A DNA stretch of 64,000 bases from Solanum dulcamara (taxonomy: Eukaryota; Streptophyta; Magnoliopsida; Solanales; Solanaceae): NCBI RefSeq assembly GCF_947179165.1, contig NC_077243.1, forward strand, positions 32,316,001 through 32,380,000, read 5' to 3'. Positions 1-64,000 of this stretch are shown piece by piece. Both the position numbers and the translations under genes were made by a program. The number at the start of each line of letters is the position of its first letter. The first letter of the stretch is position 1. The notes below the pieces were generated by a model that was not told where the DNA came from, did no database searches, and worked only from the letters and a program-made list of their open reading frames with translations.

Positions 1-651
1 GATTGTCATGAGATGCTTCATAAAATGGATATAATACAGCGATTTGGTCTTGAGTTTGTGACATACCAGTTTTAGGGAGACGCTAAAATATGGTGGTGGT
101 CTCATATTGAGTGCCGACCAGCAGAGGCACCACCTATGACCTAGGCAACTTTTTTTGACTGTTTTATGGAGAAGTATATTCCCTGGACCTTGAGGGATAG
201 GAGGAGAGATGACTTCCTGAATGTAGAGCAGGGGAGGATGTATGTTACTACTTATGAGGCCAAGTTTCATGCCTTAGATAGATATGCTACTCATCTTTGC
301 TTTAGTCCAGGAGAATAGATTTTCTGCTTTGTGAAGGGATTAAGGTTAGATTTATGAATTCCAATTTTACAGGTTGTTGCTTCTGCAAAATATTTTCAGG
401 AAGTAGTTGATTTTGTGATAGAGGTGGAGGAGGTGAAGCCAGATAACTTCACTAAAGAGACAACGTTCAAGAAGTTTCATAAGGGAGGTGAGTTTAGTGG
501 TTCTTACTCTAGAGGACAGAGTCCTGGAGATTATTCGACCGGTCCTATTCAGTCTTCATTACAGGTTTCAGATGGAGGTCCGTTAAAGACTAGTCAGCCC
601 TTTTCTAATTCTGGGGGTTATCTTGAGTCTTCTTTATCTTCACAAAGACCC
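1..651 (+). pseudogene. Ty3/gypsy gag fragment
   Basis: Frame 1 reads as the Retrotrans_gag domain, with a GDAKIWW motif near residues 26-32, then EKYIPWTLRDRRRDDF and YEAKFHALDRYA. In the intact family this domain forms the capsid shell of the cytoplasmic virus-like particle. In-frame stops occur at 73-75 and again near 141, 316 and 355. The 3' part, after about 415, is open and Ser/Gly/Gln-rich, as expected just before the zinc knuckle, but no CCHC knuckle is seen. The frame then meets RNase H sequence abruptly, so the knuckle, protease and polymerase core have been deleted. Confidence 0.85.
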
Positions 652-1227
652 ACTCAAAGCTAGATTAACTACTACTCCAGTACTGTCCCTACCCGAGGGA
701 AAGCATGATTTTATAATCTATTGTGATGCTTCCAGAGTTGGGTTGGGATGTGTTTTGATGAAAAATGTAAGGTCATTACCTATGCCTCCAGACAGCATAA
801 GACCCATGAGAGGAATTACCCCATTCATGACCTTGAATTGGCAGCTATGGTATTTGCTCTTAAGATCTGGCTTCACTATCTTTATGGAGTACATGTGGAT
901 GTATTCACGGACCACAAGAGCTTGCAGTATGTATTCAGTCAGAAGGAGTTGAACTTAAAACAGGGGAGATGGCTAGAGTTTCTCAAGGATTATGACATGA
1001 GCATTCTCTTCCACCTAGGTAAAGCAAACGTAGTTGTCGATGCTCTTAGCAGGTTCTCCATGGGGAGTACGACCCATGTAGAAGAGGGAAATAAGTTATT
1101 GGTAAAGGAAATGCATAGACTTGCACATTTGGGAGTTCAACTTATTTACTCTAGTGAGGGTGGTACAAAAGTCCATAATGGAGCTGAATCATCTCTAGTT
1201 ACAGAGGTGAAAGAAAAGCAAGATTAG
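652..1227 (+). pseudogene. Ty3/gypsy RNase H fragment
   Basis: The translation starts with the end of the reverse transcriptase connection (LKARLTTTPVLSLPEG) and continues into the retrotransposon RNase H fold. The [11 protein letters not shown] motif carries the first catalytic Asp, and [14 protein letters not shown] and NVVVDALSR follow. A frameshift around 760 moves the reading frame from the CDASRVGLG segment to the [19 protein letters not shown] segment, which contains the Glu of the active site. The enzyme would have removed the RNA template during cDNA synthesis. The upstream polymerase domain, including its YVDD box, is absent. Confidence 0.85.
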
Positions 1228-2094
1228 GACCCCATTCTCCTTCAACTGAAAGAAGAGGTTCACAAGCAGAAGGTAATAGATTTTTCCAAAGGGGGAGATG
1301 GAGTGTTGAGATATCAAGGGAGATTATGTATTTCAAGTGTTGATGGTATTCGAGAGAGAATCATGGCAGAAGCCTATAATTCTAGGTATTCCATCCATCC
1401 AGGTTCGAAAAAGATGTACCATGACTTGAGAGAAATATATTAGTGGAGTGGAATGAAGAGAGATATAGTAGAGTTTTTGTCCAAGTGCCTGAACTGCCAA
1501 CAAGTTAAAGTTGAGCACCAAAGGCCTTGTAGAGTGGTTCAAAATATAGAGATCTCGGAATAGAAGTGGGAGATGATCAACATGGACTTCATTACCGATT
1601 TACCGCAAACCCGCAAATAACATGACTCTATTTGAGTGATTGTGGATAGGATGATCAAATTGGCCCATTTCTTTCCGGTTAAGACAACACACACCGCAGA
1701 GGATTATGCCAAATTGTATCTTAGAGAGATTGTTAGAATGCATGGATTTCGTTTGTCTATCATCTCAGATAGGGGAGCTCAATTCACTTCTCAGTTTTGG
1801 AAGTTGTTTCAGAAGGGTTTGGGTTCAAGAGTGAACCTTAGTACTGCTTTTCATCCCCAGAAAGACGGCCAGGTAGAGCGTACGATACAGACTTTAGAGG
1901 ATATATTGAGAGCCTGTTTCATCAACTTCAAAGTTAATTGGGATCACCATTTACCTCTTATTGAGTTTGCATACAATAATAGCTTTCATTCAAATATTCA
2001 AATGACTCATTATGAAGCTCCGTATGGGAGGAGATGTAGATCACCAATTAGTTGGTTCGAAGTTGGTGAAGCTGAGAGGTTGAGGATTGCTTAG
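1228..2094 (+). pseudogene. Ty3/gypsy integrase
   Basis: This stretch encodes an integrase. The N-terminal HHCC zinc-binding segment lies around 1340-1510 and ends in CLNCQQVK. The DDE core follows, with MDFITDLP, then SDRGAQFTSQFW, and the Glu in GQVERTIQTLED. It would have joined retroelement cDNA to chromosomal DNA in the nucleus. Stops at 1225, 1441, 1561 and 1618 break it; the core from 1636 to 2094 is continuously open. The catalytic D, D and E are all still present despite the breaks. Confidence 0.9.
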
Positions 2095-2540
2095 AGTTGC
2101 CGAAAATCCTACTCTGATGTTAGGAGAAGATATTTAGAGTTCAAAGTGTATAATTGGGTATACTCAAAAGTTTCACCCATGAAGGGGGTGATGAGATTTG
2201 GAAAGAAAGGAAAGCTTAGTCTCCGCTACATTAGTCCTTATCATATTGTGAAGAGGGTTGGTACATAGCCTATGAATTGGAGTGGCCCCTAGAATTAGCG
2301 GTTATTCATCCTGTGTTTCACATCTCTATGCTTAAGAAGTGTTTGGGAGATCCTTCACTTGTTGTCCCAACTGAGAGAATTGGGGTAAAAGAGAGTTTGA
2401 GTTATGAAGAGATTCCAGTCCAAATTCTTGATCGTCAAGTTCGCAAATTAAGAACTAAGAAAGTGGCATCTGTCAAAGTCCTATGGCAAAATCAATTTCT
2501 TGAAGAGGCTACATGGGAAGCTAAGAAGATATGAAGGCTA
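2095..2540 (+). pseudogene. Integrase C-terminus with chromodomain-like tail
   Basis: After a stop at 2092 and a frame change, 2277-2534 reads HPVFHISMLKKCLGD, then ILDRQVRKLRTKKVASVKVLW and EEATWEA. That is the linker and chromodomain-like module found at the integrase end of plant chromoviruses. In the family it directs insertion toward particular chromatin. It lies about 220 bp upstream of the polypurine tract. Frame changes and stops near 2095-2275 make it non-functional. Confidence 0.8.
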
Positions 2541-2772
2541 AATATCCTCATCTATTTGTGCCTTCCGAGGATGATGTTCAAGGTAATATTTCTTACTTCT
2601 ACCTTTGAGTCAATGTGTATTCTTGAGTTTGAGTCATTAACTATTTGAGTATGTGCTGTTTGAGCATTTGAGTATCGAAGTTTTTAAGAAATTGATGTCT
2701 TGATTATATTCATTATTCATGTCCCCTAGTTTCATCTTCATTCGAGGACGAATGATCCCAAGGGGGAGATAT

Positions 2773-4978
2773 TGTAACACCCCCTAAAACGTTGTATGTG
2801 GTGTTTCAATTCACAACGAAAATGATACTACTTCTGTATTTTGGGCATAACTTTTGATAGATTAGTCCAAATTAGGTGATTCAAATTTCTAAATAACTCC
2901 AACATCATTATCTATAACTTTTGGGAAACCATATCTTAAGATTCGGAGAATAAGTAGGTCAAATAAATTAATTTTTGCAAGACATGGTGCTGTGACAAAA
3001 TAGAGTATTTGTAGAAGAAAAATCATAACTCACAGTAGGATGCTCCAAATTAATTGATTCTTGAATGAAATAAAATTAAACTTATAGATTAAAATTCATA
3101 TGAGACGCCAAATCCTAATTAGGAATTTATCTTGTTCAAATGTAGCTTCGAAAAAGGATATTCCATTAAAAGAAGGTTCATCTCACCAACCATGAAAAGA
3201 TCTAGATCCATTTGACATCATCTATGACATCAATAATCTTCCATTTAATATCACACATGAAATCACAATCCTCCATTGAATTTTCAAGATAATCCTATGT
3301 AATTATTTTTATTTATTGTTAGGTCTCTCTTCCGCACCTATAAATATCCACCTTATTTCCTCATTTTATTCATCAAGATTTCTCAAGCAATTCTTCTCTC
3401 TATACACTTCTTTACTCATTCTCAAATATAGTTTTAATTTTTAGTAGTGTAGAAATATTATTCTGGTGATTCTTATACTCCGGATCGTACACCAAAATAT
3501 TCCGGTGAGGAGAAAAGGCAAGGTGTTCAAGAGTGTTCATTGAGTTCTTCAATTCAAAGTAAAGCTTCGGATTCAAGGTATGTAGGGCTATTTACAGCAT
3601 TAGATTGATTTTGTCCATGCGTCCAATATTTAAATGCATCGTAATTGAGTTATAGTTGAGTTTTCCCCTAATTCTTGAATTCTAAATGAGTTAGTTCTTC
3701 TTCTATTGAGTTAGATACATTTATGCATTGAGATTATTATTATTTTTATTTTTCATATCATTGAAACTGTTATTCGTGGCTAGTTTCCCATGAACCCTAA
3801 TTGATTGATGTTCATGAATAATTTTATGCATTTTTGAATAAAGATGTTGGATTTTAATATTCATTGAAAAAAAAGTGATTTGAATTAATACTATATATGT
3901 ATTTTATTGAGTTTTGAAAGAGCAAAAGAATTGATTTTAAATGAATTTGAGTTTTTGGATTAAATGATGTTTTGAGTAAGATATTTTGATGAGATGTAAA
4001 TGATGTTTTAAAGTTTAATGATTAATGAAGAGGTAATAAGATGAGTCTGATATTTTAAATAAGAGTCCAATAAGACTAGACAATGAGGTTAATATGAACA
4101 CAAATTTTGGGAGTAATATTTAGCACCGAGTTGAGTAAGAGTTTAATTAACTCAAATCCCAGAACTACGTAGCCAGCGTAGGATGGAGGCTATGCCTCTT
4201 AAGTCCAAAAAAGAGGACTTTGATAATTGGATCCAAGATGGTGATGTACTATACCCTGGAAAGGTATTGGATGGATGTGAAAATGACATCGCTTCATTGT
4301 ATCATCAGCTGAGAAGTACCGAAACAACCACAATATACACCTAGCTCATAAGTGATGGTTGTCGATTAGAGAAACTCCCAACTGAGTAAGCATTGATTAT
4401 TATTATTATTTTTAAATTTGCATTACATATTGATATTGAGATGATGTTAAGTTCTGAGTTGAGTCTTCCTGAGAGGAGTTTCTTGATATCTGTCCTTACT
4501 TTCCTGCCATTTTACATACTCGTACATTCTATGTACTGACATCATTCGACCTGCATCATTTTATGAATCAGATACAGGTGTTAGAGATCCTCAACAAGTA
4601 CATCGTTGAAGATCATTACTTTTCAGTTATTTGGTGAGTCCTTATTGTATTCGGAGGAACTCTTTATCCCTTTATTATTGTTGAGTATTATGTTTCTTTT
4701 GAGGTAGCCATGGACATGTCATTGGCACTGTCTGATAGTGTTAGAGGCTTCATAGATATAGTTTGATGATGTAATTGGAGTAGTTCTCCTTTGAAACTAC
4801 TACTTCTAAGAATTATTTATTTCCTCTGATGTTGATGATGGTGAGCCCATATATTCTTATTTTCATTTAAGTCTTCTGTTGATGAATGAATGAGTGATGA
4901 GATCAAGTGATTCTCTCGAAGGCAAGAGATGGTTTTTGAGTGCCGGCCACGCCTAGGGTACCCTCTCGGGGCGTGACA
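2773..4978 (+). repeat. 3' LTR of the Ty3/gypsy element
   Basis: The LTR starts TGTAACACCCC directly after a polypurine tract (AAGGGGGAGATAT, 2760-2772) and ends GGGGCGTGACA at 4978, giving 2206 bp with TG/CA ends. The last 300 bp are similar to the LTR ending at 48116. Both share a GAGGTAGCCATG..CATGTCATTGGCAC block, so the two belong to related families. No target-site duplication can be tested because the 5' side is missing. Confidence 0.88.
3339..3346 (+). promoter_or_regulatory. TATA box of the LTR promoter
   Basis: TATAAATA sits about 565 bp into the LTR and is followed 25-40 bp downstream by a C/T-rich stretch. This is the usual arrangement of U3 and R in plant LTRs. It is a sequence match only. 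Confidence 0.5.
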
Positions 4979-6331
4979 TTATTCATAAAAAATTGGAAAA
5001 AAAAAGATAAGTTTTTCCATATTCACAAAAAATAATATTATTTTCTTGTTCAAAAAAGCTAAAAATCCTTATTCATAATCAAAAAAAAAATGAAAACTTT
5101 GTTTAAAAGTTTCATGAAATACACACCTAATTCTTACTTTGATGAGATATGTAGGCAACTTTTTTCAGGCTCGGGGATCATTTTTTAAAATTTTAGTTTT
5201 GGTCCTTATTCAAAAGTTCAAAAAAAAAGTTTATTCATAATTTCAAAATTTCAAAAATTGAGAAATTTTGTTTCGTTTTTCAAAATTTCAAAAAGAAAAA
5301 ACCTTTTGTAGCCAACACTCTTTTTACGGAATACACACTTGAAACAAAAGATTTGAGTAGCTATTTGTAGGGGGTTTTTTCTTGTAAGTTCAAATACAAA
5401 AAAATTCTTAATTATCTTTAAGAAAGAAAAAAAGATTTTTTTATAGTCTTTCATAATTATTTTTTTAAAATGTTCAAAAAGAAAACATTCAAAAAAATAG
5501 AGTTGTGTTGGTAACTTTATTTTGAAACTATCGAACTACGCAAATATCTTATTCATGTTCATAAGTATGAATACTTAGGCAATTCCAAACAAGTTCGATC
5601 AAGGCATTTTCAAATTAATTTTTTTTTTAATCCTAACAAGCTTATTTGTCCATGCACACATTTAGCTTGAAAGGTGGTTGGTTAATTTGTGGTTAAACTG
5701 GCGTCTCACTCATACTTTACAAGGTCGAAGGAAAAGGGAAAAATGACTCGCAAAAATGGATCAGAGTTAGATAATGAAGAGGTTCAAAATGAGTTTGCTC
5801 AACGTGAATAGCATTAGAAAAGGAAATAAAAATGGTGAAACAACAAATGATTGAAATGTATCAAGTCTGGATGAATGGACACGCTCCACCATCTTCAATC
5901 ACCAGATTTCCTAATGTAACTACAAACAAACAAAACATGAATACAATTGATACCATTTTTTTTTTAATTATTAGTTTATTTTTTCAATTATCTTTATTTC
6001 ATTTTCTTACAAAGTATATAATGATTATTCTAAAGACAATCAGTGAAGAATTTGTTATATAAACACAATCGACGATAATTTGTTATTTTTGCCTTTTGTT
6101 CCTTTAAATGTTATTCTTTTGATAATTAACTGTAAATTATAAACAGCCAAAAGTGAACATGTACAAGTATAGCAAATAAACACAACATGTTTGATCTTTA
6201 GTGGCTTTCTCTCATTTACATCTAGCCTCCAACTATGAATTAAGACTCGGACATATTCTAAACCCCTTGTATTGCATACACATGCTATTCTCCAAGCTAG
6301 AATCTCTTCTTTCATTGTTGTATGCTAAAAA
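4979..6331. other. AT-rich filler with a possible gypsy leader/gag relic
   Basis: Most of 4979-5640 is A- and T-rich low-complexity sequence with repeated TTCAAAA words and no gene. Around 5743-5811 an ATG opens a short frame (MTRKNGSELDNEEVQNEFAQ) that stops at once. It resembles the start of gag in other Solanaceae gypsy elements, and the preceding GATGAGATATGTAGGCAAC words resemble their leaders. This is a weak inference. I see no host gene here. Confidence 0.3.
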
Positions 6332-6979
6332 TGTCACGACCCAAAAATTGAGGTCATGATGACACACATTCCAAATCTCATCCCGATGTGTAAGCCTAAA
6401 ATTAAAACCATACGAGACTCGCAAAGGAAAGCCAGGCTACAAATAAATGCAATAAAAGGTCAACAACGAAAATATTCCAAAACCTGATATCAGAAGCTTA
6501 AGAGCATCTAAATAGAAATTTGATTCTACATACACAGTTTAAGTCTCCAAATATAGAAAAAATTGTAAAGAAAAGATGAACTATTGGCAATCTGGATTTC
6601 AAGATCTCACTACTGACCCGATGATGATAAATCCTGCTAGAATCAACTACCGCGATGGATACCCTGGCTAGTAGCTACATAAAAAGGGATACAGAAGTAG
6701 GGGTGAGTACAATCCACATGTACTCAATAGGTTTAACTGGCTGAGTATAAGGAATTAAATAAAAACTTTGATATAAACTAAGGAATACTTTCACCTACAC
6801 ACAAAAAAAGTCTCGCTCCGGCTACGTTGTAGCCAATTTGTATAGAACGGCGTAATTAAAGTAAACATATAGATATAACTCTATATCACAGTTAAACAAA
6901 TAGTTCAAGTATCACAGGTATCAATGCAATGCAATGCAATACAATATGATGATGCAACAACCTATCGTATACACCTGCC

Positions 6980-6991
6980 GAGCTGTGCTAC
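6980..6991. repeat. Target-site duplication, 3' side of the LINE
   Basis: GAGCTGTGCTAC here is repeated exactly at 17629-17640. It directly abuts the T tract (the LINE poly(A) tail on the minus strand) that starts at 6992. Confidence 0.95.
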
Positions 6992-8045
6992 TTTTTTTTT
7001 TTTTTTATGGGAACAGACCCTACCCGAGGCTCCCACCTCTCGTGCACAGTCAGGGGTTGAGCAACACCCCCAAGCCTTAACATAAATAACAAAAGTAAAA
7101 ATACAAGGAGGGGGACATAAACCTTACCTCCGATCCTATGGTGGTTCATAAGTCAGTTAACCTATTAAGGTCGGCTAACTCATCCCCGAAACAAAAAAGG
7201 GCTAACTATAACTAGAAAGCAGTAAACCTATGAGAGGACTCCTCCCGGTACAATTCGACTAATAAAGCATAAATGAGGGAGACTCTCCCCTTTCATGAGA
7301 AAACAAGAAAGTAACCTACACTAGTCCTATTCAACTATGCTACGTACCATACATAGCTAAATTGAAAGAAGAACAAATATATGAACCTTCTATCTCGCAT
7401 GGGGTGGGAAAATTCTTTTCATCTTTGCCCTTTTTAGTCTTGTCATACCAGGTAAGTCCCAATGGAAGGTTGCATCCACTTCAGGATTGAGCATATATCA
7501 GCTAAGGATGATAAAGGTAGCGTAAGTATATTGAGTTGTAGCAACCAGCATCCTTGGAGTTGTTGAGGAAGGCCTTGAAAAAGCTTATTGCCTGCTGCAA
7601 ATTGAAGATGTAGTAGCTTTGCTTGTGGCTATTGTTATGGAGTAGAACTGCTGCTGCCTTGTACCTAGGTCATTGATGTTGTGGTTGTTCAGCCCAGCTA
7701 GTAGATGATCTTCTTTTGTGCCTATATTCACAATCAAGCACCTGCAAGGGGATCCAAATAATTTGGTATGGTTGCTGCAGGTAGTGAAGGATGTTGGAGG
7801 GTGCTGGAGAGCTCCTGGTATGTGGATCTGCAGATACAAATAGCCAAGGAAGCAAGCAATGAAGCTTGCTGCAGTCCTGTAACAAGTTTGTTGTTGCCTC
7901 TGTAGCTGAATTGGTAATATGCTTGTTGTAGATCCCTCTTTTGGATTTGGGATACCTGCATAGACAACCAAAAATAGAAAAATACACAAACAAGCAAATG
8001 TGCATCTTCTTGTTGCTTCCTTTGTGATTAGGTTGCTTGTTGGTG
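6992..8045 (-). other. LINE 3' terminal region and poly(A) tail
   Basis: This lies downstream of ORF3 on the minus strand. It has a 15-nt tail next to the target duplication and a C/G-richer last 100 bp (7007-7100) with GGGGGTGTTGC and CCTCGGGTAGGG words. Smaller overlapping frames exist but repeat the ORF3-type composition. I see no independent gene. Confidence 0.6.
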
Positions 8046-10433
8046 TCAGTTACACAAGAAGGGAGGTTCTTTGTTGTGATCAGGTTCAACTTCTTGGAGT
8101 ACCTGCACAGATACAAAACCAACAAACCACACAACCAAAGAATTCTGCAAGCTGCTGTAACCATTATTATTAACTTGTATTTGTTCCTTGTGTGCTGCAA
8201 GTTGTTGGAGGTGTTGCTGGAGTGTGTTGATGTTAGAGAATGTAGATGGCAAGCTGAGGGTGCTGCTCCATAGAATTCCCAGGTTATGGCAGCCCTTATA
8301 GCAGTTCCAAAGATGGTCTGCATAAAGGGATGAAGAAGAACAAAGCCAAAAGCTGGAGTGGATGTTATGGGATTGTTTCTGTGGAGTCCTGGTGAGCAGC
8401 TCCAACTCTTTCTGATGGAATAGCTCCCCAGTTGTTGATGTACCTAAGCAAGAACAATCAAACAAAGACAAGCAACCAAACAAACACAAAAACCAGGAGG
8501 GAATTGCAATTCTGCACAGTCCTTGTGTAGGCCTCTTAGTGAAGGTATTTGTTTTGGTGGTTGTATCTGTGATGTGCTCTATGTAGGTGTTGATAAAACA
8601 TGTTGATGAATCCATCCTGACATCTGCAGCTACACAATAAACAAGAACCAGCAAGACAGGGTTTGCACAAGGAGCTGCTGCAGGTGTTGAGCTATTAGAG
8701 AAGGCATAGATGGAGTGGATAAGCTTCTGTAGGTTTGTGTGCAGCTCCAAGTTTCTTTCATAGTATGAGAGGTTAAGGAACTTGTTGGAGCATGCTTCAC
8801 AGAAAAGAAGGCCCTCTCTTGTGATCTGGTTCAGGTTGCTTGTGTGTGGCTCCCCAGTAGTTATTGCAGCTAAACAAAAACAATCAAAGGAATACAGACA
8901 ACCAAACAAGCACCAAAAACAAGAGGGTTCTCCATTTCTGCACAATCCTTTTGTTTCAGTCATGGAGAGTCCTGTAACAGTGGTGTCATCTATGTATTTG
9001 TTGTTAAAGCATATTGGTGTATATTTCCAATAACCTGCAAATACACAGCAAATAACCAAAGACAAGCAAAAACCTGTACAGGTTAATAGAAAAGAATGGA
9101 TCTCAAAGAGAATTTTGGAGCCTGTTAGCATTTTCCATGTCGCTCGACTAACGTCTCCACTTATCCGTTTGAGCTGAAACTTCATGAGGTATGCACATAT
9201 AGACTTTTCTTTAGCCTTGTAAGATTTGAAGGCTTTTTGCTCAAGTTGGAGCTTCCATATAGCAAATTTCTTCCTTTTTAAGCTTAAGACAGCTGTAATT
9301 TTCACGGTCGCTCGCCTAACGCCTCCAATTGTCCGTTTGGGATGAAATTTCTTGAGCCTTATCAAAATAGTATATGCTGCAATCCTACAAAGTTTGGGGG
9401 CCTTTGGACAGGTCCACATGCTGCACCTCACCCTGCACCTGCTGCCCTGCTGAAGCTTAGGGGTTGCAGGGTGTTTGGAAGTTGTATTTGTGCTCTTCTC
9501 TATGTATTTGTTGTTAAAGAATGTTGATACATCACTCCAGTCACCTGAAATAATACAACAACCAAAAACAAACAAAACAGAGCTTGCACAAACTAGCAAA
9601 AAGGAAGGGACCTCAGTAAGAGCTTTGGAGGCTACTATCTTTTTCCAAGTCGCTCGACTAACGTTTCCAAATATCCGTTTGACCTGAAACTTCATGATGT
9701 TTGCATATATGGCCTTTTCTTTATCCCTGAAAATTTTGAAGGCCTGACTCCCAAGTTGGAGATTCCAACTAGCAAGTTTCTCTCTCTTTAGGCTTAAGAC
9801 AGCTGATTGTTTCAAGGTCGCTCGCCTAATGTCTCCAATTATCCTTTTGAGCTGAAACTTCTTGGGCCTTGTCAAAATAGTAGTTTCTGCAATCCTGCAA
9901 AGATTGGGGGCCTTTGGACATGTCCACTTGGTGCAAATCCCCCTGCACCAACAAGCAAAAAAAAACACAGACAAGTAATTCTGCAGGTTATAATAGCTAC
10001 TACTAATGTCTTGTATGTATTCCCTGAGAGTTGCAGGTTGGTGACTTTGTTGCTGGAGGATGTTGTTGTTGATAAAGGTAAGAGGCAAGCTGAAATTGCA
10101 GTACAAAGGGCTCCCAATGCATGATCCTGTGTTATTGCATCCTTTAGCAGCCATCCAAAGAAGAGTTGCAACAGTTGGATTAGGCAAACTTCCACTTGTA
10201 GTTTGTTGCATCCTGCTACTGCTGCACCATGGGACACCTAAGTTTGTTTCTCCAAGGGTCCACATGCTGCTGCTCACCCTGAAATTTTCCAGACCTGCAA
10301 CTACCTGCATATGCAAAAGGAAAAGCAAGGAAGAGATAGCTACTCTAACTCCTAAATCTAATGGTATGGAGATTATTCTACAAAAGCAATAAATTAGGGA
10401 GACTCTCCCTTTTACAATGGTCCTGATTATCAT
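8046..10433 (-). CDS. Uncharacterised 795-codon ORF3 in the LINE 3' region
   Basis: This frame starts with an ATG 42 bp after the ORF2 stop and runs 795 codons without interruption, unlike ORF1 and ORF2. I do not recognise any known domain. It contains repeated blocks. A basic motif, seen as KKFQLKRIIGDIRRATL, occurs four times. Cys/Phe/Leu-rich hydrophobic stretches also recur, often followed by (N/I)(K/T)YI.(D/E/H).T. The first and last about 80 residues resemble each other (LREYIQDISSSYYNLQNYL against KEQIQVNNNGYSSLQNSL). The DNA also carries repeated pyrimidine-tract/CAG words, so the openness could be a by-product of repeat structure. No typical initiation context or homologue could be tested. 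Function unknown. Confidence 0.45.
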   Translation of the reverse strand: MIIRTIVKGRVSLIYCFCRIISIPLDLGVRVAISSLLFLLHMQVVAGLENFRVSSSMWTLGETNLGVPWCSSSRMQQTTSGSLPNPTVATLLWMAAKGCNNTGSCIGSPLYCNFSLPLTFINNNILQQQSHQPATLREYIQDISSSYYNLQNYLSVFFFACWCRGICTKWTCPKAPNLCRIAETTILTRPKKFQLKRIIGDIRRATLKQSAVLSLKREKLASWNLQLGSQAFKIFRDKEKAIYANIMKFQVKRIFGNVSRATWKKIVASKALTEVPSFLLVCASSVLFVFGCCIISGDWSDVSTFFNNKYIEKSTNTTSKHPATPKLQQGSRCRVRCSMWTCPKAPKLCRIAAYTILIRLKKFHPKRTIGGVRRATVKITAVLSLKRKKFAIWKLQLEQKAFKSYKAKEKSICAYLMKFQLKRISGDVSRATWKMLTGSKILFEIHSFLLTCTGFCLSLVICCVFAGYWKYTPICFNNKYIDDTTVTGLSMTETKGLCRNGEPSCFWCLFGCLYSFDCFCLAAITTGEPHTSNLNQITREGLLFCEACSNKFLNLSYYERNLELHTNLQKLIHSIYAFSNSSTPAAAPCANPVLLVLVYCVAADVRMDSSTCFINTYIEHITDTTTKTNTFTKRPTQGLCRIAIPSWFLCLFGCLSLFDCSCLGTSTTGELFHQKELELLTRTPQKQSHNIHSSFWLCSSSSLYADHLWNCYKGCHNLGILWSSTLSLPSTFSNINTLQQHLQQLAAHKEQIQVNNNGYSSLQNSLVVWFVGFVSVQVLQEVEPDHNKEPPFLCN
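9131..9930 (-). repeat. Direct repeats in the LINE 3' module (two 290-bp copies, 510-bp period)
   Basis: 9131-9420 and 9641-9930 are diverged copies of one another, spaced exactly 510 bp. Inside each copy a shorter element, GTCGCTCGNCTAAYG, occurs twice (9139 and 9307; 9649 and 9818), so four copies are arranged at about 168, 342 and 169 bp. In ORF3 these encode the four basic KF..KR..G...RAT motifs. This hierarchical pattern implies at least two duplication rounds. Confidence 0.85.
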
Positions 10434-10474
10434 TATTTATATCAGCTAATATTACAAGGTATGAAGAAGTTCCT

Positions 10475-13400
10475 TCAAGGTGGTTGATTGATCTTCTTCA
10501 TCTTAGTTCTCCTGAAGCTAGCCATGCCAGCTTTGTCCATTTTGTAGTGTCCCTTGGTCTCTCTTGGAAGCTGTTGAAAGCTGTAGTAGTGTTGTGTACA
10601 GCTTTTCATATGGCTTTCCTTTGAGAGTGAATCTACAGTGTAATTAGCTTCCCTAAAGATATGCCTGCACTGGAAAATTTCCAGTTTGCTAACCAATACT
10701 TGCAGTTCAGTAATATAAGTAAGAATGTTCCATGGAGGTTTAACTTCTTGTTTAAGCCACTTGATTAGAAGTTCAGAGTCAACTTCAAGGGCTACCCTGT
10801 TGTATCCATGTTGTAAGCACCACAGAATACCAATAAGTGATGCCTGCACTTCAGCTTGGTTATTAGAACCACAACCTAGTGGAGATGCAAAAGCATATAT
10901 TAAGACCCCATTATGGTCCCTAAGAATGCCCCCTGCCCCTATCTTCCCTGGATTGTTAAGGGCACTCCCATCTGTGTTGAGCCTGATCATTGTAGGCTGT
11001 GGTTTAGTCCAGCATACTTTGGTTATTCTCAACTCATGTTGGCTTTTTTCAACCATGGTAACCAAATCTGCCCACTTACTTGGCAAATCAATATATGGAT
11101 ACACAGTAGAGATAAGCATATATAGATCTTTGGATATTGAGAGTATTACTCTAGTAGCATTAGACTTCTTGCGTCCATACTTGCATGCACATCTATTCTT
11201 CCATAAATTCCAACACACAAAAATGGAGGTGGCTTGCATTACTAACTTATGTAGCTCATTATTAGTTTTGATTAGCCACCACCTCATCAATAGGTTTTTT
11301 AGAGGAGTGTTGCTGTGTTGTAGACCCCAGTACCCTGAGAAGTGCTTCCAAATATGTTGTGCAAAGTAGCCTGAAGCAAGGATATGGTCTACATCATCAA
11401 GACCTGCTCTATAGCAGCAAGAGCATGCAGCAGGCTTCTGTCCAAAGGCCACAATTCTGTCATTTGTGGGTAGCTTAAGTCTGAAAGCTCTCCACAAAAG
11501 AAAAGAGACCTTGAAAGGAATGCTATTGTGCCATATGTTGCTGTTAGTGAGAGATCTTGTCTTTTTCTTTCTTACTAACTCCCAAGCTGATGCACAAGTG
11601 AAGTTGCCATGAGAGTTAGGCTTCCAGATGGCTTGATCCTGCATATTTGGAATATAGCTGATGGGAGTGCTGAGAATTTTGCACACCAGCTGAGGGGGTA
11701 CATGTTTCCTTACTTCCTCTGCCTTCCATCCTCCATTCTCCATTAGTTCAGAGACAGTAGTGTTATTCAATCTAGGGAGACTTTCATTGTGGTAAGCTAA
11801 TGGACCTACCCCTAACCAGTCATCCCACCACAAGCTGCTTGTTCCAGACTTGATTCTCCATTGTATATGAGGCTCAATATCTTTTTTATTGATCGTCATG
11901 TGTTTCCACATGAGGGACTGTCCTGTGTCCCACTTTTTTATGACTGGATGAGCCCTTTGACAGTATTTTGCTTTAAGGAATTCCCCTCATAGTGTCTTCT
12001 TTGATCTGAAAGTCCACCATTGTTTATATTGGAAGGATAAGCACACATCCTCTAATTTTTTAACACCTATACCACCCTCCTTAGGATAACTGAGAGTATC
12101 CCAAGAGGCCCAGTGATATTTTCTTCTTTCAGTATCCCATCCCCAAAAGAAGTCAGCAATTAGTCTTTTGATCTGATTCATGGTGGTCTTGGTAGGACTG
12201 ATAGCTGACAACAGGTGTATAGGAATGGATTGCAGCACTGATTTCACCAAGGTGACTATACCTCCATAGCTTAACATTTTAGTCTGCCATCCCCTGATCC
12301 TGCTTAGAACCTTAGAAACCATACTAGAGAAATATATGATCCTTTGTCCTCCTATATATAAGGGACAGCCTAGGTAAGTGATTGGGCCATGAGTGCATTT
12401 GTATCTTGTGATCATGCTGACCCTTTCCACCACACCAGAGGGAGTATTCAGTGGCATCATGGTTTGACTCTTATCTTTATTGATAAGTTGTCCTGAAATA
12501 GCTTCATACAGTTTAAGAGTTTTGGTAATCAGTGTAAGTAAGAAGTTGCTGGTAGATGTGAAAATGATCACATCATCTGCAAAGCTCAAGTGATTTATTT
12601 GAGGACCTCTTCTTTCCATCTGGAATCCTGTATATAAATAATGGTGATGAAGATTGTTGAGAAGTCTAGACAGAACTTCAGCTCCAATGATGAATAAAGT
12701 AGGGGATAGGGGGTCTCCTTGCTTGAGACCTCTTGTAGAGTGGAAGAAGCCATGCCTTGCACCATTAATGATGACTGAGTACCAATTGTTTGACATAATC
12801 CTCCAAACCATATCAATCAACACTTCTCCACACCCCATTTTCCTCATGACCATACATAGAAAATACAACTTTCTTCAGCTCATCCATAGTAGGTAAGGAT
12901 TGCAGGCTCTCATTCTGCTCCTCTGTAACCATCCTTGGAATGCATTTAAGAACATCTTCCCTGATCAGTCTCTCTTCTCTAGTGAATATTTTTTCAAAGT
13001 GTGCTATGGCTGCTCTTGCAATATTGTCTTCACCTTGAATAGTATTGCCTTGTTCATCACTAATCTGATGGATGAATAACTTTCTTCTTCTTCCTCTCAT
13101 AATAGCATGAAAATAGCTGGTATTGGCATCTCCATCTTTGAACCAATGAAGTTGAGTTTTCTGCTTTAAGATAGCCTTCTCCATCTTCAGATATCTGATG
13201 TACTGAGCATTGATCTAATGTATCTTGGACCTGTTCTCTTCAGTATTGTCACTGATTATTTTCTCTTCAGCTTGTCTCACCTGCTCTTCATATTCTTTTA
13301 CTGAAGCAAAGATGTCCCCAAACTCATTTCTTGACCACTTACTAAGAGTATTAGAAACTCTTTTCAGCTTTTGTTGGAAGGTTCTCATTGGATTTCCCTC

Positions 13401-14189
13401 CACAGGATTATCCCAACATGCTTTTACAGTGCTAAGGAAATTATCATTGTCTGTCCAGCAGTTTAGAAATTTGAAATACTTGATAACATTACCTTGTTTT
13501 GCCCTGCTTTCCAGCAATAGAGGGCAATGGTCAGATCCTGTGGAGGCTAAGTGACTGACAGTTGTTACAGGCATGACTTCTAACCAAGAGTCATTAACCA
13601 TGGCCCTGTCAAGTCTTTTCCAAATTCTAGCATCTTTGTCCCTATTGTTGCACCAGGTGAACTTCTGCCCACAGAACCTCAGATCAGTGAGTCCACATGC
13701 TTCTATCACACTAATAAACTCAAGGCTCTTGTTCATATTATATGGCTGGCCCCCCATCTTTTCTTCAACATCTGTAATAACATTGAAGTCTCCAATGGTG
13801 CACCAAGGCTTCTCCTTACTGGAGAACTACAACATCTTGTCCCATAAGTCTCTTCTCATGTAATCCTTGCACTTTGCATAGACAAAGGTAATGAGGTAGC
13901 TATTAGGACAGGCCACATGATTGATCTCACAAGTGATCTGCTGCTCATCCTGGTCCATAATGTTGCAAGCAATGTCTTTGTTCCAGAATAACCAGATTTT
14001 GCTATTGGAGTTGGACATAACATTATCCATACCTAGCTGAATTCTGTGGAACTGAATTTGAGATTTGTTGGAGAATGGTTCCAGCACTGCTATGATAGAC
14101 AGCTTATGAAAGTCTTTCAACCTTTGTAACCTGTCAAGGGCCCCCTGAGTATCAATACTCCTTGCATTCCAACAGATTGTACTAATCAT
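10475..14189 (-). pseudogene. LINE ORF2: endonuclease, reverse transcriptase (motif A deleted), RNase H
   Basis: ORF2 nicks target DNA and primes reverse transcription there. The ATG at 14189 overlaps the ORF1 stop as TGATG. The order is an exonuclease-endonuclease-phosphatase domain (start ISTICWNARS, GDFNVITD, end GSDHCPLLL), the reverse transcriptase (GLKQGDPLSP, FADD box near 12570), the zf-RVT segment, and RNase H with NTDGSA, QAEVQA, LEVDSE and YTVDSLSKE. In-frame stops are at 13827 (TAG), 13215 (TAG) and 11987 (TGA). Near 12852-12868 the frame shifts and the fingers plus motif A (first catalytic Asp) are missing. The stop-to-stop pieces are otherwise well conserved, suggesting a fairly young insertion. 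Confidence 0.92.
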
Positions 14190-17100
14190 CAGGGTTTTTG
14201 ATTTTTGGACCTTGTGTTGATGTTGCTTTTGACAGCAATATTATCAGAACTGGTGATGGTACTTTTCTTATTCTTCTTCTTTGTTTGCTTACTTGTTGTA
14301 GATGGATTATTTTCCTCATTGACCTGCTGCTTTTCCTTCTGCAAAAAAGCTTCCATAGTGGTTCTAAAGGTTTTTATTTGATCTTCCTGGTTTGTTTCCT
14401 CCCTTTGGTCAGGATCATCCTCATCTTCAGAATGAGTGACCCTATACTCATCAGTCAAATCCTCTGAGATGTCTCCTTTTCTAAGTGCATACCTCTCATT
14501 AGATGTATCTTGAATTTGTAGAGGGGTCACATGTATGCCTGCTTGTTCTGGTACAAGAGCATAGTTCACAATTGGTTGTCCAAATTTCATGTCCTGAACA
14601 AATTTCTTTTTAATAGCATCCCTCTTCTTTTTACTCAAAGATAGAGTACTTTTATTGTTCAGAAGCTGAGCTACTGCACCCTGGTTTTGTTCACTGCTCT
14701 TTGGAGATTTAGCATCTTCCTTATCAGTCACATTAATCTGAAGCATGTCCTCAGAAACCTGTTGAACATCCTCTTGTTGAACCTGCCTGTTGGACCTTAT
14801 GGCTGCTGAAAAAGTGGTTGCAGGGGCTGTAGAGTCTCTCCTATGGTCTACCAATAGATGTTCCCTCCCCCTGGTTTCCCCTTCCTGCAAATTAGTGGGT
14901 GTCTCCTGTACTCCCCCTTCCTCACCTCCATAAACTTCTTCAGCCACAACAGCAACATTATTTAAAACATTAAAGCTATTGGGAGAGCCATGGGGGTGTG
15001 GGAGCACTGAGTCAGTACCTGGGCCTTTGGCATTGTTGCACTCCACATCAGTATGCTTTTCTACAAGTTTGCTAGTTCCTTTCCTTTTAAAAACCTGCTG
15101 AATGGGCCTGTGGGGATTGGGAACCAATATTCTATGGGGAGGGGGCTGTTGACTCTGGACTCCAGAATCAACATTACATATTTGGACATTATCATTATTA
15201 ATATTAAAGATATTACCTGATGGCAGCATGTTCCTTGGTTGCTGATTATCAATGGTTGTTGGTTGAGGCATTTTTGAGCTTTCTCCTTGGTGCATCCTGC
15301 TTTGTTTACTTTGATGAAGAGTTCCTTGTTGGTGGGGTTGGTTATTCTTCTTGGTTTTCTTTTTTTGAATTTGTCATTCCTCTTTTTCTTGGTTATTTTC
15401 ATGGTCTTCATCTGTATTATTAAACTGCTTTTCCTTGTTGTTGTTTTTCTCTTGGAAATGCTGTTCATTAGCCTTACCTGTGCTGGTTTTGTCCTTGTCT
15501 ACAGCAGTTTCTTCTTGAATTTTCTTTTGCCTGTTTTCCTCCTCTCTTCTCTTCACTGTACAGGTAGTGTGAGTGTGGCCTTGATGCTTGCAGTGTTGGC
15601 AATATTCAGGCACCCCTTCATATTGAATTGGTTGCCATCTACCCTTGCCATTCACATCTTTTTGAAAGCCCATCCATACATGTTGGGGTCTTTGTTTGGT
15701 AAGATCCACTTGGACCTTTACTTTAGCTACACTACCTCTAGTTTTCTTATATGTTGCCAAGTCCAGGAACAACACTTTCCCAACTGGAGATAGTAGAGGT
15801 GTAACCACTTCCATACTATAACAATGCCAAGGAAGTTCTGGTAGGATTGCCCAAATAGGTACCAAGGGAGTTTCCTCCTCTGGTTTAAATGTGGGAGTCC
15901 ACAGTTGTAGCCTTATGAGCTGGCCTTGGATAAACATTTTTCCTTTTGACCACACTGTTGTGTGATCAAACTCATTGTCCAAGTCAATGTATATGTGTCT
16001 GGAGTTGAAATGAGTCAGCTTAACCCCTCCTTTAAGCTCAGTTTGTAGGATGAACTCTTTTCTAATAACTTCCATCCTTGGCATTGTATGTGTAAACTTC
16101 CCAATAAGGGTGTATTGACACTTAGCTGCTAAGTTAACCATGAAGTCCTCTTCAGAGAATAAAACTGCAGGGTATCCTTGCTTTGTGGTGATTTCAGGGG
16201 GGGGGGGAGATACCTATAGGAGTACTTTGGACAGTCTCTTGGGCTCTAAGTCTGGTAGCAAGATTGTGTGTTACAATAGGATTTGGAGGGTTGGTAGTAT
16301 TTAGAACAGGAGTTCTGGTTTGGTTGTTGATTTTGGGAGCATGATTGTTCCTAATTGGTGGATGACTGTTCTGATCTTTTCTATGGTTGTTGGGATTGAA
16401 CACCTCAAAGTTGTTAGAAATTTTCAAGGGAGTAGAGTTGGGAATGTAAGGTTTGTGACCAGCTGTTTGGTTTACTGCAGGACCTTTGGGGTGTAGATTG
16501 CTCACACCACCTTGTTGGATTTGGCTCTTACCTTTACCATTAGTTTTATCACTTAACTCAGATTGTACACTAGCCATATTATCCTCAGTATTTCCATTTA
16601 CAATTTGGACAGCACTTGTTGCTCCTTGTGCAGACAATCTGAAGTTCTGGAAGCTGTGGTCACTTCCTGTAACCTTGTGACCTGTAATCAAATTATTTCT
16701 CACCTGTTCCTGATTATGTTCATCATTTGTAGATTGAGAGACAAGTCCATGCTGTTGAGCCTTGTCCTGAGGCAAGTTCACTTCCTCGTCTGCAGCATAG
16801 TGTTCTTCCCTCTTTTGGTCGTCTCGACGACTTTTCGAATTTGAGCTTTTTGGGGAAGTTTCAATATAACCTGGATACTTTGTTGGAATTGTAACACCAA
16901 TATGAACATTTTGGTCTGTTTGTTGCTGCAATTGATTCAGTAGAACTCCGGCAAGCCCACTTTGGCAGTCGTTTTGACGACTTTTCGAATTTGAGCTTTT
17001 TGGTTGTAATTTGAGACATTCAGTATGGCTGGGTTGGAAGGTAAATTCGAAGCTCCTGGTGATGATTCGAACTGGCACTCCTATCCTGGAAGATGCACCT

Positions 17101-17506
17101 CTACATAAGGAACATTTTGGCATTCAATTTGATCAATTTGGGTTACCGGAGCTCCGGTACCGCCACCGCGCTCGTCGTCGGAGTTGATTCTTCCGGCGAA
17201 AATTACACCCAGCGACTCGTCGTGGGTTGGAGAACAAAACCTTGGTACTGCGTCTTCTCGAATGTCGCCGAAATCTGCTAGAGATTGAAGGCGGCGCTCC
17301 TGCGATTGTGCGGCGATTGTGGAAGAAATCGCCTGCTGATTTCTTTTAATTGGTACCGTAAAATTATGTGATTCTTGGACCATAACTGGTTCTTGTGTAG
17401 CTGAATTTAGTTCTGAATTCCTTTCCCTTCGAATTAATCCAGCATTGTGCCAAGACATGATTTGTTGTGCACGCAACAGCTCTTCTTCAGTGACATGAAT
17501 ATCCAT
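14189..17506 (-). pseudogene. LINE ORF1 protein (DUF4283-like, zinc knuckle), broken
   Basis: ORF1 is the RNA-binding protein of plant L1 elements. It packages the element RNA with ORF2. Starting at ATG 17506 it would be about 1100 residues, which is long for the family. A DUF4283-like domain starts near 16141 (LAAKCQYTLIGKF) and runs through PIWAILPELPW. A CCHC knuckle follows (CQHCKHQGHTHTTC). Thereafter comes a long Gln/Asn/Lys-rich tail. Breaks are a frameshift between 17123 and 17081, a frameshift in a poly-C run at about 16198-16208, and one in-frame TGA at 15374. A KSSNSKSR block occurs twice, from DNA copies at about 16828-16855 and 16979-17006. The frame is also open upstream of the ATG to the insertion boundary. 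Confidence 0.85.
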
Positions 17507-17628
17507 CGCTTTAGATTTTTGTAAATTGAAAGAGCTGTGATTGTAGTTTGGGGATGAGACAACTTCTGTTGCGTTCGTATCGACGAAATCTTCGATTTCA
17601 TCTCTAGAACGAAATTTTTTGACGTCGG

Positions 17629-17640
17629 GAGCTGTGCTAC
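17629..17640. repeat. Target-site duplication, 5' side of the LINE
   Basis: This is the second exact copy of the 12-bp GAGCTGTGCTAC duplication. It fixes the 5' end of the LINE at 17628 and shows insertion into the solo LTR. Confidence 0.95.
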
Positions 17641-19092
17641 TAGGTAGGACCCATGGGGATCTCGTAGACCATATACCTCATCACAATCTCAATGTATCAA
17701 CTACCACACTGTCCATCTTGTGGCCAAGAGCTCATGATAGTAATATCTCTTCCACTCGCCACCTACTCGTGGTCAAGGGATCACAATATTTCTAGTACTC
17801 TAACGCAAAACTGTCTCGGTCAGGGACTCAAGATATAAGGGTTTAAAGGTGTCATATTTTCTTTCTCAAAAAAGAATTTCCACAAATCTCAACTTCCCAA
17901 TGATCAATGATAATATGAATGAGGATGAATGCATTCACATCATATAAGGCATGGAGGTAATTTACAACTCAACATGTAATACAAGGTTTAGAGTTCTCAA
18001 AACTTAACCTAAACATGATATTCACCCTTAATAGATAGTAATGAGATGGAAATGCCTCAAATTATAATAATATTTTAATACTCGTGCATGCTCAAAACCC
18101 CCAACTCAACCCCTCAGCCGGGCATTACAAGTCAAATAAACTCTGCACATCTCTAACTCAATTAAGTCATGGATTACACAGTCTCAATCGAATATAAAAT
18201 ATCACATAAGGCCCCCATATGGACTACACAGCACATATAAGCCCCCACACGGGCATCACAATATAAATTATCAGTTCCAACTTACACTACTACCCCATTC
18301 CAAAGTCTGCAACATAGAATTTGACTAATCACCCCAACTCAGCCCCAAGAAAGATAGCCAAACCTATCTCAATCGCCGAAATTGCATTCGAACACTCTAC
18401 CAGACGAAGAACCTTTGAATTCAATGCCTGAAATGATAAGCCACTATCAAAAATGAAACATACGCATCATAAGGAGTCAAATGACACCCATATTGATAGG
18501 TTTCTAAATAGAGGGTAAAACAGTTTTTAAAAAATTGATAAATTTTGAAAAGGGTCAAATCTGAATATTGATTGCAAAAATACGTTCTACAAGTAATAAG
18601 AAACTCATGATTGAAAACCCCATAAAAATAGAGTATAAAACGAGTTAGAAATCACCAATTTCCTTAAATTTGGATTAGGAAAGAAACAAGAAGTTTTTGG
18701 GTTTGAATATAATATTTAGGAGTTGAAATCATGAATTGCCAACTGTAAACAATCACATGAATTGTTCAACCCATTTGAATGAAATGAGAGAATATACCCG
18801 AGACAATGGAAGAAGTCTTGCACTGTGTGTTGTGTATGTCTCAGGCTGAGCTGAGCTCTCTTTAAGGGCGGATTACATACACGATTCTTATTAGCTTAGA
18901 AGCAGCCGTGGAAGTTATAGTAGTTCTAGCAGAGTAGATAATGGAATATGAAAGATTTTAGAGAAATAACACTTACCCCCACGAATTTACTCAAAGAATT
19001 CTCTTCAAAATCGCCCCAAGAAGCTCAAGAAACTCAAAAATGGTGGAAATGGGGGTTTTCCCGATTAAACACTGTTCTGGCGTCAAAACACT

Positions 19093-19212
19093 CATCGCGA
19101 TCGCAAGCAACTTACCTCACGATCGCGATGTACTGAAAAAAATCTCATCGTGATCATGTGGAAAGAGTCGCAATCGCATAGAAAAACAACTGTGCAGGTC
19201 GCGATCGCGATG
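19093..19212. repeat. Cluster of CGATCGCGATG-type palindromic words
   Basis: Five variants of the self-complementary word GCGATCGC lie within 120 bp: 19093-19107, 19118-19133, 19145-19158, 19167-19179 and 19198-19212. They sit about 700-820 bp from the start of the minus-strand solo LTR. They could be protein-binding sites or hairpins in U3. Function unknown. Confidence 0.7.
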
Positions 19213-20289
19213 AACAAAAATGTCTACACCAGAAACTAGATCATAGTTGAATGATAAGTCCAAAAATGCTCTCGGTTGGACCTTCGGAAATCATTCGGGG
19301 TCCAATAAAAATAAACCGAATATGCTACTCTATTGAATTTGACATTCCGGACTCAATGAAATCATAGATTTCCAAAAAAAAGTTGTTTTGACCAAAATAC
19401 CCTCCCAGACCCCTTATGAGCTAAAACTCAACTTTTGGCCTAAACACGCAAAACGATGATTAAGGTCCCGGGGCTCTAAGTCAATGTTCAACAAGAACAA
19501 ACTCGATGTTTCGGATGCAATGGAACTGACAGAATTCTCATCCAATGCTCGAATCTCAAAACGTTGACCAAAGTCAAACCAACTCATTTAAAACTTCATT
19601 TTTCAACTTAAGACCTCAAATTCACATATCAACCCCAAATTTATTTCCGAAGATTCTCCTAGACCAATTTCCACATTTCGGAGCTGATGGAACTGATGGA
19701 ATCCCGTTCCGAGACTGTAGCTCTAATTGGTATCGAACACTACTTTTTCACCTCTTAACTCTATAAAACTCAAGAATTTGTCCAATTCACTAACTATTAG
19801 GATTTTAACACATTAAACCACACAAACTGAACAAATAAAACTCGGGAGCGCTAATGATCGGGGTAAAATAATAATTTCGCATAAATTTTCCAAAAACAAC
19901 CCTCAAGGTCATTACAAAAAATTTCTTGCATTTCTCTCCGGCCACACTTGTAGGATAAATTCTGCATAAATTGACTTGTTCAACTTTGTCAAATCAGTTC
20001 TGCCTTTAGTCATAATTACAATCTATTGATGCATTGCTTGCTAAGACATACCTTGATGGAAATGAATATGCAACCATGACATCAATCTCTGTCATAACAA
20101 TTTAGTAAATTGGTACCCTATAAAAAATGCTTTTTATTTTCTGAAATCTATTTGGAAAGGCAACATATAAGATTAACGTGTATCCCTGATTTTCTCTGTT
20201 AGTAATAAGTAACCTTTCATGCATTTCGAGCCACATAATAAATATCTCTATAGGTCTGGCAAAGTTCGAATACATCACTCCTTTCTAGA

Positions 20290-21850
20290 TGCTAGGTCAC
20301 TTTAGGCAAAGGAGCAAGCATCTTCATATACAAATATTTAATGAGATATTGAAGATTTGCCCTTGATCCAAACACCTTGCTAACCATCCAACAAACTTAT
20401 CGTGAGACTTTTATTTTTGTAAGCTTTTGCTTCTTAATATAGTATGAGTGAATCCAATGTATTCAAGACTTATTCTTCTTGTTAGCTAACTCCCAACAGG
20501 TTTTAGTCACAACAACCTTATTCTAGACTGCTAGGTTGACCATGTGCTGCCCCTTACTACTGTAGGTGAGCACACTGTATCCCATGCCACCAAAGCCTTC
20601 TTAGTGATTGTATTGATCCTTGACCATATGTAGCTTATGCAATATGCCTTTATAATGAAAATTTGGGCCCAATAAGCATGTATCCTAAAATACCATTGTT
20701 TGCACCAATTAAATTCTATCAGCATAAGATAATTTTTTGTTGTCCAAGATGTAATCCTAGCCACAATCTTTTCACTGAAAGGTTGCCAATCTAAAATCAT
20801 AAGTTTTCTAGTGGCTAGTTGTTTACCAAGATATTTGAAAGGCAGTGTCCCTTAACTCTAATCAAAAAAGGCAGCTCAATCTCCCATTTAATATCTATAT
20901 TTACTACCCCATAGTGTATGACACTCTTGGACTAATTTGCCTCAAGACAAGAAACAACTGAGAAAATATTAAATTTTGTATGTAACAACTCAACAGACCT
21001 GGTTTCTCCTCTAGTGAATAATAAGAGGTCATTTGCAAATCTGTTTGTTGATCTGTCTGACATGACCTTCTAGAGTTTGTTTGCTAAAACTTTAACCATT
21101 AGCTTATATAATATTGTGCATCAGGCAATAGGTCTGTATTCCCTAATACTAAAAGGATTAGGCACTTTTTGGGATTTAGGTGACAATTATGTAGTTGATT
21201 GCCTTATACATTCTACTTAATTGGAAGAACGCTTTGACTTCTTGACACACTTCCTGTTGGACCACTAGACAGACTCCTTTGGAGAACACAGAATTACATC
21301 CATCCACCCCTGGAACCTTATCTTCCGCAATTGAGCACAACCTTCAAATATTTTCTGATATATAACACTAACACATAAAGACGGTTCTCATTGTTTACTT
21401 ATTCACAACTGATAGTGGAGACATGTTGTATCCATCTGAAACTTGTATGACTTAATAATCTCCTCTTGAATCTATTGTGGAGTAGTGAGTCTCTCACCAA
21501 AATCAGTAGTAAGCTCTAAGATTGTTCTTGTGCTTCCTTTCCTTCATAAGAACTGATATACTTTGTGTTTGAGTCACCAATTCTTATCCATTTATCCTTT
21601 TAACTTTTTTTGCATGTACTTTCCTCTATCAAAATCATTCTCAAAATTTTCTAGTTATTTTTTCTCCCCTCCGGCTGATCATCAGTGTAGTGGCTAGTAA
21701 GAGTAGCCTAAATATGCTGCAAATCAATCCTTGTTTGAGAGATTCTGTCATCTATATCTTTAAATTATTTAATATTAAGCGGATTTCAGTGCCTTGAGCT
21801 TAAACCATATGTTCTTCACATCATCTCCATCTACTCGGGTTACCTAAGAT
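20290..21850 (-). pseudogene. Degenerate L1-type LINE ORF2 fragment
   Basis: Minus-strand translation in shifting frames shows the end of a plant L1 reverse transcriptase. Around 21020-21120 there is a FANDLLLF version of the FADD box, preceded by REYRPIA-type sequence. At 20531-20800 a frame contains ARITSWTTKN, YWAQIFIIKAYCISYIW and NTITKKALVAWDTVCSP, the segment linking the polymerase to zf-RVT. Many stops and frameshifts mark an old copy. It is a separate lineage from the 10.6 kb LINE. No ends or target duplication were found. 19917-20289 holds nothing I recognise. Confidence 0.75.
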
Positions 21851-22837
21851 TTTTTGGCCATAGATAAGAAACTCTCATGTTCTACCCAAATATTGAAGAA
21901 TTTAAAGTGTATTCTTTCACTTAATACCACATCCCTCATAATTATAATAACTACTTGTTCTCGAGGACGTGCGTTGCACATGTATCTCACGCTAATTAGT
22001 ACAAATATTTGTAAATGATTTGAATACAATTATAATATGTATGTGATGAATTACATAAAAATTGAAGGGGAAAAAGAAAATGCGCATAGTAGTTAGTTGT
22101 GATAGAGATACTTCCCCTGTCCCAAAACATATGCCTGTCATGTCTTACTTGGCAGAGTTGATTTGACTAATCTTTGAAGGTAAATTAGATTAGATTAGAT
22201 TTAAAAATTCTAACAGGGAATGTAAATTTACATAGCAAGAAAATCTCAATGCCATATTATTCTCTGTTACTATTCCCAAACCTAAAAGGGAGAATTCATT
22301 TATAGCAAACAATTTTTATTTGAAAAAGTCTATCTTCAGATTTGAATGAATTGTTTTTAATCTTTTTTCTTGAATGAAGTGTTTTATCTTATTTTTTGGC
22401 CTTTTCTTTATAAAAAATAAATAATATGAAATAGATTATTCTACGTCCGTTTTTTTTTTTACCTTATCTTCTAAAAAAAAAATTAAAAATTAGTTATTCA
22501 TAAAATTAAATTAAGTAATCAAAAGAGAATGAGTGTTACACCAAATTAAGTCTTAACATCAAATGGAAAATCTGACAACCATATCAAATAGTTTAGAAAA
22601 ATAATATCATTTAACTTTGATACGTAGATTGCACATGAATTATTAATTGTGAAGATGTCACGTAATATTTGAAGACTATATATAAAAATTTATCAATAAC
22701 ATTGGATAATTAGGTGGAAAAACTTGAATTATTTATTAATATCGTAAATTTTTTATAGCATCACAATAAATTATACAGCTTCACATGTACATTATATTCA
22801 TCCCACAAAGATTCAGAAATAAGATAAAATAAAGGAA
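21851..22837. other. AT-rich sequence without a recognised gene
   Basis: This is mostly AT-rich. CTTCCCCTGTCCCAAAACAT near 22111 looks like a decayed Stowaway-type MITE end, but no partner end was found. No coding sequence is seen. Confidence 0.4.
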
Positions 22838-23230
22838 GGGAAACTTACATAAATATACAATATTAAAAAAATATTTATCATTTATAGCAATAAAAAAATA
22901 ATTTCACTGAACACTTATAATACATTTATAATACAGTTTTAATATATATTGCAGAGAACTATTTATAAAACATATATAATACAAGTTTTATAGATGAATA
23001 ATACATTTATCACATATTTTAATAGACTTATAATACATTATGTTAGTTTTTTACTACACAAACATAATATATATTTTAAAACACTTATAATACATTTATA
23101 TTGTATGCATAATTCACTTTTAATACAAGTGTAGATTTATCATAATATTGCTATAAATGATAATAAATAAAAAATATCGCTAAAATCAGTAATTAATTTT
23201 TAAAAAGCACTCAATCAAGTAATTTTTCCA
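22838..23230 (+). mobile_element. hAT-type MITE, copy A
   Basis: The 393-bp element is flanked by a perfect 8-bp duplication TAAAGGAA (22830-22837 and 23231-23238), the size produced by hAT transposases. Its ends match weakly as inverted repeats (GGGAAACTTACAT against TGGAAAAATTACTT). The body is AT-rich, with repeated ACTTATAATACA words and no frame. It is strongly similar along its length to 48373-48741. Orientation is arbitrary. Confidence 0.85.
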
Positions 23231-23360
23231 TAAAGGAAACTAAAAGTAATGAAATATCTAATGAATTCCAAAGCTTTTATATAACAAAATTAAAGAGAGA
23301 AACAACAGCTTCAGTGTAAGAAAATGAACTTTCTCAATAACCAACAAAAACATAAATAGG

Positions 23361-23519
23361 TTTAATTATGATCAATTGGCGTAGTTGGTAGAATAGTCCC
23401 TGAATGGTCTATTGAATCTAAGTATGATCATGTTGATAGTGGGAGAGTGGATCCGTTGGGACTTAAATTTGTATGATAGGACAGTACTTGATCAGTCCAT
23501 TCAATTGATCCATAATTAA
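23361..23519. repeat. Small terminal-inverted-repeat element (MITE-like)
   Basis: TTAATTATGATCAATTG at the left is mirrored by CAATTGATCCATAATTAA at the right about 140 bp away, giving terminal inverted repeats of about 17 bp. No clear target duplication was seen. It is non-coding. Confidence 0.45.
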
Positions 23520-23529
23520 GTTAAAGTAA

Positions 23530-23925
23530 GGCAATCAACTATGGGTATAATACAGTGGAACAAATAAAATTTATATGGGCACACCTTCAGGAACTGGGAG
23601 TACAGAACATCACACCATGGAATATTTGGGGTGATTTTAATGTAGTTCTTCACAATAAAGATAGGGCAGATGAGGTCCAATGACCAACATTGAGGTTCAT
23701 GATTTTGCTACATGTGTACAAGGTCCTCATCTCAGTGAATTGACATGGAATAGAGAATACTACATTGGATCAATAAACAAAAAGGCAAATAAGATATACA
23801 ACAAGATTGATGGGATATTTGGAAAAAATTAATGGGTGAAATCATACGGGCAAATAGTAGTAGAATATACATGGCTATTTATATCAGATCACGCCCCTAT
23901 CATTATATCTCATATATATTTATTA
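23530..23925 (+). pseudogene. LINE endonuclease-domain fragment
   Basis: Plus-strand frames read PWNIWGDFNVVL, then a NKIYNKIDG segment and a final ISDHAPII. These are the DFN and SDH active-site blocks of the L1 endonuclease. Stops and a frameshift interrupt it, and no polymerase follows. It lies on the opposite strand to the neighbouring LINE relic, so it is a separate insertion remnant. Confidence 0.7.
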
Positions 23926-24094
23926 AAAATGAGAAACTTTAAAGTGTAAAGTTGTATTATCATTTTACATTTTACTAAATTAAAATATTATTAAACAAAT
24001 AATTAACAAAATATTAAATAGCAATTATATGGTATTAATTCATTGTATTTCTAGATAGAGTTAGTTCAAGGTATATTTAATTTGTTTTTATTCT

Positions 24095-26375
24095 AAAATT
24101 GAAGTTGAAATCGAAGCAGTCTAAGAATACAATTTATAATAAAACTACCAACTTCTAAACCTAAAAATAAGCAAAAGAGTTGCTTGAAAATACCAAACTA
24201 CTAAAGTCTATAAAATATTACTTATTCAAAATTCAAATAGAATTCAACTCCTAATTAAAAGGGCTAACTAGTTGACTAGGTCTCAACTCCTAATTACTGC
24301 TTATCCTAGTGAATTTTACGGGCCTACTAGACCAAAAGCTTCTCAAGCTCAAGCATTTACTTTTCTAGTTAGAGAACAACGTCTTAGGGCTCAATCGTGG
24401 GATCTTCACACTTGATAACTGAAAGTGACCTTGTGAAAAAATCTGCAAATTCATCTTTGGGCTTGTAGGGAACAAAATTCACTTCTTGTCTTGAATGCAA
24501 CCCTTCAGTACAGAATCTTTTTGACATCTCTTCCTCTTTCGCTTGCATCTTGAATCTCAACTTACCCATTTTATTTTTTTGAAACATAGATAATTCTTCC
24601 ACTGCTTCAATTCATTTAGGAACATTGAAAGCTCCTTCATACCTAGCAGATTCACATTTTGGCTGATCTTTTTCATGTTCTACAGAAACATCTTCCATTG
24701 GAAGATCATCTTCTAATTTTTTCAATTGGAAGATCATCTTCTAATTTTTTCAGCCTCTGATCTTTTTCATGTTCTACAGAAACATCTTCCATTGGATCAA
24801 ATAAAAATTGTTTACCTCTAATCTTAATGTTTAAAACTTCTTTTCTAACACCATCAATGATGAAGCAATGCTTATCTTCAAAAGATACTTTGTATCCTTT
24901 TTCTACCAACTAACAAATACTCAACAAGTTTTGATCAATATCAGGTACATAAAGAAATATCTGAAATTGCCTTATTACTTGAACTTGTTTTGATGACTAC
25001 AGTTCCTTTTCTTTCTACAAGAATTTGGTCACCATTTCCGATCCTTGCTCTGGATATTTCAGTAGGCTTTAATTCTTTAAACAAACTCTTGCCATAAGTC
25101 ATGTGATTAGTGCAACCACTATCAATCAGCCAAAATTTTATTTAAATCTTACTTGAGATACATGTTGCAACAAAAAGATGGCCTTCTACTTCTTCTTCAT
25201 TGACCACACGTGCATCTACTTCATGGTTCTCAAATTTATTTTTGTAAATCACTGCTTCATGGCCAAGCTGATTGCACTTGGAACACTTCGCGTCTGGCTT
25301 TTTCCAACATTTGTATGGTAGATGACCCATTTTCCATAATGCTCACAAGTTGGGTAATTCTTGAAATTTTTATCCCTGTTTTGAGTTTTATGGCTGGCTT
25401 CTAAGGCTCCTTCAACCATACCATCTTGCCTCATAAGTCTTCTTTGCTCCTGTGTCTGAAAAGAATTTAACAACTCTGCCAAGGTAATCTTGGACAGATC
25501 TTGTGTATTTTCTAAGATAGTTATACATGATTCATATCTTTCTGACACTGTAATAAGAATTTTTTAAACAATTCTTAAATCCTTAAATTCAGTGCCTGGT
25601 AATCTTACCTTGTTAACTATGCCAAGCAATCTGTCTGAATCTTCTTTGGCTGTCTCAGAATCTTTCATTCTTTGCGACTCGAACTCCCTTATTAAATTCA
25701 ATACTTGCATTCCTTGGATTCTTTCATCTCCACTATACTCTTTCTTCAGATAATTCCAAATTTCTTTGGGTGATTTGAGAGACATAGTTCTTGTGAAAAT
25801 AGTTGTTGAAACAGCAGCAAACAATGTTGTCTTTGCCTTAGACTTCGTGGTTTTCGTTTCCTTGTGATTTTTGATTTGAGTTATGGTGGGATTATTCGGC
25901 AGCGGATTAATTTTATAATCCTCTTCCACAACTTTTCAAAGATCAAGGGCCTCCAAGTAAGTTTCCATTCTTACATCCCACAATTGATAATTTTCACCAT
26001 AAAAAACAGATGGTGTCATTCATAAAAAACTACTTTCAGAGTCTATCTCTTCACTTACAGGTCCCTCAAGATAATGGCTCTAGATACCAATTGTTTGTTT
26101 TAAAAAAGAAGAATTTACAGGATAAGAATAAAAATGTTAAAGGAATTAAAACAAGAAATAAAACGTATAAACTGAAGTTGAATTCGATATATTTTCACTG
26201 CAGTCTAAGAATACAATATATAATAAAACTACTAACTTCTAAACCTAAAAATATGTAAAAAAATCTATTGAAATACCAAACTCCTAAAGTCTATAAAATA
26301 CTACTTATTCAAAATTCAAATAGAATTCCACTCCTAATAAAAAGGGCTAACTAGTTGACTAGGTCTATCTTGATA
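24095..26375 (-). mobile_element. Ty1/copia derivative with gag and protease only
   Basis: Two direct repeats flank a short coding part. 24095-24283 (minus-strand 3' LTR) and about 26160-26366 (part of the 5' LTR, which starts near 26092) match closely. Next to the right LTR, 26076-26089 reads on the minus strand as TGGTATCTAGAGCC, a near match to the initiator-Met tRNA primer site of copia elements. Integrase, reverse transcriptase and RNase H are absent, so the unit would depend on another copia for movement. Confidence 0.8.
24700..25932 (-). pseudogene. copia gag, zinc knuckle and protease remnant
   Basis: 25564-25929 encodes a gag segment (SPKEIWNYLKKEYSGDERIQ, LNLIREFESQRMKDSET) typical of the UBN2/gag family. 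The frame continues at 25249-25548 and at 25142-25330, where a knuckle-like CSKCNQLGHEAVIY sits with one Cys replaced. The protease active-site region follows near 25100-25140 as LIDSGCTNHMT, keeping the catalytic DSG. The remainder (VEKGYKVSFEDKHCFI) is the post-protease segment. A short duplication near 24660-24790 repeats CATCTTCCATTGGAAGATC. Frame breaks at 25561, 25142 and 24910 disable it. Confidence 0.78.
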
Positions 26376-27297
26376 AAATTACTACAGTAATAATTTAATA
26401 ATTCTAAAGCAAATATTCAACACACGGGGTTCTGAACGAATCTCGAGCACTCTGTCGGAGAATTTTCAAGCTTGGTGAACTAACTGATGCACCAGCATCT
26501 GGTGCACCTCAACTTGATCTTTGGGTTCGTAGGCGTGGAGATGCTTTCATGGATACCAAGACTTTTGGCTCAGCCCCGTGTTCACGAAGAGGAGGGACCT
26601 CGACCCTTCAAGTTCGAGGATGGCTTCCTATGTTTGCGAAGAAGAGTCTGGGTTAAACAGACCTAGTTGACCACCACGATCATAGTCATGGGCCCCATGT
26701 TCACATAGTTCTTTTGATTAGTCTTTTAAAGAAAGATTAGTCTCGAATATCAGTCTGCAGTGCTATAGTTAAAACTCAATATTTTAAGTTCTAGAGCTCC
26801 AAATTGATTGATTTGTGTTGCTACTTATTGGGAATTGATAGAGCTTTGTATTGGGACCTTCGGGGATAATGTGGTGGATTTGTTTCAGAGGTAAGTTCTT
26901 GATCCCTATACTTCTTATTTCTCTTAAATGGTGATTTTCGTTAAGAATTCTTACATGAACTGTTTTTGCGTGATCCCGAGCTCAAATTGTTCCCTTTTTG
27001 GGGCACAAGTTCGTTGAGCTAATTAAAACCTATTGATGCAGTCAATTTTGAGATTTCTGGCATAGTCCCATAATCCTATTTTGATCCAATGTTAGGTCCT
27101 ATCTCTAATTATTGCAATTTTGGTGTGTAAACATTTGTACTGACACTGCGATTATATTTTTGATAACTTGACGGCGATCGGAGGCCTTTCTATTATACCC
27201 CACATCTTTGAACTCGGAAGGTTCCTTAAGTTACTTAGAAGCTAGTATGTGAGCTACTTAAGTTACGACCCTATTGAACAACTCTAAGAAGGGAGAA
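26376..27297 (+). other. LTR-type relic, no gene
   Basis: The sequence has the base composition and word content of gypsy LTRs. It contains the palindromic GATGCACCAGCATCTGGTGCACC pair (about 26485-26507). It ends in AAGAAGGGAGAA, which looks like the polypurine tract of the LTR that begins at 27298. No coding frame is recognisable. Confidence 0.4.
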
Positions 27298-27536
27298 TGT
27301 GACACCTCATGGTAGGGAAGGTTGGAAATAGGGTCAAGAGAAGTCGAAAGGAGTTGGAGGCCAAGTAACGTGTCGTAGGACTCGACTTATCTACGTAAGC
27401 TACCAATTTGGAAGTCTTACATACGTGAGTTACTTGATTACATACCAAGCTTACGTAACAAGGGTCTCATAGGCTCTTAAAGTGAGACGAGATTACGAAC
27501 GAGATTACAAACCCACGAGGGAGGAAAATAAAATTT

Positions 27537-27728
27537 GACACGTGGCAGCCTAAGAGGGTGACACGTGGCAGCACCTCAAGCAGGCAGGTGACCCACCTGC
27601 TTGGGGTCAAGTAGGTGACCCACCTGCTTGGGGGAGGTGGACCCCACTGCCACGTGGCAGCACCCCATTGGCCGTATGTTTGAGGTGGACCAATAAGGGC
27701 CTGACACATGTCACCTCATATATATATG
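27537..27728 (+). promoter_or_regulatory. LTR promoter with three G-box/ABRE words, CCAAT boxes and TATA
   Basis: CACGTGGCAG occurs at 27537-27548, 27560-27571 and 27649-27660 (the last as palindromic CCACGTGG). Between them, GGTGACCCACCTGCTTGGGG is repeated twice in tandem and is itself partly palindromic. CCAAT boxes lie at 27690-27694 and, inverted, at 27667-27671. A CATATATATATG TATA element is at 27717-27728. CACGTGGC is the core of plant G-box/ABA-response elements bound by bZIP and bHLH factors; responsiveness here is inferred. Confidence 0.6.
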
Positions 27729-28460
27729 TGTATATGAATCTTCATGGATTCATTTATCCAAAAGCAGCAGCAACATAGGGAGAAAACGTGAAAGAGAAAG
27801 GCAACCATAGCTTGGAAGCTTAAAGGTGAGTTTTCTAATTTTCTCTCCGTGAATTAATTATATGCGACGTTCCTAAAATACGTGAAGGTGTATATATGTA
27901 TATTAATATGCTTACGGAACCATATTTTTAGTTCTACACTCGAAAAACTAAAAGAAGCTCAAAGAAGAAAACCTAGAGGATCAAAGGGAGAGGGATGTGG
28001 GTTGGGCCCTTTTGGGGTAAACTTCCGGGTTTCATTCCGTGAATTAATTATTTGAAGTGTCCCTCAGCTGTATAATTATGTTTAATAACATAAAAGTTTA
28101 ATTTGGGGCAGCGAGGAAGTCGCACAAACAGCCCGCTCAAGTTCAGCGCATTTGAAGAAGTTCCGAGTTGCGATTTGGCTAGTTTTGGCCAATTTCGGAT
28201 AAGGTAAGACTTCTCCTTTAAATTTGGAATTTATGGTGTTATTATAGGGTGTATTAAACACCTTTTGGGCTGCTGGAAGTTGTGGAAAAGTCGTAAAAGT
28301 TCGACGTTCGGAATAAACTAAATTGAAGTCGCTATAGTTGAATTGTTGCCGCAATAGAGTGTTGTTCTTGTGAGGTGCTGCTGCAGGGGTGTGGCTTGTG
28401 GTTGAAGGGTATAAAAATGTTCTAAATGAGGTGGGGGAGCTGCTGGTTGCAGCCACACGA

Positions 28461-28477
28461 CCCCCCCCCCCCCCCCC
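28461..28477 (+). repeat. C17 homopolymer
   Basis: An uninterrupted run of 17 C bases lies inside the LTR. It is likely to vary in length and to be sequencing-sensitive. Confidence 0.9.
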
Positions 28478-30492
28478 GCTTCGTACGGTTAAAGGTTTGA
28501 CAAAAATGGAAACTAGAAACCCTATTTTGATATCGTAATTTTGAATAAGTCGTTTGGAATTTATGTTGTATATGGTTGGTATGAATTGCTGCAGGTTGTT
28601 GTTGTTGGTTGGCTGTAAGTCTTAGGGACCTAATTGGAAATTTGGATAGGGCACATTATAGGGGAGGTGCTGCCCAATTTTCGTCGATGCCTTAGCAAAT
28701 AACAGAACTAGTCGGGGAAACGACTAAGGAAATAGATTCCATTAGTACTAAGATGTAACCTAAGGTGCTGGAAAGTTAAGAGGGGTTGATATTCATATTA
28801 ATTTCATGTTGAATAGGTTCAAAGGACGACGAGGCGAACAGGATGAGGAATAACTCAGACAAGGTATGTAAAGCTTTCTCTTGGCATGTTTTGGTATAAG
28901 TTCGTACAGCTATCTTTCTTTCCTTTTGGCAATGTTTAGCCTTAAGTGAATTGTATATGAAGTGCGGGGATAATTCCATTCCCAGAATTCTGAGTACGCC
29001 TCATAACCCCTATCCACTGTTCAGTATTAGAGTTCCTGTGAAGATTAAGTATTGCCTAGTAGGGCTTCTATGTGTCAAAATGTAATGTATGGAAAGCTAT
29101 CTCTCATTTTCATTGAGATGTATTTGATACGAAAATGAGGTTAAAATGCCATAGTGGTTCACCGAGCCCCGTGAAGGGCCGGGTACAAAATATGTATATG
29201 AAGATCACCTGAAGGAAAGTACAGACTAGATAGAGCTTATTCTCTTTCTTCTTTTGGGGCATGTACTTGTCTTAGTTGTAAGTTGAATCTGATCTGAACT
29301 CCGAGGTGACTCCATTCTTAAACATCTCTTAATTACTTTTGAATATCGAACTCTGATAGTAGTTCAACTATTTTCCTGGAAACTTTTATATGTTAAAGAG
29401 GTAACAAATGTACAGGATCCAAGTCTTACAGACTATATGTTAACAAATGTTCCTGGTTCCATAAGCGATTTGGCTTTACTTTAGTACATGTCTAGGAGCC
29501 CCGAGATTATAATTGATATTTCCCATAATGGCATTTAGAAGTCACTCAAGATGACTACACTACTACTCGAGTCCTCCGAGAAAATTTTAATCTTCTTATA
29601 CGGTCAAGTCTCTAATAATGATTTAAATTGCATATAGTTACTCACTACTCTACTCGTGTATATTGTAACACTTCTTTCCCTGAGTCCCGGGCCAGGATAC
29701 GTTCTCGTGCACAGTTCACTACACTATTCCCTGAGTTCCTCAATAGAGGGCCAGGATACATATATAGATATATGATGATGTGTTTTAATAAGGTGGTGAT
29801 GGCACCGGGCCTATGATGGTCCTACAGATGTGATTCACCGGACCCCTGAAAGGGCCGGCTATATTGTATAATTGAGCATGCATGCTTTTGTGATTCACAG
29901 AGTACAGGTACATGACTTCGATTTAATAATTTGTTCCCCTACTTCTCTATTTTGAATATACCCCCAGTGTATTTGTTAAATTTTACATACTCAGTGAATA
30001 TGTCGTACTGACCCCCCTTTCCCGGGGGCTGCGTTCATGTCCGCAGGTACAGATGCAGATTTTAGGAGTCCGTCAGCTTAGGGTTCCATGCAGCTCAGCT
30101 GGAAGAGGCTTCATTATATCGGGGCCTAGTTTTGATACTGTCCACGGATGTATAGAAATTGTTTTATTCATTCATTGTATCGGGGCCATATGTTGTCATT
30201 TATATATTTAGAGGTCTGCAGACATGTATATGTGGGTTGTATATGTCAGTTTGGTTCAGTTGGGTCTATATGATATATTATACATGTTGTTATGTTATGG
30301 CAGTCTTGTCGGCTTGCGTGCCCGGTCATGTTGTGATACGGACAAAAAAGGCTACAGGTATATGTAAATATTATCGCCCAGTGGGGATCTATTACATGAT
30401 ATTGTTTTATTTACAGTTCAATGTGACCACAGCTGATAGGTATGTGTATGGGGGGTCCAGCCAGTCGCGACCTACGGTGTTGGGTCGTGACA

Positions 30493-32049
30493 CTTTTGAA
30501 AGGGCAAAGTTGTAGAATAGTGGTTTACAAGCGTGTGGCTAACTTTTGAGGTAGGCTACAAATTATCTCTTTTAGACTAAACTTGTGTTGGTAAAGTCAT
30601 GTTGAATAGCTAGTTTTGGGATGGGTTTGTATTTAATATCACGTTTCATGATTAGAATCCTTAGCTTTTTTTGACTCGTTTATCTGGTTGAATGAGCATG
30701 TCTATCTTTCTTGTGGCAATTGTATATTGGATTATATTAATATTGGTAGCTTGTTCTTGGCATAGCCAAGGCTTAGGCTAGTGTTTGCCTTAGACTTGCG
30801 TTTTGAAAGCCAATAGGCCTTAAAAACTATTCGACTTGATTTGGACAACTTATGTCCCTTTAGACTATATAGCAGACTTGAGTATGATGGTCTGAATCTT
30901 TTGCTAGTCAAAAACTCAACTCTCGTGACCTTCAATCCATAACTCCTTGTTTGGTGCTTTGGCCCCGGTGTTATCCGGTTGTTAATTCGCCTTCATTTGT
31001 CTATTCAGGATTGGATTCGATTCAAGATGGAGTGGGCACCTGGTTTTCCTAATGATGGTTTCGCTCTATGATTCGAGTTTTCATAAAGAAGAGGATGATA
31101 TTTGGAGACACTTCGAGTTTTTAGCCACATTTTGAGGCCCTGGTGGATGTCTTTAGTCACGGTTTGCGACTTTGGCACATTCTTTTAGCTGAGGTTCGAG
31201 ACCCTGACACATATCCTTTAGCCTTGGTTAAAGTCCATGCATCACTCTTATTAAGCAAGTTAGAGTCCTGACATGGTGATTCTATTGGGTTCTTCAGGGT
31301 GCTTTAGCCACGTTTCAAGTACGGAGATGGCCGTTTCAAGTTCTGGTATATCATTATCTCCTTTAGTATTACCCTTAGATCTTCTGTGTACCCATCTGTC
31401 TTTTGGGGGTCCATTTGGGTTCTTACTTAAATTGTGCACGAGTGTACCTTCTGGACTTGTAGGGGTCTAGTAAAGTTGTAGCTAGTTACTTACCTTTCAT
31501 GTATGCTCTTTCATAGACTCGTATGCTTCTTGGTTAGTTGGTTTTTATCATCTCGCTCGTTTGACCTCTCGTTGGTGTTATATCTCACTTTTCATTATCT
31601 TCTTTACTTTTTGAGCTCAGTCGTCCTATGATACCTACTTGGCATTTGTTGTTTTGTTACTCACACTACACTTTGCATTTATTTTTATGATGCAAGTACG
31701 TGCACTAGTCACCACATTGATATTGACCCAGCTGCAGGTTATTCGGAGATTGAGGGTGAGCTTATGGCATCTAGGATCATCCTATCTCCTTCTGTTTATA
31801 TTTTGGCCAGTCTATCGCATTTGAGACAAGTCTTTATATTTTTTATCCTCTTTTGAGACTTGTACTCTTTTAGAAGCTCTGTACTTGTGTCGATCAAGAT
31901 TTGGGATTGGATATCATTTTGGATTGTATATATTTTCTTCCGTTCTTTTCTTTCGATGTGTCCTTTAAATTATATCTTGTATTTTTTGTTATTTGTTGTT
32001 TCTACCGATATGCCAGTTACTTACTCTTCCGGGATATGGGTTTACTTAC
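30493..32049 (+). other. Probable LTR relic, no gene
   Basis: No recognisable protein. The segment at about 31600-31770 (CTACACTTTGCAT...GCAAGTACGTGCAC) resembles the R/U5 portion of gypsy LTRs. The short frames here look like chance frames in T-rich DNA. Confidence 0.4.
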
Positions 32050-32295
32050 TGTCACGACCCAACCCATCGAGTCACGCGGGCCCCTACTCTAACACCTAGA
32101 TAGGAGAACCCTTTCACCCATTTTAAAAATAGATCATGCGGAATAAATAAAACACCCTGATTCTCTTTTATAATAATAAGAAAAGGTTTCAAAATTAGAC
32201 TTTCAATAATGAACTTGAAAAATAAAACAAAATCCCTTTGAAAAGATACAATAAATCCCTCCCAAGGAACTAGTCTAACTAGGTACAAGAGATTT
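32050..32295 (-). repeat. 3' end of a minus-strand LTR, truncated
   Basis: On the minus strand this ends GGGTTGGGTCGTGACA at 32050, the terminal motif of the same broad LTR class as the solo LTR ending at 6332. It is cut off at 32295 by the start of the next LTR. Confidence 0.6.
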
Positions 32296-32379
32296 TGTAA
32301 GACCCCAAAAGTTGAAAAGTCAGCTATCGAGGTTCAAAATAAATTTCTCAAAAAAATCCCAGATTTTGACACCAGGTGG

Positions 32380-32745
32380 TCCTCCATGGAGGCCTTCACT
32401 AGCCTTGGAGGGAAACCGTGAAGGTCATTATGAAGTGGAAATTATGGAGAAGGGACCACAGATGGCTCCACTTCCCGTGGTGTGAACCACGAGCTGTGAT
32501 GAGATCCTTGAACCCAATTCCTATGACTCCTAGTTTAGGGTGTGTACCAGGAAGGCACCACAAGCCATGGTGGCCTCCATGGTGGAACCCCCTTCGACCT
32601 CAGGACAACCTCCTCACCATGCCCACAACCACGGGCCGTGATGGTTTCCGTGGAGGAACCCCAGCCAAATCCAATATCCCCAAAGCCCAAGTCCCTCACC
32701 ACGACCACCATTACAGGCCGTGGTGAGCATTTTACGGACCGTGGT
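32380..32745. repeat. Cluster of CCACGGNCCGTGGTG-type palindromes
   Basis: At least six imperfect palindromic words built on CCACG(N)nCGTGG occur in 365 bp, including GGTCCTCCATGGAGGCC, CCATGGTGGCCTCCATGG, CCACGGGCCGTGATGG and TTACGGACCGTGGTGG. Spacing is about 40-70 bp. Diverged relatives are at 44040-44480. Confidence 0.7.
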
Positions 32746-33465
32746 GGGTCTTTCGTCCTGGTGTAATTTTGCTTTTTAAGGTTAGGGTATTTTGGTCTTT
32801 TCCTATGCTTTCATTAATGAATGTGGACGGTTTTGGGGGCTACTAATTTATTAACTATCATATGCCCTCCTAACCCTTTCATTATACCCCAAACACTTAA
32901 AATCAAAATTCTCTCTCTAAAAGTGTTCTCTCAAGAGCCTTCTTCTTCCTCAAGCAATTCAAATGATTTCTTCAGGAACAAGATTCAATTCTCTGCAATT
33001 TAGGACTCCTAAAATCAAATGTATGTGAGAATTCATTCATGAGCCTTTTTCACCCATGGAATCCCAAGTTTTTCTCTCAAAATCTCTTATGGATTCTTCA
33101 TCTAAAAGCCCTAATTTCATAATTTTGCATTGGGTCTTCTTATTTATGATATATTCTATGATTATTGCTTAGTTTATGCATAATTCACATCACATTGCAT
33201 GATTTAAGATGAATTTCAATGACCCATGCTATATGCTAGTTTCAAGTATGTTTTCAATGAATTATGATCATGAATTTCAAGTTATTTCAATGAAAGCTTT
33301 ATGAATGATTTCGAAAGTTTAGAGATGACTCATGAAAGATTATGAATGATGTTTCAATGATGCTTTAAGAAGAGTTATGGCACAATAAGGACAATTCTTG
33401 CACAATCATGTTAAAGAAGTTAAAGGTTGTGATGGAATTTCCTCATACATATACTAGAAAATAGG

Positions 33466-33835
33466 CCTATGGCAACAGACGCAAAACCATTACAGTATAT
33501 ACTAAAACCGTTGCAATAGGTCTATTGCAAAGGTTCAAGGCCCGTCTCGTAGCCATAGATCTATTATAACGGTTTCATGCAATGGTGCTCAAACCGTTGC
33601 AGTAGGTTTATCTATTGCAACAGTTTTGTTATCATTGTCATAAGATACTCTTTTGCAACAGTTTTTTTTATCAACTGGAACAGTTAAAAACCGTTCCAAG
33701 ATGCTTTATGCTACAACTATTTTATGCTATTTCAACGTTAATATGGGCTATTGCAACAAAATTTATTGACTATTATGCAATGGTTTGGTGATCACCTGCA
33801 ACGGTTTGTTTAGGCTATTGCAACAGTTTAATGAA
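33466..33835. repeat. Left subterminal repeat region of the CACTA-like element
   Basis: About a dozen degenerate copies of (A)ACCGTTGCAATAGG and its reverse occur here (for example at 33508, 33591, 33618, 33652, 33798, 33823). They are the expected transposase-binding motifs. Confidence 0.75.
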
Positions 33836-35591
33836 ATAGCAATGTATTAATTATTCATATAATCAAATATAATGCGCTAAAATTCAAATAAATCACGATA
33901 AAAAGTATTCATCAGCATAATCATAGACCAAAAATTCTTGCTAGTGATATTAATTTTATTTTATATATACAAAAATCTAAAAAATTCAATTCAAAAATGG
34001 ACATTCCTAGAATGTTAAGGTCTCTAGAAACAATCTACGAACACTCTTTACGTAAAGTCCAATCCTTTTGTCTTCCATTTATTCATTTGTTTCACCTACA
34101 AAAGATAATAAATAAATGATTCAATAAAATTCTCAAAAGAATGTAATCTCCATATATAAATATTTCAAGTGATTGAAAAGAGTGCAAAAGGAATTATACA
34201 GATGAAGTAAGCACGACAATATTCAGATCTTCTCCATATTATAATATTAGACAATATTCAGATCTTCTCTATATTATAATATTACACAATGAGTGAAAAA
34301 AGAAGGGATCAACTAAACAAAGTTTTATTTAGAAAATGCATAGCCGCTGACCTTATCTTAAGTGTGGCCAGTGTCGTTAAAGCTAAAAACATCATCACAT
34401 TGAAAGAGTAATCCTCCATGGGACTTTACCGAACTTCATCATCCAAAGCTAAGCATTATACATTTGCCTCCACCGTGTTTCAAGAAGTTTCAGAAGTGAC
34501 TAGTAAAAGCAACAAGTGCTACTCAAAAGTGCTTTTTAAATCGATTAGCCAAATCCAAACTGCTTCTCACCAAAAGTACTCTTTTGAAATAGCACTTTTC
34601 AAAATAAGCTAATTTTAAAAGCTTGTCAACCAGGCTGCTATTGGGTTTTGTACAAGCAAAAGCTACACTCTTGCACATCCTGCGGATCCACGACTCCCCA
34701 TAACTTTCAACTATGACTCAAAAAGCACTCCCTCTCTGGACTGCACCATCCACATAGACTCGGAGGTATAATAGAACAAACTTCAACAATTCCTAAAAGA
34801 AGTGCTTTTAAAAAAAACAATAACATCATAATTATAATAATACTAATAATAAGACAAGAAAAAAGAAGTTTAAAGCAGTAAAGATGTTTTGGTGCTTTAT
34901 AATAGAGGTATCATAAGATAGGTAAGACATTTTACATAGAACAGCATTTATAAATTGATAACATGTCCTATGATAATTAGTGACATAATGTACAAGAATG
35001 GAACTGCTCAAAGAATAGTTTGAGTCTAAAACTCATGTCAATGAATTTGTAAATATCAACACTTTTTTATGAACCAACTCTAGCTTCAAGAGGGCAAGGA
35101 TATGGACAAGCTTATCACGAGCAGCACAAGAAATCTGAACAAACGGTAGAAGTGGTAGTCAGAGACATTAAACTATAAAAGAAAGCAATAACACAGAACA
35201 CCAACAAGATGCAGTTGTTGAGGTGTATTCTTGTTGTCGTAATAAGACGTCTAAAACAAAATAAAGTCCTACAAAGGGCTATGCCTCTGCCTACTGGAAG
35301 TTAGTGTCATCATAATATGGCACTTATCCATCACAAAAGGTTGAAAAGTGTTTGACGATTGAACATGTGATTTACCATTTTAGATACCTCTTAAATCCAC
35401 GGCTTAACACAGAAGATGCAGCTTCTTACTCAAGTTATTACAGAAGGCAAAAGTATGGGGATCACCCTATCAATTAAACATATTTATCAGATGATAAAGT
35501 ACAAAGAAGGAACCAAAAACCTTTAGTATAAAAGTGTTGAAAAAAGGACAGACTACTAAATCAGTTAATTCCATTGAAAGAGTATACTTAC
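33836..35591. other. CACTA-like interior without a recognised gene
   Basis: This is AT-rich sequence. 34490-34630 contains repeated AAGTGCTTTT/AAAAGTACTCTTTT words resembling a Solanaceae hAT-derived MITE. It may include intron or downstream sequence of the helicase gene, but no further helicase exon is visible. Confidence 0.4.
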
Positions 35592-36816
35592 ATAAAATTG
35601 CTGAACATTTGTTGGGATAACGTCATCCTTTGCGTCTCCCACCTCAGGCAAAGTTAGGATATATGGATTGTGTAAAATAAGCTTCTTCAGCTTTTCAACA
35701 TCAGAACTGCAATGTTAACATGACTAAAAAAGTTCATATCAGAACATTGAGATGGGGGACAAAAATGGGAAGTGAGATAGTAAAAATCAAGAAGCAAAAA
35801 GAAGTCAACAACTTTGTGATGGAGAAAATCAGCATACGCAACAGTAGAAGAATCAGCAAGAATTTGCTTGACATATATGTGCCAATGTAATAAGTAGAAC
35901 ATACCTTGAGGTTGCAGACATCAGAAGGCACTGGCAATGTCTTGATACATGAGATGTAAGAGCTTTCAGATCATCTTCATATCCATATGACAAAAGAAGA
36001 TCTGCCTGATACAGAAACATAATTCTCAACCTCATGTCATTTTGGGTGAATTTAATTCTAATGCAAAGAATTCAAATTCAAAAATGAAATAGAAAATATG
36101 CGAAATCAAAAGGTAAATATCACTACTAAAGGTGGGTCATAAACTTTATTAGATACCAAAGTCAATTATATCTAGTAAGTTTTACCTACTATTGGATATG
36201 AACCAATCAGTGTCACCATATGAAAGCAGACCTTTACAGCAAAACCTTTTGAGATTTTGAACAATGCAACTCAATATATATCTCAGCACATCAGCAAAAA
36301 GTCTTGCAACTAGAAGAAATTCTGAGAAACAATGTTACGTTAACTAACCCACCTCATCGAGAATGAGAATGGATAGAAAATCTTGAACAACTTTCACTTG
36401 AATAACTCCAGTTGACAAGCATGTCTATAAACAAGCAGGAGTAGATAAAACAATTTTCGGAGGCCCCACCAAGGTAGTTTTCTGAAACCAAAAGATGATT
36501 AAAAAAATTACCATTTTATCACATACCCATAAAGATCAGAAACGCAAATAATTGTGAATAAAAGAACCAACCAATTCAGAAACAGACATAGAGCTTGTCA
36601 ATTGGACAAGCCTCGATTGCACTCTACATAGTTCAATTAATGAATTAGCCTCTGAACAAACCTATACAACAAACACAAATAAAATATACCCACAAACTGA
36701 AAACCAAAAAAAAATCAAAAAATCCCAAAATAAAAGCAGCAAATTTCAACCTGCTGACACAATTCCCTTGTGGGTACAAGAATTAATGCAGTAGGAGCAA
36801 TTCCCACCGGAAGAGC
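35592..36816 (-). pseudogene. RH16: DEAD-box RNA helicase 16-like fragment with introns
   Basis: Five exons with GT-AG borders read in order on the minus strand: 36751-36816 (LILVPTRELCQQ, motif Ia), 36572-36661 (SLIELCRVQ, QLTSSMS), 36353-36481 (GPPKIVLSTPA and SILILDE), 35905-36005 (ADLLLSYGYEDDL, then the SAT motif), 35592-35706 (DVEKLKKLILHNP). Motif II is split over two exons as DE/AD. The intact protein is a nuclear/nucleolar ATP-dependent RNA helicase. Motif I (GKT) and the whole second RecA domain are missing, and a TAG sits in frame at 36425-36427. Retained introns show capture of genomic DNA, not a cDNA copy. It lies inside the CACTA-like element. Confidence 0.88.
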
Positions 36817-36817
36817 C

Positions 36818-37038
36818 TGGTAGGTATGTGGATCCAGGTGCTTTTTGAAAGGATCAGTATGATCCTGAAAAGTCCCTTGTATAGATATGACAACTGGGGC
36901 GAGCCAAAGAAATCAGAGAAGAGTAAGGAGGAGCGAATGATGGATGCTTACAATAAATCTATTGTTGGCAATGGTACTGTTTGGTATGAGTTGTCATATG
37001 AAGATACCATCAAGGATAACATGCCTACATTTGTTTGA
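36818..37038 (+). pseudogene. EMB2752: Small conserved plant protein fragment, EMB2752-like
   Basis: Plus-strand frames read RYVDPGAF and then, after a frame change near 36843-36870, ILKSPLYRYDNWGEPKKSE and SKEERMMDAYNKSIVGNG up to a stop at 37036. This matches my recollection of a roughly 100-residue plant protein family including Arabidopsis EMB2752 (At4g29660), of uncertain biochemical role. The start Met and first residues are absent and the frame is broken. It abuts the helicase exon head-to-head at about 36817, so two unrelated genes were joined inside one element. Identity from memory, not from a search. Confidence 0.5.
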
Positions 37039-37841
37039 GTTTCTAATACCAACCAGTAGCAAGTTTTAATTTTTTCCATTTTCATTTTAATGCCTTGTTT
37101 TCTGTTGCTCCAACAAAACTTTTCAAAAATAATGAAAGCAAAATTTCTCACATTCTACTCAAGCGAGAGGTGAAATCATGAAGACATCATCAATGCAAGG
37201 GTATAGTCACACAAATCAATTATCAGAAAATTAAAAAAATTGGTTCAAACCCGATTGAATAACTCATGGAACAAGAAATCCAACATCAATGTCAAGAGAA
37301 ATATGATCTAGAGTAAAAAATTTCACCATAGCTACCAACAAAGCTTTATTCCCACAGTAGCAACACTCTAATGGAAAAACCCACAATCTGAAGAAATATA
37401 TCAAATACACTAACCACACCTCAAGGATTAAAGAGAAAAGAAGAGATTCAAGAAGAAAACCTCAAAAGCTCAAACTTGTAGTATCTTCAGCTATAACCTC
37501 GAAGATTGAAGAAGAAAACCTCCAACAATTGAAGAAGAAAACCTCAAATATTTCTCAGATTTCATGATAAAACCTCCATCCCTCCATTTCCTTAGATTTA
37601 ACAAGAAATTTGAAGAAAGAAATGGGTTTAGATTTGAAGACAAAAATGGGTTTAAATTTTCCCTAAAATGGTAGAGATGAAGTTTAAAATAAAATGGGCT
37701 TAAGTTTCCTTACCATGAGATTGATATCTCTGCAAAACTTCACAAGCTCACCACAAGTTTGCTCAGAATCGATGCAGATGTTTGCTTGGTTAGACGGAGG
37801 AGAAGAAGAGCTCTAGTGTTCTGGTTGTTTGGGAGAGAAAT
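37039..37841. other. CACTA-like interior with GAAGAAGAAAACCTC repeats
   Basis: Sequence after the small gene may be its 3' flank. At 37450-37560 the word GAAGAAGAAAACCTC occurs at least three times. 37741-37841 is GA-rich and resembles a 5' untranslated leader on the minus strand. No frame is convincing. Confidence 0.35.
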
Positions 37842-38086
37842 TGTTCAAAGGATCGAAGAAGAGGCTAAAGAAGATGAAAGGAGATGAATAGAGTGACTAA
37901 GAGCAATTAGCGATTTCTGTGTATTCCCAAAATGAAAAAATGATGTTCACTTCCAAAATATCTTATGTTCTTAGCACATACAAACTTGGGTGAGCCACTT
38001 AATTAATGTAGGGCCTACTATACTAACAAACCACTAATAATCAACTAACAATCAATCAGCTAACTACTAACAGCTAATTAACTCCA
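37842..38086 (-). repeat. copia 3' LTR
   Basis: On the minus strand it starts TGGAGTTAATTAG and ends CTTTGAACA. It is 245 bp, about 85-90% like the right LTR by eye. Confidence 0.88.
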
Positions 38087-38119
38087 ATACCCCTTAAGTT
38101 GGAGGGTGCATAACATCCA

Positions 38120-41100
38120 ACACTCCCAACTTGTTTATTAGATACATATGTTGTTGCTTGCTCAATCCCTTTGTCATCAAATCTGCTTGCTAATTATTTG
38201 TCTTCACAAATTCAGTCCTTATGGTTCCTTCCTTTATCTTGTCCCTTATGAAGTGACAGTCGATTTCAATGTGTTTTGTTCTCTCATTATAAACTGGATT
38301 TACTGTTAGTTAAATTGCTGCCTTGCTATCATTTCAAACTGTTACTGGCTAATGGATTTCTACTCCAAGCTTTCTGAACAAGCCTAGTAGCCAAGTAGCT
38401 TCTGCTACAACAGCTGTCATGCTCCTATATTTAGCCTCCGCTGAGCTCTTGGATACTATTTGCTGCTTCTTAGATTTCCAAGAGATTAGTGACTCTCCGA
38501 ACTTAATTGCATAGTTTGTGATGGATCTTCTAGTGTTAGGACATGCTGCCCAATCTGAATCACACCAGCATGTTATCTCCTATGTAGGTTGTGATTTGAA
38601 AATGAGACCCTGACCTGGTGCATTGTTCAGATACTTGACCACTCTAATAGTTGCTTCCCAATGTGAAACCTTAGGCTCTTTCATAAAATTGACTTAGTGT
38701 TTGGACTGCAAAGCTGATGTCTGGCCTAGTGATGGTGACATACAACAGTCTTCCTATCAGCCTTTGGTATCTTGAGATTTCTTCCAGAGGTTTATCATCC
38801 TTGACTCCAACAGCCTTGTCATATTCCATAGTAGTCAGTTTGCTTTCAGTTTCCAGTGGTGTGGCAGTTGGCTTTGTGCCTGCCAAGCCCATTTCTGATA
38901 TGAGCTCCAATATATTTTTCTTTTAATTAAGGATGATGCCATATTTTGATCTCAAAACTTCTATATCAAGGTAATATTTGAGTTCCCCCAAGTCTTTTAC
39001 TCTGAAGTCATACTGCAGGATCTGCTTGGCTGCCTCTATGAGACTGTTGCTATCTCCAGTAATAAGAAGATCATCTACATATACAAGTATTATGACAATG
39101 TTGTTACCTGACCTCTTTGTGAATAGTGAGTAGTCATGAAGACTTTGTGTGAATCCTACAGCTAGCAATGCATCAGTCAACTTGATATTCCACTGCCTTG
39201 ATGCCTGTTTTAAGCCATACAGAGATTTCAACAATCTGCATACCTTGGTCTCCCCCTACCTCTTGAACCCTTATGGTAGTTCCATATACACTTCTTCATA
39301 AAGATCTCCTTGCAAGAATGCATTGTACACATCCATTTGGTGGAGTTTCCAACCCTTTGAGGCTGCCAGTGCAATCACTGATCTCACAGTGATCATTTTG
39401 GCCACTGGAGAGAAGGTTTCATAATAGTTGAGACCTTCCTTTTGACTGTATCCCTTTGCCACCAACCTTGCCTTGAATCCCTCTACTTCTCAATTTGCTT
39501 TATACTTGATCTTGTAGACCCATTTAGAGCCAACTGCATTCTTTCCATTTGGAAGGTCAACAATCTTCCAAGTATGATTATCCTCAAGAGCCTTGACTTC
39601 CTGCTACATAGCTTCTATCCACCTTGCATTCCTTGAAGCCTCCTTAAAGCCTTTTGGTTCAGCTAAGGTAGAAAACTTAGCTAAATAACTCCTGTATTTT
39701 TCTAATGTTCCTACATATGACAAATACTTGCTTATAGAATAGATGTGATCATGACTAGTGTTGACAACATAGTCATTCAGCCACCCAGGTTGTTTGGTCG
39801 ACCTAACTGGCCTGTTGCCAGTGACAGCAGAAGGAGCAACAGTATGCAATAGAACTTGTGCAACCTCTTGTGTAGCCTTATCAGCCCCATCATCATCAGT
39901 AGGTTCAGTAATAATTACAGGTGGTGGTTCATCCATTTCCTTTTCTACTATTTCTGTAGCAGCAGCATCTGTAGCAGCACCATTGTCAGGTGTCCCCCTT
40001 GCTGCTACTAGTGGAGACTGGCAAATGTGAGCAGGAGCAGGGGAATCATATGAAGCATCACCATGGCTCAGTTGAAGAAATGTGCTATCCTTTTAAGCTA
40101 AAGAGCTGCTAAAAGGAAAATCATTTTCATGGAATATCACATCCCTGCTAACAAAAAACTTGTTAGTAGATAAATCAAACACAATATAGCCCTTTTTTGG
40201 TTTTTGAAAATCCCATGAATATAACTTCCTTGTCTCTATATGCAAATTTCTCTGATCTTGGTAGTGTAGTAACAAAACATAGACAACCAGGCACCCTTAG
40301 ATGATCAAGGGATGTTTTGCTGTGGTACAATAACTCATAAGGAGTGCATCCCTTCAGTGCACTTGATGGCAACCTCTTCATAAGGTATACTGTAGTTTTG
40401 ACACAAAAACCCCAATACTTTGTTGGAAAGGTGGCCTGAAATTTAATAGCTCTTGCCATCTCTAAGATCTATCTGTGTTTTCTCTCAACCACCCCATTTT
40501 GTTGTGGTGTATAGGGGCAGCTGCTTTAAGAGTTAAAAAATTCAGTGCCATTGTCAGATCTAATAGTCTTGACTCTACAATTAAACTGTGTATTCACAAA
40601 AGCAAGAAATTGTTTCATGACAACAATTACTTCAGTCTTTTGCTGCAACAGATGTATCCAAGTATATCTAGTATGATCATCAACAATAGTGAGGAAATAG
40701 TTCTTTCTATCAAAAGTAGGAGTTTTGTAAGGACCCCACAAATCTAAGTGAACTAGTTCAAAAGGTTGAGCTGCTCTAAAAGTGCTCAAAGGGAACTGTA
40801 GCCTGGTCTGTTTTGCTAAGGGACAAATTCTGCAATTATTATGCACATTCTTGTCAATCTTGTCCTTGAATTCTACCATAGTCTTCATTGTGGATGTTGA
40901 AGGATGGCCTAGTCTTTTATGCCATAGACTGCATCTTCCATCTACATCTGCCAGGTAAGCCTGTCTTATGCCTCTTTCTTGTTCATCATAATTTTCAGCT
41001 GCTCCTTGAAAAATGTATAGTCCTCCTTGCAACCTACCAATCCCCTTCACCTTGCCACTATAGAGATCCTGAAAGACACAGTGATCAGGAAAAAAATTGA

Positions 41101-42470
41101 CTGAGCAACTCAGTTCCTTGGTTAGTTTGACACTGATAGTAAATTGTATTTAAAATCAGGCACAAATAGCACATTTGTAATTCTCTCCTATCCAAATAAC
41201 TCAGCACATCCTGTATGTGTAATTTGTACTGCACTTCCATTTGGAAAATGCATCTTCATTCCTTTGTTTGATTGCAGGCTATGAATGTTCTTTAATATTT
41301 TGTTATTTGTAGTAACATGATGAGATGCTCCAGAATCAACTATCCACTCGCATCTTTCTAATTGAGCCATTAAACAAGTCACAATACCTGTCATATGCGC
41401 CTGGTACTCTTTAGAATCAGTGCCATGATGTTTGTACTGACTTTCTGAATCATGGTGAGTATTCCTGCCATCACTTCTTCTGCTGCCATCAACATATTGA
41501 CCCTCATTGTCACCCTTACATGCATGCTTCTTTTGGACATAATCTGCATTGTTAGCCAGTGCATCATGTGCTTCCTTCCTTTATTCTTCATTGTTATTCA
41601 TATTGTGCCCTTCTCTGTACCAGTCTTTCCTCCATCCATCACGATAGTTATTGTCCTTCCTATAACCGTCATAACCTCCTTCCACTTTTCTGTTAGCTTT
41701 GTTGTTCTTTTCTGAAGGATATCCAACTAGCTTATAGCAATCCTTCTTCGTGTGATTTCGCATGTGATAATTTTCACAGTACATTGAACTGCCTTCGTTA
41801 TAGTTATCATTTCTTCTGACTTGCATTGCTACAGGGATGGATTTCTCAGCATTCACCTGTTGACTTTCATCCTGCACTATCAAGGCATAAGTTTGATTTA
41901 CAGATGGTGCATTGGACTTCATCAAAATCTGTCTCTTAGCTTGATCATAAGACTCGTTCAGACCACTCAAAAATTGCATTAATCTCTACTTTTACAGATA
42001 TTCAATTAATCCCTAGAATTTGGACAACTACAATTTGGAGAAGGGGCTATCAAATCAGACTCACTCCACAACTCCTTCAATTTTGAGAAGTACATTGACA
42101 TTAGGTTGGTTCCCTATTTAAGATTTACAATGGCCGTGTGCACCTGGAAAATTCATACTCGATTCACCTTATCAAAGCTTTCTTTCAGATCCTCCCAAAC
42201 CAAATGTGCATTTGATTCATATACAATGCCACTCAATAGGTTCTCCGACACTGTATTCATGATCCACGAAAGTACAATCGCATTCACCGTCTTCCATTAT
42301 TCATGAAGTGATTCATCGAATGATTCCTTCATACATGTTCCAGTTACGAACCCTAGCTTCTTCTTAGCTAGAAGCGAGATCCTCATAGCTCGGCTCCACA
42401 CTCCATAGTTGTCAGATCCGGTGAGTTTCACTGGTGCTAGAACACATATAGGGGATAGACATGCTCTGTG
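38120..42470 (-). pseudogene. copia gag-pol polyprotein, broken
   Basis: Domains in order on the minus strand: gag (NYGVWSRAMRI near 42410, FLSGLNESYDQAKRQIL at 41979), a weak knuckle (CENYHMRNHTKKDCYKL), protease with WIVDSGASHHVT (41340), GAG-pre-integrase LWHKRLGHPS (40920), integrase core with HLDLWGPY and IRSDNGTEFF (about 40550-40760), then reverse transcriptase with [12 protein letters not shown] (39330) and the YVDDLLITGD box (39080). The RNase H part (38120-38680) is heavily mutated. Catalytic DSG, integrase D/D and YVDD remain. At least eight stops or frame changes inactivate it. Confidence 0.92.
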
Positions 42471-42617
42471 ACTATTCTTTCATTTTGCAAAAGATCTCCC
42501 ATTTTTCTGCAATTTCTTCTCTGATGTTCATCATCTCCGAGCTCCTATGGCTTCTCTAGCAAACCCTTCTTTGTTCGAAGAGCTCTAGTCTTCAATCAGT
42601 GGCCTACTCTGATATCA

Positions 42618-42878
42618 TGTTCAAAGGATCAAAGAAGAGGCTAAAGAAGATGAAAGGAGATGAAGAGAGTGGTTGAGAGCAATTAGGAATTTCTGTGTAT
42701 TCCCAAAAATGAAAAACTGATGTTCACTTCCAAAATATCTTGTGTTCTGTACATATAGAAACTTAGCTGAGCCACTTAATTAGTGTGGAGCCTACTACAC
42801 TAACAAACCACTAATAACCAACTAACAACCAATCAGCTAACTACTAACAACCCAACTACTAACAACTAATTAACTCCA
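42618..42878 (-). repeat. copia 5' LTR
   Basis: 261 bp. It carries a small extra CCCAACTACTAACAA duplication relative to the left LTR. The tRNA primer-binding site follows immediately on the minus strand (42601-42617). Confidence 0.88.
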
Positions 42879-43018
42879 ATAAATGAATATAACAAATGTT
42901 TCCTTATTTCTATCGATATATTACATAGAAAATTAAATTAGATTTAAGAAATAAAAAATGATAGGTTTTTTGCGGAATTTAGCAAAAATTAAGAGAGGAA
43001 AATTGTGGAGGGATGTAA

Positions 43019-43250
43019 TAACCGTTCTAATAGAAAATATTTTTTATTAAGCGTTGCCATAAATGACTTTATGGCGACGGTTATAATAACTATTGTTATA
43101 GGTAAGTCTATTGCAATAATTTTCACACTGACAACAGATTTATTACTAAATAGTATCAAAAACATCCCATCCTTTTGGCAACGGTTCAAAACGTTGCAAT
43201 AGACCCTTGATAGCAATGATTTCCAAAGCATTGCTATAAAATCCATTGAC
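43019..43250. repeat. Right subterminal repeat region of the CACTA-like element
   Basis: GGCGACGGTT, GGCAACGGTTC, AACGTTGCAATAG and TTGCTATAA words repeat in both orientations, matching the left side. Confidence 0.75.
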
Positions 43251-43915
43251 GTAGGCCAAATTTCTAGTACACTAAGGTTAAAGTTGATAGATGAGCTATT
43301 CTTATATTTTTATCGGTATCTATTATAATCTCTCCTAATGATGGTAATGACTATGTTTTCATGAAGTTTCATTGGGATAATTACTTAGCACCAAGAGGAC
43401 TTTAAGGTGTAGTTCGATCTGGTAGTCATTGTAGCTACCCAAGAAAATCCTAGTAGCAACCTTTAGTCCAAAACTATGTTACCCCGCATAGGTTTATGAT
43501 GCCAATATGGAGAAGCTACAAGATCCACATATAGCACAGTTAAAGAGAGTACCATGACGAAGTCTACCCTGACAAGATAGCCTTCTCCTTCTCAATGTGG
43601 GGATCATTTGATTCCATGTTATAACTCGCATTGTTTTATATATCGGTTAAAGGTCCTATTCCACATTAAGTTAAATTAAAAGGTATAAAGTTCTCATGAT
43701 GTTGATGTTTTGATGCATTGACCAATGATTATGATGTTTTAAGGTTTTCATGATTTTACTAATGTTTTAAGATATTGGTCTCGCATCTCATGATTCATAT
43801 TGATTATGTCCTATGTTTATTGTTCATGAATCCTTCTCACATACTTAGTGATGTGGCATGTATTTATGATACTTTTGATGCTTGAAATGGTGAATTAGTG
43901 TGCGTTGCAATCATG

Positions 43916-45735
43916 TTTCTGCAGATATGATCTGTGTTTTGTCTAATTTGTAGGAAAACTAAGTCGCGCATGAGTTTGGATGATTTGTTGGGTCTAATTT
44001 GCTATTTTGCTGAAGATTAAGAAGTACAAGCCTTACCAGGACCGTAATACCTTGCATGGGCCGTGGTGGTTGGCGTAGTGCTAATGAGAAGAGAAAGATG
44101 CTGCTTAAACTTTGATAAAGTATAATTCCACAAAACCCACCACGGACAGTAGTGCCTTGCACGGGCCATGATGGTTGCCATAATGTTGACTGTGTAAAGC
44201 TGAAGTGAATTGAATTTTGGTCAAGTGAAACTCCACAATACCCTTCACGGGACATGGGGTTCACTATGCATCGTGAAACTGGATCCTGGAGGATGTTAAT
44301 AGAAGAAGGAAATTCTACTATAGGAATCACTATAGACACCAGTACGAGTCATGGTCAGCATTACGGGGCATGAGGATTGCTTGTTAAGAAGCGAAAATCT
44401 ACATAGTGTTAAAGCCCAATTTAAACACCATAAAAGTAGGAACACGGACCGCTAACTCAGTATGGTTCGTAGTGATCGAGCGTGAAACGTGTCGACTTAG
44501 CCAATGCCAGCGATCCTGTAAGTCTTAAATGATTGATGTAAGAATTTCTCACCACTCCACCTTATTTTCTGGAGGGAGGAGGATAAGTATTGCGGTTAAG
44601 TCAGTTAACAAGATGAGAGTCAGAAAATGGAAATTTGATTTAGGATTTGGTTTTATATTTCTATAAATACCCAAATTTATTTTATTTTTAGGGTTCTGCA
44701 TTTTATTATTAGTTTTGGAGTGTTATCGTGAACACATTGGAGATACATTCAATTGATTCTGTGATCAAATGCCACTAGAAAAAATTTCTCAATATAAGAG
44801 AGCCATTCCAAATAGTTACTACTTTTTGAGATTGATTCTTGAAATATCATTCCGATTTTAATTCTTGATTTGTGGTTCGTGTGTTTGATTCAAGGTTTAG
44901 TTCTTCATTCGTGTAGGTATTGATTCATGAATTCTACACAAATTCTTATTGTTTTACTTACAATTATGAGTAGCTAAGCCCACAACTAGAGTTGTGGGAA
45001 CCATGACGAATTAACTAAAATTGGGAAACGTAGGATTGATATTCGTGATTTGCTTTTGCATGTATTGTGATTTCTTTATTCAAAAGTCTTTCTCAGTGAA
45101 TGCACGCATTAACAACTTTACCTTATTCATTGCTTGCCCGGAAGGGAGGTAGTGATTAGGAAAAGACTATCACCACAGTAATTCGAAGAGTCTGGCTTTA
45201 AGAGAAGGGATAAACTTCGTCTAAGTTACTTAAGACTGGGAGGAGATAGTACTCTAAGATCTAGAGTGAGGGTTAGGAAAGTATACATTCTAATACAGGG
45301 AGGAGATGAATGAGATATGTCTAAGAAGGACCGGGAGGTGAATTAGATGTTACATAACTCACTACATTTTGCATGCAATCCATTGAACGATATCATGAAT
45401 ACAAATTATCTATTAAGTTACATGTCATTGGGAACACAATCCTAGCTAAATTCTCATGTTGTTCACAACTTAATTGTTAGTTACTTTGTTGAAACATCAT
45501 TAAGTGTTAATAAATTAAACAACAAAATCCCCTATTTTACTTTATGTACTTTATTTTCGGAAAATAAAAACTACAACTGAATAAGTGATAGCTTATAGTC
45601 TTGTTTCGACCCATTTCCTATGAGTTCAATTCCGACTCTTAGTTGGATAAAATATACTACTAACTATCATTTATATCTCTTACGAGAAGTGTAATTGAGA
45701 TTTATCAAAATGGAGTTGTTGCCGGAGATCAAAAT
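43916..45735 (+). other. Gypsy LTR/leader relic (Tat/Athila type) with primer-site motif
   Basis: 45711-45730 reads TGGAGTTGTTGCCGGAGATC, a mutated form of the TGGCGCCGTTGCCGGGGA motif that follows the 5' LTR of plant Tat/Athila-like elements. The preceding 1.7 kb would then be LTR. At 44040-44480 a unit of about 105-115 bp with GGACCGTAATACCTTGC and GGGCCGTGGTGGTTG is repeated three to four times in diverged form. No gag frame follows, because different LTR sequence begins near 45736. Confidence 0.5.
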
Positions 45736-48116
45736 TGTGTTCTTCATTTCCAGGTAAGGCTAACCTAAAATATGGATTGAGTTCTTCTATATGCCCCATA
45801 GATGTGTTGGATGAAAATTGTGAAAGACTTGAACTTTCTATGAATGTTTTCTTGGATTTTTCCTAAACTCCAGAATACTATTAATATGTGTTAATGATGT
45901 TCTTGAGTTGAGTTTGTTGAGATTATGGATTCATTTCTTCATCCACATGAAACCAAGATTAGATTTCTTTTTGTTATAATTTATCTTGAGGTTGGGATTG
46001 ATAGTTTTTATGTAACTATTGCTTTCAAAGGGAGATGATGTATTTTTATTAATGATTGTGAATGAAATTGAATATAGAGGTAAATGGGGATTTTGGAGAA
46101 AGATGTTTGATGATGATGTGAATGATGAGGTTTGATGATGAGGTGAATGATGTTTACTTAATTAAGGAAAAATGATTGATGAAGAGGTGATGTTGATGAT
46201 GACATTTTGATATGAAATGATTGGAGTCCAATGTGACTACATGATATGTGATTTGCATAATTTAATTTGATTGGAGTCATATGAGTATAAATGATTGTTT
46301 GAGAAGGAGTTTTAAATAAATGATTTGTGAACATTTTTGCATAAACTATTTATACATTATTTTGAGTTTAAAGAATGATTATTTTCATCTTTGATTTAGA
46401 AAGAGTTTAAGCATAATTTGAGTTTGAAAAGTCTCTTAATTATTATTTTGAGTATGAGTATTTGGAGTATAAACGAGTTGATAATTTTTACATTAAAACA
46501 TCTATTTTGAGATTGAGTTGAATAGTTAAAAACTATGTTTTAAATGCATTCATTGAGTTGAGATTGTATCAATTTTAAAGAGAAGAGTTTGATGGTTTGA
46601 GATGAGTTGATTTGAAAGAAGGTCCAATGAGGCCAGAATTGATTGAGTTTTGAAAAGAGTCCAATGAGACTAAATGAGTTGATTTGGAAATAAGTCCTAA
46701 GAGACTAAATGAGTATTTTACTCACTTGATAGATATGAGCATATTGAGTCTTGGGAGGAGTATTGAGCACCGAATTGGGTAAGAGTATAATCCATACTCG
46801 AATTTCATAAACTACATAGCCAACGTAGGAAGGGATTGGACCGTTAAAGTCGGATGTTTCCCATTTCATTATCCTGAAGTGATAGGACTTGATTGATTGA
46901 TGGATCCATGATTGGTTGATTCATTCATACCCTGGCAAAGTATGAACGGACATGGCAACAGCGTCAGCTTGTTGCACATCACTGGCTCATAGGTGATGTT
47001 TGTCGGTTAGAGAAACTCCCAAATTGAGTGAATTGTGCATGATATGATTGTTTTGATTGTGATTGTAGATGATTGAGTTGAATGGTAAAAAGGTTGTTAA
47101 ATTCTAATTTGCATATCTATTGAGTTGAGTCCTTTGACTTGATTGTTGAGTTGATTGTATATGATTAGATTGGATTAGACGATATGTGATTGGATTGGAT
47201 TAGACGATATGTGATTGGATTGGATTAGATGATATGTGATTGGATTAGATTGGATGATATGTGATTGGATTGGATTAGATGATATGTGATTGGATTGGAT
47301 TGGATTAGATGGTATATGATTGGATTGGATCAGATGGTATATGATTGGATTGGATCGTATGGTATACGATTGGATTGGATCGGATTGTATATGATTGGAT
47401 TGGATCGGATTGTATATGATTTGATTGAACTATATTGTACATGATTGGATTTGATTGGATGGTATATGATTGGTCTCTGTCTAAACTGTATTCTTATTTT
47501 AGACTTATGACACCTTGATTGAGTATCTCTTATCTTTATGACTTGAGATATTTGAACTGGTATTGTTTCATTCTGCCATATTACATACTCGTACATTTCA
47601 TGTACTGACGTCCATTTGGACCTGCATGGTTTCATGATGCAGAGACAGGTTTAAAAGATCATCAATAGGCATACCGTTGAGGATCTGTTCACACGCAGCT
47701 TATTAGTGAGTCCTCCCCTACATTCGGAGGATACCACTTAAGTTATTCTTGCATCGAGTTAGTCTTTTCATTCTGATTTGAGGTAGCCATGAACATGTCA
47801 TTGGCACCAATTAGATAGTAGTGATAGAGGCTTCATAGAATAGATAGTGATGTGACGATTGAGTATTTTATTTCTTGAATTATTCTTGTCAAACTATTTA
47901 ACGACATAGATTGGAGTTCGATTTGTTGGCCCATGGACTTTATTATTTGAGTTAGAGTGATGATTTGAGTTTCCCACTAAATTATTTCTTTATTTTAAAC
48001 TTTCTGCTGATTGATTGATATGAATGGATGTGTGATTGGATCAAGTGGTTCGCTTGGGGACCAGCAATGGTCTTCGAGTGTCGGTCACGTCTAGGGTACT
48101 CTCCCGGGGCGTGACA
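45736..48116 (+). repeat. Gypsy LTR (related to 2773-4978), 5' end missing
   Basis: The 3' end is intact (GGTACTCTCCCGGGGCGTGACA to 48116). The last 500 bp parallel those of the LTR at 2773-4978, including GTGAGTCCT, GGAGGATACC and GAGGTAGCCATG blocks. The 5' TG end was not found and may have been lost against the Tat-like relic. It contains a 25-bp minisatellite. Confidence 0.7.
47163..47467 (+). repeat. 25-bp minisatellite, 12 units
   Basis: Twelve head-to-tail units of consensus GATTGGATTGGATTAGATGATATGT cover 305 bp. All are 25 bp except the sixth (30 bp, one extra GATTG). Units diverge gradually from left to right, with units 8-12 carrying ATCGGATTGTATAT variants. Confidence 0.95.
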
Positions 48117-48372
48117 TAAGATGGACGAAATTACGTAAGAAATCAGTTCGGGGGGAGGGGGGTAATAGGACCTTAGTTTAGTTTAGGTGTGTTTGGTTAT
48201 AGTTGGGGATGGTACTTGTGTATTATCCTTTTTTTATATAAAGAAAATATGACCATATTTGTTGTAAACTAATTACTTTGTTGTATATATTTGAAACTAG
48301 CCCATTCTCAAATAATAGGAAAAAAAAACTAGTATTTGGGCCAAATTCTATTATTTGTGACTATTTTAAAAT
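48117..48372. other. Spacer, nothing recognised
   Basis: This spacer holds a short G-rich stretch (GGGGGGAGGGGGG, 48150-48162) followed by AT-rich DNA. No gene is seen. Confidence 0.5.
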
Positions 48373-48741
48373 GGGGAACTTACATAAATATGCTATATTA
48401 AAAAAATATTTATCATCTATAGCAATAATATTTTTTCACTGGACACTTATAATACAGTTTTAATACATATTACAGAGAACATTTTATAAAACACATATAA
48501 TACAATTATCACACACTTTAATATATTTATAATATATTGTGTCAATTTTTCTTACTAAATAAGCATAATATATTTTAAACTATTTATAATACATTTATTT
48601 ATATTATATGCATAGTTCACTTTTAATACATAGCAGATTTATCATAGTATTGTTATATATTACTATAGATGGTAACAAATAAAAAGTATCGCTAAAATCA
48701 ATAATTATTTATTAAAAAGTACTCACCCAAGAAATTTTTCC
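48373..48741 (+). mobile_element. hAT-type MITE, copy B
   Basis: 369 bp, collinear with copy A (22838-23230), including CTTACATAAATAT at the left and TATCGCTAAAATCA near the right. The flanks TTTAAAAT (48365-48372) and TTTAAAAA (48742-48749) match at 7 of 8 positions, fitting a hAT 8-bp duplication. Confidence 0.8.
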
Positions 48742-49383
48742 TTTAAAAAACTAAAAATTACCCCAAACTTTTATATTTTTTAAAAACACTCATCATTTAT
48801 AGTTTTGATTTAATTTATACAATTATATACATATTTTACACCATTTTTATCTGAGTTTGATCTCCAAAGTCACTTCTACTTGCAAGTAGTAATAGTAGTT
48901 TTCGTACACATATCAGTGATATTTTTCGTTTGTTTTCTTCCTCTTTTTTCATATTCATATTAATTGTGTTCGTTGTCATGACTTTTCACGATACATGTTT
49001 ATCATAAATAATAACACAAACTTACACGAGTATTTTTAATAGTTTTTAGAACTTATGGGCATAAATTATATTTCTTTCAAAAGTCAAATATTTCTCCTAA
49101 ATCTATAGTCAAACGCATGTTGAAACTTCATCCAAAAATGACTTGCCAAAAATATTTGAAAAACTATGGCTAAACACTAGCTTAATGAAATATCTCCCTA
49201 GCAAAACTACATTTCTAAGTTTTCACCTGGTTGGTTAGCTCATTCTACTTTAGCGCTATATCCTTGGTGGGAAGATGTCAATTTAACACAATCAACACAA
49301 ATTTTAAGAAGGAAAAGTACATATAATTTTCTACCTGACTGGGATATAGTTGATGTCTGCATTGATGTCAAAAGAGTTCAGTC
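48742..49383. other. AT-rich intergenic sequence
   Basis: No gene. 49060-49200 has CAAACGCATGTTGAAACTTCATCC and GGCTAAACACTAGCT, words typical of another Solanaceae hAT-derived MITE, without clear ends. Confidence 0.4.
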
Positions 49384-49400
49384 ACAATGTCACAGACTCA

Positions 49401-49583
49401 CCGACATGAGTTGTGGTGCAGTGGTGGGACTGCTTCACCCTTAACCAAAGGTTTCAGGTTCGAGCCCTGAAAATAGAAAAAATTCTTTTGGGAGCACCAT
49501 CCCCAAAAGGGCCCTGCAATGCACGATCCGAATTTAGTCGGGGCTCCACGGGCTCCGCACACCGGATGGGAAACAAAAAAAAA
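49401..49583 (+). mobile_element. tRNA-derived SINE (SolS-like)
   Basis: A 183-bp element with a pol III box A (TGGTGCAGTGGTGGG, 49414-49428), a box B (GGTTCGAGCCC, 49457-49467) and an A-rich 3' tail. It is flanked by a perfect 17-bp duplication (49384-49400 and 49584-49600). The poly(A) end fits Solanaceae SolS families and not the TTG-ended TS family. It lies about 200 bp downstream of the PLC stop codon, antisense to the gene. Confidence 0.93.
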
Positions 49584-49782
49584 ACAATGTCACAGACTCA
49601 ATCAACAACTTCATCCTTGGAAGTTTTTCTTCCCCTTTCTAATACAACAACTTCACATCCATTGTACAAAAAAAGAACTGGATGTGCGAGAATCCCATGA
49701 AGGATATACAAGAAAAAAAATAGAATTGAGCTTTTGTTTTTTGAACAAAAGTTCCTACCTAGAAAAAGAAAGAAATTGCACC

Positions 49783-52700
49783 TCAGACGAATCGAAATTG
49801 CATAAGCAGCCTAACAGATTTAAGTTTTTCACCCTTCTTGTCATAGAGAGGGACTGCTCGGATTCCAGGTCTCAACTCTGAGACAGGCAAACATGTCTGA
49901 CCTCCAAAATCATCCTTATCTGACATGTCATATTCTCGTACTTCAATCCGAAGCAAAGCCAGCTCTGGCACTGTCAAGGGGAATTTAAACTCTTCTCCCC
50001 ATATAGGACCCCAATCATCCTCTATTATCCTGGTCCTTCTCTTTGTAGCATCTGCTGGAACTCCAATTATATATAGCTGCCATTCACATTCATTGAGGGT
50101 CAACAAAGCTTTCAAAATTTCCTGAAACTTCCTTTAATATAAAGCAAAAAGGCGAAACACTATTCTGCCTAGTGCAAAGGCAACCAGAGAAAGAATACAA
50201 GCAGGCTATAAATTATTATACATAAAGAAAAGAGGATGACACAAGTCACAACAGGGCATGAGATCAGGGTGATCAACAAAGTTCTCTTCAGGTCATCTTT
50301 TGAGTATGAGTGTGTATAGTACATTTTGTTAATTACAGCAATTATACCTAACTCACTTGTCATGACTATTATGTTGGCCTCAAACCAACAATTAATCCAA
50401 TGGTCCGCCACTTGTTTCAGTTCCATTAAAAGATGCTTTGGCTCCAAATTTAAAGTTTAAAGTTGATCTTGCAACTTAAATGATATGCACACTTGTTTTT
50501 TTCCTTTTAAAGTATAAAGTAGTACATGTCATTTAAAAACCAGGCATTAGATATTTGATAAGTGGTAGTAAGTAATGTAGCAACTATCCAATGAATGAAC
50601 TATTGATTGAGGCCACAACTCCCATATTGCGCGAGCTACTTGATTTTATCAATATATCACTTCGAGACACTCAAGGGAAGAAAAACTGGTTTGAATATAT
50701 CACTGGAGGCGCTCAAGGAAACATCTGGTTAGATCTAACCAACACCTGGCCATCCAAGACATGGTTAGCTATGATGTGTACTTAATTAGGCAATAAGATG
50801 AGTCACACCAAATGGCGCCATCAATATAGCCTTGCTAACCTTTGTGTAGAAGTCTGGGGGAGAAAAGGCATCAAAGTGCGTGTGGCTGAAATCCATGCGC
50901 CATCCATCTCCCAAGTATACTCTGACCTGCAAAAAGATCATACTTCTTGGAATTATCATCACATATGCTTCAAGTTTGTTATGATCTCCACATCACACAT
51001 TTCATTTACCCTTAAAGTTTTCTTCACCGGCAATGTCACTTTGGGATCAAATAATTCATTATGTGGTCCTCTTTCCATGAGAAAACCAGGCTTTCGTACA
51101 TAGCCACAGCCCCCGTTAGACCTAAACATCCCATGCATAATCCAGAGTGATTTCCCATATCCCTATCATATGCAATTAAAATAGCAATTAGACAGAATAT
51201 AATGAATCAAATTGATAAGAAATTACTAACAGCAATCAGCATGGGCAGAATCATCTGTTACATCATATTCGCATTCATTTGTTTTCTATTTTTTACAAAA
51301 AGTTTGATCAATGGTCTGCAGAGAAATGGAGAATACTCAGAAAGCTAAATAGTATCCATTGGTCAGCTCAAAATGTATTTGTTCAATTTGATGTCAATTT
51401 TGTGATAATACATGATAGACCAGCCTGCCCAAGAACTGCCAACAGAGCGTTACTGATCCCTGATATTAGTACATACGAAAATGTATCCACATAATCCTTG
51501 TCTGTATGAAAAAATCCTAATTTAATCCTATGTATTCTATTCATCACCTTATAATTTTTGAGTAATTTTTTTATAAAGTGACCAGAAACAACCCTCCAAG
51601 GGAGAGATTAAAGAAAGAAAAGGTACAAAATCCAAAAAGTTGCAGAACAGAAGAAAATGATAACAGGGATTATTAAACATTGTGGTACAGGGTAGAGTGA
51701 AATGATAGAACGGGGATTTCTTAAGTATTGTGACACAAGGAGCAAGAGAAATTGTGAAAGTTAAAAAAAGTACCACACACAAGGGCAGAAATAAACTCGG
51801 GGAGAAGAATATGGATGCACCAGTTACCTGCATGTTAAATGCAACCATCTGAGCTCCATGCATCCAACCAATCATAGGTTTAAAATTTGAGGAGGTGACT
51901 CGTGTTCCCTTGGGAAACACCCTCAAAATATTCCTTTGAGTGAACCTAGCAAATGGAAGAAGCAGAGGAAAACTCAAATGGTGAATAGGGTAGACGATTG
52001 AGTAGTCTCATCAGTGGTTGCAATTTATTTGGTAAAGAACTAAATACCTGACCAAATCCTTTCCATGATTTGTTGCAGCTTTTTCAAGTGCATGTTCATC
52101 CAAACTTAAACGATTGAATTTAATAACCTCATCTGTTAGTACACGCTTCACCCCATGTTTTGCCTTCCCAGCATGAATTGCTATCAAATGCTTGTACTGG
52201 GGTGCTCCTAGCTGGGATGATTGGTTGTTGGAGGTCTCATTATCTTCATCGTCTTGATCAGTATCACTCTGAGAAATTCCAGAAAAAATGACTAGCATGC
52301 CAAAAGAAAGATATTAAAGAGATTGTTCCAATGCTACTTTACCCTCTCATCAGTTTCATGTCCTTCGTCTAAGATTTTTGAAGTATCCTTGACCAGTAAG
52401 TCTTGCAGTGAATTCCTCGTTGAAGAATCACTTTCTCTATTTCTTTGATGCTTAATCTCTTGAGGTGTTTGTGAATGCCTCGAGCCACATTCTGCCTTCC
52501 CAGCATTAATTGCTACCATGCGCTTGTACTGAGGTGCTCCTTGCTGGGATGACCGACAGTCAAAATGATCACTTCCTAGGTCATCTTGATCTATATCACT
52601 CTGAAAAATACCAGAGATAAGAAGATTAGATTGCCAAAAGAAGATATCAGAGAGAATCTCATGTTGTTTAATTTACCCTCTCATGAGCTTCATGTTTTGC

Positions 52701-55700
52701 TTTAATTTCTGAAGTCTCCTTCACCACTAGGTCCTTTCCAACTGAATCGTTTCTCTCCAGAGATGCACTTTCTCTGTCTTTCTGATGCTTTGACTCAACA
52801 TATTCTTTGGGCGGCTTGGGAGAAAGTGGAGTTCCATTCTTATGCTCTTCAGGTATTTGCGCATGCTTCAAGTCATAATTTGCCTTTCCAGCATGCATTG
52901 CTACCATGCGCTTGTACTGAGGTGCTCCTAGCTGGGATGATCGATGGATTGAGGGATCATTATCTTTATCATCTTGATCCATAACTTTCTGGAAATGCCA
53001 GAAAAAAAGTAGATTAGCATTCGAAAAGAAACATATAGTTTTAACGTTGTTTGATGACATTTACCTTCTCATCAGCTTCATGTTCTTGGCCTGTAATTTC
53101 TGATGTATCCTTGACCAAAAAGTCCCTTTCAACTGAATCTTTCCTCACCATAGTTGCATTTTCTTTGTCTCTGGCATGCTTCAGGTCAGGATCTTCTCTG
53201 GGTGATTTGGTAGCATGAACTATTTGATGCTTGAGCTCTTCTGGTATTAATTCATTTTTCAATTCACTTTTGGCCTTCCCAGCATGAATTGCTATCAGAC
53301 GCTTGTACTGAGGTGCTCCTTGCTGGGATGATTGGTAGTTGGAGGTATCACCATCTTTATCATCTTGATCAGTATCACTCTGAAAATATGCCAGTTAAGA
53401 AAAGGAGATTATCCTACTGAAAGAAAGAGAGAGTGAAAGACTGTTTTAGCATTGTTTTACCCTATAATCAGCTTCATGTCCTTCTGTTGTAACTTCTGAA
53501 GTCTCCTTGACCAAAATGTCCCCTTCAACTGAATCTTTCTTCGCAGGAGATGCACTTTCTATGTCTCGGTGATGCTTCGACTCAAGATATTCTTTGGGTG
53601 GTTTGGTAGAAAGAATAATCCGATGCTTAAGCTCTTCAGGTGAAGGAAATTCCTCTAAGCATTCTGACCGAGGAAAATACAGCATCTCCCCAAAGACTTG
53701 GATAACCGTCTAGAAGAAGAAAATGGGGTGCATGAGGGGGAAGAAATTAAGAGTAGAGTAAACATTATATATAATCTGAAAAAATGTTGACAAAAAAGGG
53801 CAACCAACTCTAACCTCTGCAACTTTTGCTTGAAGGTCTGGCGTCAAGTGGTCTTCCAATGTAATTATTACAGGATAAGGAGATTTAATAAATGCATGGT
53901 CCCTAATGGACCTTAAGCATGTAAGGAGCGGCACGGGCGTTGTCAGGGTCCTGGAAATGATCATAATTGGCATTCTCATCAAAACTCATTAATTTCAAGT
54001 GTTATTCAGATATTGTATCCTAGTTGAATACTATAATAACAATAAGTGATAATGGATAAATTACTCTTAAAATTAAGAAGTACTTCAAAGGATTCGCTAT
54101 TAGATAATATGCTTTTCATCTCTGGTAAGATGACTTTGAAGAGTTTAATAATCTATAGAAGAAATCTATTCAAACACAAACATCTAAATAAGATAAACTG
54201 TTCCATCCACAATCACCTGAATGATAATTAACTTCCAGTCATCTTCAACCTTTTTTGGTTGTAATTAAGTTGAGGTAAGTGGATCACACTAAATATCAAC
54301 ACTTGCGGGGTTTGTGGATGAGTATGAAGATCTCCAGAGGTTGTACTGCACTTATTGCTTCTATAAGTCATATATCTCTTAACTAGTACTTTAAAACTTA
54401 GTAAAGGAGCATATCATACCTTCCATGAAGAACATGCACATTATCTTTTGCTGAATTTGGCCATAAATCCAGCTCTATTCCCCGCACACCTTTTTCCAGA
54501 GCTCTAATGATTGGAATTTCACTACAATCGCTGCTCAGTTGATTTCCAGTAAGGTAGGAATTGTGACCTGTATAAATGAAATAATGTTGCAATGGAGCAT
54601 TCATATCATGATGTACCTGGAATGACATAAGTTGTCAAAGTAAATCTACACATCTCTACATGTAATTTTCTAGTCACTTCTGCATAAACAGCAAATGCAC
54701 ATGGCACAAGGAATTCAAAACTTGAAATCACTAACCCCGATGATTTAAAAGTTAAAAAGAAGGGTGTTAATAAAGTTCATGCGCAATACTGCAAAATTTG
54801 TACACCTTTAATGTCAACCTTTTCATTTCTACACCTAAAAAAAGGCGCAAGCCTCAAGATAGACAAATTCCTCCTTGTCGAATTAAGAACTTGCTCCGTG
54901 TAGGGAAAGAAACTTATAGATGTATGCAGGGTTGGGTTTTCAAAGAGTCCTAACAAGAATTCAGTGTCTAAGATGTTCTGGCCTTTTTCACCAAAAATAC
55001 ATAGAAATGCTCATTCTTTCACTTTTGCAATACCATCTCTATATAAACCGTACCTCCGTAACTCTTTTTCTCAAGATATAGTTTCTGTTGTTTCAATAGA
55101 CATATTCCCTCTTGTCCCCCTTGAAAGAGGAAATGGGCCCGAGATCAAAGTCCGATTCTCTTATTAATCACTTACTTACTCTCTCGTACGATTTAACTCT
55201 CAAGCCACAAGGAAGTCATTGAATGCACACATCCATCCCTTAGTGATCAAGTGGACAAACAAACGAGAAAGAAAAGTAATTCCATTAGTTTCTATTCATC
55301 ATTTGACCATCATTCACACCTAACCTAGGACAACCATGTTGCTTGGGACCAGTAGGGTCAATTAGCACCATAGAGCAGAGAGGGGAATGGCCGCCAGGGT
55401 GGGATTTTAGAGAGTCATTTTGTAAAGCTTTCAAGTTCATTTCCCTACTATATTCTTCCTTTTATATATGTTTTTACTTCGGGATAATGTAGCGAGTATT
55501 GATTAAGTATCGGAATTGATCACCACCCATGCAAGAATCTTCAACTTAACCTGGCCTGAGAGCAACCCCTAGGGAAGTTGCTTCAACCACTTCATTCAAT
55601 CGAGCTAAAGCAAACACCAGCATTTCATCCCTTGGGAGATCCGTTTGTCAACAAATGGCATTGCACTTCACCACTCCCCTTACAGGGGAGTGCAACCTTT

Positions 55701-56352
55701 CATGGCATTACTCAGTGACGACCATTGGCACAGGCAGGATTTTCAAAACACAGAAGAAGTCGAAGAGGGTTCAACATCTATTACATATAGATAACAAATA
55801 ATGCTAACCATGTTTCAACCGTGTAATAACCCCTTCAATAATTTCCCTTATAGTGTCTAAAGTTAGTCATTTTCTCGACGAAATGCACATTTTTCATTAC
55901 ATTAACACACAGCAGTCAAATTAGTAGTACAAACAATTTTACCTTGCTAAAACTAGAATCACAACATAACCCAATCAAAGCATCTTTCCAAAAAAAAATT
56001 AAAAAATGAATAGGAGATAAACCTGGGATTTGATAGGGGCATTGAGATCATCCTGAAATAGATAATAGAAGAAATCTTCGAGTTCAAAAGAATGTGCATT
56101 CTTAGTGTACTTGGTGAGATGATGCCGGCGATTAACAACTTCTTGTATAATTTGTTCAGCATCATTAATGGTGCATCCTTTTTCACCCTGATACTCAACC
56201 ATAAACCGACCCAATTGATCCCCTGTCATGTGGCTCCCTTTTTCGGTATATAACGAAAATGCATTGCTGACATCCGGCGGGGGACCCGTCTCGCTGATCT
56301 TGAACTTTCTATTAAAACATCCCAACACTTTGTAATAATTGTAACTCCCCAT
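49783..56352 (-). CDS. PLC: Phosphoinositide phospholipase C with amplified linker/Y exons
   Basis: PI-PLC cleaves PIP2 to IP3 and diacylglycerol at the plasma membrane. Exons (minus): 56023-56352 (EF-hand-like N-terminus), 54420-54616 ([22 protein letters not shown]), 53815-53950 (X end, [17 protein letters not shown]), 53461-53709 (linker), 53065-53379, 52677-52988, 52343-52600 (tandem exons), 52048-52268 and 51828-51945 ([24 protein letters not shown]), 51010-51162, 50840-50926, 49783-50076 (C2: [13 protein letters not shown]). All introns are GT-AG and the joined frame is open: 889 residues against about 590 usually. Catalytic His and acidic residues of X are present. Start chosen because [13 protein letters not shown] matches family N-termini. 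Exon 12's acceptor (LYIIGVPAD) is the least certain border. Confidence 0.93.
52269..53379 (-). repeat. Three tandem exon-plus-intron units inside the PLC gene
   Basis: Units start at 53379, 52988 and 52600 and measure 391, 388 and 332 bp. Each has a phase 0-0 exon (315, 312, 258 bp) and a 74-76 bp intron. Every exon begins (S/K)(D/V).DQDD, passes through GAPQYKR(L/M)(I/V)A, then AGKA, and ends in a linker segment with VK(E/D)TS and EADEK-type residues. The first half matches the start of exon 8 and the second half matches exon 4, so each unit is an exon 8/exon 4 hybrid. Introns share GTAAA starts and CTGG(C/T/A)AT..CAG ends. Confidence 0.95.
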
Positions 56353-56950
56353 TTTTACAACTATTGATAATTCAAATCATTGTTTTTCAATCTAATTAAA
56401 TTGGCTTTTGTTTTGGATCATGCTTGTTGAGGAGAGTGAATTAAAAAGAAATTTTTATTTATTTATTTTTTAATTTATACAATTATAAGGAAAATGAAAA
56501 AATGTAAACGTAGAAAATTGATTGAGGAGAAGGAAGACTTTGAAGGGGCGTTGGAGCAAAATTTGAGGAGTATAGGAAGGTGTTGTGGTTGAAGACGACG
56601 TTTACATATACTGAAATAAATAAATGTAACTGTTGAAAAAAATAAAAGACCACACCGGTTTGCAATAGAATGCTCCATCCCGCCATTTATTTTTCATTTT
56701 GGTTTCCTCCTCTCTCCTTTCTAAGTATTGTTTTTTTTAATGTTTGAATTTATTTTTTTTATATAGAAATAGTTGTGCAAGGCAATTTGTGTGCTGCACT
56801 TACCAATAACTCATATTCATTTGCATTGAATGAAGGTCTAAATTCGAATAGTTTAGACATTAGATCATTAAATATATTTATTTTTATTAAAATTGGAAGT
56901 ATTTAATTGGTCTAAATAGATCTTAATTATTAAGATTCAGAATAGAATTT
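56353..56950 (-). other. PLC upstream region
   Basis: This 600-bp stretch between the PLC start codon and the Mutator-like insertion must hold the 5' leader and proximal promoter. It is AT-rich (AAATAAATAAATAAA near 56455-56470 on the minus strand), with a GA/CT-rich stretch near 56700. No single TATA box can be singled out. Confidence 0.4.
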
Positions 56951-56959
56951 TAATATCTT

Positions 56960-57904
56960 GGTTTAAGTCATCGATGGTCCCTTAAAATTGTTCGCATACT
57001 TTACTTACATATCTTAATTAGGACTAGTACTTATTGAACATCTAAAATACTCAAAATGTGTATCTATTAAACACAAAATGTTGATGTGGCAAAAACGTTT
57101 ATCTCACGGATAGTAAGCGCGTGAATAGATGCAAATAATATTTTATTTTTTATTTCTTATAAAAAGCTTGTACTTTTTTTTCTTTTATTCGTCTTCTTCC
57201 CCCATTTTCTTTTTTTGATCAAACTTCTGCACTTTTTTCCCCATCTTCTTCCCCAATTTTCAGTTCTCAAGCTTCTTACCCCATTTTCAGTTCTCAAACT
57301 TCTTCCTTTTTTTTGATTCTTCGTTATTTGTTTTTCATTTTGTATGGCAAAAAAAACGAAATCTATTGATGATTGAATTTGTAAGAAGAACTGAATCTAC
57401 GGATACTTTACAACTTAATTCACTATTTTTATTAGGCTAAATCCCCATAGTCTATAATAATAAGAAGAAAAGTTGATATCATCGATGAAGGCGAGAACAA
57501 GGGAGACAACGCCGACGGGGAGAAGAAGAAGAAGAAAGGCCAAAGGGTTAGGTGGATTGGATTTGGGGCCGGGAGGGTTGGTGGGGAGGCATTTCCCTTT
57601 TTCTTCTTTTTGTTGATTAACTTTTTGAATTATTAATGATTGAAAATTGTTTTTCATTTTTTAAACTGAAAATTCTTTTTTATTGTTAGATTGGACCCAC
57701 GTGCCACATGTCGTATTTTTATTTATCACTTTTTCAAAACACAATGTGTGGGTTACACTCACATTATTTTTTAAGGTAGTTGTCATTTCGTGTTCAATAG
57801 ATACATATTTGTTAATGTTAGAGTGTCTAATAGGTATTAGTCTTAATTAAGGTGTGTAAGTGAATAGTGCAGACAATTTTAAATGGTTGGCGATGACTTT
57901 AGCC
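56960..57904. mobile_element. Mutator-like element with long inverted repeats
   Basis: Terminal inverted repeats of about 120 bp start GGTTTAAGTCATCG at the left and GGCTAAAGTCATCG at the right (minus strand). They share CTTACA.A.CTTAATTA and GTATCTATT.AACAC.AAATG blocks. A perfect 9-bp duplication TAATATCTT (56951-56959, 57905-57913) flanks the 945-bp element, the size made by MULE transposases. The interior has CT-rich DNA and a GC-richer block (57480-57590) but no transposase. It sits about 600 bp upstream of the PLC start. Confidence 0.9.
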
Positions 57905-57939
57905 TAATATCTTTAAGATGTATTTTTGTGTGGATAATA

Positions 57940-58620
57940 TTCACCATCACTCTATCCACAATCACCAGTCACTACCACTAATCACTTCTTCCATCACAAT
58001 CACTACCACCACCACCACCATTGTCAACCACCATTATTGTCGTTTACCACCAGCCACATCTGCTAGCACAATCACCATCGTTGCTAACCACTATTGTCAG
58101 CTGCTACCACATTTATCTTCTTCATCATTATAATTATATCAATTTTCATCACCACCATCATCTCTGTAGATGTCGCCACCTCCATCACCACTACCATCAT
58201 TACAATCAATTTCTACTACCAGCAAACTGCGCTATCACAACTAGCATCGCCGCCCGCTATCACCATACATTCTTTGATCACCATCACCACTGTCGTTACC
58301 TCCACCACTATTATAAGCCACTACCATCACTGTGGTCAATATCTACTACCAACAACCTTCATCACATAACTAGCACCGCCGTCAACTACCACAAAAGCAT
58401 TATCAACCAACACACACTTCAGTCACCATCAATTAATAACATCAATCAATTTCGTCATTACAATCACCAACACCACAATCAATAGCCACCATTATGACAG
58501 TCACCACAACACTAATCACCTCCACCGTCACAGTTATCACCACCATTATTACTAGCCACTAACAACAACTATTAACATCACTACAAACTATCTCCACTAT
58601 CACTAGCAACCACAAGTTTT
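57940..58620 (+). repeat. CAC/ATC-rich low-complexity tract
   Basis: About 680 bp made of degenerate CAC, ATC and ACC triplets, for example CCACCACCACCACCATTGTC at 58008-58027. Overlapping His/Thr/Ile/Ser-rich frames of 71-154 codons in all three plus-strand frames are products of triplet bias and not genes. Confidence 0.85.
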
Positions 58621-59107
58621 TTTAAAAAAAGAATATTTAATTAATTTTTATTTGAATTGTATTTTTATTATATATAAACAAATTATGCACATTCATATGT
58701 TGAAAAACAAATAGTTTTAATCATTTAGTGTTTAGATATTGAGACGAAATCTAGATCATTAGTTGTGCATTCAGATTCAAACGTCTAAATCTTAATGAAA
58801 ATAAATGAGTTAAATTAAATTATAGAATGAGAAGAACCAATTAATATAATTGTGAGGATCCAAAATTCAAGAGTCGTGATGACATATATACTAATCACAC
58901 CAATCGATAGGTCAGTCTCTTATTGATTCAATCTTTAAAAATAACGCAAAAGTAAAGCAATTTAAGAACCGAATAGGTCATAAAACCAATATTTATTATT
59001 TTTAAAACGTTGTAATTTAATTATGTGAGGGCACATCTCTCTTGAAAAGTGAGGGCACATAGATGGATTGAACTTGGTAACCTATTCCACTTTTTTGCTT
59101 GAAGTGT
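58621..59107. other. Intergenic, small LTR-end relic
   Basis: AT-rich. TGTGAGGATCCAAAATTCAAGAGTCGTGATGACA near 58852 resembles a reversed LTR end, but only about 100 bp is similar. No gene. Confidence 0.35.
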
Positions 59108-59400
59108 CACTACAAAAAAAAGGTCAATTTGTGGGGGTCAAAAGAACAAATTACGGGGGTTAAAAAAAACCCGTTATTCATTGTCCTGGCAGTTTTCAAG
59201 ACCCCTGCAGTTACGTTTGTCACGATTAATTTTTGGAGGTTTTGGAGAAACCGCTGCAAACAATTTAGGTGGTCATTTTGCGGCAGTTTTAATCCCCATA
59301 GTTACTTTTTTAGAATTTTTAATACTCCATTATGCGGGGATAATGACCTCCTCAATTGTTTAGGCTATACCCTCAGTAATTGTTAGCATTATTAGCTTTT
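59108..59400 (+). mobile_element. One end of a CACTA transposon
   Basis: CACTACAAAAAAAAGG at 59108 is the canonical CACTA terminus. It is followed by subterminal G-rich/C-rich words (GGGGGTCAAAAG, GGGGGTTAAA, AACCCGTT, AAACCGCTGC). The partner terminus (a TTTTTGTAGTG end) was not found to the right in this window, so the element is truncated or extends beyond it. Confidence 0.7.
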
Positions 59401-59737
59401 TTAAAAAACTTTTTTTATTTTATATAATAGATCACAAGTCACACAAATTTTAGGGTAATTGATAAATTAAGATATACATTCATACTAGCATTTGAACACA
59501 TACAAATAGATTCCAATAAAGGCAGGTAATATAGTCGTGCCCAGAGTCTACTTAGATAAAATTAAAACTAAAGTTACAGCTGATCTTCATTGTACCCGAT
59601 AATTCAATTTACTGCACAATCTACTGATATTAGGAATTCAAAGTCCAAAAATATTGTGATCTCCACTAAACGCAGACTAGTCGTTACCTTTCCGTCCTTA
59701 TGTATCATTGTAACTAAGCTTTTGAGTTATAACACAT

Positions 59738-61190
59738 CTAGGTTGAGTAGCTACACCAAAACCAGCTTGCAACAAATGACTTACCACAACAGGCATATTC
59801 ATGGTCACGGAGTGTGTCGAGGCCTTGGCATCCTAGAGTCGTCGTCATTTTAGGCATAAAATTTAAGGTTCGAGCAGTAGGCAGGCTCCAGAAGATGAGA
59901 GTGTTGTTGCAATGAAGAAATTGATCAACCCACAAGTCATGTAAACAACTAGCAAATGACCACATTATGATTTGGACAAATGTGTCCGACTCCATGAACT
60001 CTATATGACACCCTTTCAATTCCTTCCTTGCAATGTTGTGTCAAAGTTGACATTACACCTCACGAACACTCGATGTTTAGAATATGACTGAGAACGTATT
60101 AGGTCCAAGCAATCATTCAGCATCTCTCTAAATACTTTCCCCTTTTTTGAGTTGTCCCTGAAGATGCTTGGCAATTCTTGAAGAATGATATGGAACATAA
60201 TCATCCTAAAAAAACAAAATCAATAATTATGCAATGAGATTGGAAAAAAAGGACCTGAATAATAAGAAAGACAATAATCACAAAGAACTGCATAACTCAT
60301 TTGAGACAATTCTTTAGAACAGTGCACTGATAACACCAATTGTATTGGCCAAACAGATACACCTTAGAATCATCTAATATGCTTCATTTACAATGTGATC
60401 TCAATTAGTTTTTCTCGAGTAAAGTAGGTAGGTGTTTAATTCCGATAGACCTTCGTCTCAAGGGAAAAAGAATTAATAGAAGAAAAGAAGTCATCAAAAT
60501 ATAAGATGAGCAGATCAGTAAGACCACAATTCAATACTAGAATCTTACAAGGACTTCACAAAACCATTGAGGAACCTTGTTTTAATATTCTAACGACTCA
60601 TAACTTCATTGAAGTTAAAGCAATAACCAACTATTCACTTAGAAATTTTTTAAAATTTTCTACATAACCAAAGCCTATAAATAATTTAATTTGACAAACA
60701 CGAGGTGACATCGGGAATTCCTTTCTACATATACAACTTGTAGATTGTGGCTAAACCATTAAAAAATCACTCTCTGTCACTTGACCCTCTCTGCAAGCAA
60801 ATTTAAGCATCTGATACTGCAAAATAATCTACATGATCAGTGCAGTCTAAAGTCTAAAATAAATAAAAACAAACAAAGCGAAGGATCATGGCTTAAGCAT
60901 ACCTTCCTATACTGGAGACTAGAAGCTTCTCAATAAAATTCTGGGTCAACTTTCTTCATTTTATTGTACTCATCTACATCAACAACACTCTGTCTGTTTC
61001 CTGTATACATCATATAATGTTGTTTGGTTAAAAATTGACAAATGACAAATAATAGAGGTAAGGAAATTAGGTCAACTTTACCATATATACAACTGCATCA
61101 TAATCCCAAACTTCCAAAGTGCCAGAAGAAAAAATAAGATTATCAATGAAGGTCAATGACATTTCCAACACAAGGGCAAGGGCATTGAGT
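59738..61190 (-). pseudogene. Unidentified exon-like fragments inside or next to the CACTA element
   Basis: Several minus-strand pieces look exonic. About 61078-61192 has an acceptor (TTTTTCAG) then DKLNALALVLEMSLTFIDN and a donor. About 60904-61003 reads SVVDVDEYNKMKKVDPEFY, then a stop, then EASSLQYRK and a donor. Around 60770-60800 LKFACREGQVTE follows an acceptor. 60016-60204 and 59738-60019 give KHRVFVRCNVNFDTTLQG and ELKGCHIEFMESDTFVQII in two frames. They may be remains of one captured gene, but I cannot name it and they may be unrelated. At least one stop and one frameshift are present. Confidence 0.3.
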
Positions 61191-61281
61191 TTGTCCTGAA
61201 AAAGCACAGCCGATGATGCAGAGGCCACACTTTGCCAATTCTAAGGCTAGGTCTCTGCCTCAAAACCTAGGATAAAAATGG

Positions 61282-62416
61282 GAGAAAATATCCAAAAGCC
61301 CCCCTAACCTATATCCGGATTTCCAACTACAACTCTAACTTCACGGGAGTCCTATTACCCTCCTAGAGTGTTTAAAACTAAAATTGTTATCTCCCTAAAT
61401 GCTTAGCTGGCAAGGTGAGTGTATTTCAGAGTGAGCAAAAAAAAAACAAATATTAAAACTTTATTTTCAATATCTCTTTTCATAAATATATGTATTTTAA
61501 TTATTATTTTTAATTTATTGTCTTTCTTCTTCATAGCAACAAAGACCAAATTCCTTCACCATTCACCATCTCTAAATCGCCACTGTCACCACCATCTTCA
61601 CCGTTGTTGATTTCACACGAGTTTTTAAACTCTCGTGTAAAAAGCTTGTAAAATCAATCAAATCAATTATAGATAAAATGACATGTATTTATATCACCCT
61701 AGAAGGATTTGATCAGATTTGAAAAAAATCAAATTGGGTTTACATCAAATCCAATTGAACCCCAAAAGAGAATTTTTTTCTTTTCTCAAATCTCAATCAA
61801 TCAACTACATCTCAGGATCCACATGTTATCAATCTCATTAATTGTTCAATCGATGGTGAATAACTTTTTTCTCTTCAAATTTGACGCCGCTGACAATGAC
61901 ATGAAATGCATCATCGGCTCTTCCTCATCTTCCCTAAGAGGAGTACTCGTCTCAGTTGACCTCCATTAATGGCAATCCCACTCCTCCATTCGTCCTCTCT
62001 CTTTCCTTCTCCCTCACTTTTTTTTAGTTTGTCGTTCAGGTTCTCTGGCGAGCAAAGCTTGAATATCGCACGACGAGCTCTACCATCACTATTCATCTTT
62101 GTTCCTCACAAGCCAACTCCGATGGACGTTGATGTTTACATTAATGGTGCAATTACTTTAGGGATTTGAATAAATGGGGGAAATATAGGAGAAAGGGGAA
62201 AAATTATTTAAAAAAACTTTTAAAAAATAAATTAATCAAATTTCCACATGCCAAATGCGTGCAATTCACTGGTCAACATAGATGTGGTTGTGGCTTTTTA
62301 AGGGTGTAATTATTTCAGTTTTAAATAGTTCGGGGGGGTGTAATAGGACTCCCATAAAATTAAGGTGTGTAGTTAAAAATTTGGATATAGATTAGGGGGC
62401 TTTTGGCTATTTTCTC
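61282..62416. mobile_element. Second Mutator-like element with long inverted repeats
   Basis: Terminal inverted repeats of about 110-120 bp begin GAGAAAATATCCAAAAGCCC (left) and GAGAAAATAGCCAAAAGCCC (right, minus strand). They share GGGAGTCCTATTA and GTTTAAAACT blocks. The flanks ATAAAAATGG (61272-61281) and ATAAACATGG (62417-62426) match at 9 of 10 positions. The 1135-bp element has no transposase. Its interior (61540-62160) holds short frames but nothing recognisable. The ends differ from those of the 56960-57904 element, so it is another family. Confidence 0.88.
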
Positions 62417-62426
62417 ATAAACATGG

Positions 62427-63568
62427 TATGATATTGTAGCCTCTTTATGTAAGGTATGATGTTGTAGGATTCTTCAACATAGTGTCTATCCTAGGCAAAG
62501 TTCTTATGATCAAGACTTAAAAAAGAAAAAAAGATGGGAGAAATGTAGTTCTCATTGAAAAGATCTAGTTAGTAATTGCAGAAACTCTGCTATACAAGAC
62601 CATGAAATATGGGAATGTCCCCTTTGAATAACCAAAGCAAAAGATTCTTTCCTCCTTGCAAGTGAAAAAAAGCCTCAACTGCCCTAAAAATCAACAAAAT
62701 AAGCTTATTGTATGATGATTTTTCCAATTTGGGTCATACAAGTACAGAAAATTCTGCTCTATGATCATACGTATCAGCTCATGCAATGTAATTGCTTTTA
62801 GTTTCATATACTCAAATATTTGCTGATCAAGTACACAAACTTGCAAGTGCTTAATTTCCCCAATGTGTTTACTCTGATTGTTCTTTATGTTCATTTTAGT
62901 TTAGAAATTATACAACTCTTCTTCATATTAAAAAAGGGGAATGGGAAGAGGGGTGGTTTAGGAGTTGTAATAGTCGGATGTGTAGTTTAGAGCTTCAAAT
63001 CAGACCTTAATATGTCAAGGTACTACAACAGGACTCAGTACGGTATGTTTTCCCCTCTTCAATCTATATTATTAGCCGAAGTTAATCGGGTTTCTGTTTT
63101 GGTGTAGCTCTGCTTGTAATTGTTCTTTTGAAATATCTGGGAATGCACAGGAACTATAGCATCTTAGGCGCTTTAAGTTTTCTAGTTTCCTAATGTAAAT
63201 TTGTTTTACCACATCATTTGTTGGCTAAGGCAAAAAGTTTAGTCTGTGTTCTAATGCTATAGACAAAAGGTCCTTTCCTTCTCACTGGTTAGTTAAACAC
63301 TTCTTTTCATCAACTTACTTTATTGAAAGCACAAACTTCCATCCGCCTAAACAATAAAACAGAGTGACATATCCAAGTTTATGATAATACCACCTTCCTA
63401 GCAAAACAACGCATTTCATATTTGCTTCATTCTATTCTTTTTTTATGCTTAAATGAACCTCCAATTTAGTCTACCAAATAGTAATGCTATACAGAGTAAA
63501 AATCACCCTGACAATGCTTCTATTAACCAAATTTTACCTAAAGATACTAAACTTAAGCAACTAGATAC
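62427..63568. other. No gene recognised; possible ARF intron remnant
   Basis: Short frames only. If the ARF fragment to the right were intact, its B3 domain exons should lie here on the minus strand, and none is seen. Confidence 0.5.
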
Positions 63569-64000
63569 CTGATTGTCGGGGAGCTAGTGAGACTTGTACA
63601 TAGACATCATCAAAAGTCTCATCCGCCTGTAATCGAACAAATGGAAACCAAATGCCAGATAACTAAACAAATATTCAAAATTTTCTATAATCAACACTAA
63701 ACAAAGAAACCTACACAAGCAAATATTTTAACCGATATGTACCAATTTTTCAATAAAATTGACACCAAGAAGAAGAAAAGTATACTCACTTGTAGCTTCA
63801 CATCTACAAAGCGACATAAGACGTTAGGAAGGAGGTTATAAGCTATGGACAAGTACTCATAGAGATGTTTCAAGTGACCTTGAGGTAGGTATACGACAAC
63901 ACTTCCTTTCTTCGGCAACGAAATAACGGTCCAGCACACACATGCCAGTGCTCCATACACACAGATGCCATTGCCGATGGCGGAGTTGACAATGTCAAAT
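63569..64000 (-). pseudogene. ARF: Auxin response factor 5' fragment (ARF3/ARF4 type)
   Basis: ARFs are nuclear B3-domain transcription factors that bind auxin-response elements. The exon from beyond 64000 down to 63790 reads EHWHVCAGP in one frame and, after a frameshift near 63920, ISLPKKGSVVVYLPQGHL and PNVLCRFVDVKLQ in another. Next, 63569-63626 with clean splice sites reads ADETFDDVYVQVSLAP. Together they match the conserved ARF segment before the B3 domain, closest to ARF3/ETTIN and ARF4 in my reading. The usual LWHACAGP has changed, the frame is broken, and no B3 exon follows to the left. A pseudogene fragment is most likely; a sequencing indel is the alternative. Confidence 0.75.

Follow-up and report, generated by a model that had tools for sequence, protein, structure and literature searches.

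An in-frame array of fused exons in the X/Y linker of a PLC6-like phospholipase C gene of Solanum dulcamara

Why should a PI-PLC gene carry four copies of the block that opens its Y domain, and what might the protein do with the three that it could spare? The question is raised by a gene in the 64,000-nucleotide stretch of Solanum dulcamara DNA analysed here (the window). Its rebuilt minus-strand model gives an 889-codon frame without internal stops in which every intron is GT-AG, and Pfam returned four matches above cut-off for the protein, EF-hand_like, PI-PLC-X, PI-PLC-Y and C2, an order shared with the PLC6-like clade of plant PI-PLCs (AtPLC6) to which the gene belongs. The best protein matches are from Solanum (92% identity), and with the linker left out the protein is 98% identical over 482 columns to its orthologue in tomato, which goes by the name phosphatidylinositol phospholipase C 7 (PLC7), the naming of Solanaceae PLC5, PLC6 and PLC7 varying between sources. 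Catalytic H128, N129, E158, D160, H174, E208 and K257 (tomato numbering) are invariant in 52 sequences, and K257 is nearly so across 129; the window protein forms no row of the 52-sequence alignment and was checked through its own translation, which contains the same catalytic stretches (TGHNSY, IELDLW, VLHG, TLEDH and LSTKPPK). The roles given to these His, Asn, Glu, Asp and Lys residues of the X half are presumably those known from PLC-delta1. The gene is predicted to encode an intact-looking PI-PLC active on phosphoinositides; the 2016 tomato family paper by Abd-El-Haliem reportedly made no recombinant SlPLC7. Scans of the window with Rfam (gathering threshold) and for tRNAs gave no match.

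Table 1. Features of the gene and its exon array (positions within the window).
Feature	Position	Strand	Evidence
Complete PI-PLC gene, 12 exons, 889 aa	49783..56352	-	rebuilt gene model, Pfam, 92% identity to S. verrucosum and tomato proteins
Exon 4: X domain end ([20 protein letters not shown]) and original linker tail; supplies 3' half of extra exons	53461..53709	-	gene model, copy alignment
Intron 4, 81 bp, homologous to introns 5-7	53380..53460	-	pairwise intron comparison
Extra exon 5, 315 bp, phase 0-0: Y-opening block and exon-4-type tail	53065..53379	-	repeat search, gene model, copy alignment
Intron 5, 76 bp	52989..53064	-	pairwise intron comparison
Extra exon 6, 312 bp, phase 0-0	52677..52988	-	repeat search, gene model, copy alignment
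Intron 6, 76 bp	52601..52676	-	pairwise intron comparison
Extra exon 7, 258 bp, phase 0-0; beta-4-like part mostly deleted	52343..52600	-	repeat search, gene model, copy alignment
Intron 7, 74 bp	52269..52342	-	pairwise intron comparison
Exon 8, 221 bp: original Y-domain opening, runs on into Y half-barrel	52048..52268	-	gene model, AlphaFold2 model of tomato orthologue
Tandem array, 391-bp unit	52447..53641	-	Tandem Repeats Finder

Exons 5, 6 and 7 each consist of the start of exon 8 fused to the end of exon 4, as is expected if a segment of about 391 bp was tandemly duplicated. Tandem Repeats Finder reported a period of 391, 3.1 copies, 73% matches and a score of 1083, and a repeat search recovered a four-copy family of 195 nt, three copies of which are 64–74% identical to the reference, at spacings of 332, 388 and 391. 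In a six-frame translation of the whole window, [GA]APQYK turns up at four sites (52208, 52540, 52928 and 53319) and nowhere outside this gene, and introns 4 to 7 compare pairwise with p of 0.33–0.41, differing by 0.44–0.60. Adjacent homologous exons in one phase, separated by homologous introns, mark this as a tandem exon duplication, a process for which PMC6071210 cites Kondrashov and Koonin (2001). These features are shared with mutually exclusive clusters of the Dscam type, in which exactly one exon of the set enters each transcript; the units here, however, are two-exon fusions around one intron, their lengths are unequal (315, 312, 258 and 221 bp), and the copies can all be translated in one continuous frame.

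Much of this arrangement had been proposed in a first-pass annotation of the locus, and the gene model, the motif scan and the alignments of copies and introns bear it out: four Y-opening blocks in exons 5 to 8, extra exons of phase 0-0 with GT-AG borders and homologous introns of 74–81 bp, and a fusion origin that duplicated the intron. To this must be added that exon 7 mostly lacks the exon-4-type beta-4 part. The interval it flagged (52048–53709) runs exactly from the start of exon 4 to the end of exon 8. It was right that the extra exons hold no stop but miscounted them at 277 codons; they total 885 bp, or 295 codons, an in-frame coding potential that agrees with the X/Y insertion of nearly 300 residues it had envisaged. 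By composition, these 295 residues carry a net charge of -12.

Sought in related Solanaceae PLCs, as the same annotation had suggested, the array proved widespread: counted by profile (a strict motif pattern misses copies), four blocks are present in proteins of S. verrucosum, tomato, Anisodus, Lycium, Withania and N. attenuata, and five in Capsicum. Mean identity is 0.772 between copies at the same position across species (63 pairs) versus 0.544 between positions within species (42 pairs), and this positional matching implies that the array is older than the sampled Solanaceae. Because there are also proteins that lack all three extra exons or keep one, copy number may vary by splicing. Potato, Withania and Anisodus have proteins without any extra exon, and the array-less and one-copy proteins of these three join at the predicted exon borders. 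Splice forms skipping zero to three exons, as first proposed, are matched by relatives' proteins without three or two of them, at the level of database proteins and not of transcripts; in addition to exon 8, these proteins have the full set of extra exons, a single one or none, a pattern that at this level sits poorly with mutually exclusive use. None of the 12 proteins returned by a search with an array fragment was both transcript-derived and array-bearing. A 594-aa tomato record (P0025) does not qualify as a clean skip product, since its sequence is patched together from the tails of exons 4, 6 and 7, with the switches falling inside stretches shared by the repeats.

If the extra exons were free of constraint, stops would be expected to accumulate in them. 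When exons 5–7 were mutated neutrally from their present-day sequence (5000 runs per rate, no selection), 0.15 changes per site produced a mean of 5.7 stops, with a probability of no stop of 0.0026, and 0.25 changes per site a mean of 8.1, with a probability of 0.0002. Across seven Solanaceae, conservation is 0.862 in the 51 core columns of these exons versus 0.733 in the 244 other array columns (one-sided Mann-Whitney p=2.5e-4), and the maximum of a 70-offset scan falls on the GAPQYK..HAGKA core. The core scores 0.779 in exon 5 (gaps scored as differences), 0.902 in exon 6 and 0.905 in exon 7; since the beta-4-like remnants in exon 5 (0.779) and exon 6 (0.837) are no less conserved than the exon 5 core, the case for constraint specific to the core depends on exons 6 and 7. 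Between copies, dN/dS is 0.32–1.14 in the tails and reaches 0.90 in the core (exons 6–7). Selection is clear for the reading frame and for the GAPQYK core, mainly of exons 6 and 7, and to that extent the earlier suggestion of selection was sound; outside the core, dN/dS between copies often approaches 1.

The first-pass annotation covered one gene, and similar expansion is seen in several asterid families. Repeats with other breakpoints occupy the linkers of Gesneriaceae, Lithospermum, Erythranthe and Escallonia, linkers are longer in Apium and Ipomoea (filled in Ipomoea by an unrelated repeat), and relatives of the expanded lineages include some with normal linkers. The repeated unit takes in the Y-opening in several lineages; in Gesneriaceae, the array core is identical between Henckelia and Primulina at 46/52 positions versus 241/315 elsewhere (one-sided Fisher p=0.034). 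Gesneriaceae copies group apart from Solanaceae copies. We do not favour a single ancestral array for all asterids: the copies of each lineage cluster with one another and with that lineage's Y block (tree support values not assessed), breakpoints differ and normal-linker relatives lie between. An ancestral array followed by loss and homogenisation is less likely but conceivable, mainly for Solanaceae and Gesneriaceae, which have similar breakpoints. Comparable arrays seem to have arisen independently in other plant families, and to judge from these sequences PLC linker expansion looks recurrent across asterids, an observation that looks new here.

Between the anchors used, this protein has 405 aa, with three spare Y-opening blocks, versus 85–137 aa in the unexpanded PLCs of the alignment. 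In an AlphaFold2 model of the tomato orthologue (a first model, with a mean pLDDT of 45.4, was discarded), the enzyme is ordered and residues 261–616 fall below pLDDT 50; because few sequences fill the array columns, this low confidence is no proof of disorder. The exon-8 block, the sole ordered copy, has a short strand, and in a PDB alignment it lies opposite the start of the PLC-zeta Y half. Composition and pLDDT, the latter over a shallow alignment, thus point to an acidic, disordered half-barrel insert.

The array is probably a long, flexible regulatory X/Y linker with repeated docking motifs, their number set by exon skipping. Through tandem duplication, a segment from the end of exon 4 through a short phase-0 intron to the start of exon 8 would have reached four copies ahead of the divergence of the sampled Solanaceae, leaving three fused in-frame exons. 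The X/Y linker would be lengthened by up to 295 mildly acidic, mostly unstructured residues bearing three spare Y-half-barrel-opening motifs (GAPQYKRxxAxxAGKA); the last copy, in exon 8, would complete the catalytic barrel, and the spare copies would probably be linear docking motifs for the enzyme itself or a partner. By analogy with animal PLCs, we infer that the linker may restrain the active site, and exon skipping would determine how many spare copies are present.

That the array is an assembly artefact or a decayed pseudogene is scarcely conceivable; repeat content alone might suggest it, but repeats of at least 186 nt in the window are only 64–79% alike, the same array is present in proteins from other species' assemblies, and the intact frame and domains rule out a pseudogene. 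A tolerated by-product of unequal crossing-over, without specific function and perhaps mostly spliced out of a linker that takes any in-frame insert, is possible if rather unlikely: dN/dS near 1 outside the core, the array-less proteins, the shifting copy number in Capsicum and the Ipomoea repeat, which suggests loose constraint on content, would all be accommodated, whereas the retention of four blocks by six other Solanaceae proteins and a core conserved above the rest in Solanaceae, and again in Gesneriaceae, would not.

The spare blocks might instead rival the exon-8 copy for its barrel position, yielding inactive or altered enzyme, with splicing setting the number of competitors. The block does align to the start of the animal PLC Y half, the ordered exon-8 copy has its strand, several lineages repeat the Y-opening, and no other 17-column stretch of the pooled Solanaceae extra copies is as well conserved as the block; yet AlphaFold2 puts the last copy alone in the barrel, leaving the others unstructured, and the Y sequence downstream of the block in exon 8 is missing from the spare copies, so that we consider such competition very improbable. 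We think it decidedly unlikely, too, that this asterid PI-PLC clade not only evolved arrays of its Y-opening strand between the half-barrels repeatedly and independently but also uses the spare members as a splice-tunable, multivalent self-docking switch setting basal activity.

Few of the domains that regulate animal PLCs occur in plant PI-PLCs, and the way in which the plant enzymes are restrained is largely open. The autoinhibitory X/Y linkers of animal PLC beta, delta and epsilon are inserted at the same site between the half-barrels, and the array, like many of them, is net acidic, whereas the PLC-zeta linker is basic and membrane-anchoring; the plant array differs in being built of repeated exon copies, and would be autoinhibitory by analogy. 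Animal linkers are autoinhibitory and often acidic (PMC4525138). I-TASSER models of Solanaceae PLC6 include an extra 'cap-like domain' (PMC8148002), possibly the same insert at the protein level; section 2.2 of that paper, where the domain is treated, makes no mention of repeats, exons, splice forms or recurrence. No paper on this PLC exon array was among those listed by our literature searches.

The array offers a clean case of exon creation, in which an intron was duplicated with part of each flanking exon. Repeated expansion of this linker within a single clade, together with its conserved motif and variable copy number, points to it as a control point, and since forms of one gene with zero, one and three copies could be compared in tomato or potato, the question is testable. 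In tomato, PLC4 and PLC6 have been linked to immunity (PMC10442044), so that isoform control at this linker could matter for disease responses in crops.

The reading frame of the PI-PLC gene (PLC6-like) contains no internal stop over 889 codons, and its protein matches the EF-hand-like, X, Y and C2 domains of Pfam, each over its cut-off. Between exon 4, which ends the X half-barrel, and exon 8, which starts the Y half-barrel, sits an array of three extra exons (exons 5, 6 and 7; 315, 312 and 258 bp, each phase 0-0). An acidic lead and the GAPQYK..AGKA block, whose core opens the Y domain, start each of exons 5-8, and one common type of tail closes each of exons 4-7, giving the part scheme A-B for exon 4, C-B for exons 5-7 and C-D for exon 8; in exon 7 the beta-4-like part is mostly deleted. 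Introns 4-7 are homologous (81, 76, 76 and 74 bp), and TRF resolves the array as a 391-bp unit. Such a layout would be expected from tandem duplication of one B-intron-C stretch, and tandem exon duplication is a process already known (PMC6071210). The first-pass annotation had described four block copies in exons 5-8, extra exons of phase 0-0 with GT-AG borders and homologous introns of 74-81 bp, their origin from the start of exon 8 and the end of exon 4, and duplication of the intervening intron; the rebuilt gene model, the part scheme and the intron homology with its 391-bp unit bear this out, so that its observation is right and its interpretation largely supported. Upstream of the modelled acceptor, intron 4 (53380-53460) contains another acceptor-like site, TTTCTTTCAG and then TAG, whose use would bring an immediate stop.

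The extra exons are free of stops, as had been claimed. When exons 5-7 were mutated at random, with the present sequence as the starting point, a mean of 5.7 stops arose at 0.15 substitutions/site (P[no stop] = 0.0026) and 8.1 at 0.25 (P[no stop] = 0.0002); introns 4-7 diverge pairwise by 0.44-0.60 (Jukes-Cantor). The accompanying claim of selection on the copies stands for the frame and, mainly in exons 6 and 7, for the core; elsewhere the case is weak. Because dN/dS (Nei-Gojobori, six pairs) ranges from 0.19 to 0.90 in the core (17 codons only), from 0.12 to 1.07 in the acidic lead and from 0.32 to 1.14 in the tails, sequence constraint between copies is moderate in the core and weak outside it.

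The array was also found in related Solanaceae, a search that the first-pass annotation had proposed. In our first protein search (the best 120 of 1841 matches, out of 7996 scored candidates), the matches listed include proteins with four blocks each from S. verrucosum (884 aa), tomato (884), Anisodus (883), Lycium (882), Withania (888) and N. attenuata (891), and the Capsicum array protein (947 aa) has five. Blocks at the same position in different species are more alike (identity 0.772, 63 pairs) than those at different positions in one species (0.544, 42 pairs), which dates the array to before the sampled Solanaceae diverged. Across the window protein and the six four-block proteins (Capsicum being excluded for its extra copy), mean pairwise identity is 0.759, 0.815 and 0.738 for exons 5, 6 and 7, and 0.895, 0.896 and 0.996 for exons 4, 8 and 2. 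Within exons 5-7, conservation is higher in the 51 core columns (0.862) than in the remaining 244 (0.733; one-sided p = 2.5e-4), and a scan of 70 offsets across the array peaks at the core. However, conservation of the exon 5 core by itself (0.779 with gaps as differences, 0.820 without gaps) does not exceed that of the beta-4-like remnants in exons 5 (0.779) and 6 (0.837), which counts against core-specific constraint.

The stronger finding is that linker expansion recurs across families. Among 78 matches to the array region, the Gesneriaceae pair (Henckelia and Primulina) were the only array proteins outside Solanaceae; repeats in Lithospermum, Erythranthe, Escallonia and Apium, absent from those matches, are recognized instead by a block profile and by alignment of 12 long proteins to a normal-linker profile (coordinates 1-156; 26 of 28 chosen short proteins, two lacking anchors). 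On this profile the window protein steps back three times, 105 to 4, 104 to 4 and then 114 to 23, the last being the place where exon 7 lost its beta-4-like part, and N. attenuata behaves similarly. The Gesneriaceae return from 108-111 to 16-37, and Lithospermum from 154 to 24 and 153 to 19, its repeat unit therefore taking in sequence of the window gene's next exon. Erythranthe steps back from 121 to 9, with a weak second piece after that, and Escallonia twice from 93, to 64 and to 38; the repeats of Apium and Heracleum are weaker. The Ipomoea linker holds an unrelated short repeat: in P0054, P0057 and P0060 a EAEKTNAEQQDR-like repeat fills the corresponding linker, another route to lengthening. 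Between Henckelia and Primulina, 46 of 52 core sites agree, as do 241 of 315 in the remaining array (one-sided Fisher p = 0.034, with a 13-residue core window of our choosing), a small replicate of the core conservation in Solanaceae.

A 48-row tree built without the linker requires at least eight transitions between normal linkers and linkers longer than 150 aa, or a minimum of seven with three states and Heracleum uncounted, in counts that are blind to gain versus loss and come from chosen rows, a short search, SH-aLRT only and several open forks. These rows exclude P0029 (linker 485) and P0106 (262), whose long linkers lie outside the PLC6-like clade in the first tree, and the skip or partial forms P0017, P0021, P0025-P0027 and P0052; the first tree held 139 of 176 rows, after removal of 20 without anchors and 17 over 1000 aa that look like fused gene models. 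Normal-linker proteins occur in the same groups as long-linker ones, and Lithospermum and Erythranthe each hold both kinds, P0066 and P0065 being their respective normal-linker proteins. In the first tree, the array clade of Solanaceae has as its sister the normal-linker proteins of Capsicum (P0030) and N. tabacum (P0032), with support 91; in the 48-row tree these two form an open fork with that clade and Convolvulaceae. In a block tree of 13 proteins, with some block starts hand-set and the grouping read without support values, copies cluster by lineage.

Several protein records in the databases, possible splice forms, lack some or all extra exons. A 594-aa Withania protein equals the long form minus exons 5-7, with the gap at exon borders and the rest identical, and exons 5-7 are likewise missing from 594-aa potato (591/594 vs. 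S. verrucosum) and 591-aa Anisodus acutangulus (589/591 vs. A. tanguticus) proteins; a 699-aa potato protein retains exon 5 as its sole extra exon (688/699 vs. S. verrucosum). None of the 12 proteins returned by an array-fragment search was a transcript-derived protein holding the array. The tomato protein P0025 (A0A097P9G2, 594 aa) matches the tomato long form at 594 of 594 residues and is a mosaic, passing from the exon 4 tail to those of exons 6 and 7. Its switches fall inside repeat-shared stretches, which rules out splicing at exon borders; template switching in cloning or real recombination can produce such a mosaic, and both routes would require a template that contained exons 6 and 7. 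The public record is possibly a cloning artefact.

AlphaFold2, given 129 sequences, models the tomato orthologue (named PLC7) as an ordered PLC with many blocks of the chain at pLDDT 80-96 (an earlier run with 52 sequences gave a poor model), and residues 261-616 have pLDDT <50 and almost no secondary structure. Disorder of the array is thus predicted as likely, short of proof because few alignment rows fill its columns. Only the last block copy is ordered, from ~617, with a short strand at 623-625; from this model, its position and the PLC-zeta alignment, the block is probably the first strand of the Y half. The best eight PDB matches are to PLC-delta1 (e.g., 1djh, 1qat) and PLC-zeta (9bcz).

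Features of the window
Feature	Position	Strand	Basis or remark
LTR retrotransposon fragments	727-2094	plus	RNase H-like over cut-off, integrase under its cut-off
796-aa stop-free frame	8046-10436	minus	just past last frame of non-LTR-like element
Non-LTR retrotransposon-like frames	10475-16213	minus	Pfam domains
RNase H and zf-RVT of this element	10475-11986	minus	
Reverse transcriptase of this element	11987-12874	minus	
DUF4283 of this element	15374-16213	minus	
Broken frames, copia-type look	39604-41985	minus	GAG-pre-integrase and integrase in 40526-41149, sole part scanned
Minisatellite, 25- and 75-bp periods, 25-bp unit x12.4	47153-47473		TRF
Complete PI-PLC gene, 12 exons, 889 codons	56352 to 49783	minus	gene model, GT-AG introns

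The Pfam scan of the non-LTR-like element covered its three domain-bearing stretches; more frames lie between these and on to 17677. The 796-aa frame gave no Pfam match and lies among diverged direct repeats (106-300 nt, 67-83% alike). For the LTR fragments, gypsy type is a guess. The minisatellite lies ~2.3 kb past the 3' end of the PLC gene.

Our literature search, incomplete in its journal coverage, did not find the exon array described. A 2021 review reported, from I-TASSER models, an extra cap-like domain in Solanaceae PLC6 (PMC8148002), possibly the same insert; its section 2.2 describes this domain and makes no mention of repeats, an array of exons, splice forms or recurrence. The X/Y linker of animal PLCs blocks the active site, basal activity rises on its removal, and negative charges often occur in clusters (PMC4525138). 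The array itself is 20% Asp/Glu and 16% Lys/Arg, with a net charge of -12. By analogy, the array would lengthen an X/Y linker of the animal autoinhibitory kind. Because the spare blocks are conserved, they may act as docking motifs, whose number exon skipping, putatively regulated, would fix.
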